Shown: positions 1 to 64,000 of the stretch, one piece after another
Position numbering within the stretch: the stretch's first letter is position 1
How the letters are laid out: every line of letters starts with the position of its first letter
Source of the DNA: Salibacter halophilus
GTDB taxonomy: Bacteria; Bacteroidota; Bacteroidia; Flavobacteriales_G; Salibacteraceae
Length of the DNA: 64,000 nt
Assembly: GCF_008806325.1 (NCBI RefSeq)
Contig: NZ_WACR01000001.1
Location: 248,001 to 312,000 of the forward strand
Reading direction: 5' to 3'
Position numbers and translations under genes: made by a program
Notes under the pieces: generated by a model
Told to the model about the DNA's origin: nothing
Databases searched by the model: none
What the model saw: only the letters and a program-made list of their open reading frames with translations

Positions 1-1277
1 ATGATGAAAATCTTTTCACTCATTTCCTTTGTGATCATGAAATCTGACTTGAGGTCAACACCTTCTTTTTCGCTCATCAGATCCATAATCTTGCGGTAGA
101 GCTGATTCATTCCCGGATCATTGAACTGTGAAGCGATTGTACCGATCACAGGCAAATCATCATCTTTAGCATCCCAAAGCTGGTGATTGCGTTTGTATTG
201 TTTGCGAACATCGCGAATTGCATCGAGCGCACCGCGTTTATCGAATTTGTTGATTGCCACAACATCGGCAAAGTCGAGCATGTCAATTTTCTCGAGCTGA
301 GTAGCAGCACCAAACTCCGGTGTCATCACGTAAAGCGATGAGTCGCTGTAATCCATGATCTCAGTATCGCTCTGTCCAATACCTGAAGTTTCGAGAATAA
401 TCATATCGAATCCGGCAACTTTCATCACATTGATCGCTTCCTCAACATATTTTGAAAGTGCCAGGTTACTCTGACGAGTAGCGAGCGAACGCATGTAAAC
501 ACGCTTATTGTTGATCGCGTTCATCCTGATACGATCTCCAAGAAGTGCTCCTCCTGTTTTTCTCTTAGATGGATCAACCGATACAACGCCTATCGTTTTA
601 TCTTTTTGATCGATCAAAAACCTGCGGATCAATTCATCTACCAGTGATGATTTTCCGGCTCCACCGGTACCGGTAATCCCGAGAACCGGAACCTGGCTCT
701 GACCAGCGAGTTTATCGATCTCATCAAAAACAGCTTTGTGTTCTTCAGGGAAATTTTCTGCAGCAGAAATCATGCGCGAAATCGCATTGACATCACGCTT
801 TTTCACAGCTTTTATATCGCCTTCTAATTCTTTTCCAATCGGGTAGTCAGATTGCTTAACGAGATCATTGATCATACCCTGCAAGCCCATTTCACGGCCA
901 TCATCAGGATGGTAAATCCTGGTAATCCCGTATTTGTGGAGTTCTTCGATTTCATCAGGCAGGATAGTTCCGCCACCACCACCAAAAATCTTGATGTGAC
1001 TGGCTCCTTTTTCCTGAAGAAGATCGTACATGTATTTGAAATACTCGGTGTGTCCACCCTGGTAAGATGTCATGGCAATGGCCTGTGCATCTTCCTGAAT
1101 TGCGCAATTTACAACCTCGTCAACACTGCGGTCATGACCGAGGTGAATCACCTCACAACCTGTGCTTTGGATGATTCTGCGCATGATATTGATTGCCGCA
1201 TCATGGCCGTCAAAAAGTGAGGCTGCTGTAACGATGCGAACGTTATTTTTTGGTTTATAGATCTCGTTGTTCTTCAT
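1..1277 (-). CDS. icmF: IcmF: fused isobutyryl-CoA mutase, 5' part (runs off left edge)
   Basis: Translating the minus strand from ATG at 1277 gives an open frame of about 425 residues that leaves the window. Residues ~12-140 form a cobalamin-binding domain with the IcmF-type DGHDAA motif (23-28) and glycine-rich stretch FGGGGG. Residues ~197 onward are a MeaB-like G-protein chaperone with P-loop GTGGAGKS (203-210) and a later NKFDKRG guanine-specificity motif. This N-terminal B12 domain followed by a GTPase is the architecture of IcmF, which interconverts isobutyryl-CoA and n-butyryl-CoA using adenosylcobalamin. The catalytic mutase domain must lie to the left. Bacterial annotation often calls it methylmalonyl-CoA mutase family protein. 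The copy of the iterated 11-mer at 695-704 falls just before the P-loop. Confidence 0.88.
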
Positions 1278-1374
1278 AGATCGACTGACTTTTCTGGACT
1301 GCGAAATTAACGTTTTTGAACTTGTTACACGAATAACCAACGACAAGCTTAGTGTGTTCGCCTAAATGTTGTAT

Positions 1375-1382
1375 TACATTTG
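1375..1382 (+). promoter_or_regulatory. Bacteroidota -7 promoter element TACATTTG
   Basis: TACATTTG matches the TAnnTTTG consensus of the Bacteroidota primary sigma factor. It lies 4 bases before ATG 1387, so the ATG at 1366 would be upstream of the transcript. No convincing -33 box was seen. Confidence 0.5.
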
Positions 1383-1386
1383 CCGT

Positions 1387-2280
1387 ATGGTGAAAAAACT
1401 TATCATCATTTATGTGATTCTATGTCCGCTGATCTCGCTATGTCAGGAACACATCGACTTGTTTTCTACGCACTACAAACTGGTTCCGACCGCAAACAGT
1501 GCAAACACTAAAAATCTCACTGAACGCTCTTTTACTATAAATGCGTTGCTTCCCATTCAACGCGAAAACGGAGATGCTTTCATTACAGGGTTTTCGCTGG
1601 AGCAGGCTACTATTTCATTTGATAATGACTCAACTAACTTTGAAGAGAGCTATCTTCCCACCCGACTTCAACTGGGGTATCAATTCAGTTTGCCAAATAA
1701 TTCATCTCTGATGGTAATGGCGCTGCCCAAAATCAGTTCAAACTGGAAAAGCCTCAATGAAAAACATTTTCAGTTTGGAGTTTACGCGCTTTACTCTTTC
1801 AAACCCAATCCTGATTGGAAAGTTAAGCTGGGTGGTTATTACAACAGCGAGTTGTTTGGACCCTTTTTTGTCCCGCTCATCAGTGCCGAATATTACGGTT
1901 TTGAAAACTGGCTCTTCTACGGAACTATACCGGTCAATTACAACATCATGTATATAGCCGGTGAAAAATGGCGGTTTGGCTTTCGTTATCAGGGACTCGT
2001 GAACACTATTTACAACCAAACGCAATTTCAGAACACGTATTGGGAACGCAAGCCTCAGGAGGCACTTGGCGTAATTGAATACTATTTGCAACCAAATATG
2101 GTACTCCGCGGAATGGCTGGTCACACAGTGCTGAGAAGTATTGATCTCTACGGTCAGAACCAGGGTGTAGATGCCCGCGTATCAGCCGTTGGAATTGGCG
2201 ACAACAGAGAAAGTCTGCTCACAGCCAAAGACGCCCCCGTTTTTCAACTGAGTTTTATTTACCGTTACAACCTGAAATAA
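1387..2280 (+). CDS. Outer-membrane beta-barrel protein (DUF6268-like)
   Basis: The protein is 297 residues from ATG 1387. An upstream in-frame ATG at 1366 overlaps a TACATTTG promoter element and would precede a clean signal peptide (hydrophobic stretch ending LISLCQ), so 1387 is preferred. After the signal peptide the sequence is rich in alternating aromatic/polar strands and ends in a Phe-Ile-Tyr-Arg-Tyr-Asn-Leu-Lys strand, as in an outer-membrane barrel. The pattern resembles the Bacteroidota DUF6268 family; its function is not known. It stands alone, divergent from icmF. A copy of the iterated 11-mer is at 2152-2161, read as YGQNQG. Confidence 0.75.
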   Translation: MVKKLIIIYVILCPLISLCQEHIDLFSTHYKLVPTANSANTKNLTERSFTINALLPIQRENGDAFITGFSLEQATISFDNDSTNFEESYLPTRLQLGYQFSLPNNSSLMVMALPKISSNWKSLNEKHFQFGVYALYSFKPNPDWKVKLGGYYNSELFGPFFVPLISAEYYGFENWLFYGTIPVNYNIMYIAGEKWRFGFRYQGLVNTIYNQTQFQNTYWERKPQEALGVIEYYLQPNMVLRGMAGHTVLRSIDLYGQNQGVDARVSAVGIGDNRESLLTAKDAPVFQLSFIYRYNLK

Positions 2281-2404
2281 AGCTGGCTCAAAGCAACTTC
2301 TTTAGAGCTATATCCCAACACTTTATATTAATTTGGTTTCGAATTATTTAAAAAAGATTTTTAATCAGGAATACCGTTATATATTCGCGTCAAATTTTTG
2401 AGCT

Positions 2405-3601
2405 ATGCCAGGTATATCAACAAAAGGGCACCAAATGCCCGAGTCTCCAATAAGAAAGCTGGTTCCATTTGCTGAAAAAGCAAAAAAAGCCGGCAAAAAA
2501 GTACTTCACCTCAACATCGGGCAACCTGATATCGAGTCGCCAAAAGAGGCGATTGATGCGGTGAAAAACATGGATCTGAATGTGATTGAATATTCGCATT
2601 CTGCCGGTTTTGAAAGCTACCGTAAAGGATTGGCAGAGTATTACCGCGGTGTCAACATTGACGTCAACTTTGAACAGATCATGGTGACTACAGGTGGTTC
2701 TGAAGCGCTCCTTTTTGCGTTCATGAGCTGTTTTAATCCGGGTGATGAACTCATCGTTCCTGAACCGTTTTACGCCAACTACAACGGATTTGCTGTTAGT
2801 GCTGGTATTAATGTTGTTCCGGTTCCTGCTACAATCGATCGCGGTTTTGCGCTTCCTCCGGTAAGTGAATTCGAAGATAAAATCACTGAAAAAACAAAAG
2901 GAATTCTGATTTGTAACCCTGGAAATCCAACCGGTTACCTCTACTCTCGCGATGAGCTTGAAACGCTTCGCGATATCGTGAAAAAACACGATCTATTCCT
3001 CTTTGCTGATGAAGTGTATCGCGAATTTGTGTACGATGGCGAATACCATACTTCTATTATGGAACTGGAAGGAATAGAAGAAAATGCGGTTCTCGTTGAT
3101 TCTGTTAGTAAACGTTACTCGATGTGCGGAGCTCGCATAGGAGCAGTTGTTTCGCGCAATCAAGAACTTATGTCAACGATGCTCAAATTCGGACAGGCAC
3201 GTTTGAGTCCGCCAACACTTGCTCAAATAGCAGCTGAAGGAGCACTCAAAACACCTAAAAGTTATTTTGAAAAAGTAAGCAGGGAATACAATGACCGCAG
3301 AAACCTCATGGTTGACGGACTCAATGAAATTGAAGGAGTTCGTTGTCCTAAACCATCGGGATCTTTTTACTGTGTGGCTGAGCTACCGGTTGACAATACC
3401 GAGCGCTTTTGCCAGTGGATGCTCGAGTCATTTGAGTACGAAAACGAAACTGTTATGATGGCACCATGTGCCGGCTTCTACTCTACTCCCGGAATGGGCG
3501 AAAAAGAAGTGCGCATAGCGTATGTTTTGGAAAAAGAAAGTCTCAAGCGAGCATTAAAGTGTCTTGAAGAGGGAATCAAAGCATATCCTGGAAAAGACTA
3601 A
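2405..3601 (+). CDS. PLP-dependent class I/II aminotransferase (aspartate aminotransferase family)
   Basis: A fold-type I aminotransferase of 398 residues, normal length for the family. Visible motifs are NPGNPTG (171-177), the PLP-contacting ADEVYREF (201-208), and SVSKRYSMCGARIG with the Schiff-base lysine K236. It probably transfers amino groups between aspartate or another amino acid and 2-oxoglutarate in the cytoplasm. Exact substrate cannot be read from the sequence. It is monocistronic, with an apparent shared terminator hairpin between it and the convergent nuclease gene. Confidence 0.9.
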   Translation: MPGISTKGHQMPESPIRKLVPFAEKAKKAGKKVLHLNIGQPDIESPKEAIDAVKNMDLNVIEYSHSAGFESYRKGLAEYYRGVNIDVNFEQIMVTTGGSEALLFAFMSCFNPGDELIVPEPFYANYNGFAVSAGINVVPVPATIDRGFALPPVSEFEDKITEKTKGILICNPGNPTGYLYSRDELETLRDIVKKHDLFLFADEVYREFVYDGEYHTSIMELEGIEENAVLVDSVSKRYSMCGARIGAVVSRNQELMSTMLKFGQARLSPPTLAQIAAEGALKTPKSYFEKVSREYNDRRNLMVDGLNEIEGVRCPKPSGSFYCVAELPVDNTERFCQWMLESFEYENETVMMAPCAGFYSTPGMGEKEVRIAYVLEKESLKRALKCLEEGIKAYPGKD

Positions 3602-3679
3602 ACAATTTAGTAAATAAGTGGTTTAGTAAAATAAATAAGGTTGCCTGCCAACCTTTTACGATTAATATCGTCTTAGTAG

Positions 3680-3743
3680 AAAGCTGTTGGGACACACGTT
3701 ATTTCCTTGCTCAAAAAATATTCGTGTCTCAGCGGCTTTTTTT
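3680..3743. terminator. Imperfect bidirectional terminator hairpin
   Basis: AAAGC at 3680-3684 and ACACACG pair with CGTGT and GCTTT at 3723-3738, followed by a T run. The stem is imperfect with a long loop. It separates the convergent aminotransferase and AddB-like genes. Confidence 0.45.
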
Positions 3744-6516
3744 ATTCGTATAAAGTCCAGCTACTCGTCTCGGGCTGAGAAAGTTCAACATCAGGGTTCA
3801 ACATTACTTTAATCGTATTTTGAAGCAACTCTTCAAAGCGTTCAAAGTGTTCTTTTTGCAGAATACTTTCATTGCCGACTTTGAGTTTTAAAAATCCGCC
3901 CGATATCTTTTTCAGCGAATAAATACCGCTCTCAATTTGCTCGTAACCCTTCGTTTTGTGCACGAGCCAGGCGTAAAACATCACCTGCCGGGCCTTGTCT
4001 TTTCCCTGTTTTTCAAAGTTGAACAAATCATCAATCGAAGATATTCTCAAATCCTTTTGCTCAACAGAGCCTGTTTTGTAATCAACAATTCGGTGATGCG
4101 TATCAAAAGAATCAATGCGGTCTGGAAAACCCTTTATTTTTATTTTCTCGCCATCAACTTCTAAAAACACATCTTCAGGTGATTCCTGATGAGCTACAGC
4201 AAAAGATTTTCCATTCTCGATCTCATCAGCCTGTAACGACAAAAACTGATCAATCATTTTTTGAGCTGCGTGAAACGTGAGGTAATTACTGCCGATGCTC
4301 AAATCTCCTTTAAATCTCTTTTTCATCTTTTCGGTCAGAGCCGAACGAACCTTCGGTTTCAAAGCCAACACATCGTCTTTTTTCAAAAGCTGTTTGGAAT
4401 TCACAAAACGTTTGAATAATTCTTCGAGAGTTTCGTGGACGGCCGTACCAAACGTGCTGACTTCAATATCTTTCTCCAACTCCGCTTTCTCTTTAATTCC
4501 GAGGGGATGACGGAAGTAAAAATCAGCAGGTGAGTTGAAGTATTTGTTGAGTGCTGATGGAGACAAGCCTCTGTCTTTTGAGGTGAGGTAATGCCGGATC
4601 TGACCGAGAACATTCTCTGTTTTTTGAATGGAATTCACCTGAAATTCGAGCGGTTCACGATCAAATGATATATTTTCTCTCTTCCATTTTCGATCTCCCG
4701 AAAGCCCCCACTCCACTTCTAACTGCCTGATAAACCGGCTTTCCTCATTCATTCCCAAGTCACTCACAGAGGTGTCGTAAAGGAGCGTCACTTTTTTTGC
4801 ACGCTGCAAAACACGGTAAAAGTGATAGGCGAAAATGGCATCTTTTTGAATGTGAGTTGGTAAATGGAATTTGCGTTTTACTTCAAACGGGATAAACGAA
4901 TTGCCCTGTTTGCCCGCAGGCAAAGTTCCTTCATTCACCGATGTCATGATTAGGTGATCAAAATCGAGGCACCGCGTTTCCAGCATTCCCATAAGTTGAA
5001 GAAAATCGCTCTTTTCTCCTTCGATAGGAATTGTTTCGCCCTGTGCGCTCAAAATCACAAATCGCCACAGCTCCTCAAAAGATATTTTAACGGTCAGATC
5101 CTCAAGGTAGTCTGCGGTTCTGATCAATACCTCTACCAATCGTTCAAGATGAAACTGCTCCAGCTTGTCATTGATTTTATTCTCGTCATTAGCTGTTTTA
5201 GCGAGTAAATCTATAGCAAAACTCAACCAACTACCGGGCGACTGATTGGGATTGAGAATATTTTTGGTGAATGGTTCATCAAACAGTCCATTATCAAACT
5301 GTAGTAACTCGGTGTGGGTAAAAGCCATTTTTTGCGATTCGCGCAGTTTTCCCAGTTTTTCAGAAACTGTGTTATGATCTCCAAAATAGTGAAATGCAGG
5401 ATGTGCGTAAACCGATAAAAGATCTTCAGTAAACAAAGTATTGTTTGATGCCCGTTTCGCGTTGACAAGTGCATTGAGTACACTCTCTGTAAAGCTGTAA
5501 GTAAGGCTCGTTTGTAATGAATACCCGAGTGTAATGTTAATGTTATCAACTGATTGAGGCAAGCTACTCAAAACCGGATTGAGCAGATTTTCATCAGCCA
5601 GTACAAGGGCAGTATTTTTGCGTTTCCCTTCTTTTTCCAAAAGGGCTCCTGCTACTTTTGACATTCCTACTTTTCCCGAAACCCCAAATGTTTCGATCTC
5701 TTTTTGCGGATTGCTAAATCCGTTTGATGAGTAGGGCTCTGACTGTTGTGGCCAACGTTTTAAATACTGTCTGATGAATCTCCCGGCTTCGTGTTTTGTA
5801 TTGTCGAGATAGTAGGGATCAACATCAAAATGAAGTTGACAATTCAACTTTTCAATAAAATAATCGACCAGCTCCTCCTCGCAGGTGTTGAGAGCATTAA
5901 AGCCAAGCCAGTGAATGTTTTGAATGAGCGGAAAACGATCGCTCATCATGGAAGAAACATTCTCGGCCGCCTGGCGGTAAATGAATCCCTGATAGCCCAT
6001 TTTGTGTTCCTCAAAATGATTGGTTAGTTTTTTGTAAAGTGGTTCAAGGTGCTCCCAAAAATCGAGGTAGCGCTTTTGAAAATCGGTCATTTCGCTACCG
6101 TCAATATTCCAGGATTTGAGAGCTCTTTCATCACGTAAGTATTCAAAGAGCTTTTTGATCTCAATTTTGTAGGCGTCCACTTCGTTGAAATCGGCCAGTA
6201 GGATGGTGATCCAGTTCAGGTAATCCCGAAATGTTTCAGATTCACTACCAAAAACTTCCCGGTAAAACGGATAAGTTTCAAGGATGAGCTCAGGTGTGGG
6301 TAAATTGCGAAAATTGGTGAGTCGCTCAACGAAATCCTCCACCGATATTATTTGGGGTAACCAGGATATTTCCGTTAGTTGATCTTTGATCGCTTCTTCA
6401 AAAAAGAAACATGCTCGCCTTGATGGTAAAAGCACAAGTGTGTTTTCCATCTTTTGGTTTTGACGCAAAATATTTTGAGCTACTTCATCGAGGAAAGTAC
6501 GCGGTTTATTTCTCAT
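3742..6516 (-). CDS. AddB-like PD-(D/E)XK nuclease family protein
   Basis: The 924-residue protein has an N-terminal degenerate UvrD-like helicase region (LVLLPSRRAC near residue 27, the NEGTLP motif near 528) and a C-terminal RecB-family nuclease domain. Around residues 790-815 it shows GFPDRID followed by IVDYKTG, the D...DxK catalytic core. This is the arrangement of AddB, the Chi-scanning subunit of AddAB double-strand-break processing. No AddA partner lies adjacent in the window. It carries three copies of the iterated 11-mer (4333, 4596, 5092), more than any other gene except the much longer sensor kinase. A short palindromic insert encodes PAGKQG near residue 533. Confidence 0.85.
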   Translation of the reverse strand: MRNKPRTFLDEVAQNILRQNQKMENTLVLLPSRRACFFFEEAIKDQLTEISWLPQIISVEDFVERLTNFRNLPTPELILETYPFYREVFGSESETFRDYLNWITILLADFNEVDAYKIEIKKLFEYLRDERALKSWNIDGSEMTDFQKRYLDFWEHLEPLYKKLTNHFEEHKMGYQGFIYRQAAENVSSMMSDRFPLIQNIHWLGFNALNTCEEELVDYFIEKLNCQLHFDVDPYYLDNTKHEAGRFIRQYLKRWPQQSEPYSSNGFSNPQKEIETFGVSGKVGMSKVAGALLEKEGKRKNTALVLADENLLNPVLSSLPQSVDNINITLGYSLQTSLTYSFTESVLNALVNAKRASNNTLFTEDLLSVYAHPAFHYFGDHNTVSEKLGKLRESQKMAFTHTELLQFDNGLFDEPFTKNILNPNQSPGSWLSFAIDLLAKTANDENKINDKLEQFHLERLVEVLIRTADYLEDLTVKISFEELWRFVILSAQGETIPIEGEKSDFLQLMGMLETRCLDFDHLIMTSVNEGTLPAGKQGNSFIPFEVKRKFHLPTHIQKDAIFAYHFYRVLQRAKKVTLLYDTSVSDLGMNEESRFIRQLEVEWGLSGDRKWKRENISFDREPLEFQVNSIQKTENVLGQIRHYLTSKDRGLSPSALNKYFNSPADFYFRHPLGIKEKAELEKDIEVSTFGTAVHETLEELFKRFVNSKQLLKKDDVLALKPKVRSALTEKMKKRFKGDLSIGSNYLTFHAAQKMIDQFLSLQADEIENGKSFAVAHQESPEDVFLEVDGEKIKIKGFPDRIDSFDTHHRIVDYKTGSVEQKDLRISSIDDLFNFEKQGKDKARQVMFYAWLVHKTKGYEQIESGIYSLKKISGGFLKLKVGNESILQKEHFERFEELLQNTIKVMLNPDVELSQPETSSWTLYE
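4909..4924. repeat. Palindromic mini-repeat inside the AddB-like gene
   Basis: TTTGCC-CGCA-GGCAAA is an inverted repeat with 6-base arms. On the coding strand it gives the peptide LPAGKQG in a surface-loop-like position directly after the conserved NEGT motif. Confidence 0.5.
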
Positions 6517-6587
6517 TCCTGCTGTAATTGGAACGGGCTAAGGTAAAGAAATTTGAATTTGAATCGCAGTTTATGAAAGTAATCAAA

Positions 6588-7193
6588 TCAAACCTTAAAC
6601 CCATTCTTCACAAACTTCCAAAACTCTTTACGACCCTTCTCTGTAGCAACAGCTTTCCACATTTCATTAAAGAGTGAACTCTCTGGGTTTTTCGATTGCG
6701 TTTCTTGCTCCTCGCCTTCCAGTTCTCCCATTTTCACGAACTTATCAGTAAAGTTATCGTGCTGCTTTTGACCGGGAAAATAGTCGAATTTTTCTGCTAA
6801 CTTGTCTGCTTTTGTGTAGCGTTTCTTCGCATCTGCCTGATACCCTAGCTTCTCCTCTATCAAACCAAGGTTGTTGTGAGCGATAGCATCATCCGGATCT
6901 AACTTAATAGCTACCTGATAATCTTTGTAAGCTCCCTCAGTATCACCACAGGCATCGCGGATATATGCCCTACTCGAATAGCGATAAGGGTTTTCGGGTT
7001 CCAGTTCTGCCGCTTTATCAAAATCGACCAAAGCCAGACTCAATTTATTGAGATGAAAATATGATATACCGCGCTGATAGTGTATTTCAGCATCATTTGG
7101 TGATACCTCAATCGCATTGGAAAAATGCTCTACAGCTTTTTCAAAATCCTTTTCTTTGTAAGCCTTTACTGCTTTTTCAAAATGTTGGTTCAT
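6588..7193 (-). CDS. Tetratricopeptide repeat protein
   Basis: The protein is 201 residues. Residues ~1-135 are four consecutive TPR units with the usual spacing (for example the A-Y-K-E-K-D-F-E-K-A-V-E-H-F pattern at the start and G-DTEGAYKDYQVAIKLDPDDAIAHNNLG in the third and fourth). The remaining C-terminal segment is charged. No signal peptide is visible, so it is probably a cytoplasmic scaffold. It is divergent from the 82-residue protein at 7210, with only 16 bases between the starts. Confidence 0.85.
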   Translation of the reverse strand: MNQHFEKAVKAYKEKDFEKAVEHFSNAIEVSPNDAEIHYQRGISYFHLNKLSLALVDFDKAAELEPENPYRYSSRAYIRDACGDTEGAYKDYQVAIKLDPDDAIAHNNLGLIEEKLGYQADAKKRYTKADKLAEKFDYFPGQKQHDNFTDKFVKMGELEGEEQETQSKNPESSLFNEMWKAVATEKGRKEFWKFVKNGFKV

Positions 7194-7209
7194 ATACTAC
7201 TAAACAAAA

Positions 7210-7458
7210 ATGAGTGACGTAAAGTTTCCCGTATTCCGTAAGTATTCTAACGAGAGGTCATTTTTTAAAATTGAATCTGACCGCAAATTTACTGAACGTC
7301 AATTGATTGGTGACAAATATACCGAGTTTAAAATCGAAGCTACTCAATATCCTGAAATGTTGATGATTATGGAATTGATCAGTCTCGGTCAGAGCCACAT
7401 TCTAGCCAGCTCAGCGATAGAATTCGAATCGATTGCCAACTCGCGAAAATCAATTTGA
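7210..7458 (+). CDS. Small conserved hypothetical protein (82 aa)
   Basis: The reading frame starts at ATG 7210 a few bases after an AAACAAAA stretch. The protein is compact and mixed alpha/beta in appearance: FPVFRKYSNERSFFKI followed by F-TERQLIGDKY and a polar C-terminus. It has no signal or membrane segment. The composition looks genuinely coding, and no other gene covers this strand or region. It overlaps the end of the convergent acetyltransferase by 9 bases. It contains one full 11-mer copy (7387) and a partial one (7276). Function unknown. Confidence 0.65.
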   Translation: MSDVKFPVFRKYSNERSFFKIESDRKFTERQLIGDKYTEFKIEATQYPEMLMIMELISLGQSHILASSAIEFESIANSRKSI

Positions 7459-7908
7459 CCGCCTCAGCATCTCGATGTGCGGAATATCATCTTCTAAATA
7501 CATCTCACTCACTTGCTCGAACCCGAGATCAGAATAAAATTGTTTCAGGTATTGTTGCGCTGATATTCTGATTGCTTCTTCATTGTATTGCTCTTCAATG
7601 AAATCGATGGTTTTGCGCATTACTTCGTTCCCAATTCCGCTCATGCGGTAATCAGCATGGACGGCAACTCTCCCTACTGACGGCTCTGAATAGGAAACAC
7701 CGGGAGGCAGAATTCGGGCACAGGCCACGATTTCTCCATTTTGGATCTGACCAAAAAGATGGACCGCCTCTAAATCTTTATCATCACATTCCTGATACGG
7801 GCAATTCTGTTCCACAACAAAAACGGAGATCCTGAATTGCAAGATTTTGTGGAACTCGCGGGCAGATAACTCATCTAACTTCTTGTAAAACCAATTAATT
7901 TTTGACAT
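7450..7908 (-). CDS. elaA: ElaA-type GNAT N-acetyltransferase
   Basis: A 152-residue GNAT protein with the ElaA signature near the N-terminus: FRISVFVVEQNCPYQECDDKDLEAVHLFG. The acetyl-CoA binding segment VGRVAVHADYRMSGIGNEVM (around residues 88-108) carries the R-x-x-G-x-G/A-like loop. It should transfer an acetyl group from acetyl-CoA to an amine, but ElaA substrates are not established. Convergent with the small protein at 7210. Confidence 0.88.
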   Translation of the reverse strand: MSKINWFYKKLDELSAREFHKILQFRISVFVVEQNCPYQECDDKDLEAVHLFGQIQNGEIVACARILPPGVSYSEPSVGRVAVHADYRMSGIGNEVMRKTIDFIEEQYNEEAIRISAQQYLKQFYSDLGFEQVSEMYLEDDIPHIEMLRRSN

Positions 7909-7965
7909 TCTTTACAACCAAATTGAATAAGCGCTGTTACAATTGAAACAAAGGACTTAGACAGC

Positions 7966-8439
7966 ATGCGAATATACACTTTGAAGCGCGAACAGGTTTT
8001 ACCGATATCACTGGAAAACGCCTGGGAATTTTTTAGCACACCGCTCAACCTCAACGAGATAACACCTGATGATCTCAAGTTTGACATTTTGACCAAAGGA
8101 CTTGAGGGAGAAAAAATGTATCCGGGCATGATCATCAATTATAAAGTTAGCCCTTTTGCCGGTATCAAATTCAGATGGACAACTGAAATTTCTCATGTTA
8201 AAACTCAGGAGTACTTTGTAGATGAACAGCGTTTTGGTCCTTACGCTTTTTGGCATCACAAACACTTTTTTGAAGAAGTTGAAGACGGAGTGAAAATAAT
8301 TGACATTGTGGATTATGGATTGCCTTTTGGCTTTTTGGGAAAAATCGCACACGCATTGATCGTGAAGAGTAAACTCAAACACATTTTTGATTTTAGGCAC
8401 GAGATACTGGCAAAGGAGTTTGGGATTGACAAAAAATAA
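7966..8439 (+). CDS. SRPBCC-family lipid/ligand-binding protein
   Basis: The 157-residue protein has the START/Bet v1-like fold pattern: Q-L-P-x-S-L-E-N-A-W-E-F-F at the N-terminus, FRWTTEISHV in mid-protein, and FWHHKHFFEEVEDGVKIIDIVDYGLPFG before a long C-terminal helix. Bacterial relatives are often named cell-division inhibitor SulA-like or polyketide cyclase, without proof. The ligand is unknown. Monocistronic; its 3' end overlaps the minus-strand terminator of the HtrA gene. Confidence 0.85.
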   Translation: MRIYTLKREQVLPISLENAWEFFSTPLNLNEITPDDLKFDILTKGLEGEKMYPGMIINYKVSPFAGIKFRWTTEISHVKTQEYFVDEQRFGPYAFWHHKHFFEEVEDGVKIIDIVDYGLPFGFLGKIAHALIVKSKLKHIFDFRHEILAKEFGIDKK

Positions 8440-8468
8440 AAAAGCTGCCAACAAAATGCTGACAGCCC
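8431..8468 (-). terminator. Intrinsic terminator of the HtrA gene
   Basis: On the minus strand GGCTGTCA and TGGCAGC form a GC-rich stem with one G-U pair, followed by TTTTTTATTTTTT. Confidence 0.8.
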
Positions 8469-8503
8469 TTAAAATCAACCACTATGAAACCTAACCCTAA
8501 AAA
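8469..8503 (-). other. Conserved-looking 3' element before the HtrA terminator
   Basis: Directly after the HtrA stop the minus strand reads TTTTTAGGGTTAG, then AGTGGTT, then AAGGG leading into the hairpin. The same blocks in the same order precede the orphan terminator at 46264-46293. Its function is unknown. Confidence 0.4.
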
Positions 8504-10006
8504 TTACATTCCTAATCCGTAATAGCCTCTCAAGCCATTCGGGTAAATTCCTTCTAACAATACGCCTCCTTCTTTATTGGAAAGAATCTCATTCAACTCT
8601 TCGCGATTTTCAATCGGTTTTTTATCCACTTTTAGTATGATGAAACCTTCTTTGATTCCGGCACTTCTTATTTTTCCTGAGTTGATGTCTGTGATTTGAA
8701 CACCACCTTCAATATTGAGTTTCTCTTTTAACTCATTGTCAACTTCATTAAACGAAGCTCCTAAAACTTTCACCAAATCTTTTTCACGCTTTTCGATCAA
8801 TTCGGTGTTACCAAATCTATTGCGCAATTCGATCTGTTTTTCAAGCAGTTCATCATCACGAATCAATTTCACATTGACTTTATCGCCCGGTCTGTAACGA
8901 CCGATTTTTTCCTGTAGCTCAGCCACGCTTTTCACTTTTTGTCCGTTGACCTCAACGATGACATCTCCTTCTTCAATCCCCGCATCTTCAGCAGCTCCAT
9001 CTTCCATGAGAGCACTTACATAAGCGCCCTCAGTTGTTGTCAATTCAACTTTATCGGCTAATTCGCCATCGATGTTGCGAATTGAAACACCTATGAATCC
9101 GCGTTGCACAGCTCCGTATTTCACGATATCGTCAACTACTTTTTTGACAATATTTACAGGTACTGCAAAAGAGTAACCCGTATAGGAACCGGTTGGCGAT
9201 TTAATCGCTGTGTTGATCCCCACTAATTGTCCATTCGCGTTGACAAGTGCTCCTCCGCTGTTTCCGGGATTTACAGCAGCATCGGTCTGAATAAAAGATT
9301 CAATTGGAGCTACTTTATTTCGTTCATCAGGCGGTAATATGTTGATATTTCGCCCTTTGGCCGATACAATTCCGGCTGTTACGGTAGAATTCAGGTTGAA
9401 TGGATTTCCTACAGCCAGTACCCATTCACCGAGTTTTAGATCATCTGAGTTTCCGTACTGGAGCGGACTCAGGTTTTGGCTTTCCACTTTCAGAACCGCA
9501 AGATCAGTACTGGGATCACGCCCAATGAGTTTTGCTTTTAATGATTTATTGTCATTCGTGATAACCTCAATTTTATCGGCATCTTCAACAACGTGATTGT
9601 TCGTTACGATGTAGCCATCGTCAGAAATCAACACACCAGATCCTGATGCTGCTCTCTTTGGTCCTTGTTTCAATTGAGGCTCTCGCTCCCCGTGGAAGAA
9701 ATAGCGAAACGGATCTATTTGATAGTACTGTTCGCCTTCCATCACCGTTTTTACGTGCACTACTCCGTGAACTGATCGCTCGGCAGCACTCGTAAAATCG
9801 GGAGCGGAAAATGGTTGAACATTGGTAGTCTTTCGGCTCGGCTCTGACCGATAAGTGTTTTTTGCTAAAAGAGTTTGAACACTGTCTTTTTGATTGACAA
9901 GTTGGTTAGCATTTGGTTGGTAAAACCAGGTGAATGCACCCAGCGAAATGAAGCCGCCCAAAATGGCAGCTACTGATAATCCGGCAATATTTTTTAATCG
10001 TTTCAT
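8504..10006 (-). CDS. htrA: HtrA/Deg-family periplasmic serine protease
   Basis: The protein is 500 residues. A membrane-anchoring or signal segment (residues 6-28) is followed by a trypsin-like domain with catalytic triad H138 (TNNHVV), D168 (STDLAVL) and S250 (GNSGGAL), then two PDZ domains (~300-390 and ~405-495). It should degrade or refold misfolded envelope proteins. Length and layout match Do-type proteases. The linker between anchor and protease carries a copy of the iterated 11-mer (9840-9849). Its transcript ends in a strong hairpin. It could equally be called degP or degQ. Confidence 0.92.
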   Translation of the reverse strand: MKRLKNIAGLSVAAILGGFISLGAFTWFYQPNANQLVNQKDSVQTLLAKNTYRSEPSRKTTNVQPFSAPDFTSAAERSVHGVVHVKTVMEGEQYYQIDPFRYFFHGEREPQLKQGPKRAASGSGVLISDDGYIVTNNHVVEDADKIEVITNDNKSLKAKLIGRDPSTDLAVLKVESQNLSPLQYGNSDDLKLGEWVLAVGNPFNLNSTVTAGIVSAKGRNINILPPDERNKVAPIESFIQTDAAVNPGNSGGALVNANGQLVGINTAIKSPTGSYTGYSFAVPVNIVKKVVDDIVKYGAVQRGFIGVSIRNIDGELADKVELTTTEGAYVSALMEDGAAEDAGIEEGDVIVEVNGQKVKSVAELQEKIGRYRPGDKVNVKLIRDDELLEKQIELRNRFGNTELIEKREKDLVKVLGASFNEVDNELKEKLNIEGGVQITDINSGKIRSAGIKEGFIILKVDKKPIENREELNEILSNKEGGVLLEGIYPNGLRGYYGLGM

Positions 10007-10111
10007 AGGCTTTAATTGAATTATTTATCACTCAATTTTACGCCTACAACCGATATTTAGTTATTCGATCTCGGTTAAAAAATGTTAACCCCTAAGATGC
10101 TATAAGTCGGG

Positions 10112-11158
10112 CTATAGCTTGTGCACAGCCATTCCTAATTCTTTGAGTTTCTGTTGCCATTTCCATGCCGATGCCATCATATCTTCAATGTCAAACTTCG
10201 GTTCCCAACCGAGGACTTCCTTTGCTTTTTGCGGATTGGAATAGATTGACTCAACATCGCCATCTCTGCGATCACCAACTTTATAAGGTGCTCTAACTCC
10301 GGTCGCTCGTTCAAAGGCTTTTATAGCTTCAAAAACGCTTACACCTTCTCCGCTACCCAGATTGATTACATCGAAGAATTTCTCATCATCCTGCTTTTTC
10401 AAAAACTCGTAAGCCAGGGTGTGTGCAGAGGCTATGTCGCTCACATGAATGTAATCTCTAATGCAGCTTCCATCACGTGTTTTCCAGTCAGATCCAAAAA
10501 CAGTAAAAGCATCGATTACTCCGGCAGCGCTTTGCGTGATAACCGGCACGAGGTTGTTGACACGCTTGGCCGGCAACTCTCCTATTTCACCAGAAGGATG
10601 TGCACCTACCGGATTGAAGTAACGAAGAGCCATTATTTTCACGTCTTTCACATCAGAGAAATAATGGAGCATTTCCTCCCCGTTTTGCTTGGTATAACCG
10701 TAAGGCGACTCTGGTCGTTTCAGTTGAGTTTCTTCAGTAACCGGTAATTGATCTGCTGTCACATTTCCGTAAACAGAGCACGATGATGAAAAAATGAAAT
10801 GTTTTACGCCAAATTGCGAACAGGCATCTGCAAGGTTGAGAGTAGAATTGTTGTTGTTATCAAAACAAAAAATGGGGTTATCCACAGAATCGGGTACAGA
10901 TTTCAAAGCAGCAAAATGCACGACAGCATCTATGTCTTTCTCACTTTTAAACAGACTAAAAACCGCTTTTTTATCGCGAAGATCGATGTTGTGGTGTGCG
11001 ATTTCCTTTCCGGTTATTTGGGCAATACGCTTGTAAGTTCCTTCCTCAGAATTGAGGTAATTATCCACGCCAATAACTTCATAACCTGCGTTGTGAAAGT
11101 CGACAACGGCATGACTTCCGATGTAACCTGCTGCTCCGGTGATCAAAACTTTTTTCAT
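10112..11158 (-). CDS. galE: UDP-glucose 4-epimerase
   Basis: The 348-residue protein is an extended short-chain dehydrogenase with NAD-binding GAAGYIG (8-14), the FSSSCSVYG stretch (123-131) and the catalytic YxxxK pair Y153/K157. GalE interconverts UDP-glucose and UDP-galactose for glycan synthesis. A TAGTTTTG promoter element lies 32 bases upstream. An upstream cluster of intergenic palindromes separates it from the sulfate operon. Confidence 0.95.
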   Translation of the reverse strand: MKKVLITGAAGYIGSHAVVDFHNAGYEVIGVDNYLNSEEGTYKRIAQITGKEIAHHNIDLRDKKAVFSLFKSEKDIDAVVHFAALKSVPDSVDNPIFCFDNNNNSTLNLADACSQFGVKHFIFSSSCSVYGNVTADQLPVTEETQLKRPESPYGYTKQNGEEMLHYFSDVKDVKIMALRYFNPVGAHPSGEIGELPAKRVNNLVPVITQSAAGVIDAFTVFGSDWKTRDGSCIRDYIHVSDIASAHTLAYEFLKKQDDEKFFDVINLGSGEGVSVFEAIKAFERATGVRAPYKVGDRRDGDVESIYSNPQKAKEVLGWEPKFDIEDMMASAWKWQQKLKELGMAVHKL

Positions 11159-11189
11159 CTGTTCAATTGATTGTGCTTGTTTCCTGGTT

Positions 11190-11197
11190 CAAAACTA
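11190..11197 (-). promoter_or_regulatory. galE -7 promoter element
   Basis: Minus strand reads TAGTTTTG, a full match to TAnnTTTG, 32 bases before the galE start codon. The -33 element is not convincing. Confidence 0.5.
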
Positions 11198-11248
11198 AGT
11201 TTCCTGTCAAAATAATACTGATTGAGTAGAAACTTAATTTCGATTTGA

Positions 11249-11830
11249 TTATGCACGGGTAGTGTAAATCATTTTGTCTGCCACAAAGGCTCCAGGACTC
11301 AAAGGTATTCCTTCGTGTTCATTGTGTCTTTGAAGCTTTCGTCTCAACTTCAACAAAACTGAAATAGTTTGTGGGCCGTGCTTACAGCACTCGTTGGTAA
11401 CGATTTGGCATTGAGCTCTGGGCTGAAGCCCAGAGTTATGCGAATTCGTGCCTACGGCACTAAACTTCTTCCCAAGACCTGACAGGTTTCGGAAACCTGT
11501 CAGGTCTAACGGCACAAAGCTCCTCAAACTCAGCCCTGCACTTTTCAGTTGGCTGAAACAAACTATCAAACCTCCCAACCTTCAAATCTTAGAGATTCTT
11601 AATCTGACTCTTGGTCAGATTCTAGAAGCTCTTAGATCCCGGACTTGTTACGGGACCCTTAAAAACTTAAGAATTCAATAATCCCAAACGATCTCGGCCT
11701 CAGCCTCAACCTCCTAACTCCCTCCTACTTCGACTCAGTCACAGCTCCGCACTTCGACTTCATCCTTCGTCTTCGCTCAGTGCACCGCTCAGTATCCGGG
11801 CTTTACACTTCACAACAACACTCAAAATAA
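11249..11830. repeat. Non-coding cluster of palindromic intergenic repeats
   Basis: This ~580-base gap holds several tandem but different inverted repeats: GTGCT/AGCAC (11378-11390), CTCTGGGCT/AGCCCAGAG (11416-11435), GTGCC/GGCAC (11448-11460), a 33-base element with perfect 16-base arms (11475-11507), AATCTGAC/GTCAGATT (11601-11621), and CCCG/CGGG near 11640. It then passes into CTTCGACT-type segments (11750-11790). The open frame at 11249-11578 has no recognisable protein character. The pattern resembles REP-like intergenic repeats of Bacteroidota. Confidence 0.7.
11475..11507. repeat. 33-bp near-perfect palindrome (16-bp arms)
   Basis: AGACCTGACAGGTTTC, one central G, then its exact reverse complement. 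This sequence type (GACCTGACAGGTTT) is familiar as a dispersed Bacteroidota intergenic repeat. Confidence 0.85.
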
Positions 11831-11878
11831 CTGATAACCCGAAACTTAACACAAAATAAAATCTATCACTCTACTATC

Positions 11879-11909
11879 TTGGTAGATTTATAGAATTAAA
11901 GTATGTTTG
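11879..11909 (+). promoter_or_regulatory. Promoter of the sulfate activation operon
   Basis: TTGG at 11879-11882 and TATGTTTG at 11902-11909 are separated by 19 bases, matching the Bacteroidota -33/-7 promoter. The ATG at 11903 lies inside the -7 box, so translation should begin at ATG 11930. Confidence 0.7.
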
Positions 11910-11929
11910 CCAGCCAAATAAAATTTAAA

Positions 11930-12724
11930 ATGACCCTGACAAACGAACTATTACAAACCGCAATAGATGCTTCAATCGAAGCCGGAAAAGCAATCCTGGA
12001 AGTTTACAACACTGATTTTAATGTTGAAACAAAGGATGATAAATCTCCACTGACTGAAGCTGACAAGCGTTCTCATAATATCATCAAGAAATACCTCGAT
12101 AAAACAGAAATTCCTGTTTTGAGTGAGGAAGGCAAACACGATGATTACAGCACGCGAAAAGACTGGGACAGCCTGTGGATTGTTGATCCGCTTGATGGAA
12201 CAAAAGAATTCGTAAAGCGAAATGGCGAGTTTACTGTTAACATTGCCCTGGCTGAAGGAAATACGCCTGTAATGGGGGTGATTTATGTTCCGGTCACGGG
12301 TGATCTCTACTTCGCTTCTAAAGATCACGGAGCGTATAAAGTAACGACTAAAGATTCGGCTGAAGTTTCGGTTCTGACCGATAAAGCTGATAAACTACCG
12401 ATCGATCAAAACCGTGATAAATTTGTGGTTGTGGGCAGCCGCTCACACATGAGCGAAGAAACAGAAGCTTTCATCAACGACATCAAAGAAAAACACGGTG
12501 ATGTGGAAATCCTTTCTCGAGGGAGTTCGCTTAAGCTGTGCATGGTTGCTGAAGGCTCTGCAGATTTTTATCCACGCTACGCTCCCACAATGGAATGGGA
12601 CACTGCTGCCGGACACGCTATTTGTACTGCTGCCGGGTTCAAAGTAACGCAGTACGAAACTGAAAAGCCCGTTATTTACAACAAAGAGAACCTACTCAAT
12701 CCCTGGTTCCTCGTTCACCGTTAA
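11930..12724 (+). CDS. cysQ: 3'(2'),5'-bisphosphate nucleotidase
   Basis: From ATG 11930 the protein is 264 residues. It has the inositol-monophosphatase-family metal site DPLDGTKEF (86-94) preceded by LSEEG, and the C-terminal EWDTAAGHAI motif. CysQ hydrolyses 3'-phosphoadenosine 5'-phosphate to AMP, removing the by-product of PAPS use. The upstream in-frame ATG at 11903 overlaps the promoter and is rejected. First gene of a five-gene operon; its stop overlaps the next start in TAATG. Confidence 0.93.
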   Translation: MTLTNELLQTAIDASIEAGKAILEVYNTDFNVETKDDKSPLTEADKRSHNIIKKYLDKTEIPVLSEEGKHDDYSTRKDWDSLWIVDPLDGTKEFVKRNGEFTVNIALAEGNTPVMGVIYVPVTGDLYFASKDHGAYKVTTKDSAEVSVLTDKADKLPIDQNRDKFVVVGSRSHMSEETEAFINDIKEKHGDVEILSRGSSLKLCMVAEGSADFYPRYAPTMEWDTAAGHAICTAAGFKVTQYETEKPVIYNKENLLNPWFLVHR

Positions 12725-14499
12725 TGGAAGAATTCAAGCCATACGCGGTACTTGCGATCATTATCGCCATTGTTATTCTGCTCGTTTTGGACAGGATCAG
12801 GACCGCTTTAGTCTTTTTTGCGGGAGTTATTCTACTCTACGTTTCGGGGATTGCTGACACTGCTCTATTACTGGAAAGTTTTTCCAACCAGAGTATCATC
12901 ACGATATTTCTACTCATCCTGTTAACCGCTGTCGTTCAGGATAATTACAATTTGATCGGGGCGCTGGATGCGCTGTTTAAAAAAGCTCAGAGTCCGAGGA
13001 AGTTCCTCTTTCGCATGACACTTTCGGTGGGGTCCGTATCCTCCATCATGAATAATACACCTATCGTAGCGCTCATGATTCCGTACGTTTATCAGTGGAG
13101 CCGGAAAGCAAAGACAGCACCTTCAAAGCTGATGATCCCACTGTCGTTTGCCGCGATTTTAGGTGGAATGATCACGCCAATCGGGACGAGTACAAACCTT
13201 GTTTTAATCGGTTTTTTGAGATCAGCAGGTGATCCATTGCTCGGCCTTTCAGATTTTATTTTACCCGGCATTTTGGTTCTGATCGTTGGTGTTATTTTCC
13301 TGAGCACAATCGGAACCAAACTGCTACCGAGTCACGATGATGTGGTAGATGATATGCGCCAAAACATTCGCGAATATCTCGCGGAGACGGAAATACCAAC
13401 TGGATCAGACCTACACGGAAAAACTGTTGCTCAAGCAGAACTGAGAAATTTGGACGGAATTTACCTGGTTGAAATTTTGCGAAATGGTGATGCCATAAGA
13501 CCTGTAACCCCAGATGAAAAACTGAGACAGGGCGATCGCCTGTTTTTTGCCGGAGATACTTCGCGCGTAGTCAGTTTAGTTGAAGATGTAGAGGGTCTAA
13601 CATGGTCCAAAAAAGATAAATTTCAACTGGGCGATGAAATCGATATACTGGAAGTTGTGGTTCCGTACAACTCAAAATTGGAAGGAAAAACACTCAAAGA
13701 ATCAGAATTTCGCGAAAACTACGATGCAGCGGTAGTGGCCATTCACCGTAATGGTGAACGCGTATCGGGGAAGTTAGGTGAAATAAAACTCGCATCTGGT
13801 GACTTGTTGCTGCTGATTAGTGGAAAGCAATTCAGTCGATTATCCAATCAGGATAAAGACCTTTACACTGTTTCAGTAATCTCAAAACGCAACCGCCAGC
13901 CGGCCTGGAAAAGATGGCTTTTTGGTTCGTTTGTGCTGGGCGTTATCGCGATCATTTTAGCAGGATTAGTAAGCTTGTTTAAAGGTTTGATTATTCTGTT
14001 TACAGCTGCAGTTGTATTGAGGCTCATCAATGCTGAGGGTATTAAGAAAAACCTCAACTTCGATTTGTTCGTGATTTTGGGTAGTGCCCTCGTCCTTGGA
14101 AATATTTTCATCGAAACAGGAGCAGCTGAATTAGTTGCCAAACCATTTATCGAATTTTTAAAACCATTTGGTACAACATGGATTTTGATCGGGATATTTG
14201 CGCTCACCGTGCTGTTCACGTCATTTATCACGAATGTGGCTGCCGTGAGTATTTTATTCCCCCTGGTTTTTCAAATCATTCATGACCTCAATCTCAATCC
14301 ATTACCTGTATATTTGACACTTGCTTTTGCAGCATCAGCTGCATTCATTACTCCCGTGAGTTACCAAACAAACCTCATGGTTTACGGTCCCGGGAACTAT
14401 AAGTTTAAAGACTTTTTGCGCATCGGATTGCCGTTCACATTGATTTACGGAGCCGTTGTGATTTTATTTATGCTAAACTTTTACGAAATCAATGGCTAA
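12724..14499 (+). CDS. SLC13-family permease with two RCK-C domains, probable sulfate importer
   Basis: The protein is 591 residues. Several hydrophobic helices at residues 1-200 and 395-590 flank a soluble centre (~205-370) with two TrkA-C/RCK-C-like units (each beginning near GSDLHGKTVAQAEL and NSKLEGKTLKESEF). The Na+/sulfate symporter-type motifs PIGTSTNLV (near 155) and AFITPVSYQTN (near 540) are visible. Its place between cysQ and cysC points to sulfate uptake. It overlaps cysC by 8 bases. A general anion transporter role cannot be excluded. Confidence 0.85.
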   Translation: MEEFKPYAVLAIIIAIVILLVLDRIRTALVFFAGVILLYVSGIADTALLLESFSNQSIITIFLLILLTAVVQDNYNLIGALDALFKKAQSPRKFLFRMTLSVGSVSSIMNNTPIVALMIPYVYQWSRKAKTAPSKLMIPLSFAAILGGMITPIGTSTNLVLIGFLRSAGDPLLGLSDFILPGILVLIVGVIFLSTIGTKLLPSHDDVVDDMRQNIREYLAETEIPTGSDLHGKTVAQAELRNLDGIYLVEILRNGDAIRPVTPDEKLRQGDRLFFAGDTSRVVSLVEDVEGLTWSKKDKFQLGDEIDILEVVVPYNSKLEGKTLKESEFRENYDAAVVAIHRNGERVSGKLGEIKLASGDLLLLISGKQFSRLSNQDKDLYTVSVISKRNRQPAWKRWLFGSFVLGVIAIILAGLVSLFKGLIILFTAAVVLRLINAEGIKKNLNFDLFVILGSALVLGNIFIETGAAELVAKPFIEFLKPFGTTWILIGIFALTVLFTSFITNVAAVSILFPLVFQIIHDLNLNPLPVYLTLAFAASAAFITPVSYQTNLMVYGPGNYKFKDFLRIGLPFTLIYGAVVILFMLNFYEING

Positions 14500-15097
14500 G
14501 GAAAAACTACATATCATCCCGCACGACCACGACATCAGTCAGGCTGATAGAGAAAAACTCAACGGCCACAAAGGACTGCTGATCTGGTTTACCGGATTAT
14601 CGGGATCGGGAAAGAGTACGGTTGCAAATTTGCTGGAACGCAAACTCTACGAAAAAGGGATTCACACTTTCATCCTCGATGGCGACAACATTCGCAGCGG
14701 ATTGAACTCTGACCTCGATTTCTCATCAGAGAGCAGGAAAGAAAACATCCGCAGGATTGGTGAAGTGAGTAACCTTTTTGTGAATAACGGGACGGTTGCA
14801 CTCAGTGCTTTCATTTCCCCGTTTCGGTCAGATCGCGATCAGGTACGCAACATCGTGGGCTCTGACCGTTACCTCGAAATTTTTGTGGATTGCCCACTCG
14901 AAGTGTGCGAAGAACGCGATGTAAAAGGACTCTACAAAAAGGCGAGAGCCGGAGAGATCAGTAATTTTACGGGAATTAGCTCTCCTTTTGAAGCACCTGA
15001 AAATCCCGATGTACATTTGCGTACGGATAAAGAATCAAAAGAAGATTGTGTAACCAAAATAATGGATGTGATACTGCCAAAAATGGCACTTAAATAA
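14492..15097 (+). CDS. cysC: Adenylylsulfate (APS) kinase
   Basis: The 201-residue protein contains P-loop GLSGSGKST (35-43), the LDGDNIRSGLN substrate segment and ISPFRSDRD, all typical of APS kinase. It phosphorylates adenylylsulfate to PAPS. It follows the permease by an 8-base overlap and precedes cysD by ten bases. The iterated 11-mer at 14858-14867 is read VGSDRY, within the family-conserved part of the protein. Confidence 0.95.
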   Translation: MAKEKLHIIPHDHDISQADREKLNGHKGLLIWFTGLSGSGKSTVANLLERKLYEKGIHTFILDGDNIRSGLNSDLDFSSESRKENIRRIGEVSNLFVNNGTVALSAFISPFRSDRDQVRNIVGSDRYLEIFVDCPLEVCEERDVKGLYKKARAGEISNFTGISSPFEAPENPDVHLRTDKESKEDCVTKIMDVILPKMALK

Positions 15098-15107
15098 ACC
15101 CTGAATT

Positions 15108-16013
15108 ATGCAGAAATACACGCTCAAACACCTCCAGGAACTGGAGTCGGAGTCGATTTATGTGCTGAGGGAAGTCTTTGCTCAATTTGAAAATCCCGCT
15201 ATTTTATTCTCTGGCGGTAAAGATTCAATTGTGTTGACTCACCTCGCACGCAAGGCCTTTTACCCGGCCAAAATTCCTTTCCCTTTATTTCACGTTGACA
15301 CGGGACACAACTTCCCTGAAACGATTAATTTCCGCGACAGCTTAGTTGATAAGTTGGGCGTTAAACTGATCGTGGGATCTGTTCAAAAGTCCATTGACGA
15401 TGGTCGTGTGAAAGAAGAAAGAGGTATTAATGCCAGTAGAAACCAATTGCAAACGACTACTCTTCTCGATACCATTGAGGAGCACCAAATCGATTGTGCT
15501 ATGGGTGGCGCGAGACGCGATGAGGAAAAAGCTCGTGCAAAAGAACGTTTCTTCTCACACCGCGATGACTTTGGTCAGTGGGATCCTAAAAATCAGCGTC
15601 CCGAACTATGGAACCTGTTCAACGGCAGAAAAGTGATGGGAGAGCATTTCCGCGTATTCCCGATCAGTAACTGGACCGAAATGGATGTTTGGCAATACAT
15701 TCTCGCTGAAAAAATCGACATTCCCGGCCTCTACATCGCTCACGAACGCGAAGTTGTTTGGCGCAATGATACCTGGATTCCGGTAAGTGACTATATCAAT
15801 CTTCGCGATGATGAAGAAGTGGTTAAAAAGAAGGTTCGTTTTAGAACACTAGGTGATATAACGATTACCGGAGGTGTGGAATCTGAAGCAGATACACTTG
15901 AGAAAATCGTGGAAGAAGTTGCTGCAGCACGTCAAACTGAACGCGGTAACCGTGCTGATGATAAACGATCAGAAACTTCAATGGAAGACCGCAAGAAGGA
16001 AGGTTATTTCTAA
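15108..16013 (+). CDS. cysD: Sulfate adenylyltransferase subunit 2
   Basis: The 301-residue protein has the PP-loop SGGKDSIVL near residue 35 and the ATP-sulfurylase small-subunit segments HVDTGHNFPET and GGARRDEEKARAKER. With CysN it forms APS from ATP and sulfate. Length matches the family. It is 22 bases before cysN in the same operon. Confidence 0.96.
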   Translation: MQKYTLKHLQELESESIYVLREVFAQFENPAILFSGGKDSIVLTHLARKAFYPAKIPFPLFHVDTGHNFPETINFRDSLVDKLGVKLIVGSVQKSIDDGRVKEERGINASRNQLQTTTLLDTIEEHQIDCAMGGARRDEEKARAKERFFSHRDDFGQWDPKNQRPELWNLFNGRKVMGEHFRVFPISNWTEMDVWQYILAEKIDIPGLYIAHEREVVWRNDTWIPVSDYINLRDDEEVVKKKVRFRTLGDITITGGVESEADTLEKIVEEVAAARQTERGNRADDKRSETSMEDRKKEGYF

Positions 16014-16035
16014 ACAACAAAATTGAGATTGAACT

Positions 16036-17295
16036 ATGAGCTCTTATTTAGATATGGAATTGCTTCGCTTCACCACAGCGGGAAGCGTTGACGATGGAAA
16101 ATCGACTCTCATCGGGCGATTGTTATTCGACTCGAAATCGATTTTTGAAGATCAAATGGATCAGGTGAAAAAGACCAGCCAAAAGCGCGGTCTCGATCAC
16201 ACTGAACTGGCTTTGCTCACTGACGGACTCAGAGACGAACGCGAGCAGGGTATTACCATTGATGTGGCTTACCGCTACTTTGCCACACCAAAACGTAAAT
16301 TCATTATTGCCGATACTCCCGGACACATCCAGTACACGCGCAACATGGTTACAGGAGCTTCAACGGCAAACTTAGCTGTTATCCTGGTTGATGCCCGTAA
16401 CGGAGTAATGGAACAAACGTGCCGCCACTCGATTATCGCTTCTCTCCTTCAGATCCCACACGTAGTTGTGTGTGTCAACAAAATGGATCTTGTCGATTAC
16501 AGCGAAGAGGCATTTGACAAAGTGGTTGAAGAGTACGAAGCATTTGCAGCAAAACTCGATGTCAAAGACATCCGCTTTGTGCCAATCAGTGCACTTCACG
16601 GTGACAACGTTGTGAACAGATCAAAAAACATGGACTGGTACGAAGGGCCTACTCTTTTGAATACGCTCGAAACCATTCACATAGGATCTGACGAAAACCA
16701 CATCGATTGTCGTTTCCCTGTTCAAACGGTTATTCGCCCGCACTCTGATGAGTTTCACGACTACCGCGGTTATGCCGGTAGAATTGCCGGTGGCGTTTAC
16801 AAGCCGGGCGATGAAGTTACGGTACTGCCGAGTGGCTTCCAGTCGAAAATCAAGGAAATCACGACATTTGACGGTGCACTCGAAGAAGCTTTTGCTCCGA
16901 TGTCTGTGACCTTAACACTCGAAGATGATATTGATGTGAGTCGCGGTGACATGATCGTGCGCACGAACAATCAGCCCGACATGGAACAGGATGTAGAATT
17001 CATGATGTGTTGGTTGCACAATGAACCACCGCGTCCGCGAGCTAAATACATCGTGCGTCAAACAACCAATGAAGCTCGTGCTATGATCAAGGATATTCAG
17101 TACAAAATGGATATCAACACACTGCACCGCATCGAAGATGATAAAAGCATCGAGATGAATGATATTGCTCGTGTAAAGATCAGAACCACCAAGCCGTTGT
17201 TAACTGATCCGTATCGAAGAAACCGCCATACGGGATCACTCATCCTCATCGATGAGGCTACAAACGACACGGTAGCGGCTGGTATGATTATTTGA
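16036..17295 (+). CDS. cysN: Sulfate adenylyltransferase subunit 1 (GTPase)
   Basis: The 419-residue EF-Tu-like GTPase has GSVDDGKST (16-24), DTPGH (93-97) and NKMD (148-151), followed by two beta-barrel domains. It couples GTP hydrolysis to APS synthesis by CysD. It is the stand-alone CysN form without a fused CysC domain, consistent with the separate cysC gene upstream. Last gene of the operon, followed by a strong hairpin. Confidence 0.96.
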   Translation: MSSYLDMELLRFTTAGSVDDGKSTLIGRLLFDSKSIFEDQMDQVKKTSQKRGLDHTELALLTDGLRDEREQGITIDVAYRYFATPKRKFIIADTPGHIQYTRNMVTGASTANLAVILVDARNGVMEQTCRHSIIASLLQIPHVVVCVNKMDLVDYSEEAFDKVVEEYEAFAAKLDVKDIRFVPISALHGDNVVNRSKNMDWYEGPTLLNTLETIHIGSDENHIDCRFPVQTVIRPHSDEFHDYRGYAGRIAGGVYKPGDEVTVLPSGFQSKIKEITTFDGALEEAFAPMSVTLTLEDDIDVSRGDMIVRTNNQPDMEQDVEFMMCWLHNEPPRPRAKYIVRQTTNEARAMIKDIQYKMDINTLHRIEDDKSIEMNDIARVKIRTTKPLLTDPYRRNRHTGSLILIDEATNDTVAAGMII

Positions 17296-17318
17296 TCTTA
17301 CAAGTACGATTTAAAACA

Positions 17319-17357
17319 AAAAATCCCCTGTAGAATATAATCTGCAGGGGATTTTTT
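17319..17357. terminator. Bidirectional intrinsic terminator after cysN
   Basis: ATCCCCTGTAGA and TCTGCAGGGGAT form a long stem around a 6-base loop, with an A run before and a T run after. Confidence 0.9.
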
Positions 17358-17363
17358 ATTTCA

Positions 17364-17402
17364 ATAAAAAAAGCCCCACTCCAACACGGAAAATGAGGCT
17401 TT
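17364..17402 (-). terminator. Terminator of the anti-sigma-like gene
   Basis: On the minus strand AAAGCCTCA pairs with TGGGGCTTT (one mismatch), followed by a run of T. Confidence 0.7.
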
Positions 17403-17424
17403 CGTTTTAGGGGTACGTTAAACG

Positions 17425-18693
17425 TTAAGGAATAACCTGAATGGTTCCACCATACGATTCTCGCTGTCCTTCGTAATAAACGACTGCCCGCCAAAAGAAC
17501 ACGAGTTGTGTCCTGTTAAAACTATCTATGTTGCGCGGACCTTCCCATTTCTTGGATGGATCTGAGGTTCTGAATACAACATTATTACTTTGATCGAGTA
17601 CTTCTAACTCAAAGCGGTATGCCGGATTTTCCAGCGCAACCGGCAACCACGTATCGTTTTTACCATCTCCGTTAGGCGTGAATGCATCAGGAGCGAGCAA
17701 GTTATACGATTCTTCAACAAAGATTACCTGTTGATTGGTATCAGCACAACCCGCATCATTTGATGTGATAAGGCTCGCGTTGTAACTTCCTTTTTTCAAT
17801 AAGAAAACAGAAGTACTTTCATCCTTTGATACAATTTCATCGTTGAGCAACCACTTGTATGAAGCACCACCCGAACCGGTATTTTCAAAGTTGTAATGTG
17901 GTCGGCCGCCATCAATAAGGTCTTTTGAATATGTGAAATTTGCTGTTGGTTTTCCTTTCACTTCAACTTCAATCGGTTCAGTTTCACCAGTTGAATAAAC
18001 CGCTACGAGATTTTTCGTTCCTTCATCAGCAAAAGACAATGAATGTTCATCATAAACTCGTCCACGGCTGTCTTTCAATTTGAAATCTGTACCGTTACTC
18101 AATTCAAATGAAACCTTTTCACCTTTACACACAACAGATTTTGAAACCGTCAAAATTGGAGTTTCGGTCTCTGTTTGCTGTGGCGAGTTCTGCGTGTTTT
18201 CAGTAACTACCGAATTGTTTTCACGGTCAGAGCCAACTTCGTTTTCCGCCTGCTTTTCATTTTCAGAAACGGGCTCAGAGGTTTCAGTCGTTGATTTCGT
18301 CTCGCTGTTCACTTCTGATTTTTCATCAGTCTGCAATTTAGCTGGTTCTGACGATGAAGCAACATCATTTTCAATTGACTCTTCAACCTTGCTTTCCTGA
18401 TTTTCAACTTCATCAGATTGCTGATTTATTTCAGCCACCTGCTCAGTTTGGGTATCAGGATTGGTGCTCGGTTCTGACCATTCATAATTCACTGCAAAAC
18501 CAATTGCTGCAGCAACTAAGGCCAACAACCCGAATTTCAGTGCTGAAGAGCCGGCTTTAGGTCCTGCATTTCCAGAACCTGCGGCATCCATTCGCTGTTG
18601 AAGATCATCCCAGGCGTTATCCCTACGAGGCCCCTCGTAGTTCTCCATCGCCTTTCTGACTTCCTTTTCAAAATTATTTAGTTCGTTACTCAT
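17425..18693 (-). CDS. Membrane protein with anti-sigma-like N-terminus and gliding/T9SS-type C-terminal domain
   Basis: The protein is 422 residues. Residues 1-48 are cytoplasmic, with a Bacteroidota anti-sigma-like pattern (FEKEVRKAMENYEGPRRDNAWDDLQ). A single membrane helix spans 52-69. Residues 75-180 are a Glu/Ser/Thr-rich linker, 180-330 PKD-like beta domains, and 331-422 a gliding-motility-associated C-terminal domain with AFTPNGDGKND (337-347). It is the second gene after an ECF sigma factor, overlapping it by 4 bases, so it probably restrains that sigma factor while sensing something in the periplasm. No cleavable signal peptide is present, which is unusual for proteins carrying this C-terminal domain. 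The linker carries two 11-mer copies. Confidence 0.75.
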   Translation of the reverse strand: MSNELNNFEKEVRKAMENYEGPRRDNAWDDLQQRMDAAGSGNAGPKAGSSALKFGLLALVAAAIGFAVNYEWSEPSTNPDTQTEQVAEINQQSDEVENQESKVEESIENDVASSSEPAKLQTDEKSEVNSETKSTTETSEPVSENEKQAENEVGSDRENNSVVTENTQNSPQQTETETPILTVSKSVVCKGEKVSFELSNGTDFKLKDSRGRVYDEHSLSFADEGTKNLVAVYSTGETEPIEVEVKGKPTANFTYSKDLIDGGRPHYNFENTGSGGASYKWLLNDEIVSKDESTSVFLLKKGSYNASLITSNDAGCADTNQQVIFVEESYNLLAPDAFTPNGDGKNDTWLPVALENPAYRFELEVLDQSNNVVFRTSDPSKKWEGPRNIDSFNRTQLVFFWRAVVYYEGQRESYGGTIQVIP

Positions 18694-19253
18694 CTATGAT
18701 GAATCGTTTTCAGTTGTTCTTTTAGTTTATGTTTCGCTTTTGACAGGTTCGATTTTGACGTTCCTGTACTAATTCCCAACAATTCTCCAATTTCCTTGTG
18801 GGAATAATCTTCGATCACGTACAAATTAAAAACGGCTCGATAAGCCGGTGGTAAATCCTGAATGGCTTCCATCACGCGTTCGCGTTCTGAAAAAAGTGTT
18901 TCGTTCCATTCAATTTCATCGTTGTCATCGGCCTCAAGCCAGTCGTAATCTGTATCATCAATACTTATGTGATCAAACTTTCTTTTTCGCACAACATCAA
19001 TGGCCGTGTTGACGATTACTCGTCTTACCCAACCTTCAAAAGAACCGTTACCATCGTACTTTTCAAGGTTTAGAAAGACTTTTATAAATCCTTCCTGCAA
19101 CACATCCCATGCCTTATCCTTATCACCAATATAGCGCAGGCAGCTACCGTACATTTTGGGATACAAAGACTCGTAAACCTTTCGTTGAGCTTGTTTATCT
19201 CCCTTACGGCAACTGTCGATAAGATTTGCATAATTTGGTTGCTCCACGCTCAT
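18690..19253 (-). CDS. ECF-type RNA polymerase sigma factor
   Basis: The 187-residue protein has sigma region 2 (CLRYIGDKDKAWDVLQEGFIKVFLNL, near 37-62) with the following EGWVRRVIVNTAIDVVRKRK, and region 4 (LPPAYRAVFNLYVIEDYSHKEIGELLGISTGTSKSNLSKAKHKLK, near 134-178). An acidic insert links the two. It directs RNA polymerase to a dedicated regulon, likely envelope-related given its membrane partner encoded downstream with a 4-base overlap. Similarity to the SigP-type regulators of type IX secretion is possible but cannot be decided here. Confidence 0.93.
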   Translation of the reverse strand: MSVEQPNYANLIDSCRKGDKQAQRKVYESLYPKMYGSCLRYIGDKDKAWDVLQEGFIKVFLNLEKYDGNGSFEGWVRRVIVNTAIDVVRKRKFDHISIDDTDYDWLEADDNDEIEWNETLFSERERVMEAIQDLPPAYRAVFNLYVIEDYSHKEIGELLGISTGTSKSNLSKAKHKLKEQLKTIHHR

Positions 19254-19374
19254 TGTTGTTGATTTAATGACGCATTTTTGCTGAAGGGTTGCTTAAAGCG
19301 AAGGTTAATTTGTGACTAAATTAACATTCATTTCAGTAATCCGTTCGTTATGTGTTTTTAATAATTGGGGTTTT

Positions 19375-19382
19375 TACCTTTG
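19375..19382 (+). promoter_or_regulatory. relA/spoT -7 promoter element
   Basis: TACCTTTG, full match to TAnnTTTG, 6 bases before ATG 19389, implying a nearly leaderless mRNA. Confidence 0.55.
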
Positions 19383-19388
19383 CCTGCC

Positions 19389-21593
19389 ATGAGTACTGAA
19401 GTTCAAATAGACGAAGAAGCTGAAAAAAAAGCAATCATCAGGGAATACCGCAGATTGCTGCGAGCTGCCAATGTGAAAAAGGGCGATAAAGATTTTTCCC
19501 TCATCAGGAAAGCTTTTGATATTGCCCGTGAGGCACACAATGATGTGAGGAGAAAATCGGGTGAGGCGTATATTTTTCACCCGCTCGCAGTTGCGCGAAT
19601 CGTTGCTGAAGACATGGGCCTCGGTACAACTTCAATCGCCTGTGCGCTTCTCCACGATGTTGTGGAAGATACCGATCTCGAAATCGAGGATATTGAGGAT
19701 TTATTCAGCGAAAAGATCGCGCGCATCATTGACGGACTCACAAAAATCGAGGAAGTATTTGAACAGGGCGCTTCGCTACAAGCTGAAAACTTCAGGAAAA
19801 TCATCCTCACACTTGCCGATGATGTACGTGTTATTTTGATCAAGCTCGCTGACCGACTCCACAACATGCGCACACTCGATCACATGCGCAAAGACAAGCA
19901 GCTCAAAATTGCATCCGAAACGCTTTACATATACGCTCCGCTAGCTCATCGTCTCGGACTGTACAACATTAAAAGCGAGCTGGAAGATTTAGCACTCAAG
20001 TACAAAATACCGAGTGTTTACAAAGATATTTCCACAAAACTGCAAAAGACCAAGGCGGTCAGAACCAGATTCATCAACCGCTTTACTTTACCAATTCGCA
20101 GAGAACTGGATAAAATCGGTATAAAATACGAAGTGAAAAGTCGTACCAAATCGATTTACTCCATTTGGAATAAGATGCGCGGCAAGAATATTCCGTTCGA
20201 GGAAGTGTACGACTTATTCGCCATCCGCGTCATCATCAACACCCCACTCGACCGTGAAAAGGCAGATTGCTGGAAAGTGTATTCTGTCATCACCGATTTT
20301 TACCAGCCAAACCCCGATCGACTTCGCGATTGGATTTCAACTCCAAAAGCCAACGGATACGAGAGTTTGCATACAACGGTAATGTCACCAACCGGAAAGT
20401 GGGTTGAAGTGCAAATCCGATCAAAACGGATGGATGAAATTGCCGAAAAGGGATATGCCGCTCACTGGAAATACAAAGAGGACAGCCAGCACGAAGGTGC
20501 ACTTGACGAATGGATTTCACGCGTGAGAGAAGTTCTTGAAAGTCCGGAGACAAACGCTGTCGATTTCATCGATGATTTCAAACTCAACCTGTTTGCCAAA
20601 GAGATATTTGTCTTTACGCCAAAAGGAGACATCAAGTCATTGCCTCACAATGCTACTGCCCTCGACTTTGCTTACGAAATTCACACAGAGCTGGGCAACA
20701 GATGTGTAGGTGCTAAGGTGAACCAAAAACTGGTTCCAATCAGTCACCCGCTAGACAGTGGTGATCAGGTACAAATTGTGACTTCTAAAGCGCAAACACC
20801 AAAATTCGAATGGCTCGATTTTGTGGTTACAGCAAAAGCCAAATCCTCGATCAAAGCTTCAATTCGCGAAGAGAAAAGGAAAGTTGGAAGGAAAGGGCGC
20901 AAAATGCTGGAAGCAACTTTCAAAGAATTAGGTATTGAATTCAACGATCAGAACCTGCACACCCTCACGCAAATTCACAAAATCAGCGGAAAACTGGAAC
21001 TGTTCTACCGCGTTGGAAACGGTTCAATCGATCCGGCTGAAATTGGAAAACTGACAGTTCACAACGGATTTATTCAGCAGCGCAGCAAAACGAAAAAGAA
21101 CGCGAAAAGCCTTGAGGAAATCGTACAAAAAACCCGCGGGAAGAAAGATCCACTGGTTCTGAGTACAAACCAAAAACAACTCAATTACAAGCTTTCTACT
21201 TGTTGTAATCCAATTCCGGGCGATGATGTGGTCGGGTTTATCACCAATGACGGAACCATCTACATCCACCGCACAAACTGCCCAAATGTGGTTCCGATCA
21301 TGTCAAACTACGGTTACCGGGTTGTAAAAGCAAAATGGGACAAAAAAGAAGCTGTTTCCTTTCTTGCCGGTATCCAGATGAATGGTTTTGACAGAACGGG
21401 AATTGTCAACGACATAACGAAAGTGATATCAAATGAAATGAACGTGAGTATGCGTTCCATCTCATTTGACAACAATGACGGAGTATTTGAAGGGAAAGTA
21501 TTCGTTTATGTGAACGACACGTCACATCTCAAAAACCTGCAGGATAAACTCCGTAATGTTGAGGGAGTTATGAAGGTCAACCGCATTGAGTAA
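19389..21593 (+). CDS. spoT: Bifunctional (p)ppGpp synthetase/hydrolase
   Basis: The protein is 734 residues from ATG 19389; a TTG start 24 bases earlier would lie inside the promoter. An HD hydrolase domain with [10 protein letters not shown] (H89, D90) is followed by the synthetase domain ([43 protein letters not shown]), a TGS domain ([25 protein letters not shown]) and a C-terminal ACT domain. Both activities look intact, so it can make and degrade the stringent-response alarmone. Rel/RelA is an alternative name for the same family. Followed by fur with its own promoter. Confidence 0.95.
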
Positions 21594-21611
21594 GAATCGC
21601 AATAAAATCAA

Positions 21612-21619
21612 TACCTTTG
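21612..21619 (+). promoter_or_regulatory. fur -7 promoter element
   Basis: TACCTTTG, full match to TAnnTTTG, 18 bases before ATG 21638; gives fur a start independent of relA/spoT. Confidence 0.5.
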
Positions 21620-21637
21620 TCAACTGAAGTTGAAAGC

Positions 21638-22126
21638 ATGTCAACACCAGAAGTAAAGGAAAAAGTAAAACAAATATTCTCGAGTTTCCTCGAGCAAAAC
21701 GGACACAGGAAAACACCTGAGCGTTTTGCTATCCTGGAGGAAATTTACAGCAACGATGGTCACTTTGATGTGGAGTCATTATACCTCCTCATGAAAAACA
21801 AAAACTATCGTGTTAGCCGTGCCACATTGTACAATACAATTGAGCTGTTGCTCGCCTGCAATCTCATCCGCAAGCACCAGTTTGGCAAGAACATGGCACA
21901 ATTCGAGAAATCGTACGAAAACAAACAGCACGATCACGTCATCGATGTTGATACGGGCGAAGTCCGCGAGTTTTGTGACCCGCGTATTCAGCTTATCAAA
22001 AACACCATTGCTGAGCACTTTGGAGCTGAAGTTTTACACCACTCGCTCAATCTCTACGCTCGCTTTCCTAAAGACGAAAACAAACAAAAAGACGACAAGG
22101 GAAATCAACCCGACTCAACAAAATAA
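21638..22126 (+). CDS. fur: Fur-family transcriptional regulator
   Basis: The protein is 162 residues from ATG 21638; a TTG start at 21617 would overlap the promoter. The winged-helix region ([12 protein letters not shown]...[20 protein letters not shown]) is followed by a metal-binding dimerisation part with the histidine-rich [16 protein letters not shown] and [16 protein letters not shown]. The CxxC structural zinc pairs found in many Fur proteins are absent; only single cysteines occur. It probably represses iron-uptake genes with Fe2+. The lysine-rich tail is variable. purA starts 12 bases downstream. Confidence 0.88.
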
Positions 22127-22138
22127 TCCCGAACGATA

Positions 22139-23413
22139 ATGACAAAAGCAGACGTACTTCTCGGCCTACAATGGGGTGACGAAGGCAAAGGAAAAATTGT
22201 TGATGTACTCACACCTGAGTACGATATTATTGCCCGTTTCCAGGGCGGACCTAATGCCGGTCACACGCTGGAGTTCAACGAGATAAAACACGTTCTACAC
22301 ACAATTCCTTCCGGTATTTTTAGACCCGATACGCAGAATATCATCGGGAATGGTGTGGTGATTGATCCGGTTACACTGGCAATTGAAATCGACTCGTTGA
22401 AAGAACTCAACGTGGATGTGCAGGAAAGTATCCAGGTATCGAAAAAAGCACACCTCATTTTGCCAACTCACAGGTTGCTCGATGCTGCATCTGAACGAGC
22501 TAAGGGAAAAGAGAAAATCGGTTCTACGCTGAAAGGAATCGGTCCAACGTATATGGACAAAACAGGCCGTAACGGCTTGCGCGTGGGCGATATCATTGAA
22601 GAGAACTTCAAAGAGCGCTACGAAAACCTCAAATCAAAACACCTTGAGCTTCTCAAGAATTACGACTATCCGCTCGATGAGCTGGCCGATATGGAATCGG
22701 TATTTTTTGAAAGTGTGAACTCAATCCGTGAATTGACGCTGATCGACAGCGAGCATACTGTGAACAGGGCTATGACCGAAAACAAAAAAGTACTTGCAGA
22801 AGGTGCCCAGGGATCATTGCTCGATATCGACTTTGGTTCTTATCCTTTTGTGACTTCATCGAACACGATTTGTGCCGGAGCCTGTACAGGTCTTGGCATT
22901 GCGCCCAATAAAATCGGTGAGGTTTACGGCATTTTCAAAGCTTACTGTACGCGGGTTGGTAGCGGTCCGTTCCCTACTGAACTCTTTGATGAAGACGGAA
23001 AACGACTGGCGACTAAAGGTCACGAATTTGGTGCTACAACCGGCAGACCAAGACGTTGCGGATGGCTCGATATTCCGGCTCTCAAATACGCGATTATGCT
23101 CAACGGTGTAACGCAGCTCATCATGACGAAGGCTGATGTATTGAGTGCTTTTGACGAGATCAAAGTTTGTACACACTACAAATACAAAGGCGAAACGATC
23201 GATTATTTCCCTTACGATGTGCTCAACAATGAAGTAGAGCCAATTTGGAAATCGATGAAAGCGTGGCAAAAAGATCTCACAAATGTTACTTCAATTGATG
23301 AGTTGCCACAGGAGTTGATGGATTACGTAACCTATTTGGAACAGGAATTGCAGGTTCCGATCAAAATCATTTCTGTTGGCCCAAGACGTAGCCAAACACT
23401 ATTGAGAGATTAA
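22139..23413 (+). CDS. purA: Adenylosuccinate synthetase
   Basis: The 424-residue protein has GTP-binding GDEGKGK (13-19), the GPNAGHT segment (near 38), IGSTLKGIGPTYMDK and GATTGRPRRCGWLD, all diagnostic of PurA. It joins IMP and aspartate using GTP on the way to AMP; purB at 47893 catalyses the next step. Its stop overlaps the next gene in TAATG, so the pair is co-translated. Confidence 0.97.
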   Translation: MTKADVLLGLQWGDEGKGKIVDVLTPEYDIIARFQGGPNAGHTLEFNEIKHVLHTIPSGIFRPDTQNIIGNGVVIDPVTLAIEIDSLKELNVDVQESIQVSKKAHLILPTHRLLDAASERAKGKEKIGSTLKGIGPTYMDKTGRNGLRVGDIIEENFKERYENLKSKHLELLKNYDYPLDELADMESVFFESVNSIRELTLIDSEHTVNRAMTENKKVLAEGAQGSLLDIDFGSYPFVTSSNTICAGACTGLGIAPNKIGEVYGIFKAYCTRVGSGPFPTELFDEDGKRLATKGHEFGATTGRPRRCGWLDIPALKYAIMLNGVTQLIMTKADVLSAFDEIKVCTHYKYKGETIDYFPYDVLNNEVEPIWKSMKAWQKDLTNVTSIDELPQELMDYVTYLEQELQVPIKIISVGPRRSQTLLRD

Positions 23414-24960
23414 TGACAAAATCGCGGTACATAGAATTTTGGAGCTTGCTTTTACTGGTAAGCTCCTTTTTTTTGACTGCATCGGTTCACGGTCAGAACC
23501 GGGAAAAGATCAAGCTCATTTACGCCAAAGAAGCGATTATCGATAAAACCGGTGGTAAATCGGTGCGGAAATTAATTGGTGAGGTGGAATTCAAACACAA
23601 CCAAACCAAAATGTACTGCGATAGTGCCTACCTCTATCCTGAATCAAATTCACTGAGAGCATACAGCAATGTGCGAATTGTGAAAGGAGACTCGATCGAC
23701 TTAACAGGTGATTCACTCTATTACGATGGTAATTCTTCCTTCGCTGAGTTGCGCGGAAATATTACGCTCAATGATGGCAGCCAAAATCTGAGAACACAAT
23801 ACCTCGATTACGATGTGAGTAAAAACTTTGGCTACTATCAGGGTGGCGGCCTGGTTACAAATCTGAATGACAGTTCAACGCTCAAAAGTGACATCGGGTA
23901 TTACTATGCTGATAACGACAAATTCAAGTTTAAGAATAATGTGAAGATGGAAAGTGAGGATTACACGATTACATCAGACACGCTTGAATACGATCAAAAA
24001 GGAGATATCGTCTACTTTTTTGGTCCAACTGATATTGTTGGAGACTCATCGAGCATCTTTTGTAAACGCGGATTTTACAACCGAAAAACGGAAGACTCTG
24101 AGTTTGTTCGCGATGCTAAAATCGTCAACAAAGATCAGCAGATTGAGGGCGATAGCATTATCTACAACCAGGAAACACAAAACGGAGAAGTATTTGGAAA
24201 TTCGGTTCTGACCGATACCGTGAACAACATCATGCTCAAAAGCGACTACGCCTACCTCAACGGAACAGACAGTATTTCGTACGCTACCGGTAACTTGCTG
24301 ATGGAGCAACGCTACGAGGATGATACGCTGTACCTCCACTCTGACACGTTGTACACACTTTACGACTCTACCCGTGAACACCGCGTGATTCGCTCATACC
24401 ACAAAGTGAAATTTTTCAAGAGTGACATTCAGGGAAAATGCGATTCGCTGCTATACTCCACTGCAGACAGCACGATCAAGATGTTTATCGATCCGGTTAT
24501 TTGGTCTGATGCGAATCAAATGACGGGAACCACAATCACGATCAGAACCTTTGACGGCAATGTGGAGTCGCTTTTCATCGAAGATAAAGCGTTTATCGTA
24601 TCAATGCAGGACAGCACGAAACAGTTTTTCAACCAGGTAAAAGGGCGTACGCTGCTGGCTCATTTTAGGGATAACAAAGTTTACAAAATCGATGTCAACG
24701 GAAATGGCGAAACCATTTATTACGCTGAAGATGACGAGGACAAGGAAGCGATGGGCATGAACAGACTCGCTTGTTCTGAAATGACGGTTTACATGGACAG
24801 CAACCAAATCGATAACATCAGGTTTTACAACAAACCCGAGGCTACGCTGTACCCGCTAAAAGACCTCACCGATGAACTGCAGTTCTTCCGCTATTTTCAA
24901 TGGCGAGCTGCTGAGCGCCCCAAAAAACGCGAAGACGTTTTTATTTGGCGGGAGGAGTGA
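23413..24960 (+). CDS. OstA/LptA-like protein of lipopolysaccharide transport
   Basis: The 515-residue protein has a signal peptide ending near residue 28 (VHGQ) and then repetitive beta-strand units of the OstA/LptA type (AYLYPESNSLRAYSNVRIVKGDSIDLTGDSLYYDG). LptA-like beta-jellyrolls carry lipopolysaccharide across the periplasm. Its length suggests several jellyroll units, more than the short proteobacterial LptA. It probably works with the LptD-like protein at 37160. The 11-mer at 23491-23500 coincides with the signal cleavage region (HGQNRE). Confidence 0.82.
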   Translation: MTKSRYIEFWSLLLLVSSFFLTASVHGQNREKIKLIYAKEAIIDKTGGKSVRKLIGEVEFKHNQTKMYCDSAYLYPESNSLRAYSNVRIVKGDSIDLTGDSLYYDGNSSFAELRGNITLNDGSQNLRTQYLDYDVSKNFGYYQGGGLVTNLNDSSTLKSDIGYYYADNDKFKFKNNVKMESEDYTITSDTLEYDQKGDIVYFFGPTDIVGDSSSIFCKRGFYNRKTEDSEFVRDAKIVNKDQQIEGDSIIYNQETQNGEVFGNSVLTDTVNNIMLKSDYAYLNGTDSISYATGNLLMEQRYEDDTLYLHSDTLYTLYDSTREHRVIRSYHKVKFFKSDIQGKCDSLLYSTADSTIKMFIDPVIWSDANQMTGTTITIRTFDGNVESLFIEDKAFIVSMQDSTKQFFNQVKGRTLLAHFRDNKVYKIDVNGNGETIYYAEDDEDKEAMGMNRLACSEMTVYMDSNQIDNIRFYNKPEATLYPLKDLTDELQFFRYFQWRAAERPKKREDVFIWREE

Positions 24961-25017
24961 AGTCCTGGAATTTTGAATGATGGATTATGAGTTATACATC
25001 GAGAATTGAATATTTGA

Positions 25018-26268
25018 CTAATCTAAATTTCCTTTGAAAACCAAATATAATGGATAAAGATTTGAAAATTCAGTAAGAACTTTGTCAGTAATATTTTCCT
25101 CAGAAAATGAAAGGTTATTTGGATCATAATCTCGACCTATAACAAAATACTTTTTATAGTCATCGTCACGAGTAATCTTATATAATTGTGATGATGAATT
25201 GATATTACCTATTAAGTATTTCCCTCCACTTAAATCACTTGGTTGAATCCAATAATCATCATTTAATTCATTTAATTTCATATAGAATAACTCCCTAAAC
25301 TCTTTTTCTTGCATTAGCTTCTTAAACCTAACACGCTCAGCTATTCCTCCTTTTTTATCTTTTCCTACAACTAACCAAATACCAATCTTGTTTGGTCTTA
25401 AAATGATTTGAATTCTGGGGTGATTTAAAAAAGATCCTCCTTGTAGTTCATCTTTTGAAAAGCCATAATGCAACCACATAGAAGCTAAATCTTTATTCGT
25501 AAAGTTTTTCCTATAAATATGCGAAGAAACTATATTTTGAGGATGGTAATGTGGATGTAAATCATGAAGATGAAATTCATTGAACCTATCTACTATTGAA
25601 TAATGAAGCTGTTTAAACTTCTCTTTTACCTTTTTCCTTTGTTCATTGGCTTTATCTCCATAGTCATTCCAGTAAATAGATTGATAGGCATCAAAGTGCT
25701 CTTGTTTAAAGAATTGATTATCATCAACCTGAGTGTTTGTAGTTAAGGGCTCTTTCGAAAGAAAGTCGTTTAAATCAGCCTTTTCACGATATGCTCTTTG
25801 TTTAGATCTATCGAAGAACTTTTTATAATCCTCTACAAATTGAGTGGTAATCGGTTTTGATGTAGAATACACTTCTTGAAACCAATCTACTAATAAATTA
25901 CATTGATTTTGATCATCTACTCTTGCACTGACTTCTACATTTTTCTCTAGACCTCCATCTGTAGTATTGGCAGAGCCAATAAAGGCAACAAGCTTCTGAT
26001 CAATTTTAAGGATGTAAACTTTAGGATGAAAAATGGTTGATCCCAGAACTACTCTACCAACCCTATAGTTATGAGCCATCAAAAATTGATTAAGAATGAC
26101 TGGATCGGTTGGAAGATGAACACCGATAAGGTATTTTCTATAACAGTCCTCTGGCAATAAACCCTCAATAAAACTAAAAGCACCTTTTTTAATTAGAGCC
26201 GAAGCAACATATACTTGCTGTGCTTTAGGCAGTAATTGCTCTAGCTCTTTTTTAAGGTTTAAGATCAT
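25018..26268 (-). CDS. Phospholipase D-fold nuclease of the defence operon
   Basis: The protein is 416 residues. One HKD motif is visible in the N-terminal third: H81-x-K83, D90, then GSAN (98-101) followed by TTDGGL. A single HKD motif per chain implies a dimeric active site, as in PLD-type restriction nucleases of the BfiI/NgoFVII kind. The C-terminal two thirds are charged and not recognised; they may bind DNA. It is the last gene of the hsdS-ATPase-HNH-hsdM operon, overlapping hsdM by 4 bases. In the absence of hsdR it is a candidate effector nuclease. Its AT-rich composition contrasts with the neighbouring core genes. Confidence 0.8.
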   Translation of the reverse strand: MILNLKKELEQLLPKAQQVYVASALIKKGAFSFIEGLLPEDCYRKYLIGVHLPTDPVILNQFLMAHNYRVGRVVLGSTIFHPKVYILKIDQKLVAFIGSANTTDGGLEKNVEVSARVDDQNQCNLLVDWFQEVYSTSKPITTQFVEDYKKFFDRSKQRAYREKADLNDFLSKEPLTTNTQVDDNQFFKQEHFDAYQSIYWNDYGDKANEQRKKVKEKFKQLHYSIVDRFNEFHLHDLHPHYHPQNIVSSHIYRKNFTNKDLASMWLHYGFSKDELQGGSFLNHPRIQIILRPNKIGIWLVVGKDKKGGIAERVRFKKLMQEKEFRELFYMKLNELNDDYWIQPSDLSGGKYLIGNINSSSQLYKITRDDDYKKYFVIGRDYDPNNLSFSEENITDKVLTEFSNLYPLYLVFKGNLD

Positions 26269-27734
26269 TCTTCATTCAAGTTATCCCGTACATTTTTGAA
26301 GTTTTCTAAAGCACTCTGAATATTTTCTATAATCTCGTCAAGAATGACATCCGGTTCGGGTAGATTGTCTAAATCAATTACACTGGCATCTCTCAGCCAG
26401 AAAATATCCATATTGGTTTTGTTCCTTGACACAATATCATCATAGGTGTATTTTCTCCAACGACCCTCCGGATTTTCTTCGTTCCAGGTTTCTTCCCGGT
26501 CATCAATCTGACCAACCTTGTAACAGTCAACAAAATCCTTCAAATCATTATAGGTTAAGGGATTCTTTTTCGGGGTGTGATGCACATTGGTTCTGTAATC
26601 GTAAAACCATATTTCATCGGTTCCTATTTCTTTTGCAGGTTCTTTTTCCTCAAAAAACAGCACGTTTGATTTTACTCCCTGGGCGTAAAAAATACCAGTT
26701 GGAAGCCTTAGAACTGTGTGAAGATTCATTTCTTTAAGTAGTTCCTTTCTAATGGTTTCTCCTGCACCTCCTTCAAACAAAACATTATCCGGAAGTACTA
26801 CTGCAGCACGTCCTTTCTCATTAAGCATTGAAGCAATGTGTTGTAAAAAAGAAAGCTGTTTATTGCTCGTAGTTACCCAAAAGTCATCTCTGTAAAAATA
26901 TCTTTCCTTTTTAGCTTGCTCTTTATCTATTGTTGGAACATCACTACTACTTTTTCCAAAAGGAGGGTTAGCTAAGACAATGTCAAAATGCTCTTTTGCT
27001 TTTCCATTTTCATCTATGAACTTCAGACTATCCGTTACTAAAATATCCGGTGTTTCTTCCAGGTCTCCAATACCGTGTAAATAAAGGTTCATTAAGCAAA
27101 GACGAGCTGTGGCATTTTCAATTTCCCATCCATGAAACATTTCGAATTTTATAAATTCCTTTTGCTTTTCTGATAAGCCAGAAATTGTCTCCAAAAACTC
27201 TAAAGCTCCCAGAAAAAAACCTCCCGTACCACATGAAGGGTCAGCTATTGTTTCACTTGGCCTTGGTTGCGTGCATTCCACCATTGCCTGTATTACAGGT
27301 CTTGGTGTAAAGTATTGACCTGCGCCACTGTTTTCTGCATTTTTTTGTAAAAGTGACTCGTAGATTTCACCCTTTATATCTACTTCTGTGGAAGACCAAT
27401 CTTCATCATCAATAAGCTTAATCAATCTTTTCAACTTAGCAGAATCATGGATTTTGTTTCTGGCTCCAGAAAATATCTTTTTCAGCATGCCTCCAGATTC
27501 AGCTAGTTTTAAAAGTGTTTGTTCATACTTATCTTGTAACTCACCTCCAGTTAGCCTCTTTAGAGTTCTCCATTCGTATATGTCTGGTAGTTTATATTTA
27601 GACTGGTTTTCATCAGCCATTTTTAGAAACAGCAAATAAGTGAGCTGTTCTAAGTAGTCATTGTAGCCTAAGCCATCATCTCTGAGGGTATCACAAAATG
27701 ACCATATTTTTTGTGCTATGTTATTTGTTGTCAT
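26265..27734 (-). CDS. hsdM: Type I restriction-modification DNA methyltransferase subunit
   Basis: A 489-residue N6-adenine methyltransferase with an N-terminal HsdM helical domain, SAM-binding ADPSCGTGGF (164-173) and catalytic NPPFG (256-260). It should methylate adenine with specificity supplied by HsdS. Length is normal for HsdM. In the operon hsdS lies two genes upstream rather than adjacent; an ATPase and an HNH protein gene separate them. It overlaps both neighbours by 4 bases. Confidence 0.95.
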   Translation of the reverse strand: MTTNNIAQKIWSFCDTLRDDGLGYNDYLEQLTYLLFLKMADENQSKYKLPDIYEWRTLKRLTGGELQDKYEQTLLKLAESGGMLKKIFSGARNKIHDSAKLKRLIKLIDDEDWSSTEVDIKGEIYESLLQKNAENSGAGQYFTPRPVIQAMVECTQPRPSETIADPSCGTGGFFLGALEFLETISGLSEKQKEFIKFEMFHGWEIENATARLCLMNLYLHGIGDLEETPDILVTDSLKFIDENGKAKEHFDIVLANPPFGKSSSDVPTIDKEQAKKERYFYRDDFWVTTSNKQLSFLQHIASMLNEKGRAAVVLPDNVLFEGGAGETIRKELLKEMNLHTVLRLPTGIFYAQGVKSNVLFFEEKEPAKEIGTDEIWFYDYRTNVHHTPKKNPLTYNDLKDFVDCYKVGQIDDREETWNEENPEGRWRKYTYDDIVSRNKTNMDIFWLRDASVIDLDNLPEPDVILDEIIENIQSALENFKNVRDNLNEE

Positions 27735-28633
27735 AAGGTTCTTACAAGGTTTTTAAGCCATTCTTTATATCCACTTATTTCAGCATAAATCATGAGACAT
27801 GCCTTTGCTGTACTGGTAAATGCTTTCCTTTCCGAATCAACGAGCTTTCTTAATTCTTTGTAACATTTCTTAATCAAACTTCTTCTTTCTGCTGCATTTT
27901 GAGCATTATCAATTGCCTCTTTAGCATCCATTATTTGTTCCACACAATCATCCCAAACGATTTTACGATCTTTATTGAGTTGATCTAATTCTAGATGATA
28001 GTAAAAAATGGATTGTTTTACCCTATCAACGTCTGCAGGATCGTTTGTAGCAGGAATTGGAATTCCTTTATCAAATGTGATTAAACAGGCATCATCTGGC
28101 TCAAGAGGATCCAACAAAACAGGGAATTCACAATTACAATTTTCCTCATCATCTGCGACTCTACCATTTTCTAGATCGAGAGGGAAATAATCACCTTTTC
28201 CTTTCACTTCATCACAATCACTTAGTCGATCTCTTCTACGCTTGTTTGCCAAAGCTCCTGAAAGTCTATAATTATCCCAGTTGTATGCTAACCACCAATA
28301 GCCATTCTCTTTGTGTGTTGTAGAATTACTTTTAGGATTCGTGTAATCCACTTTTTGCTTGGATTTGCTTTTAGGTCGAAAGTGATCTACTTCGAGATCT
28401 CCATTACCTATTGGAGCTTCCGAATACCAACACTTATTGTGTGAAAGGCTCAGCATTATTGGTTGTAGTTTATTCCATACTGCATGAGTTCTTATATATT
28501 CTTTCTTCTCAGTAATAGTCATCCCATTCATAGCATTAAACTGAGCCTCTTTGAGTTGCTCCCATGTCGACCCATCATCATCTCTGAAGTGAGAAACAGC
28601 GTCTCTAAACCTATTTTTATCGATGTGCCTCAT
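27731..28633 (-). CDS. HNH nuclease, PtuB-like (Septu-type effector)
   Basis: The 300-residue protein carries an HNH core: C68 (NKCWYSE), EVDHFRPK with H84 (81-88), and YWWLAYNWDNYRLSGALANKRR (112-133) supplying the later metal/DNA residues. This pattern and length fit the PtuB nuclease found next to PtuA ATPases in Septu and retron-associated defence loci. It overlaps the ATPase gene by 4 bases, as expected of a PtuAB pair, but is embedded between hsdS and hsdM. It probably cleaves DNA or another nucleic acid when the ATPase is triggered. Confidence 0.82.
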   Translation of the reverse strand: MRHIDKNRFRDAVSHFRDDDGSTWEQLKEAQFNAMNGMTITEKKEYIRTHAVWNKLQPIMLSLSHNKCWYSEAPIGNGDLEVDHFRPKSKSKQKVDYTNPKSNSTTHKENGYWWLAYNWDNYRLSGALANKRRRDRLSDCDEVKGKGDYFPLDLENGRVADDEENCNCEFPVLLDPLEPDDACLITFDKGIPIPATNDPADVDRVKQSIFYYHLELDQLNKDRKIVWDDCVEQIMDAKEAIDNAQNAAERRSLIKKCYKELRKLVDSERKAFTSTAKACLMIYAEISGYKEWLKNLVRTL

Positions 28634-30225
28634 TCGCCCTTTTTCTCTTCTTTTAGAATTTCGTCTAACACCTCTTTGGCAATCTTATCAAGTTCCTCTG
28701 CTTCCTCTTTCGTGTATTTTCTGTCAACATAAGCTTTATTTTGACTTGTAAGCTTTATGAATTGATTATACCGACTATCTGCTGTTTCGTCATTAAAACC
28801 GATATGGTCAAAATACTTTTTAAGCCTCTCGAATATATGCTGCTCTTTATCACCTAATTCACCCTGAGACAACTTGGCTTGCAGAAACCGTTTTTGATTT
28901 AATAAATCCTCTAATTTTTTGCTCATTAGGGATGGAATCCCAAACAATTCACTTGTAAGAATTTTGGAGACAGACATTTCCCGTGGACTCATGTAGGGGT
29001 TAAAGGCCTCTGTCTTTCCTTGCTCATTCTTTTTGAAAATCTGAACTTGATTTTTTTTCAGGTTGCCAATAACTAAAGGGTCATGAGTACAGAAAATGAT
29101 TTGAGTATTACTTTTTCTCTTCACCACTTTATCCAAATAATCCAAATATTTCCACTTCCAAACTGGGTTTAAATGAGTATCTGGCTCGTCAAGAAGTACT
29201 AATGATTCTTCATCCTTGGTGAATTTCAAAAGACCTAAAACAGTGAGAAATTGCTTTTCTCCTTCAGAGAGTTCAGCCATTGAGAGTTCTCCATCTACAC
29301 TCTTTTTTTGCACTTTTATTCTTACATCATTGTCTTCTAGAAAATCTGAAATGTAAAGGCTTTCAAGAGCGTTAAACAATTCAATATTATTGGTATATTT
29401 TTCTTTAATCAGTTTTTCAACGGTAGCTTTGTCTTTCAGGAATAAGTAAAGTCGACTTATTGTAGCATTCTTTTTGTATGAAACTTCCATCCTTGCTTTA
29501 TGCTCTATAGGGGCATAAGAAACTTCCAACAAGTCCTCTAGAAAATTCCTTACCAAACCTGTTGATTTCCAGAGATTTGAGGGTTTACGGCTCGACTCTT
29601 TAGCCCAATCAGGCTCTTTTAACATAAAAAGCGCTGAACCAAAATCTTCAATATTGATTTCCTCTTTTAAAAACCGAATAGTCTCTTTGGCTTGATCCTC
29701 GAAAAGGTAAAATGCAATCAGTGCAAAGCTGGCATGTATATTTTGAGCCAGGAATATCCTTCTAATAGAATCAAAGTTTGATTCCGCTGCATCCTTTTCA
29801 ATAATTTGCTTGTAGTATTCTCTTTGATGCGGTACATATAAGCTTTTAAGTCGCTCACTAATTCCCGAATAGTAGATAAACACATGCTTTGGTAGATAGT
29901 CCTCAATGTTTTTGGTTATCCTGGTGGTCTCAGATTTACCATTTACTTTGAATACATATTTACCATCATCCAGATCAATTTCAATATTATTTCCTCTACA
30001 CTCATATTTAATGTAATAGTCAAAATCATGATTCTTAACCTTTTTATTGTGATTGTAGATTAGATCTAAATCTCGATAAATGATTACAAGCGCCTCGAGA
30101 AAATTCGATTTACCTGTAGCATTCAAACCAAGCAAAACGGTTTCCCAGGCATTCTCTTCAATGTTTATCTGGAAATTTTTTAGATTCTTAAAACGAGATT
30201 TAATATGTACTGTATCTATTCTCAT
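28630..30225 (-). CDS. AAA ATPase, PtuA-like (Septu-type sensor)
   Basis: The 531-residue protein has Walker A GLNATGKSN (33-41), the ABC-type signature LSEGEKQF (319-326), Walker B LVLLDEPDTHLNP (342-354) and an H-loop THDP (380-383). The middle is helical rather than a long SMC coiled coil. Adjacent to an HNH nuclease, this matches PtuA, which forms an ATP-gated complex with PtuB in phage defence. An OLD-like DEPDTH core without a Toprim domain is consistent. It overlaps hsdS upstream and the HNH gene downstream by 4 bases each. Confidence 0.82.
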   Translation of the reverse strand: MRIDTVHIKSRFKNLKNFQINIEENAWETVLLGLNATGKSNFLEALVIIYRDLDLIYNHNKKVKNHDFDYYIKYECRGNNIEIDLDDGKYVFKVNGKSETTRITKNIEDYLPKHVFIYYSGISERLKSLYVPHQREYYKQIIEKDAAESNFDSIRRIFLAQNIHASFALIAFYLFEDQAKETIRFLKEEINIEDFGSALFMLKEPDWAKESSRKPSNLWKSTGLVRNFLEDLLEVSYAPIEHKARMEVSYKKNATISRLYLFLKDKATVEKLIKEKYTNNIELFNALESLYISDFLEDNDVRIKVQKKSVDGELSMAELSEGEKQFLTVLGLLKFTKDEESLVLLDEPDTHLNPVWKWKYLDYLDKVVKRKSNTQIIFCTHDPLVIGNLKKNQVQIFKKNEQGKTEAFNPYMSPREMSVSKILTSELFGIPSLMSKKLEDLLNQKRFLQAKLSQGELGDKEQHIFERLKKYFDHIGFNDETADSRYNQFIKLTSQNKAYVDRKYTKEEAEELDKIAKEVLDEILKEEKKGE

Positions 30226-31961
30226 TTAGATAGTGATAGTAGTGACTCAGTTCCTTTTTTGACTTCATTAACCTGATCTTGAATCTTTTTAAGTTCTGCA
30301 TAGAATTCCTCTATGTTTTCCTTGTGCTTACTTTGCTGCCATACATCTTTAGCCAGCATAGGTTTTTTTGATACTCTGAGCACATCTTCGATATTTAGCT
30401 CTTTATTCATCTTCTTTGTATTTTTTGGCACCTTTTTCTTTTGGCGTTTCTGTTCTTCCAAATACTGCTTTTTCTCTTCTTGAATACGTTTGAGTAATTC
30501 AGAAGCAGATTCATCTTTTGGGTCTTGATCTATTAGTTTCCCTTCGAATGCTTTTTTCAGAATGCTTTGTCTTAAGGCTTTCGATTTTTTGAAATTAGAG
30601 TCAATCTCATTTTCAAGATTATCAATGATCGATAATTGAGATTCAATCTCTGATACAATTTGTTCTTGTTCTTCTAAACTCATGAATGGAAATGGTAACC
30701 CTTGAATGATACCTAAATTCAAAACATCCATAGTTGCACCATGAGTATGAGTAGAATACAAACTCTTGAGAAAATAGCTCTCAAAAAAATACTTGAATAT
30801 AAATGGCAAATAGTACTTCTGATCAAGCGACAATTTGATCAATCGTGGGTTGATTATCCCTTTTTCGCAATCCTCTGGAAGAACTAATACCTTGCCCACA
30901 GTTCCAACAAGACTTATTAGAACATCTCCTGGCTTAATGCTACAAGAAATTAGCTCATCATATTTTTCTTGGTCAACGTAATAATCACCCATGTACGCAT
31001 CACCTGAAATCACTTGCTCTTGGCCATATATTTTATACCCAGCTTCGACATAAGATTCCTTTTTAAGTGAAGAACCAAAAGGTCCAGCCTTAATCGAATA
31101 CTGTCCATATTCTGAAAGTAAATCAATTTTAGACCAGCTCCATTGCTTAGGTAAAGAAGGAAAATCTTCAATTTCACTTAGTGAAAATGAACCCAAGTCC
31201 TTTATTTTTCTAGGCTTCTCTGGCCTCTTCACTTTTTTCCCATCTTTCTCCCATTCCTTGATAGCAGCTTTCCAATCTTTTAGCTCTAGCTCATATCTAG
31301 TTTGTCGTTCTTCTTTGATGCGTTCGAGCAACACTTCTCCGGTTTCTGGATTATTTTCTGTCCTCCAGTCTTCCGTAAGTTTACCTTCAAAAGCATTCTT
31401 TAAAATAGCTTGACGGTAAACTTTAATCTTTGACAAAGATAGCTCTAGCAAAGCTTGAATATTATCTAATTCACTAAAGACACTATCTATTTTCTCCAGA
31501 ATCTTATATTGTTCATTGATTGGAGGGATAGGGATACGAATATTCCAGAAAATCAAGGGATCTACATGAGGTATTCCTGTACCCTTAGCATTTGACCTTA
31601 CGTAATCGGTTTTTGACTGGAGGAAATAATATAGAAAATCACTAGGTATATTAAATAAGGTTATACTCATTAATGTTGACCCTAAACCTCCTTTAATTCC
31701 TTTTAGGATTAAGCCACTTCTAGCTCCATCCCAAACAACTGCTAAATTTCTTTTATCAATTTCCAGCACTGATTCTCTATCAGCAAATTTTTCAATTTCT
31801 CCAAGTTCTAATGCCTTAATATCTAAGTAAGGAACGAAGTTATTTTTCGCTTTTGGTTCTAAAGTTTTAGGTCGTTTACCTTTTTTATAAACTACTATTT
31901 CTCCAAGTGGAATTTCCACCCATCCCTTTGGTAACCTATATTTTGTCAAATCCTCTTTCAC
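30222..31961 (-). CDS. hsdS: Type I restriction-modification specificity subunit
   Basis: The 579-residue protein has two target-recognition domains (~10-150 and ~265-420), each followed by a conserved coiled-coil repeat (INEQYKILEKIDSVFSELDNI and LEEQEQIVSEIESQLSIIDNL) ending in LKNAFEGKL and LKKAFEGKL. This is the complete two-TRD layout. An extra ~110-residue basic C-terminal tail (RIQEEKKQYLEEQKRQ onward) contains a short helix-turn-helix-like stretch. The start is GTG at 31961; the nearby ATG is out of frame. First gene of the defence operon. Confidence 0.93.
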   Translation of the reverse strand: MKEDLTKYRLPKGWVEIPLGEIVVYKKGKRPKTLEPKAKNNFVPYLDIKALELGEIEKFADRESVLEIDKRNLAVVWDGARSGLILKGIKGGLGSTLMSITLFNIPSDFLYYFLQSKTDYVRSNAKGTGIPHVDPLIFWNIRIPIPPINEQYKILEKIDSVFSELDNIQALLELSLSKIKVYRQAILKNAFEGKLTEDWRTENNPETGEVLLERIKEERQTRYELELKDWKAAIKEWEKDGKKVKRPEKPRKIKDLGSFSLSEIEDFPSLPKQWSWSKIDLLSEYGQYSIKAGPFGSSLKKESYVEAGYKIYGQEQVISGDAYMGDYYVDQEKYDELISCSIKPGDVLISLVGTVGKVLVLPEDCEKGIINPRLIKLSLDQKYYLPFIFKYFFESYFLKSLYSTHTHGATMDVLNLGIIQGLPFPFMSLEEQEQIVSEIESQLSIIDNLENEIDSNFKKSKALRQSILKKAFEGKLIDQDPKDESASELLKRIQEEKKQYLEEQKRQKKKVPKNTKKMNKELNIEDVLRVSKKPMLAKDVWQQSKHKENIEEFYAELKKIQDQVNEVKKGTESLLSLSK

Positions 31962-32148
31962 TTCATTAAGTTATATTATAAACATCGCTTAGCAAACACA
32001 ATCTAGTTAAAATGAAAACAAATAATTTTAATACTGTTTCACAAGCACCCAATTTAAAGTCAGTTCATTTTAAATATAGGAAATTAAACAAACATTTAAG
32101 TGCAATATAAAAAACACTTTCGAGATTTAGGGAAACTCCATATCACAA
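31962..32148. promoter_or_regulatory. AT-rich region upstream of the defence operon
   Basis: This segment must hold the promoter for hsdS, reading leftward. It is strongly AT-rich, and no full TAnnTTTG match was found on the minus strand. No gene or repeat seen. Confidence 0.35.
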
Positions 32149-32184
32149 CAAAAAAAAGCCCCATCCTAAATAGAATGGGGCTTT
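32149..32184 (-). terminator. Strong terminator insulating the island from its right neighbour
   Basis: AAAGCCCCAT (32155-32164) and ATGGGGCTTT (32175-32184) form a perfect 10-base stem; on the minus strand it is followed by a run of nine T. It ends the transcript of the gene at 32208. Confidence 0.92.
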
Positions 32185-32207
32185 GAATTATAATGATTTT
32201 TAAAAAC

Positions 32208-32723
32208 TCAATTATCGATAAACTGGTTGTGCCAGCTCTCTTTGATCGGTAATAACCAGCGCTCTTTGAGCTCGCCTACATTTGCCACGAGATTGTTGAA
32301 GACTTTCGTATCCTCAGAAACTTCTTTTTTCTTGGAAAGCCCTTCGAGTTCTGACAGTGAACAAATGCTTATAGAGCCGCCATTTTTGAGGTAAGCTACC
32401 TGCATGCGGTCAAAGAAATCCACTTCGAATTTCTTTTCCAGCTCTTTCACAAAGTAAACTGACGAGTCGATGCTGCATCCTGTAGCTTTAACTTTTTCTT
32501 CATCAGCTGCTATGATTAGAAAATGATCGAGGAGGAAATCTCCGGCAGCGGTCATAGATGACCCGTGTGCTTGCCAGGACTCCAAAAATTCATCGAGTGC
32601 AGCTTTTAATTTCTTTTGTTCATTTTCTGAAAGTGGTTCTTTTGACTGATAAGCCCAAACACGTGCGTGATCGGGAAGTTGGAAAACAGGTGATTGTAAT
32701 TTCGTCAAATTTATTTCACTCAT
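32208..32723 (-). CDS. Conserved Bacteroidota protein of unknown function (171 aa)
   Basis: The protein belongs to a recognisable Bacteroidota family with pattern LPDHARVWAYQSKEPLSENE, a central ESWQAHGSSM, and ATGCSIDSSVYFVKELEKKFEVDFFDRM. Relatives are frequently labelled ABC transporter ATPase, but no Walker A or signature motif is present, so that name should not be used. It is likely cytoplasmic. It sits three bases downstream of the Fe-S oxidoreductase gene and shares its operon, ending in the strong hairpin. Confidence 0.8.
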   Translation of the reverse strand: MSEINLTKLQSPVFQLPDHARVWAYQSKEPLSENEQKKLKAALDEFLESWQAHGSSMTAAGDFLLDHFLIIAADEEKVKATGCSIDSSVYFVKELEKKFEVDFFDRMQVAYLKNGGSISICSLSELEGLSKKKEVSEDTKVFNNLVANVGELKERWLLPIKESWHNQFIDN

Positions 32724-32726
32724 ACA

Positions 32727-33521
32727 CTACAAATCTTCAGCTGTTGCGATTAATTCTGCTACATCGTACACCTGTACGTTATCTTCTCTTTCTTTGTTTT
32801 TAACTCCATCGGTCATCATTGTGTTGCAAAACGGACATCCCGTTGCAATGACATCAGGCTCAGTTTCGAGTGCCTGTTCAGTACGTTCAATGTTGACTTC
32901 TTTATTTCCCTTTTCAGCTTCTTTGAACATTTGAGCTCCTCCTGCTCCACAGCACATTCCGCGCTCTTTACAACGCTTCATTTCAGAGAGCTCAACATCC
33001 AGCTTTTCTATGAGTCCGCGCGGAGCTTCAAAAACACCATTTGCTCTTCCCAGGTAACACGGATCGTGGAAAGTAATGCGCTTTCCTTTAAAGGTTCCGC
33101 CACCTTCGAGTTGTAGTCTGCCATCTTTGATGAGACTATTGATGAATTGCGTGTGGTGAACCACATCGTAACTTCCACCCAAATCAGGATATTCATTTTT
33201 CATTGTGTTGAAACAGTGCGGACAACCCGTCACAATTTTCTTCACTTCATATCCGTTCAAAACCTGGATGTTTGCCATGGCCTGCATTTGGAAAATAAAC
33301 TCATTTCCTGCACGCTTGGCCGGATCTCCGGTACAACTCTCCTCGGTTCCGAGTACAGCGAATTTAACACCCGCTTTGTTCAATATCTTGACAATTGCTT
33401 TGGTAATCTTCTTCGCCCTATCGTCAAAACTTCCGGCACAGCCAACCCAAAACAACACTTCTGGAGTTTCACCTTTGGCATTCATTTCTGCCATTGTAGG
33501 AACTTTCATTGCTTCACTCAT
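32727..33521 (-). CDS. (Fe-S)-binding oxidoreductase, HdrB/GlpC-type CCG-domain protein
   Basis: The 264-residue protein has two cysteine-rich CCG-type domains: ...TGCPHCFNTMKNEY with the N-terminal WVGCAGSFD, and MCCGAGGAQMF followed by ATGCPFCNTMM. These bind a non-cubane or 4Fe-4S cluster in heterodisulfide-reductase and glycolate/glycerol-phosphate dehydrogenase-like proteins. It should work with the membrane 4Fe-4S protein encoded just upstream, moving electrons to quinone. The electron donor is not clear from the context. Confidence 0.88.
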   Translation of the reverse strand: MSEAMKVPTMAEMNAKGETPEVLFWVGCAGSFDDRAKKITKAIVKILNKAGVKFAVLGTEESCTGDPAKRAGNEFIFQMQAMANIQVLNGYEVKKIVTGCPHCFNTMKNEYPDLGGSYDVVHHTQFINSLIKDGRLQLEGGGTFKGKRITFHDPCYLGRANGVFEAPRGLIEKLDVELSEMKRCKERGMCCGAGGAQMFKEAEKGNKEVNIERTEQALETEPDVIATGCPFCNTMMTDGVKNKEREDNVQVYDVAELIATAEDL

Positions 33522-33532
33522 ACCAATAACTT

Positions 33533-34891
33533 TTAATCTGTTTCTTCAGCCCATTTTAGTCTGTCAGCCTGGGCAAACTGCCACGGTGCTCCGTTGTTTT
33601 CCACATTAGTAAACATTCCCGCCAACTCACTTGGAGCAGCACTCTCTTCCATAATGAGGTAACGTCTCATCTCCATGATAATTGAGAGCGGATTGATGTT
33701 TACCGGACAAGCTTCAACGCAAGCGTTACATGTTGTACACGCCCAAAGCTCTTCAGGTGTGATGTAATCGTTTAGTAGAGCTTTACCGTCTTTGTGATCT
33801 TTTCCGTTTTTATCGATTCCCTTGCCAACCTCAACAAGTCTGTCGCGTGTATCCATCATGATTTTACGCGGAGACAATAATTTTCCCGTTTGATTAGCAG
33901 GGCATTCAGAGGTACATCTACCGCACTCTGTACAGGAATACGCATCCATGAGGTTTTTCCAGGTCAAATCCTGAACATCTTTTGCTCCAAATGTCCCCGG
34001 TTCCTCAGCTCCTTCTTCAGGAGCCGGAGCTGCAAATGGATCAGCATTTGGATCCATCATCAACTCAACTTCTTTTTTCACTTTATCATCATTCGTAAAC
34101 TTGCCCTGTTCTTCGAGATCAGAATAATACGTATTTGGGAAAGCCAAAATGATGTGGAAATGCTTTGAATAAGGCAAATAATTCAAGAACGCCAGGATAC
34201 CAACGATGTGCAACCACCATGCTGTTCTTTCAATTGCCGCTAAAGTGGTCAGATCCTGAGGGAGCATTCCGGTAAGGAACTGGCTCGCTACAAATCCGCC
34301 CTGTAAATCTGAAGTATATTTTTCAAGTCCCAGGCTCGCCAGTTGATCAGCAGATGCCTGTAATAAAACGCTATCAGCAGCATTCATCGTAAGAAAAGCT
34401 GCCATCAACACGAGTTCTATCCACAAGATGTTTAGCGCATCAGTTGTGGGCCAGCCTTTCATCTCGGGTTTGTAAAAGCGTTGTATACGCATTACTAACC
34501 TTCTCAGTAAAAACACGACTACACCCAAAACAACGAGCAGAGCCAAAATCTCAAAAAAGTTGATGAGGAAATAATAGAAATCCCCAAGAGCACTTGAGAA
34601 AATGCGGTGCGTACCAAAAATTCCGTCAATGATAATTTCCAGAACTTCAATGTTGATTATGACAAAACCAACGTACACGAAAATGTGCATGATGCCGGCA
34701 ATGGGTCTGACCGTCATTTTAGATTGACCAAGTGCGACACGCGCCATTGTTTTCCAACGCTCACCGGGGTTATCACTGCGGTCTTCATCCCTACCGAGTA
34801 AGATGTTTCTCCTTATTTTCCCGACATTTTTCGCAAAAAAAACGACCGCTGCGATGAAAATCACAGCGAAAATGATATTTGATATTCCCAT
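33533..34891 (-). CDS. Membrane-bound 4Fe-4S dicluster electron-transfer protein
   Basis: The 452-residue protein begins with four to five membrane helices of nitrate-reductase-gamma type (residues ~5-240) followed by a soluble domain with two 4Fe-4S sites: CTECGRCTSECP and CTTCNACVEACP. Together with the CCG-domain protein downstream it forms a respiratory module linked to the quinone pool. Two 11-mer copies occur at 34247 and 34703. The gene is separated from the MCE gene by two bases, so all are probably cotranscribed. Confidence 0.88.
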   Translation of the reverse strand: MGISNIIFAVIFIAAVVFFAKNVGKIRRNILLGRDEDRSDNPGERWKTMARVALGQSKMTVRPIAGIMHIFVYVGFVIINIEVLEIIIDGIFGTHRIFSSALGDFYYFLINFFEILALLVVLGVVVFLLRRLVMRIQRFYKPEMKGWPTTDALNILWIELVLMAAFLTMNAADSVLLQASADQLASLGLEKYTSDLQGGFVASQFLTGMLPQDLTTLAAIERTAWWLHIVGILAFLNYLPYSKHFHIILAFPNTYYSDLEEQGKFTNDDKVKKEVELMMDPNADPFAAPAPEEGAEEPGTFGAKDVQDLTWKNLMDAYSCTECGRCTSECPANQTGKLLSPRKIMMDTRDRLVEVGKGIDKNGKDHKDGKALLNDYITPEELWACTTCNACVEACPVNINPLSIIMEMRRYLIMEESAAPSELAGMFTNVENNGAPWQFAQADRLKWAEETD

Positions 34892-34893
34892 AA

Positions 34894-35892
34894 CTACCGC
34901 TCTTTCTTTTTAGGTTTCTCTGCCGGCTTCTCCTTCCTTCCAAACACAGAGAAATGTACGTAACGTTTAGGATTCACACGCATATCCTCTAACAGCTTAT
35001 CCAGCTCAAGTGTTGCAGATTCGAGGTTGCGATAAAGCGTATCGTTGTTGACGAGTAACCCTGCAGAGCCTTTTCCTTCATCGATTTTCTTCATCACTGA
35101 AGCAACGCTTTCCATGGCAGTACCCGCTTTATCAATTGTCCCAACAATATCAGCTTTGACGAGTGAATCACTTATAGAAGAAAAATTGCGCAAAATTGTA
35201 TCAATGCGCTCATTGTTTCCTTCAATATTAGAAACGATCGAATTCATATTACTGACAATCGTATCAAACTTTTGGCGCTCACTAATCACCAAAGTATCAA
35301 CACGCTTGAGTGTTGTTTCAAAGGTCCTGAACGAACGGTTGATACTCTCAAAACTCTGTGTAAGGTTAGTTCGTGCATCCTCGTTGAGAATTGCCTGTAC
35401 GATCGTCACAACAGAATCGATTGAACCGATTAAATCATTCGTCTTTTTCTCCAGTGGTTGAAGGCGCTTATCAACTTCAGCTTTAAGATCACCCTCAATT
35501 GCTGAGTTCAGTGTATCACCAGCCTTTGCAGGAGTTCCTTTCATTCCGCCCTGAAGTGTAATAGCCTTAGAGCCAAAAAGATCTAAACTTGAAATGCGGG
35601 CAACTGTTTGCTCAGTCACTTTCACAGTTTTGTTGGTAACGCGAAAGCCCACAACAATTTTTCCCGATCCGTTAGAATGGAGTTTAATCGAGTTCACCTT
35701 TCCAACATTGTAACCGTTGAGTTGTACGTAATTGTCCTGAGACAAACCATCAACCCTCTCATAAACAGCATAGTACTGTTTACCGGTTTCAAAAAGACTC
35801 GAACCCTGCAAATAACTGAATCCTACTACTGCAACGACAAGCGTAATAATTGTTACGATGCCTATTTTTATTTCTTTTGAGATAGCGGTAAT
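34894..35892 (-). CDS. MCE/MlaD-family lipid transport protein with non-canonical start
   Basis: The visible ATG/GTG/TTG start nearest the beginning is TTG 35811, but the in-frame codons upstream encode a typical membrane anchor (KEIKIGIVTIITLVVAVVGFSYLQG), as expected for an MlaD protein. That frame opens only at ATT 35892, four bases after the amidase stop at 35896-35898 in the same frame. I therefore extend the gene to 35892. The MCE domain follows (VYERVDGLSQDNYVQLNGYNVGKVNSIKL), then a long helical region. It moves phospholipids between envelope membranes as part of an Mla-like system; the ATPase and permease are not in the window. Confidence 0.8.
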   Translation of the reverse strand: MTAISKEIKIGIVTIITLVVAVVGFSYLQGSSLFETGKQYYAVYERVDGLSQDNYVQLNGYNVGKVNSIKLHSNGSGKIVVGFRVTNKTVKVTEQTVARISSLDLFGSKAITLQGGMKGTPAKAGDTLNSAIEGDLKAEVDKRLQPLEKKTNDLIGSIDSVVTIVQAILNEDARTNLTQSFESINRSFRTFETTLKRVDTLVISERQKFDTIVSNMNSIVSNIEGNNERIDTILRNFSSISDSLVKADIVGTIDKAGTAMESVASVMKKIDEGKGSAGLLVNNDTLYRNLESATLELDKLLEDMRVNPKRYVHFSVFGRKEKPAEKPKKKER

Positions 35893-35895
35893 ATT

Positions 35896-37134
35896 TTAGT
35901 TATTAATAATATCTACAGCTTCACGCAAAGAAATACGTTTTCCGCGATAAATCGCAATAACAAACGCATCTTTATAACCCTTTTCCCTCACTTCATCCTG
36001 CACTTCAGTAATTGAGTCAACTGAATTCTCAGCTCCCACAACATACTTGTAAACACCATCTATTTTGACCTCCTCAACATCGCCTAAATTATCAAAATAT
36101 CCTGATACATCATCAATCGGTTCGGGTAATGACGCTAATTGAACGTGAAACACAGGTTTTTCATCATCAGCTTCTTTTTCACGGTCAGAGCCTGATTCAG
36201 CTTCTTCCTCCACCTCTTGTTCATCGGTTTTTTCCGCTTGCTTTTCTTCTTTATCAGGATCAACAGAAGTATCTTCACCTTCCATCGCTATTTTGTAACG
36301 TTTAAAAGCTCTGTAAACAGCTGAGGCCATGTAAACTTTACCGTTTTCAGAATTGAGAAAGTCCTCTTCAGGCGGGTTGCTGATAAAGCCGAGCTCGATA
36401 AGCACACTCGGCATCACTACTCTACTGATAACCCAGTAACCGGCTTGTTTCACACCGCGATCTCTACGATTAACACGTTCCCTAAACTGATCCTGAACGA
36501 GATCTGCAAAATAAATGCTCTGCTCGAGAAACTCTCGCTGCATCATACTGAGAGCAATCATACTCTCAGGTGAAGTTGGATCAAAATTGCCGTAGTTCTC
36601 CTCGTAATCTTCTTCCATTAACATCACGCGGTTCTCACGTTTAGCTACTTCAAGGTTTGCTTCGGTTTTGTGCATTCCCAAAACAAAAGTTTCAGATCCG
36701 TGAGCGTGTGTACTCCCAATCGTATTGCAGTGGATGCTGATAAAAAGATCAGCATCAGCCTCATTTGCAATTTTTGTGCGTTCAATCAGTTTGAGAAAAA
36801 CATCTGTTTCACGCGTCATGATCACTTTTACATCAGGAAAATACTTATTGATGTAATCGCGAAGTTTTAGCCCCACATCCAGGACAATATCAGCTTCAGT
36901 AGCATCGTAACGCCCCGTACCAATAGCTCCCGGGTCTTTTCCACCATGTCCCGGATCGATCACAATTGTTTTAACGCCAAAACTGTTTCGCTCTTGTGCA
37001 ATGATAGTGGCACTGAATACGTTCAACAGGATTGTAGCTAAAAAAGTGATGAAAATGACGTTTAATGTGGACATATATCCTTTTGCCATCTCTGTTTTGA
37101 ATTTTTGTTGCTTAGTTTTGCTGCCCAACTTCAT
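35896..37134 (-). CDS. N-acetylmuramoyl-L-alanine amidase (Amidase_3)
   Basis: The protein is 412 residues. A leader segment (Met16 at 37089 begins a good signal peptide and may be the true start) precedes the zinc amidase with DPGHGG, the catalytic ATEAD glutamate, SIHCN and LIELGFISN. It cleaves peptide from muramic acid in the cell wall. After the catalytic domain come an acidic Glu/Asp-rich linker (~300-335) and a C-terminal SPOR-like domain that would bind denuded glycan. The linker carries the 11-mer at 36183-36192. Divergent from the LptD gene. Confidence 0.9.
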   Translation of the reverse strand: MKLGSKTKQQKFKTEMAKGYMSTLNVIFITFLATILLNVFSATIIAQERNSFGVKTIVIDPGHGGKDPGAIGTGRYDATEADIVLDVGLKLRDYINKYFPDVKVIMTRETDVFLKLIERTKIANEADADLFISIHCNTIGSTHAHGSETFVLGMHKTEANLEVAKRENRVMLMEEDYEENYGNFDPTSPESMIALSMMQREFLEQSIYFADLVQDQFRERVNRRDRGVKQAGYWVISRVVMPSVLIELGFISNPPEEDFLNSENGKVYMASAVYRAFKRYKIAMEGEDTSVDPDKEEKQAEKTDEQEVEEEAESGSDREKEADDEKPVFHVQLASLPEPIDDVSGYFDNLGDVEEVKIDGVYKYVVGAENSVDSITEVQDEVREKGYKDAFVIAIYRGKRISLREAVDIINN

Positions 37135-37141
37135 TATCTTA

Positions 37142-37149
37142 CAAATTTA
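37142..37149 (-). promoter_or_regulatory. Amidase gene -7 promoter element
   Basis: Minus strand TAAATTTG, full match, 8 bases from ATG 37134. Transcription would begin at about that codon, which favours initiation at Met16 (37089). Confidence 0.5.
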
Positions 37150-37159
37150 ACACGAAAGA

Positions 37160-39724
37160 TTGGGGCGTTATTTAAGGCACATATATTTATTTCACCTCAT
37201 TTTGTTGATAGCCCTTTTCCTTTTTACAGGAGCTAACCAACAAGTTTTCGGCCAAAGTGAAACAGGCACTCAGGATTCCGCCAAAGTTGAGCAGGTTGTC
37301 GAGGACTCAACAGGCTCTGACCGTGAGGATAACAGCTTCCTTGAATCAAAAGTAGACTACAATGCTGAAGACTCGATGATCATTGATATGCAGCAACAAA
37401 AAGCATATCTCTACGGGAATGCGATTGTTACTTATGAAGATTTAAAACTCGAAGCTGATTACATTGAAATAGATTTCAATTCGAACCTCGTGATGGCTAA
37501 AGGCCTTCCAGATTCTACAGGTGAAGTGAAAGGGAAGCCTCTTTTTACTGAAAAAGGCCAGCAATACGAAGCAGGTCAAATGACCTACAACTTTAAAACG
37601 AAAAAAGGAAAGATTAAAGATGCTCTTACTCAACAAGGTGATGGCTATATTCACGGGCAGGATATCAAAAAAGAGAACGACAATATTTTCTTTATTAAAA
37701 ACGGCCGCTACACAACCTGCAATAAAGAAGATCCCCACTTTTATATACTTGCCTCAAAGCTGAAAGTCATCAACAATGAAAAGATTGTGACGGGTCCTGC
37801 CAATATGTGGGTCAGCGATATTCCTACTCCGCTCGCTATTCCGTTTGGTTTTTTCCCAAACAAACGAGGTAGACAAAGCGGTGTGATGATTCCCAGTTAC
37901 GGCTTTTCTCCTGAGCGTGGTTATTTCCTTCAAAACGGAGGATTATATTTCGGGATAAGCGATAATTTTGATGCTTCCATACGAGGTGATATTTACTCAA
38001 ATCTCTCATGGTCTACTAATACGCGAATCAATTACAAAAAGCGTTATAAAAGAAAAGGCTCTTTTGATTTTCAGTATACTGATGCAAAAGATGGGGACCC
38101 TGAAACAACAGACTTCACTAGAAGAGAGAGCTTTTTTGTCAAATGGAATCATTCTCAAGATCCAAAAGCATACCCAAACAGTGACTTTAGAGCCACAGTC
38201 AACTTTGGTAGTACTGATTTTTATCAAAACACATTTAATAGCGAAATCAGAAATGTGGTAAGGAACGACTTTGCATCGAATATTTCTTACACAAAGAATT
38301 TCGCTAACTCCCCTTTCAACCTTACATTTAACGGTAGTCATAGTCAAAACAGCAGACAGGAAAGTGTAACAGCTACACTCCCTCAGGCTACATTAACTAT
38401 GAGCCGGATTTTCCCCTTTAAACGGAAAGTGCGTGTAGGAAGTGAAAAATGGTATGAGCGTATAGGTTTTTCGTACAGTACAGATATGAAAAACACAGTT
38501 ACAACTTCAGCATCTGAATTCAATCTCCCCAATATTGAAGACCGAATGCGATACGGTGTTCGTCACAGTATTCCTATTTCAACATCGATTAAAGCAGGAC
38601 ATTTCACATTTAGCCCAAACATCAACATCAACGAGGTGTGGCAGTTTCAAACGATCAGGAAACAATACGACCCTGAGCTGGAAAATAACGTGAGACAAGA
38701 TACACTCCAGGAGTTTAGAAGATTCGGTAATTATTCTGCATCTATGGGACTCGCTACAAAGCTATACGGTATGTACAGCTTTGGTGAAAACAATAAAGTT
38801 GAAGCAGTGAGACACACATTCACACCAAACGTAAGCCTGCAATTCACTCCTGATTTCAGCAGCAGCGAAAGTGGTTACTTTGAAGAATATCAGGTTGACT
38901 CTTTGGGAAACACTCAACAATATTCTGTATTTGAAGGTGGTATTTACGGAGCTCCAAATCAGAACCAGAGAGCTGTCATCAATTTCGACTTGCAGAACAA
39001 TGTTGAAATGAAATATAAATCTGAAAATGATAGTGGCGATGTTGAATTCAAAAAAGCTCCTATCCTTGAAATGTTGAGTGCCAACTGGAACTATGACTTA
39101 CTGAGCGACTCACTCAATTGGTCACCAGTTAACCTCCAATTAAGAACGACAATTGCTAAAATCATAAATCTTCGCGGAGATTTGCGGTTAGATCCTTACG
39201 CCCTCAATGAAAATGGTCAACGCATCAATGAGTTTCAATGGGATGAAAACCAAAGACCATTCAGAATGACACAAGGCTCTGTTAATGTTGGATTCCAATT
39301 TCAAAGCAGTAATGTCAAAAACCGCTCAACTGATAAGGGCACAGAGGCTGAAAAGGAAGACGTAGAAAACAATCCTGACGCCTACGTCAACTTTAATATT
39401 CCGTGGCGTTTATCAGTGAATTATAATTTTCAGGTTCGCAAAACAGGAAACAGAACAAGCCAAATAAACAGTGTCAATTTCAACGGTGAAGTCAACCTCA
39501 CTGAGAACTGGAGAATCTCATTCAGGAGTGGTTACGATATTGAAAACAAACAGCTCAATATCACATCATTTGATGTGTACCGCGATCTTCACTGCTGGCA
39601 AATTCGCTTTAATATCATACCGTTTGGTTCGCGTCAATCTTACAACTTTAACATTGGTGTGAAAGCTCCTATGTTACAAGATTTAAAGCTACAACGTAAA
39701 CGTAGTTGGTTCGATAATCAGTAA
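37160..39724 (+). CDS. lptD: LptD-like lipopolysaccharide assembly protein
   Basis: The 854-residue protein starts at TTG 37160; no ATG or GTG precedes the signal peptide, which runs to about residue 31. An N-terminal OstA-like jellyroll (~55-200, AYLYGNAIVTYEDLKLEADYIEIDFNSN) is followed by the LptD segment PTPLAIPFGFFPNKRGRQSG and a long C-terminal barrel. It inserts lipopolysaccharide in the outer leaflet. The linker after the signal carries the 11-mer at 37313-37322 (TGSDRED). A lipoprotein gene follows 10 bases downstream. Confidence 0.88.
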   Translation: MGRYLRHIYLFHLILLIALFLFTGANQQVFGQSETGTQDSAKVEQVVEDSTGSDREDNSFLESKVDYNAEDSMIIDMQQQKAYLYGNAIVTYEDLKLEADYIEIDFNSNLVMAKGLPDSTGEVKGKPLFTEKGQQYEAGQMTYNFKTKKGKIKDALTQQGDGYIHGQDIKKENDNIFFIKNGRYTTCNKEDPHFYILASKLKVINNEKIVTGPANMWVSDIPTPLAIPFGFFPNKRGRQSGVMIPSYGFSPERGYFLQNGGLYFGISDNFDASIRGDIYSNLSWSTNTRINYKKRYKRKGSFDFQYTDAKDGDPETTDFTRRESFFVKWNHSQDPKAYPNSDFRATVNFGSTDFYQNTFNSEIRNVVRNDFASNISYTKNFANSPFNLTFNGSHSQNSRQESVTATLPQATLTMSRIFPFKRKVRVGSEKWYERIGFSYSTDMKNTVTTSASEFNLPNIEDRMRYGVRHSIPISTSIKAGHFTFSPNININEVWQFQTIRKQYDPELENNVRQDTLQEFRRFGNYSASMGLATKLYGMYSFGENNKVEAVRHTFTPNVSLQFTPDFSSSESGYFEEYQVDSLGNTQQYSVFEGGIYGAPNQNQRAVINFDLQNNVEMKYKSENDSGDVEFKKAPILEMLSANWNYDLLSDSLNWSPVNLQLRTTIAKIINLRGDLRLDPYALNENGQRINEFQWDENQRPFRMTQGSVNVGFQFQSSNVKNRSTDKGTEAEKEDVENNPDAYVNFNIPWRLSVNYNFQVRKTGNRTSQINSVNFNGEVNLTENWRISFRSGYDIENKQLNITSFDVYRDLHCWQIRFNIIPFGSRQSYNFNIGVKAPMLQDLKLQRKRSWFDNQ

Positions 39725-39733
39725 ATTTACAAC

Positions 39734-40498
39734 ATGAAATTTTCATTTATCGGTCAGATCCAATTTCGGTTCCTCATCATTTTGGGTTTATTTCTAACCA
39801 GTTGCGGAAATCAATCTGAAAAATCATCAGCTGAGAAATCTGATTCCACAATCAAAAAGCCAACTATTCAGCACAAACTGATCGAACGAACAGTTGACAA
39901 CTGCAACACACAAAGCGATACGTGTACATATGCCAGCGTTAAGTACCCGGTTTTTTCCGGCTCTGACCGAGACAAAGAACTCAATAAATTTATTTTTGAT
40001 TCAATCCTAAATGTCAATGACACTAGTGAATTGAGAAGTTCTTTGGATTCGTTCCTAATTCAATGGCGCAAAACTTATGAAATGATGGATGAAGCAATGC
40101 CATGGGTTAAGGAAAGTGCATTTATGGCTTCATTTGAAGATTCGTTGCTTCACATCGAACAGAGTCATTATTTGTACAGCGGAGGCGCTCACGGGAACTA
40201 CGGAGAGTTTCACAGCTACTTTTCATGGCCTGAATTAAGACATTTAAGCTGGAAAAATTTCATTGATGAAAGTGAAAATGAGCTCATTGCTAAACTCAAA
40301 ACTAACCACGCAAAAGCGATGAAAAGCAAGAGCTATAATGATTTGATAGACAAAGGATATATATTTGACGATTCGCTATATGTTCACAATAATTTCGTGA
40401 TTGGGAAAGACAGCATTTCATTCCTTTACAATCCATATGAAATAGCCCCATACTCTGAAGGAATTGTAAAGATTAAAGCCGAGAGAACGAACAAATGA
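39734..40498 (+). CDS. Lipoprotein, DUF3298/RsiV-like
   Basis: The 254-residue protein has a lipoprotein signal (lipobox LTSCG, Cys ~25). It shows a Bacteroidota DUF4163/DUF3298 pattern: VKYPVFSG, SLLHIEQSHYLYSGGAHGNYG and SISFLYNPYEIAPYSEG. Relatives bind small ligands such as lysozyme or peptidoglycan fragments in other bacteria; here the role is unknown. It probably shares a transcript with lptD. The two 11-mer copies lie in the signal peptide (39752) and in a loop (39959). Confidence 0.82.
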   Translation: MKFSFIGQIQFRFLIILGLFLTSCGNQSEKSSAEKSDSTIKKPTIQHKLIERTVDNCNTQSDTCTYASVKYPVFSGSDRDKELNKFIFDSILNVNDTSELRSSLDSFLIQWRKTYEMMDEAMPWVKESAFMASFEDSLLHIEQSHYLYSGGAHGNYGEFHSYFSWPELRHLSWKNFIDESENELIAKLKTNHAKAMKSKSYNDLIDKGYIFDDSLYVHNNFVIGKDSISFLYNPYEIAPYSEGIVKIKAERTNK

Positions 40499-40544
40499 AT
40501 ATTATTCTTATCTTGGACTCGCTCAAAATACTAACCTCATTAAG

Positions 40545-40907
40545 ATGTGCATTTTAGTTGTAGATGATGATCCAATTGCTCGCCTGATCATTGAACAGAA
40601 TTTGAAATTAGCTCAAATTGACAATGAAATCCTTTCTGCTGAAAACGGAAAAGAAGCATTGAACATGATAAAATCTTCGAAACCTGAAATTGTTTTACTC
40701 GACCTGAACATGCCTGTCATGAACGGGTTTGATCTTCTCGATTCTATGACTGAAAATGGCATTGAAACCGATGTGTACATCATCACTTCAAGCACATTGC
40801 AAAACGATAGAACCAAGAGCTACAAATACCAATCGGTAAAAGGTTTTTTTGAAAAACCGATCAATAAAACAGATATCGATCAGGTGAAAAAATCGCTCAA
40901 AGGTTAA
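40545..40907 (+). CDS. Single-domain response regulator (CheY-like)
   Basis: The 120-residue receiver domain has acidic triad residues near position 7-9 (VVDDDP), phospho-acceptor D53 (LLDLNMPVMNGF), and a C-terminal lysine in FFEKPIN. No output domain is attached. It could receive phosphate from an unlinked kinase. Convergent with NDH-2, overlapping by 4 bases. It is a stand-alone receiver and might join a phosphorelay with hybrid kinases such as the one at 49426. Confidence 0.92.
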   Translation: MCILVVDDDPIARLIIEQNLKLAQIDNEILSAENGKEALNMIKSSKPEIVLLDLNMPVMNGFDLLDSMTENGIETDVYIITSSTLQNDRTKSYKYQSVKGFFEKPINKTDIDQVKKSLKG

Positions 40908-42184
40908 ACATGTTCCTTTTTCTTCTCAAACGGCCTTATAATCAATCGGGCTCCTTTGTCGTATTTGACATAAGCATACGTCCAGTTAATTAAAGTCACC
41001 ATTTTGTTGCGAAAGCCAACGAGCGCAATCAAGTGAATAAACATCCAAATAAACCAGGCTAAAGCTCCACCAAGGCTGATGTTATTCAGATCCACAACCG
41101 CTCTGTTTCGTCCAACAGTTGCCATTGACCCCAGATCTTTATATTTAAACGGTGTTGTCTTTTTGCCCTTTTCGAGTTTAAATAAATTCTTTGCGAGATG
41201 CTCGCCTTGCTGAATTGCCGGTTGAGCAACCTGCGGATGTCCGTTCGGGTACTGATCGGTTTGCATTGCCGCCACGTCTCCCAAAGCAAAGATGTTTTGG
41301 TAACCATCAACACGACTAATTTCATCCACTTTGTAGCGTCCATTTTTGAGTAGGCTCTCCCCATTTATTCCTTCAATAGGACGAGCCTGAACACCTGCTG
41401 CCCAAATAAGCGTTTTGCTTTCGAGCTCACCTTTTGATGTTTGAGCAACGTTTCCGTCAAAATCTTTCACCATGGTATTCAGCCAAACCTGAACACCTAA
41501 TTCTTCGAGATAGTTTTCAGCTTTCTTTGCCGAGTATTTACTCATTCCGGCAAGTAATGAATCTCCCGCTTCTAAAAGGTGAATTTGCATCAAGCGCAAG
41601 TCGAGATCGGGATAATCGTTGGGAAGCACGTGTGATTTCAACTCTGCCAAAGCTCCGGCCAATTCGGTTCCGGTTGGTCCACCGCCAACAATCACAAAAT
41701 TCATCAGCTTTGTGCGTTCCTCAATATCTTTGGTGAGAAGTGCTTTCTCAAAATTCTCGAGTATCAAGCTTCTCAGGTTGAGCGCCTCGGGAACAGATTT
41801 CATCGGCATCGCATGCTTTTTGATTTTCTCGTTCCCGAAAAAATTGGTTCCGGTTCCGGTCGCAATGACGAGGTAGTCGTAATGGATCGGACCAATACTC
41901 GTGTTTACGATTTGCTCATCAGTATTGACTTTTTCCACTTCAGCTACTCTAAAATGAAAGTGCTTTTTGCTGCTGAAAATTTTACGGAGTGGATAAGCGA
42001 TGCTATCGGGTTCTAACCCTGATGTAGCAACCTGATAAAGAAGTGGTTGAAAAGTGTGGTAATTGTGTTTATCGAGTAAAACGGTTTGGAAATTTTTATC
42101 TCTGATTTCTCTGGCTATTGCCATACCACCAAAACCTCCACCAATGATAACGACACGAGGGAGATTTTTAACCGGAATGTTCAT
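40904..42184 (-). CDS. ndh: Type II NADH dehydrogenase (NDH-2)
   Basis: The 426-residue flavoprotein has an N-terminal FAD site (VIIGGGFGGMAIAREI), an NADH-site glycine motif (VIVGGGPTGTELAGALAEL) and a C-terminal membrane-associated segment (LAWFIWMFIHLIALVGF). It oxidises NADH and reduces quinone without pumping ions. It is the third gene of a short operon with two small proteins upstream. Confidence 0.93.
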   Translation of the reverse strand: MNIPVKNLPRVVIIGGGFGGMAIAREIRDKNFQTVLLDKHNYHTFQPLLYQVATSGLEPDSIAYPLRKIFSSKKHFHFRVAEVEKVNTDEQIVNTSIGPIHYDYLVIATGTGTNFFGNEKIKKHAMPMKSVPEALNLRSLILENFEKALLTKDIEERTKLMNFVIVGGGPTGTELAGALAELKSHVLPNDYPDLDLRLMQIHLLEAGDSLLAGMSKYSAKKAENYLEELGVQVWLNTMVKDFDGNVAQTSKGELESKTLIWAAGVQARPIEGINGESLLKNGRYKVDEISRVDGYQNIFALGDVAAMQTDQYPNGHPQVAQPAIQQGEHLAKNLFKLEKGKKTTPFKYKDLGSMATVGRNRAVVDLNNISLGGALAWFIWMFIHLIALVGFRNKMVTLINWTYAYVKYDKGARLIIRPFEKKKEHV

Positions 42185-42188
42185 GAGA

Positions 42189-42410
42189 CTACCTTTCTGA
42201 TTTACTTTTTAATAATTCGATGCGCAATGAATCTGCCTCTTTTTGAGCTTTGTACTTATCGAGAAGCAGATTTTGCCTGTGTTGTGCCTGCTTGAGAATC
42301 TCGTTGTTCAACACGTCAATTATCGTGTTTTGATGATACGAGAAAAAGGCAAAGGCCACAATAATCAGCGACATAAAAAGGATGAGAATATTTTTTCTAT
42401 CGCTCAGCAT
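42189..42410 (-). CDS. Small single-pass membrane protein with coiled coil
   Basis: The 73-residue protein has one membrane helix (9-26, LILFMSLIIVAFAFFSYH) and then a charged heptad-like stretch to the end. It lies four bases before the ndh start and two bases after the 90-residue protein gene, so the three are cotranscribed. It could be an accessory or stabilising subunit of NDH-2, but nothing in the sequence proves that. No known family recognised. Confidence 0.65.
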   Translation of the reverse strand: MLSDRKNILILFMSLIIVAFAFFSYHQNTIIDVLNNEILKQAQHRQNLLLDKYKAQKEADSLRIELLKSKSER

Positions 42411-42412
42411 CC

Positions 42413-42685
42413 TTATTTTGCTTCTTTTGAAAGTTCTTCGAATAACTTCAATAACTTAGCCTTCATATCTGCACGAAGATTATTGAAGTATTCTGATTTT
42501 TCGTGATTGTGCTTGCCTTCATTCACACGAATGATGAGTTCATCGTATTCATTAACTGCTTTATCGATGATAGGCTCTAGCTTCGATCGCTTTTTAGGAT
42601 ATTGCATAATGCACTCATAGCACTCGTCAATAAAATCTGCAAATTGAAAATTGATCTCCTTTTTTAAACCGCGAATGTTTGCCAT
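42413..42685 (-). CDS. Small helical conserved hypothetical protein (90 aa)
   Basis: The sequence is almost fully helical and charged (FADFIDECYECIMQYPKKRSKLEPIIDKAVNEYDELIIRVN). No signal or membrane segment. First gene of the ndh operon and divergent from the methyltransferase. It looks genuinely coding. Function unknown. Confidence 0.72.
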   Translation of the reverse strand: MANIRGLKKEINFQFADFIDECYECIMQYPKKRSKLEPIIDKAVNEYDELIIRVNEGKHNHEKSEYFNNLRADMKAKLLKLFEELSKEAK

Positions 42686-42707
42686 GGCCTTGATATTGAA
42701 ATAAAAA

Positions 42708-42715
42708 TAATTTTG
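42708..42715 (+). promoter_or_regulatory. Methyltransferase gene -7 promoter element
   Basis: TAATTTTG, full match to TAnnTTTG, about 30 bases before ATG 42746. Confidence 0.5.
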
Positions 42716-42745
42716 TTCAAATTTAGCAATTCAATTGTAGCGTTC

Positions 42746-43468
42746 ATGCAAAATGAAGAAAACAACGATATTTTAGGAAAAGCATTGATGGATTTCCTTC
42801 ATAACAGGGATCCTGAGGATGTAGTTGTGATCAATGACCTCAACCATACAGACCTCTACCCTATCGATTACTTTTTCCGTGATTACGCCAGCTTGCCCGA
42901 TTTAGAAAAAACAGCGCTCAAATACTGTGAGGGAAAAGTCCTCGATATTGGAGCCGGAGCCGGTGTTCATTCACTCATCTTGCAGGAGCAGGGATTTGAA
43001 GTAAGAGCCATTGACCGATCTAAAAACGCGTTTAAAGTGATGCGGTATTTGGGAGTTGAGAAATGCAGGCAAATGGATTTTTTCGAAATCGACAAAGAAC
43101 GCTACGACACGCTACTCCTACTCATGAACGGAATTGGAATTGTGGGAAAGCTCAATCGACTCCCCGAGTTTTTTGAGAAAGCTAAAGAAATGCTGCATCC
43201 GGGCGGACAAATAATCCTGGACTCAACTGATATCGAATACATGTACAAAGAGCCCGATGAAAGTATCAGGATCGACAACAGCAAAGATTATTACGGGGAA
43301 ATTGAGTACACCATGAAGTACAAAGGTGAAACCGGAGATCCTTTTCCGTGGCTTTTTATTGATTTTCGCACACTTTGTCAATACGCCAAAAAGAGTGGAT
43401 TTACCTGTGATATCCTGAGCATGGAGGGCAAAAACCACTACCTGGCCAAACTAATTTTTCGAGCTTAG
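42746..43468 (+). CDS. Class I SAM-dependent methyltransferase
   Basis: The protein is 240 residues from ATG 42746; the TTG at 42713 overlaps the promoter. The SAM-binding motif VLDIGAGAGVHSLIL is followed by an acidic strand VRAIDRSKNA and LLMNGIGIVGKL. The acceptor substrate cannot be inferred. Its end overlaps the convergent lipoprotein gene by 18 bases. Confidence 0.88.
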   Translation: MQNEENNDILGKALMDFLHNRDPEDVVVINDLNHTDLYPIDYFFRDYASLPDLEKTALKYCEGKVLDIGAGAGVHSLILQEQGFEVRAIDRSKNAFKVMRYLGVEKCRQMDFFEIDKERYDTLLLLMNGIGIVGKLNRLPEFFEKAKEMLHPGGQIILDSTDIEYMYKEPDESIRIDNSKDYYGEIEYTMKYKGETGDPFPWLFIDFRTLCQYAKKSGFTCDILSMEGKNHYLAKLIFRA

Positions 43469-44482
43469 ATACGGTTTAAAAGGCTCCAAATCTTTACTTC
43501 GCTGTTTTAAAACCTCCAAATAAGATTTAGCCAATCGGGAATCGTAATTTTCAATACAGCGCTCAGCCCATGTAATTGCTAGATCTAAATCACCGGCCAT
43601 TTCGCTGGCAAGTGCCATGTTGTAACTCGCTTTTTCGGCAATTTTTTCACGGTCAGAGCCGGCCAACTCAAACCACAAATCGGTAGCTTGCGGCCAGTCG
43701 CCTTTAATTGCCAGGTTTCCCGCTTCAACGAGTTCATCATTGCCGTACAAATACATAGTCCGCTGTACATCTCTCCAGTGCAAGCTCACCATTTTAGCGA
43801 TGTTACTCCCCACAAACAGAGCCGTTTGTTCGAGCATTGAAGCTTCATCTGGCATGTTGAAATGAACTTCCTGGGGCGATTCACCAGAAGCCATGCTCGT
43901 GAGTTGATCACTCACCTGACTTTGAGAGAGCACTTCTCCATTTCGGTTGTAAATTCTAAAAAAGATTGTCATGCTCACCGTTTGTGATCCATCAAAATAC
44001 GGAACGCGCACAGTGCCGTATGATCTATCAACGGGAGCGCTGTAAGTGACCTGTCCGTTTGCATCAATCGAAGCATCATAACCTTCAAGAACGAGAACTA
44101 AATCAGCTTCAATTTTATCGAAAATCGCATCCAGCGCTTTCTTGGGAAGAGGCCCGCTTTTCATTCTGCTGAGCGGATTTACCTTAAACGAATCTGCAAT
44201 TTGAGGCGTGTAGTAATTGACCTCCTTAAATGCTTTGCTTATTCCGACTAAAGTATAATGCTGGATGTAATTGTTTTGAGCATTGATTTGCTCGATGAAA
44301 GTTCCATTCCTGTAGAACTCAGTAAGCGCGAACTCACTATCGATGTTGTTGAAGAGCGCCATCGGTTGTGGGAGCTTCACCAACCCCGATTGGGGCGGGT
44401 GAAGCACCTCAATTTCCAATTTTGTTGTAGCGCAACTACCAAATAAAAAAAGACAAACCGCTAAACACGTAAAAAACCTCAT
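43451..44482 (-). CDS. DUF6340-like lipoprotein with TPR-like C-terminus
   Basis: The 343-residue protein has a lipoprotein signal (LFGSCATTK). The first half has the pattern EVLHPPQSGLVKLPQ and repeats typical of Bacteroidota DUF6340. The C-terminal ~90 residues form two or three TPR-like helical pairs (EKIAEKASYNMALASEMAGDLDLAITWAERCIEN). The 11-mer copy 43651-43660 falls exactly at the junction before the TPR part (AGSDREKI). Function unknown; outer-membrane anchoring is likely. The end of accC overlaps its start by 4 bases. Confidence 0.8.
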   Translation of the reverse strand: MRFFTCLAVCLFLFGSCATTKLEIEVLHPPQSGLVKLPQPMALFNNIDSEFALTEFYRNGTFIEQINAQNNYIQHYTLVGISKAFKEVNYYTPQIADSFKVNPLSRMKSGPLPKKALDAIFDKIEADLVLVLEGYDASIDANGQVTYSAPVDRSYGTVRVPYFDGSQTVSMTIFFRIYNRNGEVLSQSQVSDQLTSMASGESPQEVHFNMPDEASMLEQTALFVGSNIAKMVSLHWRDVQRTMYLYGNDELVEAGNLAIKGDWPQATDLWFELAGSDREKIAEKASYNMALASEMAGDLDLAITWAERCIENYDSRLAKSYLEVLKQRSKDLEPFKPYLSSKN

Positions 44483-45972
44483 TTACGCAATCGGTTTGTT
44501 TTCCATTTAGATACTGACGGATTATCATTTTCAGCCGTAACAGTAGATTTACGTCTGTTTTCAATAGCCGCACGCGTCCCGAATATTGCCGCAACTTTTT
44601 CAATAGCCGGATCTGACTGTTGTTCAAACTCTTCAGGATTCCAGTGTTCTTTCACAAAGTGCGTATCGAAATTTCCCGAGCGGAAAGCTTCGTGTTGAAC
44701 TGCGTATTTGCAGAATTCCATTGTTGTAGTCACACCTGAAATACGGTATTCATCAATAGCCCTCACGAGACGATCAATCGCTTCATCGCGTGTCCTTGCG
44801 TGAACGCTCAGTTTACTGATCATTGGATCGTAATAAATAGGAATATCCATTCCTTCAACAAACCCATCATCAACTCTGATTCCCGGACCTTCAGGCGACC
44901 TGTAGGTCAACAGCTTACCAATATCGGGCAAGAAGTTATTCATTGGATCTTCAGCGTAAACGCGAGCTTCCAGAGCGTGACCGTGAATTGAAAGATCATC
45001 CTGCTCAAAGCTCACTTTTTCACCACGTGCAATGTTAATTTGTTCTCTAACGAGATCAACTCCTGTTATCAATTCAGTGACAGGATGCTCAACCTGCAAA
45101 CGCGTATTCATTTCGAGGAAATAGAAGTTGTCATTAGCATCGTAGAGGAACTCAACCGTTCCGGCACCTACATAATCACAAGACTTTGCCACATCGATTG
45201 CACACTGTCCCATCTCTTCTCTTTTCGCATCAGTGAGAACCGCAGATGGCGCTTCCTCAATTACTTTTTGGTGCCTGCGCTGAATACTACATTCACGCTC
45301 AAAAAGGTGACGGTAATTCCCGTGCTTATCAGCCAAAACCTGGATCTCAATGTGACGTGGGCCTTTTACATATCGCTCGATAAAGACAGAGCCATCACCA
45401 AAAGAACTTTCTGCTTCGCTGACAGCCATTTTCAATTGTGACTCAAATTCATTTTCTTCTTCAACGATACGCATTCCTTTCCCGCCACCTCCAGCAGAGG
45501 CTTTGATCAAAATAGGAAAACCGATTTCACCGGCAATCTTTTTCGCTTCATCGATGTCATCAACAGCCTCATCAGTTCCCGGTACGAGCGGAATATCGTA
45601 TTTCTTAACTGCAGCCTTGGCAGCGAGTTTTGATCCCATGATTTTCATTGCCTCAGCAGACGGACCAATAAAAGTGAGTCCGGCTTTTTCTACTGCATTG
45701 ACAAACTCAGGGTTTTCAGATAAAAACCCATAACCAGGATGAATTCCATCAACATTCAATTCTTTAGCGAGATCGATAATCTCATTTATCTTCAAGTAAG
45801 ATTCATTAGATGGTGGCGGACCAATGCATACAGATTGATCAGCAAATTGCACAAAAGGCGCATTGCGATCTGCCTCAGAAAAAATTGCCACCGTTTTAAT
45901 TCCCATTTCTCTGCAAGTACGCATTACACGCAATGCAATCTCTCCTCTATTTGCTACAAGTATCTTGTTCAT
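44479..45972 (-). CDS. accC: Biotin carboxylase subunit of an acyl-CoA carboxylase
   Basis: The 497-residue protein has the N-terminal pre-ATP-grasp domain (ILVANRGEIALRVMRTCREMGI), ATP-grasp glycine loop KASAGGGGKGMRIV, the MNTRLQVEHPVTE segment, and the C-terminal barrel. It carboxylates biotin carried on a BCCP. The C-terminal ~45 residues are a variable charged tail, longer than in E. coli AccC. Whether it serves acetyl-CoA or propionyl-CoA carboxylase cannot be decided, as no partner subunit is adjacent. Confidence 0.9.
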   Translation of the reverse strand: MNKILVANRGEIALRVMRTCREMGIKTVAIFSEADRNAPFVQFADQSVCIGPPPSNESYLKINEIIDLAKELNVDGIHPGYGFLSENPEFVNAVEKAGLTFIGPSAEAMKIMGSKLAAKAAVKKYDIPLVPGTDEAVDDIDEAKKIAGEIGFPILIKASAGGGGKGMRIVEEENEFESQLKMAVSEAESSFGDGSVFIERYVKGPRHIEIQVLADKHGNYRHLFERECSIQRRHQKVIEEAPSAVLTDAKREEMGQCAIDVAKSCDYVGAGTVEFLYDANDNFYFLEMNTRLQVEHPVTELITGVDLVREQINIARGEKVSFEQDDLSIHGHALEARVYAEDPMNNFLPDIGKLLTYRSPEGPGIRVDDGFVEGMDIPIYYDPMISKLSVHARTRDEAIDRLVRAIDEYRISGVTTTMEFCKYAVQHEAFRSGNFDTHFVKEHWNPEEFEQQSDPAIEKVAAIFGTRAAIENRRKSTVTAENDNPSVSKWKTNRLRK

Positions 45973-46212
45973 CTATTCAAGTTTATTTTCGATGATTCTA
46001 GTGGAATTCAATTATACATATTAATAGAGCGCTAAAATACGAGTTCGATATTCAATTTGAAAACGACAAATAAATTAAGTAAAGATTAAACCATAACAGT
46101 TCATAACATTAGCTTAACATAGGGTTCATGATTTTAAAACTATTGAATAATGATTGATAACAACTCTAACAATTATGTAACAATTTTGGAGTCATTCAAA
46201 AAGGCCTTTAAT

Positions 46213-46293
46213 TCGTTTTAGGGGTTAGATTGATTAATTTTCAGTGGTTTAGTTTGTTAGGTTAAGGGAGCTACTAAGCTCCCTTTCTTTTTT
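46213..46293 (+). ncRNA. Candidate small transcript ending in an orphan terminator
   Basis: The region between divergent accC and the CCA-adding gene contains no protein-coding frame. It includes TTTTAGGGGTTAG (~46217-46229), AGTGGTT and a perfect 9-base hairpin with T run (46264-46293) facing right, yet no gene on the plus strand precedes it. The block order resembles the sequence before the HtrA terminator. A short independent RNA or leader is possible. No matching promoter was located. Confidence 0.35.
46264..46293 (+). terminator. Strong orphan intrinsic terminator
   Basis: AAGGGAGCT, loop ACTA, AGCTCCCTT, then TCTTTTTT. There is no upstream gene on this strand within the window's intergenic region. 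Confidence 0.85.
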
Positions 46294-46372
46294 GGTCTAA
46301 ATTTCATCCAAAATAATTCAATTCCTCCACATTAACCCGAGTTTGGTTATCAAATACCACTGAATAAAATAG

Positions 46373-46380
46373 TACCTTTG
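46373..46380 (+). promoter_or_regulatory. CCA-adding enzyme gene -7 promoter element
   Basis: TACCTTTG, full match to TAnnTTTG, 38 bases before ATG 46419. A TTTGG at 46342 is too distant to be a good -33 box. Confidence 0.55.
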
Positions 46381-46418
46381 CCAGCCCATTTAGCGCGAGT
46401 AACCGATAACGAACATTC

Positions 46419-47861
46419 ATGGGCTCAATCAAAAAAAACTTTACGTCTCAACTCGAACTTTCTCTCTTTGGATATATTGCCAAAGCAGCTGAGGAAATAG
46501 ATCAGCCGGCTTATGTTATTGGTGGTTGGGTTCGTGACTTACTCCTCGAAAGACCTTCTAAAGATATCGATATCGTTACGGTAGGCAGCGGAATTGAACT
46601 AGCTAAAGCAGTAGCCAAACAAAGTAAACGATTCACTGAAGTTTCACAGTTTAAAAACTTTGGTACTGCTATGATCAAGTTTGATGAATATGAGGTTGAG
46701 TTTGTTGGAGCAAGAAGAGAGTCTTACAGCAGAAACTCGCGCAAACCTGTAGTTGAAAACGGCACTTTACAGGATGACCAAAACAGACGCGACTTTACAA
46801 TTAATGCTTTGAGCATTGGTCTCAATCGTGACGATTGGGGAAAAATCTACGATCCGTTTGACGGGTTAAAAGATCTAGAAAACAAAACGATCAGAACCCC
46901 GCTAGCTCCAGGTCAAACCTACTCTGACGACCCGTTGCGTATGATGCGAGCCATCAGATTCGCTTCTCAACTCAACTTTAAAATCGATACTGATTCTTAC
47001 GAAGCGATAGCCAAAAACAAGAACCGAATCAAGATCATCAGTAAAGAGCGAATTTCAACCGAACTCAACAAAATATTATTGAGCGACCAGCCATCTGTTG
47101 GGTTGGAACTTTTGTATAAAACAGGTCTGTTGGAAATCTTTTTCCCCGAGCTTGTCGCATTATCTGGAGTTGAAGAGATTGACGGGCAAACACACAAAGA
47201 AAACTTCTACCACACTTTAGAGGTTGTCGACAATATTTCTCGTGAAACTGATAATCTGTGGTTGCGCTACGCGGCCCTTTTACACGACATCGGAAAGCCG
47301 GTTACTAAACGCTTTGACAAAAACATCGGGTGGACATTTCACGGTCACGAATTTGTGGGATCAAAAATGGTTCCCAAGATTTTTAAGCGACTCAAGTTAC
47401 CGCTCGATGACAAGATGAAGTACGTTAAAAAACTCGTAGCCTTATCTTCAAGACCCATTGTTTTAGCGACTGAAAAAGCGACTGACTCTGGGGTAAGGCG
47501 CTTACTTTACGATGCCGGAAACGATGTGGAAGACCTGATGACACTCTGCGAAGCTGATGTTACCACGAAAAGTGAAAAGCGGAAAAAACGCTACCTCAAC
47601 AATTTTAAAGTGGTGCGCAAAAAACTCAAAGAAGTTGAAGAGAAGGATCATGTTCGCAATTTCCAGCCACCGGTTGACGGAAAAGAAATTATCAAACGAT
47701 ATAACTTGCAACCCGGTAAAGAGATCGGGAAGTTGAAAAATGCTGTGAAAGAGGCTATACTCGATGGTCAGATCCAAAATGATTACGACCAGGCAATCGA
47801 ATTCCTCGATCAGCAAGCTATGGAAATGGGGCTTTTAGCGGGCTCTGACCGAAAAAATTAA
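46419..47861 (+). CDS. CCA tRNA nucleotidyltransferase / poly(A) polymerase family with HD domain
   Basis: The 480-residue protein has the nucleotidyltransferase motif GGWVRDLLLERPSKDIDIV, the RRDFTINALSIG segment, tRNA-NucTransf domain 2, and an HD hydrolase domain (LRYAALLHDIGKPVTK). It should add CCA to tRNA 3' ends. The HD domain is common in the Bacteroidota version. The extreme C-terminus LLAGSDRKN is created by the 11-mer at 47841-47850; a second copy is at 47766. purB follows 31 bases downstream. Confidence 0.92.
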   Translation: MGSIKKNFTSQLELSLFGYIAKAAEEIDQPAYVIGGWVRDLLLERPSKDIDIVTVGSGIELAKAVAKQSKRFTEVSQFKNFGTAMIKFDEYEVEFVGARRESYSRNSRKPVVENGTLQDDQNRRDFTINALSIGLNRDDWGKIYDPFDGLKDLENKTIRTPLAPGQTYSDDPLRMMRAIRFASQLNFKIDTDSYEAIAKNKNRIKIISKERISTELNKILLSDQPSVGLELLYKTGLLEIFFPELVALSGVEEIDGQTHKENFYHTLEVVDNISRETDNLWLRYAALLHDIGKPVTKRFDKNIGWTFHGHEFVGSKMVPKIFKRLKLPLDDKMKYVKKLVALSSRPIVLATEKATDSGVRRLLYDAGNDVEDLMTLCEADVTTKSEKRKKRYLNNFKVVRKKLKEVEEKDHVRNFQPPVDGKEIIKRYNLQPGKEIGKLKNAVKEAILDGQIQNDYDQAIEFLDQQAMEMGLLAGSDRKN

Positions 47862-47892
47862 AACCGATATTTGAGCACTTAATTCATACAAT

Positions 47893-49254
47893 ATGGAAAT
47901 CAATCATTCACTCCTGGCAATTTCACCTATTGATGGACGCTACGCTGGTAAAACGAAACAACTAGCTGATTACTTCTCAGAATACGCGCTTTTCAAATAC
48001 CGTGTTTGGGTTGAAGTGGAGTATTTTATCGCGCTGTGCGAATTGCCTTTGCCGCAATTGAAGAACTTTCCAAAAGATCAATATGAAACGCTGAGAAATC
48101 TTTACAGGAATTTCAATCCGCAAGATGCTCAAAAGATTAAAGATCATGAGGCCATCACAAACCATGATGTAAAAGCTACTGAGTATTTCATCAAAGATGT
48201 TATGGAAAAAGAAGGTTTGGGTGATTATCTCGAATTTGTTCATTTTGGATTGACCTCACAGGACATCAACAACACCGCTGTCCCGATGAGCTTGATGCAC
48301 GCTTTACAGGAAGAAACGATTCCGCAATTTGAAGAACTCATCGAGCAAATTGACGAACTAGCATCTAAGTGGAAAAATATACCGATGTTAGCCCGCACTC
48401 ATGGTCAGCCCGCTTCACCAACAAACCTGGGCAAAGAATTACAGGTTTTCAGCGAAAGACTTACTATTCAGCTCAACCAACTTAAAAACATTCCTTTTTC
48501 GGCTAAATTTGGCGGAGCTACTGGAAACTTCAATGCTCATCAGGTTGCTTACCCACAAACTGATTGGGTGGCATTTGCTAATAAGTTTGTGAATGAATCA
48601 CTCGGTTTGAACAGAAGCCAAACAACAACTCAAATTGAACACTACGATAATTTAGCTGCTACTTTTGATGCATTGAAAAGGTTGAATAACATCGTTCTCG
48701 ATTTGGATAGAGATATATGGACTTACATCTCTATGGACTACTTTAAGCAAAAAATCAAAAAGGGTGAAGTAGGATCCAGCGCGATGCCACATAAAGTCAA
48801 CCCAATCGATTTTGAAAACAGTGAAGGAAACATAGGCATTGCAAACGCAATTTACGAACATTTAGCTGCAAAACTTCCTGTTTCACGTTTGCAACGAGAT
48901 CTTACCGATTCTACTGTTCTCCGCAATGTTGGAGTTCCGGTTGCTCACACAGCTATCGCACTAAAAGCCACAGCAAAAGGACTTAGCAAACTTGTGATCA
49001 ATGAAGAAAAAATCGCGGCAGACCTAGAGCAAAACTGGGCTGTTGTGGCGGAAGCGATTCAAACGATTCTCAGAAGAGAGCAATTCCCCAAGCCTTATGA
49101 GGCGCTCAAGGATCTGACCAGAAAAAACAGTGTCATTACGAGCGAGAGTATAAGGCAGTTCATTGAAACGCTTGATGTAAGTGATGATGTAAAGAAAGAG
49201 CTCAAAACGATAACACCTCAAAACTATACTGGAGTAAATCTGGTTAAAAAATAA
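47893..49254 (+). CDS. purB: Adenylosuccinate lyase
   Basis: The 453-residue protein belongs to the fumarase/aspartase superfamily with the signature SSAMPHKVNPIDFENSEGN and catalytic HGQPASPT segment; THMQ-like region ARTHGQ is present. It catalyses two steps of purine synthesis, including splitting adenylosuccinate to AMP, following PurA. It resembles the E. coli-type PurB in length and order. An 11-mer copy lies near the C-terminus (49110-49119). Confidence 0.96.
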   Translation: MEINHSLLAISPIDGRYAGKTKQLADYFSEYALFKYRVWVEVEYFIALCELPLPQLKNFPKDQYETLRNLYRNFNPQDAQKIKDHEAITNHDVKATEYFIKDVMEKEGLGDYLEFVHFGLTSQDINNTAVPMSLMHALQEETIPQFEELIEQIDELASKWKNIPMLARTHGQPASPTNLGKELQVFSERLTIQLNQLKNIPFSAKFGGATGNFNAHQVAYPQTDWVAFANKFVNESLGLNRSQTTTQIEHYDNLAATFDALKRLNNIVLDLDRDIWTYISMDYFKQKIKKGEVGSSAMPHKVNPIDFENSEGNIGIANAIYEHLAAKLPVSRLQRDLTDSTVLRNVGVPVAHTAIALKATAKGLSKLVINEEKIAADLEQNWAVVAEAIQTILRREQFPKPYEALKDLTRKNSVITSESIRQFIETLDVSDDVKKELKTITPQNYTGVNLVKK

Positions 49255-49425
49255 CAGATCGCACAGTTAGAGTTCAAATTAGACTTATTAAATAATTTGC
49301 AAGAAGCGCTTTTTGCCAAATATTATTTTAAATAGACGGTTGTTTTTAATTAAAAAAGCACCAGAAGTACAGATAATACAAACTCATACTTTAAATTAGG
49401 CCTCAAAACCACAATGAGCTAATCG

Positions 49426-52400
49426 ATGGTTAAGTTATTTAAAAGGGGAAAATATTTACTGACCATTGTAATTTCTTGTTTCGCCTTTATTTCTTCAGTT
49501 TTTGGTCAGAGCCAGGACTACTACATAGAATATTGGAACAGTCTCAACGGATTACCTCAAAATAGTGTGAACGACATCACACAGGACTCTGTAGGTAACA
49601 TTTGGATAGCCACCTACAACGGTATTGTCAAATTTGATGGTGTAAACTTCAAGACCTTTAACTCTAAAAGTTTTCCAAACCTAAGGTGCAACAGATTTGA
49701 GTCAATTGTTAAAGGAAACGGCAACGAAATCTATGCTTTTTCAAGTGTTGGTTGCCTGGTTCACATTATAAATGACGATTCTATAAAAACGAGCGAAATT
49801 GACGTCAACTCTGTCAACACGCATGCCATTAGCTTCACAAAAAATTACGGCCTCGTTTTCAATGAATTTGAAAAGTTGAGATCTTTTAATAACGGAGAGA
49901 AAAAAACACTTTTCAACCTCAAAGGAAACATCAGGATTCAAGGTGCTACAATTTCAAATGATAGTGAATTTTATTTAGCCACTGAAAAAGACTTGTTCTT
50001 GCTTGATGGACAAAAAGAAAAGGTCATCAAGAACAATGATGACTCACCTATCATAGCTCTAGATTTGGTATCAAGAAATGACACCATTTTTGCCAATACT
50101 ACTTTGAGTATTCTGTTTATTAAAGGTGATGAGGTTATTAAAGAAATCCCAAACAGCACAGATGCAAGCGTTTCAAATGAATTAATGCTTGATGGTGATT
50201 ACCTGTGGCAAACAACCTCAGAGGGCTTGAGGAGGATCAACATCAACACTGGGAAAATCCATGTCATCACAGAAAAAGACGGATTGAGCGATAATATCGT
50301 TCGGTCCATTCATAAGGATCAGGAAGGAAACCTTTGGGTTGGTTCAATCATCAACGGAATCAATAAACTTACTCCCACATTTTTTCAAACGTTCAACAAG
50401 AAAAATGGACTCACGGGTAAGATTGTAAACCCAGTTTTTTATGACCGGGAAACAGGTGATATTTATGTGGGAGGTAATTGCACAGGTTATGATGTTATTC
50501 ACCCAGATGGAACTGTTGAAAATACAAACTGTCAGCACGGAAACTATTTAGATCGGTTAGATCCCGGCCACCGTAATGATTGCATTTGGGCCATATTCAT
50601 TGATAGTAAGCGCAATAAGTGGTTTGGACTCGCTACTGAGGGAGCTATGAAAATCAATAATGACGGCTCTAAAGAGTTTTTTTATAAAAATTTAGAAGGA
50701 AGAATTGTAAAAGCTATTACAGAAATTGATAGCTCTGTGTATCTAGGTACTTCAAATGGAATACACAAGTATATCGAAGAAGACGGTTCTCTTGAGCAAA
50801 TTGCTCCTCACAACAATGCACTTGCACAATCAACTGTTACAACAATTCACCAGGATAAAAAAGGCAATCTACTTGTAAGCACGGCTAATAAAGGTTTCTT
50901 CATCATCAAAGAAAACAATAGCATTGAAAGGCTAACAACAAACAATGGTCTCCAGGTCAACCACACCAGAGATGTGTTCATCGATGAAAAAAACAATTAC
51001 TTCATTGGCACATACGGTGGTGGAATCGTTTTTCACAATGATTCTATCACTAAAACCATCTCGATAGATGATGGCCTTTTCAACGAAGTAGCTTCAACGA
51101 TTATTCTGCATAAAGGAAGGTTTTGGGTCACCTGCAATCAAGGACTCTACAGCATTGAAGAAAAAGAGATGTACGATTTCATCTTTGACAAAACAGATCG
51201 AATACACTGCTCCTATTTTGGTCATTCTGCCGGCCTTGAATCCATAGAGTTTAATGGTGGATTTCAACAAAGCGGGACTGTTGATGAAAATGGAAACTTG
51301 CTTTTACCAACTTTCAATGGATTAGTGAAATTCAACCCTGATGACATTCCCATTTTACCAATGCCAAATATCTTAATAGATGAGATAACTGTAGATGGTG
51401 AAAAAATCAAAAACTCAGGTAAACCGCTCAATTTAAGTAATGACTTTTTCAGGTTCCAGGTGCAACTATCTTCGCCCTCATTTTCTTTTCAAAAAAACAG
51501 GATAGTTGAGTATAAAGTTGAAGGTTATGATGACGTTTGGCTCCCAGTACCGGATGATTTCAAGCTGTCGTTCACATCATTCCCACCTGGTGATTATACG
51601 CTATTGGTCAGAACCAGACATTTGTTCTCTAATGACGCTGAACCCAATACGACACAACTATCCTTTTCTGTCCAGGCTCCATGGTGGCAACAAGCTGATT
51701 ACATTCTAATATTACTACTGGTAGTTGTGGGGCTTTCGGTTTTGATCGTGATTATACTCAGGAGATCAAACAAGCTGCGAGAACGCAATATGCAGCTCAA
51801 GATTAACCAACAAACTGAGGAACTTCAAACGAGTAGAGCCAATTTACAGGCTATTATTGAAAATACTGATCAACTTATTTGGTGTGTCGATAACGAATTC
51901 AACCTCCTTGTAGCAAACGAAAATTACCTAAAAGTTCACCACAAAAAATATGGTAAATCTCTTGAGCAGGGAGAAAGTATTTTCGAATACAGCGATGAAG
52001 AAATCCGGAGTTTTTGGATGCCGTATTTTGAACAGGCCCTAAAAGGAAAAGCTGTAAAAGCTGAAGTTGAATCAAAATCTACCAAGCGCTTTAGAATTAA
52101 TGAAGTTTCTTTTTACCCGATCATTAAAAATGATCAGGTTACTGGTATTGCAGGATTTACAAAGGATATTACAAAAAACAAATTGAGAGAGCGCGAATTG
52201 CGTGAAGCCAGAGATTTGGCTCAGGATGCAGCACAATCTAAAAGTGAATTCCTGGCTACAATGAGCCATGAAATTCGTACTCCAATGAATGCTGTCATTG
52301 GTATGACGAGTCTTTTGAGAGATACAGCTATAGATGAAGAACAGCAGGAATACATAGAAAACATTAGAATAAGCGGCCAAACTCTTTTAACCATAATCAA

Positions 52401-53712
52401 TGATATTCTAGACTACTCCAAAGCTGAAAGCGGAAATATGGAGCTCGAAGAACATCAGTTTAGAATTGACAAATGTGTGAGGGATGCAATTGGGCTTGTT
52501 CAAAATCATGCCAGGCAAAAGAATATAACGCTTGAATACCACATTGATAAAAATGTTCCGGCTTATGCAAATGGTGATGAAACAAAACTGAGGCAGGTGC
52601 TTCTCAACTTGCTCAGCAATGCTGTGAAATTCACTAGAGATGGCGAAGTCACTGTCAATGTTGATCTTGTTAGCGATAAAAACGGATTCGTTATTTTAAA
52701 TTACGCTGTAAAAGACACAGGAATTGGGATTGAGTCGGAAAAAATAGATCAGTTATTTCAGCCTTTTAAACAGGTGGATGCCAGTACAACAAGGAAGTTT
52801 GGAGGAACAGGACTTGGACTTGCAATAAGTAAGAAACTGGTTGAGTTGATGAATGGTAATATATGGGTTAATAGCATTTTAGGTGAAGGCTCTACATTTC
52901 AATTCAATATTGAACTCCAAAAAGTTGAAAAGGCTCAAATTGAAGAAAACCACTTTAGTCTTTTTTCAAAAATCTATGTACAGCTTGAAGATAAAGACGT
53001 TCAAGAAAAAATCTGCCAGGAACTTAGTTCACTACACCTTCACTTCGAGCAAGTTGACGATTTAAAAAACGCGATCAACCCGTCTCACGAATCACTTTTA
53101 ATCACTGATAGTGAAACGTATGCAAATGTATTTTTGGATCTGACCAATGACATATCTTACTTATTGCTCTACAAGGTTGATAGTACCAGAATAGCAGAAC
53201 AGCATCCCAAAAAGGCTATTTTCACCAATATTGAAGAAATTTCAAAAACCTCTCTCGATAAGGCATTTGGAACGATATTCAAGAAAGCCAAACCTGTTAA
53301 TAATGAATTTGGTGTACTGGCTGAAAAATACCCTCTGAGAATATTAGTTGCTGAAGATAACCTTGTCAACCAAAAACTCATCAATATGATTTTGGGTAAA
53401 CTCGGTTATGACTGTGATTTAGCGGCAAATGGTATTGAGGTTATTCAGGCACTCGACAGGATCAATTACGATCTCATTTACATGGATTGTCAAATGCCAG
53501 AGCTCGATGGTTATGAAACAACTTTAAAAATAAGAGAAGAGAACGATCACCAGCCGATTATCGTTGCTATGACTGCAAATGCAATGAAAGGTGATAAAGA
53601 AAAATGCCTTAGCGTAGGAATGGATGATTACCTTCCCAAACCGATTGACATGGAACTTGTTAAAGCCAATATCAATAAGTGGGGAAGCAGAATAATAAAC
53701 GGGGAAGAATGA
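49426..53712 (+). CDS. Hybrid sensor kinase with periplasmic propeller, YYY domain, PAS and receiver domain
   Basis: The 1428-residue protein has a signal peptide (to ~27, VFGQ), a two-component propeller built of repeats such as GLPQNSVNDITQDSVGNIWIAT (~30-640), a Y_Y_Y domain (~655-750) and a membrane helix near 760-782. Cytoplasmic parts are PAS (~810-930), HisKA with H948 (SHEIRTPMNAVIG), HATPase_c with the LRQVLLNLLSNAVKFT and GTGLGLAISKKL boxes, a degenerate receiver-like segment (~1180-1290), and a full receiver with phospho-acceptor D1354 (YMDCQMPELDGY). It lacks the C-terminal AraC domain common in PUL-associated hybrids, so it should signal by phosphotransfer. The target is unknown. 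It overlaps the lipoprotein downstream in ATGA. Confidence 0.92.
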   Translation: MVKLFKRGKYLLTIVISCFAFISSVFGQSQDYYIEYWNSLNGLPQNSVNDITQDSVGNIWIATYNGIVKFDGVNFKTFNSKSFPNLRCNRFESIVKGNGNEIYAFSSVGCLVHIINDDSIKTSEIDVNSVNTHAISFTKNYGLVFNEFEKLRSFNNGEKKTLFNLKGNIRIQGATISNDSEFYLATEKDLFLLDGQKEKVIKNNDDSPIIALDLVSRNDTIFANTTLSILFIKGDEVIKEIPNSTDASVSNELMLDGDYLWQTTSEGLRRININTGKIHVITEKDGLSDNIVRSIHKDQEGNLWVGSIINGINKLTPTFFQTFNKKNGLTGKIVNPVFYDRETGDIYVGGNCTGYDVIHPDGTVENTNCQHGNYLDRLDPGHRNDCIWAIFIDSKRNKWFGLATEGAMKINNDGSKEFFYKNLEGRIVKAITEIDSSVYLGTSNGIHKYIEEDGSLEQIAPHNNALAQSTVTTIHQDKKGNLLVSTANKGFFIIKENNSIERLTTNNGLQVNHTRDVFIDEKNNYFIGTYGGGIVFHNDSITKTISIDDGLFNEVASTIILHKGRFWVTCNQGLYSIEEKEMYDFIFDKTDRIHCSYFGHSAGLESIEFNGGFQQSGTVDENGNLLLPTFNGLVKFNPDDIPILPMPNILIDEITVDGEKIKNSGKPLNLSNDFFRFQVQLSSPSFSFQKNRIVEYKVEGYDDVWLPVPDDFKLSFTSFPPGDYTLLVRTRHLFSNDAEPNTTQLSFSVQAPWWQQADYILILLLVVVGLSVLIVIILRRSNKLRERNMQLKINQQTEELQTSRANLQAIIENTDQLIWCVDNEFNLLVANENYLKVHHKKYGKSLEQGESIFEYSDEEIRSFWMPYFEQALKGKAVKAEVESKSTKRFRINEVSFYPIIKNDQVTGIAGFTKDITKNKLRERELREARDLAQDAAQSKSEFLATMSHEIRTPMNAVIGMTSLLRDTAIDEEQQEYIENIRISGQTLLTIINDILDYSKAESGNMELEEHQFRIDKCVRDAIGLVQNHARQKNITLEYHIDKNVPAYANGDETKLRQVLLNLLSNAVKFTRDGEVTVNVDLVSDKNGFVILNYAVKDTGIGIESEKIDQLFQPFKQVDASTTRKFGGTGLGLAISKKLVELMNGNIWVNSILGEGSTFQFNIELQKVEKAQIEENHFSLFSKIYVQLEDKDVQEKICQELSSLHLHFEQVDDLKNAINPSHESLLITDSETYANVFLDLTNDISYLLLYKVDSTRIAEQHPKKAIFTNIEEISKTSLDKAFGTIFKKAKPVNNEFGVLAEKYPLRILVAEDNLVNQKLINMILGKLGYDCDLAANGIEVIQALDRINYDLIYMDCQMPELDGYETTLKIREENDHQPIIVAMTANAMKGDKEKCLSVGMDDYLPKPIDMELVKANINKWGSRIINGEE

Positions 53713-54092
53713 AAAACTTACTAATTGGAGTCTTAGCATTTTCATTAATTGGTTGTGCAGAAAGTGAAAATGTAAACTGTTCTAAGTTTAAAACCGGTGA
53801 ATTTACATTTAGCGAAAAGAGCAAGGTGAGAATCCTACGATCTGATTCTATTCAAAAAGAATACAGCCAAAATTCTGGCGAAGAATTCATCGATGAATAC
53901 TCCATCAACTGGATTGATAGCTGTACTTACAGCGCTAAACTCATCAAAACAAACCATCCTGAAGGTACATCGATGAGCATTGGCGACAGCATGGTTGTCA
54001 CTATCATGCGTTCAAAAGATAACAAGTACGAATGGCAGGGAATGGTAAACGGAGAAATGAAAAAGGGCATCATGATCAAGCTCGATGAGTAA
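53709..54092 (+). CDS. Small lipoprotein encoded with the hybrid kinase
   Basis: From ATG 53709 the protein is 127 residues, with a lipoprotein signal ending in the lipobox LIGC. The longer frame from 53679 lacks a signal and is rejected. The ATG overlaps the kinase stop (ATGA), so translation is coupled. The rest is polar with Asp/Lys-rich strands (SINWIDSCTYSAKLIKT) and the C-terminal KGIMIKL. A related family is often mislabelled DNA topoisomerase IV in databases. It might sense or modulate the propeller domain, but this is inferred from position alone. Confidence 0.78.
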   Translation: MKNLLIGVLAFSLIGCAESENVNCSKFKTGEFTFSEKSKVRILRSDSIQKEYSQNSGEEFIDEYSINWIDSCTYSAKLIKTNHPEGTSMSIGDSMVVTIMRSKDNKYEWQGMVNGEMKKGIMIKLDE

Positions 54093-54093
54093 T

Positions 54094-54103
54094 GGTCAGA
54101 TCC
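54094..54103 (+). repeat. Only intergenic copy of the iterated 11-mer
   Basis: TGGTCAGATCC lies immediately after the lipoprotein stop codon (overlapping the TAA by one base at its 5' T context) between two convergent genes. Confidence 0.8.
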
Positions 54104-54127
54104 ATAAACCCGCTATTTCAATTGACC

Positions 54128-55015
54128 TCAGCTCGAAATCTGTTCGTTTTGCATAATAATCATTCCATCAGCCAGCCCGATTTTTGGAACGTGCATAATA
54201 CTGCTATCACTCCACTTCATCGCGTTGAAGTAAATATCACTTGCCGGAACAATCACATCTGCTCGATCAGGGTTTAACTTGAGATTCTGCATTCGTTCCT
54301 CATAGCTCATTTTACTGAGCGACTGACGTGTGATTTTCAGCTCGTGATACAAGAGTGGTCTGGGATATTTTTTATCTGTGAGCTTGTATATTTTATTGAT
54401 ATTCCCCCCGGATCCGATCATTTCAACATGATTCAAATGACTGGTTTTTTCCTTGATCCATGATTTCATCTCCTTCCAGTCTGCATCTTTTGAAAGACCA
54501 TTCAAAAGTCGCAATGTGCCCAGGTTAAAAGACTTTGCATCGTAAATCTCACTGTTTGATAAAATACTGATTTCAGTACTTCCTCCTCCAACATCAACAT
54601 AAACATAGTTTGAATCTTCATCGATGTTTTCTTTGAAGTGCCCATTGAAAATGATCTCCGCCTCACGCTTACCATCAATGATTTCAATATCAATTCCGGT
54701 TTCATCTCTCACTCTTTCAGCGATGGCTCTACCGTTTTTAGCCTCACGCATTGCTGATGTTGCACAAGCTTTAAATGATTCTACATTATGAACTTTCATC
54801 AGATAAGAATAAGCCTTCATTCCATCGAGAAATCGCTCTTGTGTTTCATCGCTAATCTCTCCTTCAACAAAGGCCTCTTTACCCATTCGTATTGGAAGCC
54901 TGATAAGAGCTACTTTTTTGTAGTTGTGGTCTTTTGGATTTCCTATTACACCGCAAATCAAAAGTCTAATAGCATTTGATCCGATATCAATTGCTGCCAG
55001 TTTCTTGTATATCAC
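54128..55015 (-). CDS. ppx: Exopolyphosphatase / Ppx-GppA phosphatase
   Basis: The 295-residue protein is an ASKHA-fold phosphatase: AAIDIGSNAIRLLICG at the N-terminus and YVDVGGGSTEISIL in the middle, then GSGGNINKIYKL. It releases phosphate from polyphosphate or pppGpp. It is shorter than E. coli Ppx and lacks the C-terminal HD-like domain, as in many Bacteroidota. It follows ppk1 with no intergenic base, so both are made together. Confidence 0.93.
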   Translation of the reverse strand: MIYKKLAAIDIGSNAIRLLICGVIGNPKDHNYKKVALIRLPIRMGKEAFVEGEISDETQERFLDGMKAYSYLMKVHNVESFKACATSAMREAKNGRAIAERVRDETGIDIEIIDGKREAEIIFNGHFKENIDEDSNYVYVDVGGGSTEISILSNSEIYDAKSFNLGTLRLLNGLSKDADWKEMKSWIKEKTSHLNHVEMIGSGGNINKIYKLTDKKYPRPLLYHELKITRQSLSKMSYEERMQNLKLNPDRADVIVPASDIYFNAMKWSDSSIMHVPKIGLADGMIIMQNEQISS

Positions 55016-57124
55016 CTATTTTCCCTCCTTAAGCTTGCCTTTGTAGTATTCGTACAACTCGAGTTGCGATCTTATTGGTTTATCTTTTTCTTTCCGTTTT
55101 CTCAACTTATTCTTCAGCGTTCCATCAAGAATTCTAGCCTTTACATTATCACGCCATTGAATATCAATAAAGTCTTTTATTTCTTTTTGTATTTCGCTGT
55201 CATAAATAGGGCAAGTCACTTCTACTCTAGCATCAAGATTTCGCCCCATCCAATCGGCTGATGAAATATATATTTTTTCATCACCTCCATTGGCGAAGAT
55301 AAAAACTCGGGAATGTTCTAAAAAACGATCGAGAATACTAATAGCTTCAATGTTTTCGCTGTATCCTTTTCTACCTGCAACCAGAGAACAAATTCCTCTC
55401 ACGTTCAACCTTATTTTAACCCCGGCATTACTGGCTTCATAGAGTTTGTGAATCAATTCCGGATCTACCAGGCTATTCATTTTTAACGTGATAGAAGCGT
55501 CTTTTTTCTTCTTAGCATTTTTGATTTCATTATCGATCAGATCCTTGAGTTTACCCCGCAGTGTCATCGGTGATGGTACGATATGTTTCAGGTTCTGAAT
55601 GTTACTCTCCTCTCCTTCCAAATAGTTGAAGACCTCATCGATTTCACGTGTAATTTTCTGCTTTGAAGTAAACAGTGCAAGATCGCTGTAGAGTTCAGCA
55701 GTACTTTCATTGTAATTCCCCGTCCCTATGCTGGAATAAAAACGCGTTCCTTTCTCAGATTCGCGCTCGATCAAGCACAATTTGCTGTGAATCTTCAATC
55801 CCGGCATTCCAAAAAGAACCTTAACTCCTTCATCTCTCAAAACGCCAGACCATTTAATATTGGCCTCTTCATCAAAGCGAGCCTGAAGTTCTAAAATCAC
55901 CGTCACTCTTTTGCCATTCTTAGCAGCGTTGATGAGTGCGTTAACCACTTTTGAGCGTTTTGCCAAACGGTAAATCGTGATTTTTATGGAGCGTACCTTT
56001 GGATCAATTGCTGCTTCTCTCAACAGTGAGATAAAGTAATTGAACGTTTGATAAGGATAATGCAGTAAAACGTCTTTCTTCCTAACTACATCCAGTATGC
56101 TCTGATATGGTTGAAGGTCCCTGTGAAGGAGCGGTTTTACATCATCATATTGTAATTGCCCACTGTCAAAATGCGGGAACTTCATGAAATCCTTGAAGTT
56201 GTGATACCTACCTCCCGGAATGATGTTATCGTTTTTATCCACTTCCAGGCTTTCAATCAAGTATGTGAGAAGGTCTTTGGGAATTTTACGATCGTATATA
56301 AACCTAACAGCCTCAGCTTTTTTTCGCTTTTTGAGGCTTTTTTTCATTTTTTCTAAAAAGCTTTTTGATACATCTCTGTCGAGATCGAGCTCAGCATCAC
56401 GCGTGATCTTGATTGTGTAAGCTTCAATGATATCATAATTGAGAATTGCGTAAATCTCTCGTAAGCAATAGCGTATAATATCATCCAAAATAATGATATA
56501 CCGCTTATTACTGATACTCGGGATAACTAAAAACCTGGGTAAAACAGATGATGGGACTTCTAAAATTGAGTACTGAACATCTTTTTTATTTGAACTTTTT
56601 GAGAGTTTAATAGCGAGATAAATAGACGCATCACGAAGTGTGGGAAAGCGGTTCGTTCCATCTAACATAATTGGAACCAAAGCCGGATAAACGTGTTGAT
56701 GAAAATATTCTTTCACATATGCTCCCTGATCTTCCGTGAGCTGCTCTTCATCAACGAGATTAATTCCTTCTTCTCTCAACTCGTTTATTATTCCCCGGTA
56801 AATACGCTGAAAATCCTTTTGCTGCGAAAGCACAGTATCCTGAATTTTAGCCAACAACTCTTGCGGATTTTCCATGATGATTTCCTTCATGTACTTTTTC
56901 AGTGTCACCATCCTTTTAACTGTAGCTACACGAACACGAAAGAATTCATCGAGGTTATTGGAGAAGATACCGAGAAACCTCACTCTCTCCAACAGAGGAT
57001 TTTCAGGGTCTTCAGCTTCCTGTAAAACACGTGCATTAAAAGCAAGCCAACTTATTTCCCTGTTGATAATGTGAATTTCATCATCGACTTTATTGCGCTG
57101 AATGTACTCTAAAACTTCAAGCAT
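55016..57124 (-). CDS. ppk1: Polyphosphate kinase 1
   Basis: The 702-residue protein has the N-terminal PPK domain (REISWLAFNARVLQEAEDPENPLLERVRFLGIFSNNLDEFFRVRV), and two PLD-like catalytic parts including the KIHSKLCLIER region with the phosphorylated histidine and SADWMGRNLDARVEV. It polymerises the gamma phosphate of ATP into polyphosphate through a phosphohistidine intermediate. Encoded between sixA and ppx as one operon. Confidence 0.96.
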   Translation of the reverse strand: MLEVLEYIQRNKVDDEIHIINREISWLAFNARVLQEAEDPENPLLERVRFLGIFSNNLDEFFRVRVATVKRMVTLKKYMKEIIMENPQELLAKIQDTVLSQQKDFQRIYRGIINELREEGINLVDEEQLTEDQGAYVKEYFHQHVYPALVPIMLDGTNRFPTLRDASIYLAIKLSKSSNKKDVQYSILEVPSSVLPRFLVIPSISNKRYIIILDDIIRYCLREIYAILNYDIIEAYTIKITRDAELDLDRDVSKSFLEKMKKSLKKRKKAEAVRFIYDRKIPKDLLTYLIESLEVDKNDNIIPGGRYHNFKDFMKFPHFDSGQLQYDDVKPLLHRDLQPYQSILDVVRKKDVLLHYPYQTFNYFISLLREAAIDPKVRSIKITIYRLAKRSKVVNALINAAKNGKRVTVILELQARFDEEANIKWSGVLRDEGVKVLFGMPGLKIHSKLCLIERESEKGTRFYSSIGTGNYNESTAELYSDLALFTSKQKITREIDEVFNYLEGEESNIQNLKHIVPSPMTLRGKLKDLIDNEIKNAKKKKDASITLKMNSLVDPELIHKLYEASNAGVKIRLNVRGICSLVAGRKGYSENIEAISILDRFLEHSRVFIFANGGDEKIYISSADWMGRNLDARVEVTCPIYDSEIQKEIKDFIDIQWRDNVKARILDGTLKNKLRKRKEKDKPIRSQLELYEYYKGKLKEGK

Positions 57125-57129
57125 ATCGG

Positions 57130-57624
57130 CTATTTCAATTCTTTGGGTTTGATGAAAAATTTGAGCTGGCTTTTAGCTTTTCCAATTTCCCGCCAGTTTT
57201 CAGCTTCAATTTCAATAGCTACCACAGCACATGTTGGAATCTTTTCTACTGAATTGTGCAATAACATATTGAAAAGATTGGTCAGAGCCGGATCGTGTCC
57301 AAAAATCATGAGACTCGATGCATCATTGCGCTGGTTGGCAATTACTTCGAGGTAGTGATGTGCTGATGATGCGTACAGATCGTCCTGAAGAGCAATATGC
57401 TGCAAGGAGTAATCCATTTTTCTGGCAATAATGACAGCGGTGTGGAAGGCTCTGACCGCGACACTGCTAACAATTAAATCTGGACAAATTTTATCTTTTC
57501 GCAAATGCTCGCCAATTAAATAAGCATCCTGCACCCCTCTTCTTTTGAGAGACCTGTCAATATCGCTTAAGTCTGTGTCTTTCCAACTAGACTTACCATG
57601 TCTTACAAGATAAATGGTTTTCAT
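57130..57624 (-). CDS. sixA: SixA-family phosphohistidine phosphatase
   Basis: The 164-residue histidine phosphatase has the RHG motif (VRHGKSSWKD) and the second catalytic histidine in MIFGHDPALTN. SixA removes phosphate from phosphohistidine in phosphorelay proteins. It lies six bases upstream of ppk1, whose own intermediate is a phosphohistidine, and next to a hybrid kinase locus. Two 11-mer copies lie at 57280 and 57448. Confidence 0.88.
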   Translation of the reverse strand: MKTIYLVRHGKSSWKDTDLSDIDRSLKRRGVQDAYLIGEHLRKDKICPDLIVSSVAVRAFHTAVIIARKMDYSLQHIALQDDLYASSAHHYLEVIANQRNDASSLMIFGHDPALTNLFNMLLHNSVEKIPTCAVVAIEIEAENWREIGKAKSQLKFFIKPKELK

Positions 57625-57800
57625 AGCTCAAATTCATAACGTTTATTAATTAGGACAAAAGTGTTACGGCAAGTTGGCTTGAGTTCTATTAAATCGTTAC
57701 GTTAAAATTAAATTACCTCCTTCACATTCAGTATAAAAATAGTTGAAAACTTTGTTAACAAATGGTTCATTGTTGTTAATAAGTGCATTTTGATGCTTAT

Positions 57801-57808
57801 TAAGTTTG
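57801..57808 (+). promoter_or_regulatory. -7 promoter element upstream of the 181-aa protein
   Basis: TAAGTTTG, full match, 32 bases before ATG 57841; makes the earlier in-frame start at 57790 unlikely. Confidence 0.5.
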
Positions 57809-57840
57809 CAATTAGAATTAGTGTAAAATCGGGGGGTTTA

Positions 57841-58386
57841 ATGTTTCGTACGCTTTTTAAACGAAAAGTCTCAGAAGAAAAGTTAGTTGTTTACTTTATC
57901 AACTCAACTATTGAAATGGTTGACAACGGCTTTGGTGATGTGGCTGAACTGATCAATCAGGATCCTTGTTTTGTGGAATCACCAAACATTCAACCTAACC
58001 AAAACGATCAGTTTTTACTGATTGTTTTAGCAGGTAATATCAAACTTATCAGTAATAATTTTGAAAGTATCCAGGACAGGAGATTGTTGAATAAAGCGTA
58101 CAATGTACTATCTCACACTTTCGACTTACCTGCTGATGAAGTTCAAAAGTTAATTTCAAACTACCAAAGTTATATCAGTAAGGTTAATTTCCCCTCAAAG
58201 AATACGCTTTATGGAATGTCTAAAGCTGTATTTCACAAATATGGCCTCAACGAATTCCAGGAACCTTACTTCAGGAATATGAAAGCCCCCAATCCATTAT
58301 TCATAAAGCGGTTAGACTCAATCATTGAGAAGTTCATTTGGGACTGGACCGAGTTCCAGGAGAAGTATAAAATTGTAGAGCGTTAA
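57841..58386 (+). CDS. Uncharacterised protein (181 aa)
   Basis: From ATG 57841 the protein is 181 residues, helical, with no signal peptide or membrane helix (LFKRKVSEEKLVVYFINSTIEMVDNGFGDVAELINQDP). No known family is recognised. It has its own promoter element, is divergent from sixA, and converges with lhgO with a 4-base overlap. The composition is consistent with a real, expressed protein. Confidence 0.68.
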   Translation: MFRTLFKRKVSEEKLVVYFINSTIEMVDNGFGDVAELINQDPCFVESPNIQPNQNDQFLLIVLAGNIKLISNNFESIQDRRLLNKAYNVLSHTFDLPADEVQKLISNYQSYISKVNFPSKNTLYGMSKAVFHKYGLNEFQEPYFRNMKAPNPLFIKRLDSIIEKFIWDWTEFQEKYKIVER

Positions 58387-59603
58387 TCTTTTAATCCAAA
58401 GTGTTCAACGGCCATTTGGCTAACATCTTCTCCAATTGCAAGTGCTGCTGTTGCTGCCGGTGATGGCGCATTTAAGACGTGAATACTCCTGTCATTATAC
58501 ATGATCCTGAAATCGTCCTTAGTATCACCATTATCTTTTAGCAAAAGAGCTCTAACGCCACTTCTTCCTTCTTTGATATCATCCATGGTCAGATCCGGAA
58601 TCAGGCGCTGAAGGGTTTTGAGGAAGAGTTTCTTTGAGAAAGCTCTGCGGTATTCATTAATACCAAAACTCATGTTTTTCATGAATAGATTCCATGTTCC
58701 TTTGTAAGATAGAGCATCAATAGTATCCCTGATATCGAAGTCTGTTTTTCCGTAGCCTTCTCTTTTAAAAGTGAATACAGCATTAGGTCCACATTCAATT
58801 TCACCGTTTGTCATCCTTGTGAAGTGAACACCCAGGAATGGGAAATCGGGATTAGGAACCGGGTAAATCAAGTTGCGGACTTTGTGTTTCGCTTGATCGG
58901 TTAATTCATAATAATCACCTCTAAAACCAACAACCTTTTCGTCTAAATCTACTTTATCTTTTCTCGCAAGTCTATCAGCCTGAAGTCCGCCACAAAAGAT
59001 CAAGTGTTTCGCCTTGTATTTTGCTTTGCTGGTGTGCACAATATTACATTCAGAACCGCCCTCAATATCCTCTACTTTCTCTCCTAAAACGATCTTGCTG
59101 TTTTCCTGAATTTTTGTGACCAATTCAGCCATTTTCTCAGTAGCGGCACGGTAGTCAATTATTCCGGTAACCGGAACCCAAATTCCTTTTATTCCGGCAC
59201 AATGAGGTTCAATTTCTCTCACCTGGTGACCATCAATTTTCTCAATCCCCTCAATACCGTTTTGCTGACCGATGTTAAAGATTTTATCCAAATGAGGAAG
59301 CTCTTTTTCATCAGTGGCAACCACGACTTTACCACATACATCATGTGGAATGTTGTGCTCTCGCGCAAATGTCACGAGCTCTTTTCTTCCTCTCACACAG
59401 TTGATAGCCTTTTTACTACCCGGCTTGTAGTAAAGTCCTGAGTGAATGACACCACTATTGTTTCCAGTTTGATGATCAGCCAAATGCTTTTCTTTCTCGA
59501 TCAGAACTATCTTCTTATCAGGAAATTTCTTTTGTATCTTATATGCACTCGCTGTTCCAACAATTCCTCCACCGATTACAGCAACATCGTAAGTCGTATC
59601 CAT
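58383..59603 (-). CDS. lhgO: L-2-hydroxyglutarate oxidase
   Basis: The 406-residue FAD-dependent oxidoreductase of the DAO fold starts with VAVIGGGIVGTASAYKI and has HQTGNNSGVIHSGLYY and the conserved GRSGVRALLLKDNGD near the C-terminus, typical of LhgO. It oxidises L-2-hydroxyglutarate to 2-oxoglutarate with quinone or oxygen as acceptor. An 11-mer copy lies at 58587-58596. Confidence 0.92.
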   Translation of the reverse strand: MDTTYDVAVIGGGIVGTASAYKIQKKFPDKKIVLIEKEKHLADHQTGNNSGVIHSGLYYKPGSKKAINCVRGRKELVTFAREHNIPHDVCGKVVVATDEKELPHLDKIFNIGQQNGIEGIEKIDGHQVREIEPHCAGIKGIWVPVTGIIDYRAATEKMAELVTKIQENSKIVLGEKVEDIEGGSECNIVHTSKAKYKAKHLIFCGGLQADRLARKDKVDLDEKVVGFRGDYYELTDQAKHKVRNLIYPVPNPDFPFLGVHFTRMTNGEIECGPNAVFTFKREGYGKTDFDIRDTIDALSYKGTWNLFMKNMSFGINEYRRAFSKKLFLKTLQRLIPDLTMDDIKEGRSGVRALLLKDNGDTKDDFRIMYNDRSIHVLNAPSPAATAALAIGEDVSQMAVEHFGLKD

Positions 59604-59637
59604 TTCAAATAAATTTGGGGTGCTAAATTAAAGTATT

Positions 59638-60945
59638 CTACATTGATATTCGTTCACTTGACTTCAGGTAGAACATAGCTAAAAGGGCTAGCAGAAAAAA
59701 TACACCTAAAGTCAATGCACTATAATGCATATCACCAGTCATTTGTTCAATAAAACCATAGGCGAATGTTCCCAGGACTATTGCCATTTTTTCTGTTACG
59801 TCAAAGAAACTAAAGTAAGTTGTGTGCTCGCCTTTTTCGGGTAGCATCTTGGAATAAGTACTTCTAGCGAGAGATTGAATTCCGCCCATGACCAATCCAA
59901 CCGTTCCGCCAAGCATGTAGAACTTGATTGCTACATTTGGATCTGACCGTTGAAGTAAAAAAGCAGCTCCACATATCCCCAGCCATATTATTATGGCCAA
60001 AACGAGTCCTTTGAAGTTCCCAATTTTCTCAGATATTTTCGAGAACAATACGGCTCCTAAAATTCCCAAAAACTGGATGATTAAAATCGTGCTGATAAGC
60101 TGAAGTGTACTCAAACCCAAAGCTTTTTGACCAAATACGCTAGCTAACAAAATAACGGTTTGTACTCCCATGCTAAAAAAGAAAAAGGCAACGAGATATT
60201 TACGTAAGACGCCCAGTTTTTTAAGTTGAATCCAAAACTTTCTCAATTCTCTATACCCGTTAGTGAGTGTACGCCACTTAATAGATTTTCGCTCTACTGG
60301 CTCGGGCAGGTTGCGAAATGTAATTTGGGCGAAAAGTGCCCACCATGCACCAACTAGCAAGAAAGAAAGCCGGGTAGCAAAACTTTTTTCCAAACCGATA
60401 AATGAATGACCTTCAATCAAAGCAAGACAAAGAATTAGCAACAATGAGCTCCCTAAATATCCCAGGCTATAACCTCTGGCACTGACTTTATCCTGTAACC
60501 TTCTTGGTGCTATTTCAGGCAAATAGGCGTTGTAAAAAACCTGAGAGCCCCAAAATCCAACACTAGCTAAAATTGAGGCTAGAAGTGCCAGCCAAATCAT
60601 ATCGACATCATCAAAAAAGAATAACCCAGCACAACTGATTGCTCCCACGTAACAGAACCTTCTCAAAAAGGACTTTTTTCTTCCGCTGAAATCTGCTACA
60701 CCTGAAAGCAGCGGACTCATAAGCGCAACGAGAAAAAAGCTTGTTGATAAAGCGTAAGAGTAGAGTGATGTATTGGTGAAAGTGGCACCTAAAAATTCTA
60801 TTTGGTCAGATCCGTTAACTGTTGTAACCGAATTGTAGTAAATAGGGAAAATGGCAGTGGATATCACGAGCGAGTAAACAGAGTTTGCCCAATCATAAAA
60901 AGCCCATGCCTTGATAACTTTAGGCTTATACTGGTAGTGTGCCAT
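59638..60945 (-). CDS. MFS transporter, UMF1/Atg22-like
   Basis: The 435-residue protein has about twelve membrane helices. The N-terminus WAFYDWANSVYSLVISTAIFPIYY is the UMF1/Atg22 family signature, and GGIQSLARSTYSKMLPEKGEHTTYFSFFDVTEKMA is the conserved second-half loop. Such proteins probably export amino acids or similar small metabolites; the substrate is unknown. It is followed on the minus strand by lhgO. Two 11-mer copies occur at 59939 and 60804. Confidence 0.9.
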   Translation of the reverse strand: MAHYQYKPKVIKAWAFYDWANSVYSLVISTAIFPIYYNSVTTVNGSDQIEFLGATFTNTSLYSYALSTSFFLVALMSPLLSGVADFSGRKKSFLRRFCYVGAISCAGLFFFDDVDMIWLALLASILASVGFWGSQVFYNAYLPEIAPRRLQDKVSARGYSLGYLGSSLLLILCLALIEGHSFIGLEKSFATRLSFLLVGAWWALFAQITFRNLPEPVERKSIKWRTLTNGYRELRKFWIQLKKLGVLRKYLVAFFFFSMGVQTVILLASVFGQKALGLSTLQLISTILIIQFLGILGAVLFSKISEKIGNFKGLVLAIIIWLGICGAAFLLQRSDPNVAIKFYMLGGTVGLVMGGIQSLARSTYSKMLPEKGEHTTYFSFFDVTEKMAIVLGTFAYGFIEQMTGDMHYSALTLGVFFLLALLAMFYLKSSERISM

Positions 60946-60954
60946 GATGCAAAT

Positions 60955-60995
60955 AAAAAGAAAAGGTCAATAGGAATTCCTATTGACCTTTATTC
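60955..60995 (-). terminator. Terminator of the OmpA-family gene: 30-bp perfect palindrome
   Basis: Positions 60962-60991 are a perfect palindrome centred on GAATTC. On the minus strand it is followed by a T-rich stretch. Confidence 0.8.
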
Positions 60996-61013
60996 TTTGA
61001 AAAGATTGTCTGT

Positions 61014-62162
61014 TTATCTAGCTTCGAACGTAACTCTTCGGTTTTTAGCTCTAGCTTCATCAGTGCCGGCATCGTCCACTATTTGTGAATCGCCAACACC
61101 TTCAAAGGAAAGCCTCGATTCATCAATTCCCCTTTTGATAAGGTAATCGTGAATGTATTTAGCTCGCTTAGCGGAAATATCTTCAGAGATTTTTTCAGCT
61201 TCTTTTGCTGAACTGTGACCTATTACTTTTACCTGAAGGCCTTCATTTTCTTCGAGCAAGCGAATTACTTCAATAATTGCTGCTGGTGTACTTGGGCTTG
61301 TAGAGTTATAATCGAAGTAAACCTTTTTGAGACTCAGTTTTTTGGCTGCATCCATGTCTGCGTCTTCACTAACATTTTCGCTGTAAACAACCTGCATTTC
61401 ATCACTTTTCTTTTCCTCTTCACATGTGCATGAAGAAATTTCTTCCATGTTGTAAACAGATACATCATCTACAAAATAATAAGCATCGTTTGTTTGGAGT
61501 TGATCGTATCCTTTTACTCGTCTCATCGATTCGTAATCGTCCCGGTCAGCTTCCTCAGGATTTGTAAAGTTCCCGATTGTCAGGTATTTCTCACCACCTT
61601 TTGCAGTGTAAGTTCCGCAAATTGTTTTCCACATATATTGATCCATGAAGATTTTATTTTCAGGATGCATGATTTGTGGCTTGATTTCCCAGTCATCGAT
61701 TGTATTACCTCTTACTTTTCTATCACTCAAGTAACCACCAATGTTATTAGTCGCATATCGCGATATTTTAGATAGTACTATGTTGAAGTTTACACAATAG
61801 GTTTTGCCTTCAATCATATCATCTTTAAGGCGAACCTGAATAAAAGTGTTTTTTGTTCTACCTCTGTATCCAAACATGCGAACACCGGCATAATTTTGAC
61901 CATCTAGAGGCATTTGGTATCCCATTTTATTTTCTGGAATTCCCCATTCGTCTTTTGCTTCTTTTGAATAAACATCTGCTCCATTTTCTTCATCTGGAGA
62001 AAACCACTCAATTACATCTTCTATTGCTTTGTCGCCTTTTCGTATGCGACCATCAGTTTGTTCAAAACTCCCGTTTGGAACGAGGTTGTTTTGCGCACTG
62101 AGCGAAAGAGTAAAAAAAGTACCAACCGCAAGGGTTAAAACTGCTCGAATATTCCTTTTCAT
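61014..62162 (-). CDS. OmpA-family protein with N-terminal carbohydrate-binding-like domain
   Basis: From ATG 62162 (four bases after the hemE stop; a longer start would overlap hemE) the protein is 382 residues. A signal peptide ends near SLSAQ. Residues ~25-240 are a galactose-binding-like or DUF642-like domain with NLVPNGSFEQTDG and many aromatic strands. A Cys-rich linker (SCTCEEEKK) precedes the peptidoglycan-binding OmpA_C domain (KKLSLKKVYFDYNSTSPST to AKNRRVTFEAR, ~270-382). It likely links peptidoglycan to a sugar-binding surface layer. Confidence 0.85.
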   Translation of the reverse strand: MKRNIRAVLTLAVGTFFTLSLSAQNNLVPNGSFEQTDGRIRKGDKAIEDVIEWFSPDEENGADVYSKEAKDEWGIPENKMGYQMPLDGQNYAGVRMFGYRGRTKNTFIQVRLKDDMIEGKTYCVNFNIVLSKISRYATNNIGGYLSDRKVRGNTIDDWEIKPQIMHPENKIFMDQYMWKTICGTYTAKGGEKYLTIGNFTNPEEADRDDYESMRRVKGYDQLQTNDAYYFVDDVSVYNMEEISSCTCEEEKKSDEMQVVYSENVSEDADMDAAKKLSLKKVYFDYNSTSPSTPAAIIEVIRLLEENEGLQVKVIGHSSAKEAEKISEDISAKRAKYIHDYLIKRGIDESRLSFEGVGDSQIVDDAGTDEARAKNRRVTFEAR

Positions 62163-62166
62163 AATT

Positions 62167-63201
62167 TTAGAATTGATGTTTCTTAACTGTTTCAATAAAT
62201 AATTTCACCTTTTCCGGATTTGTATCCGGGTAAACTCCGTGGCCTAAATTAGCAATATATCGCTGACTACCAAAGTCTTCAAGCATTTGCTGAGTTTCTT
62301 TTACAAGAACCTCATCGGGTGCATAAAGCGTACAGGGATCTAAGTTACCCTGTAATGTACGCTCATTACCAACTAGTTGCCTGCCTTCTTTACGGTCCAT
62401 ATTCCAATCTAAGCCTACTGTATTGCAATTTAATTTTGCAATTTCACTGATGGAGCGGTAAGCACCTTTTGAAAAAACGGTTTTGGGCACAGTGTCAATG
62501 CTATCGCAAATTTCTTTGATGTATGGCAAAGCAAATTCCTCGTATTGTTTTTTGGGAAGTATGCCTGCCCAGCTATCAAAGACTTGTACCATATCAGCAC
62601 CCGCTTCAATTTGTGCTTTAAGGTAAGTTATTGTGGTTTGTGTTATCTTATTAAGCACAGAGTGTGCCAAAGTTGGATTTTGATATAAAATCTTTCGTGC
62701 GTTACTGAATGTTTTTGAGCCGCCACCTTCTACTATATATGAGAATATTGTCCACGGAGCTCCAGCAAATCCAATTAATGGAACACGACCATCGAGTTCT
62801 TTTTTCGTGAGTGATATGGCATCGCTAACATATCTCAACTTGTCGTGTGGATCAGGGATAATGAGTGACTCGGCATCGCGCTCGGTTCTGACCGTTGTTT
62901 CAAAAATAGGTCCTACTCCCTTTTTCATTTGATAGGTAACGCCCATCGCCTCGGGAACTACAAGTATATCAGAGAAGATGATAGCGGCATCAACTCCCAA
63001 AATATCGACCGGCTGCAAGGTAACTTCACAAGCTAGCTCAGGTGTTTCAACCAGTTCTTTAAACCCTGATAATGAATTGCGAACAGCTCTGTATTCGGGC
63101 AAAATCCTGCCTGCCTGGCGCATTAGCCAAACGGGCACTCTCTCAACTTTCTCGCCTCTTGCGGCTCTGAGTATTAAATCGTTTTTCAATTGTAATTTCA
63201 T
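62167..63201 (-). CDS. hemE: Uroporphyrinogen decarboxylase
   Basis: The 344-residue protein has the family signatures [16 protein letters not shown] near the N-terminus and [17 protein letters not shown] in the middle. HemE decarboxylates uroporphyrinogen III to coproporphyrinogen III in heme synthesis. It is followed by the OmpA-family gene four bases after its stop codon, in the same direction. Confidence 0.96.
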
Positions 63202-63211
63202 TTGAGGTGTT

Positions 63212-63219
63212 CAAATATA
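63212..63219 (-). promoter_or_regulatory. hemE -7 promoter element
   Basis: Minus strand TATATTTG, full match to TAnnTTTG, about ten bases before the start codon. Confidence 0.5.
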
Positions 63220-63246
63220 CAACTTGCTCACTTCTGTTAAGTCAAT

Positions 63247-63278
63247 AAAAAACCCCGACAATTTTGCCGGGGTTTTCT
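63247..63278 (-). terminator. Terminator after aconitase
   Basis: AAAACCCCG and CGGGGTTTT form a perfect stem with ten-base loop; on the minus strand a T run follows. Confidence 0.9.
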
Positions 63279-63296
63279 GTTAAGCTCTAGTGTGAA

Positions 63297-64000
63297 TTAG
63301 TTCGCATAGATCTTTTTGATGAGATTCAATGCAGAACCTTCTTTGAACCATTTAATTTGGTTCTCATTGTATGTGTGGTTCACTTTAATGGTATCAGTTG
63401 ATCCATCTTTGTGTTTGATCTCAACAGTAAGCTGCTTATCTGGAGCAAAATCTTTAAGATCAACAAAGTCGAATCTGTCGTCTTCCTGGATTTTGTCATA
63501 ATCAGCTTCATTGTCAAATGTCACAGCTAGTACACCTTGTTTTTTGAGGTTTGTTTCGTGAATACGAGCAAATGATTTTACGATCACTGCTCTCACACCG
63601 AGGTGACGTGGCTGCATTGCTGCGTGCTCACGAGATGATCCCTCTCCGTAGTTGTGATCTCCAACTACAACTGAAGGAATACCTTTAGCTTTGTATTCGC
63701 GCTGTACATCAGGAACTGCTCCGTACTCACCTGTGATTTGACTTTTGACTTTATCAGTCTCCTTATTGTAAGCATTTACAGCTCCTGTAAGTGTATTGTT
63801 TGAAATATTGTCGAGGTGACCTCTATATCTCAACCATGGACCAGCCATTGAAATGTGGTCAGTAGTACACTTACCATAAGCTTTGATAAGAAGAACAGCA
63901 TCAGTTAAGTTTTCACCGTCCCACGCGTCAAATGGTGTAAGAAGTTGTAAACGGTCAGATCCGTCTTTCACTTTTATATCAACACCGCTTCCGTCTTTAG
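63297..64000 (-). CDS. Aconitate hydratase, 3' part (runs off right edge)
   Basis: The open frame of ~235 residues is the C-terminal domain of a mitochondrial-type aconitase: [18 protein letters not shown], then [41 protein letters not shown]. The frame is open to position 64000, so the cluster-binding domains lie to the right. It isomerises citrate to isocitrate. An 11-mer copy is at 63953-63962. A strong terminator follows it. Confidence 0.93.

Follow-up and report, generated by a model that had tools for sequence, protein, structure and literature searches.

The window analysed here, a stretch of 64,000 nucleotides from Salibacter halophilus, encodes an ECF sigma factor and, overlapping its gene, an anti-sigma-like protein that ends in an altered T9SS type B sorting domain. 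We propose that the two proteins form an autoregulated switch for giant T9SS surface proteins, in which the C-terminal domain (CTD) of the anti-sigma-like protein would be a mimic that senses the occupancy of the T9SS or its carriers. Our confidence in this proposal falls a little below even.

The sigma gene lies at positions 18690 to 19253 and the anti-sigma-like gene at positions 17425 to 18693, both on the minus strand, and the two share an ATGA overlap. The sigma protein, of 187 aa, matched Sigma70_r2 and Sigma70_r4_2 (Pfam) as well as TIGR02937 (NCBIfam). It belongs with the ECF sigma factors, as it consists of sigma regions 2 and 4 only and has a predicted autoregulated promoter. In its 422-aa partner, which carries a C-terminal CHU_C/T9SS type B domain, no FecR, zf-HC2 or other named anti-sigma domain was matched in Pfam or NCBIfam at E<1. 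The initial annotation had placed both genes correctly and had paired them as sigma and anti-sigma factor; this pairing is supported by the Pfam and NCBIfam sigma domains and by the presence of an ECF neighbour at all loci examined.

From its N-terminus, the partner consists of a putative cytoplasmic sigma-binding domain of two helices with an invariant W28 (aa 1–49, positions 18547–18693), a single transmembrane helix (aa 50–69, 18487–18546), an acidic disordered tether (aa 70–177, 18163–18486), a first Ig-like domain with an invariant C189 (aa 178–245, 17959–18162), a PKD domain with an invariant C316 (aa 246–330, 17704–17958) and a CHU_C-like CTD of T9SS type B (aa 331–422, 17428–17703), all encoded on the minus strand. 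The AlphaFold2 model contains helices at residues 7–17, 27–40 and 55–69 and confident beta domains at about 178–420. The tether was assigned from its composition and from the disorder of residues 65–174, where pLDDT is below 50, and the transmembrane helix from the model and hydrophobicity. The hydrophobic segment spans aa 50–68 in the window protein, and each of 29 relatives has exactly one, near residue 50 in most and at about aa 35–77 across all. Judged from the position of this segment, which starts at aa 50 behind a conserved domain of ~49 aa, the partner has no N-terminal Sec signal peptide, and the relatives are similar. The model and the segment counts bear out the short N-in N-terminus and single membrane helix described in the initial annotation. 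Its long acidic linker is indeed acidic, although its composition is better given as mixed Ser/Thr/Glu/Gln/Asn over about 110 aa. Of the PKD-like domains that it named, one is a PKD domain by fold (Z ~11 to PKD structures), whereas the other, defined by the model, structure search and alignment, is a generic Ig-like domain. Structure searches returned no more than generic Ig/PKD relatives (the top Foldseek match was GhpA, a grappling-hook protein of Aureispira) and were uninformative on function. C189 and C316 are the sole cysteines of the anti-sigma and are invariant in 30/30 homologs, one in each of the neighbouring Ig-like domains. They may form an inter-domain disulfide or serve redox/disulfide coupling (cf. 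SprF-GldK, PMC12635249).

Homologs were searched for in 35 genomes of the same family and 42 genomes of the order. The order contained an anti-sigma homolog in 40 of its 42 genomes, one per genome, and two of these covered over three quarters of the profile while the others were full-length. All were found at E<1e-68, and the next matches in the 42 genomes were T9SS cargos at no better than 1e-45. At all loci examined, no more than a few bases separate the start of the anti-sigma gene from the end of an ECF sigma gene, and the two often overlap. As the homologs are present in nearly every genome and have this ECF neighbour wherever the locus was examined, the architecture is not a product of chance. 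Every member of the order that was examined, from three families, has kept the CHU_C-type head. Scanning named genomes with the sigma protein as query found more CHU_C-tailed partners in Crocinitomicaceae/Flavobacteriales and in Bacteroidales MAGs. The survey for the same domain fusion beside ECF genes, which the initial annotation had suggested, was thus strongly positive, within the order and in further taxa.

In Dysgonomonas and in genomes labelled Prevotella, a similar N-terminus and helix are followed by an outer-membrane-beta-barrel-like end, and these barrel-type partners have weak Pfam OMP_b-brl matches. The N-termini of CHU_C-tailed proteins and of the barrel-type proteins of Dysgonomonas and relatives aligned in hhalign at 96.4% probability (E 1.3e-9), and the window sigma factor is 41–46% identical to the sigmas that adjoin the barrel-type anti-sigmas of these organisms. 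Like the Dma family, the window protein combines an N-terminal anti-sigma domain, one membrane helix and a long disordered tether with an adjacent ECF gene, where the likeness of the N-terminus was established by homology to the barrel-type proteins of Dysgonomonas and relatives rather than to the Dma1/2 sequences themselves. In Dma, an adjacent sigma factor of class ECF21 is counted as a family criterion (PMC13088901). Unlike Dma, the window protein has Ig/PKD domains and a T9SS type B-like CTD in place of the outer-membrane beta-barrel, and its predicted regulon consists of T9SS cargo instead of vesiculation or PUL genes. As the barrel is one of the defining Dma features, we do not class the protein as Dma, though it is Dma-like and partly homologous.

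Next, we focused on the CTD. It matched CHU_C (PF13585, described in Pfam as a 'type IX secretion signal') with E=1e-8 and 35.7 bits, over the cut-off of 27, in agreement with the T9SS type B domain of the initial annotation. PKD_4 was matched below the Pfam threshold. The NCBIfam type B model TIGR04131 gave 31 bits, under its own cut-off of 35, which was the first hint of drift in the CTD of the partner. An alignment of the CTDs of 57 cargos and 30 anti-sigmas located this drift. The Arg, Trp and Gly of an RWG turn occur in 93, 91 and 100% of the cargos versus 10, 0 and 50% of the anti-sigmas, and a near-invariant Tyr occurs in 98% of the cargos versus 17% of the anti-sigmas, where Phe is found in 25/30. 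The window anti-sigma itself has lost the Arg-Trp of RWG and the conserved Tyr, and has kept TPNGDGKND. Across the anti-sigma homologs this TPNGDGxND loop is mostly kept in 24/30 and lost in 6/30. All five conserved type B motifs are required for secretion in F. johnsoniae (PMC12618676). As the text of that study gives no residue letters, we infer from order and from strand/loop placement that RWG corresponds to its motif B and the Tyr to its motif D. The loss of residues that are near-invariant in cargos makes the anti-sigma CTDs look like secretion-incompetent mimics of the type B sorting domain.

In a tree of the CTDs, the anti-sigmas of the order and of Crocinitomicaceae grouped in one clade (support 0.94) that also contained a single cargo; most Bacteroidales anti-sigma CTDs adjoined this main clade. 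On this tree, the anti-sigma CTD is apparently an old shared domain and not the result of recurrent capture of the tail of a neighbouring cargo. We rejected the idea that the CTD of the regulated cargo is the model for the head, as the anti-sigma CTDs form a separate clade; the best match of the head in its own genome is a different cargo. The same genome contains a second ECF/anti-sigma-like pair (L016, G000:C2, ~324289–325951), with a sigma of 185 aa and a partner of ~373 aa that has PKD and CHU_C domains, the latter at 63.7 bits. The CTD of this partner is without RWG, like the main set, and branches apart from the main anti-sigma clade.

A predicted autoregulatory ECF promoter, GCAACC-N14-CGTC, is located at positions 19269–19292 on the minus strand, 15 nt upstream of the sigma ATG. 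In most relatives, GGCAACC-N14/15-CGTC, which has the form of an ECF promoter, is found upstream of the sigma gene. The strict pattern has only two sites in the 3.1-Mb genome of S. halophilus. One is the site before sigma, and the other lies 30 nt upstream of the gene for a secreted cargo of 1060 aa, which combines a signal peptide and Ig/PKD domains with a canonical type B CTD (CHU_C 63 bits). With 28 CHU_C matches in the genome and a promoter zone of ~100 nt for each, we estimate the chance that a random second site falls before a CHU_C gene at ~0.0005. The relaxed pattern GCAACY-N14/15-CGTY had 16 sites in this genome versus 34 in the reversed control, i.e., background, and the strict form alone was therefore used there.

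Over 35 genomes, we found 68 strict sites. For 50 of these, an ORF starts no more than 120 nt downstream, among them 18 sigma genes and 13 genes for proteins with a CHU_C match. Further downstream genes encode type A Por_Secre_tail proteins, and some ORFs were cut by contig ends. In a control with the same letters and the wrong spacing (18/19), two of 40 sites lay before an ORF, with no sigma and no CHU_C gene among them. These two (L251 and L255) precede secreted proteins with type A-like C-termini, and may be chance matches or promoters with longer spacers. A Pfam scan of 19 downstream proteins, two of them from the wrong-spacing control, identified seven with a type A sorting domain and six with CHU_C. 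One candidate regulon protein (L096) has SprB repeats.

In at least 14 relatives, such a cargo gene immediately precedes sigma, and in others the promoter marks a cargo at a separate place. Ten genomes of genus g8 and one g13 genome share the order cargo, sigma, anti-sigma, with cargos of 982–1162 aa. At these loci, GCAACT-N14-CGTC/T lies 27–30 nt upstream of the cargo and a second promoter lies upstream of sigma. Coordinates suggest the same order in one more g8 genome (G011), and it recurs in two other families (L296, L297, L298 and partly L299). At L300, a promoter-like site precedes a separate large secreted protein. The sites before sigma genes and T9SS cargos therefore lead to the prediction that this sigma factor controls its own operon and giant T9SS surface proteins, autoregulation included. 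These sites could also be recognised by another sigma factor that prefers the same promoter.

Three side observations concern the surroundings of these sites. Family f3 has a gene for a small secreted protein (150–163 aa) directly upstream of the cargo gene, whose start it overlaps (L297:6420–6872 and L298:6339–6830); at L298 a promoter-like site lies upstream of it. One genome (G027, L133–L139) has 11 strict sites versus none in the reversed control, many of them before secreted proteins with type A or type B CTDs, and is a predicted case of an expanded regulon. In two genomes, a sugar-transferase gene has a promoter-like site upstream of it, at a distance of 57 nt for L289 (G000:C4:205192–205216) and 104 nt for L135 (G027:C6:98060–98084), and a surface-polysaccharide gene is possibly in the same regulon. 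These genes were called by Bac_transf (PF02397) for one group member and by eye for the one in the S. halophilus genome.

S. halophilus has a T9SS, with SprA found at 2521 bits, and seven PorP/SprF-type genes (PF11751). Type B CTDs bind PorP/SprF carriers (PMC9143113), and type B substrates are expected to follow a carrier cycle analogous to the one described for the translocon (PMC10994853). None of the seven carrier genes is near the sigma/anti-sigma pair, nor is a PorP/SprF gene found beside the cargo operons, so that a carrier as a member of the operon was rejected. Apparent PorP matches at the cargo operons fell on CHU_C proteins, one of which had been included in the query set made from these loci. 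An adjacent carrier gene is frequent but not universal for type B cargo, as three orphan type B proteins exist in F. johnsoniae.

We propose the following mechanism. The N-terminal ~49 residues would hold sigma at the inner membrane, and the membrane helix with its flexible tether of ~110 residues would give the Ig/PKD-CTD head outer-membrane reach. As the head has lost residues expected to be necessary for export, it could engage the translocon of the T9SS or one of the PorP/SprF-type carriers and stay unsecreted, reading their occupancy by competing against real cargo. Free carriers would let the mimic dock; the anti-sigma would then be pulled or cleaved, and the released sigma would transcribe the cargo gene along with its own operon. 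With carriers full of cargo, the mimic would be displaced and sigma recaptured. Activation by free carriers would make a sensible homeostat; the sign of the signal is uncertain, and activation by jammed export is the alternative. The gene pairing, the architecture, the descent of the head from a T9SS sorting domain, the homology of the Dma-like N-terminus, the promoter with its predicted regulon and the loss of CTD residues can be read from sequence, and it is sigma binding, T9SS docking, the direction of the signal and the release step that we infer. The predicted T9SS-cargo regulon and the loss of CTD residues lend support to a T9SS link, and this loss fits the decoy or sensor that the initial annotation had suggested. 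The predicted targets encode surface cargo and include neither T9SS machinery nor stress genes, so the matching of production to export fits better than a secretion-stress response. In its fuller form, our reading is that of a domesticated sorting signal, an export-defective type B copy on a trans-periplasmic tether that would couple surface-protein transcription to export capacity. We offer this more tentatively, as a possibility. The two invariant cysteines could couple the anti-sigma to the T9SS/gliding track by disulfide exchange.

The main rival explanation also builds on the likeness to Dma. The protein would be a Dma-like envelope sensor whose inherited Ig-fold head binds another periplasmic or outer-membrane ligand and is blind to the T9SS, while sigma still controls T9SS cargo. 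We consider this possible but rather doubtful. The lost RWG and Tyr residues agree with a blind head, as does the beta-barrel head that related anti-sigmas bear instead. As the TPNGDG loop is gone in six of the homologs that retain the domain, the domain may have no remaining T9SS contact. However, the loop is mostly kept in the other 24, a CHU_C-type domain is kept in all examined members of the three families of the order, which are T9SS bacteria, and the predicted regulon is T9SS cargo.

If, on the other hand, the CTD were still functional, the T9SS could carry the head over the outer membrane, and the resulting dual-membrane protein would display it and sense contact or a ligand, with a Dma-like topology and a PorA-like surface input. 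Dma proteins do reach from the cytosol to the outer membrane (PMC13088901), PorA is a surface CTD protein that feeds PorXY-SigP (PMC7712824), and the tether has the length needed to span the periplasm. Given that the residues expected to be necessary for type B export are lost and that a cognate carrier gene is absent nearby, surface display seems unlikely. The CHU_C match over the Pfam cut-off would also suit an ordinary T9SS cargo that has an unusual N-terminus and stands downstream of a sigma gene by accident. This is very improbable, as all loci examined have an adjoining ECF gene, which in most cases overlaps or lies a few bases away, and as the conserved N-terminus is homologous to that of barrel-type anti-sigmas. 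The proteins are also without an N-terminal signal peptide and have their one membrane helix at a similar place in all. The initial annotation had likewise argued against ordinary cargo, and the N-in topology, the ECF adjacency and the lost CTD residues are in line with its view.

FlgM/FliA is a known example of a secretion-coupled anti-sigma system, in which FlgM is soluble and itself exported. The switch proposed here is alike in concept, in that the state of the anti-sigma would report on the machine that exports the regulated products. Unlike FlgM, the window protein is membrane-anchored and its signal is apparently export-defective. In P. gingivalis, PorA and PorXY-SigP similarly link a T9SS CTD protein to a T9SS-connected ECF sigma pathway (PMC7712824). 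There, however, T9SS machinery genes are the targets, and a surface CTD protein reaches them via a two-component system (PMC7712824), whereas in the window protein the anti-sigma itself bears the type B CTD, in drifted form, and the predicted targets are cargo genes. Type B cargo such as SprB, with its carrier SprF, shares the CHU_C fold behind PKD/Ig domains and the TPNGDGxND loop (PMC9143113, PMC12618676), and the window protein differs from it in being anchored in the inner membrane without a Sec signal peptide, in the loss of RWG and Tyr and in the lack of an adjacent carrier gene.

We found no description of a CHU_C-tailed anti-sigma in the searchable literature, which included a minority of subscription papers and preprints. 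If our proposal is true, the protein would be the first anti-sigma factor known to us that has a T9SS sorting domain at its core. The comparison with barrel-type proteins suggests that the Dma-type scaffold is modular, with one tether and exchangeable heads directed to the outer membrane, either a beta-barrel or a T9SS domain. The predicted promoter provides a simple handle for finding and measuring the regulon in cultured relatives. Our hypothesis gives a testable answer to the question of how Bacteroidota may keep the production of giant surface proteins in step with their export by the T9SS.
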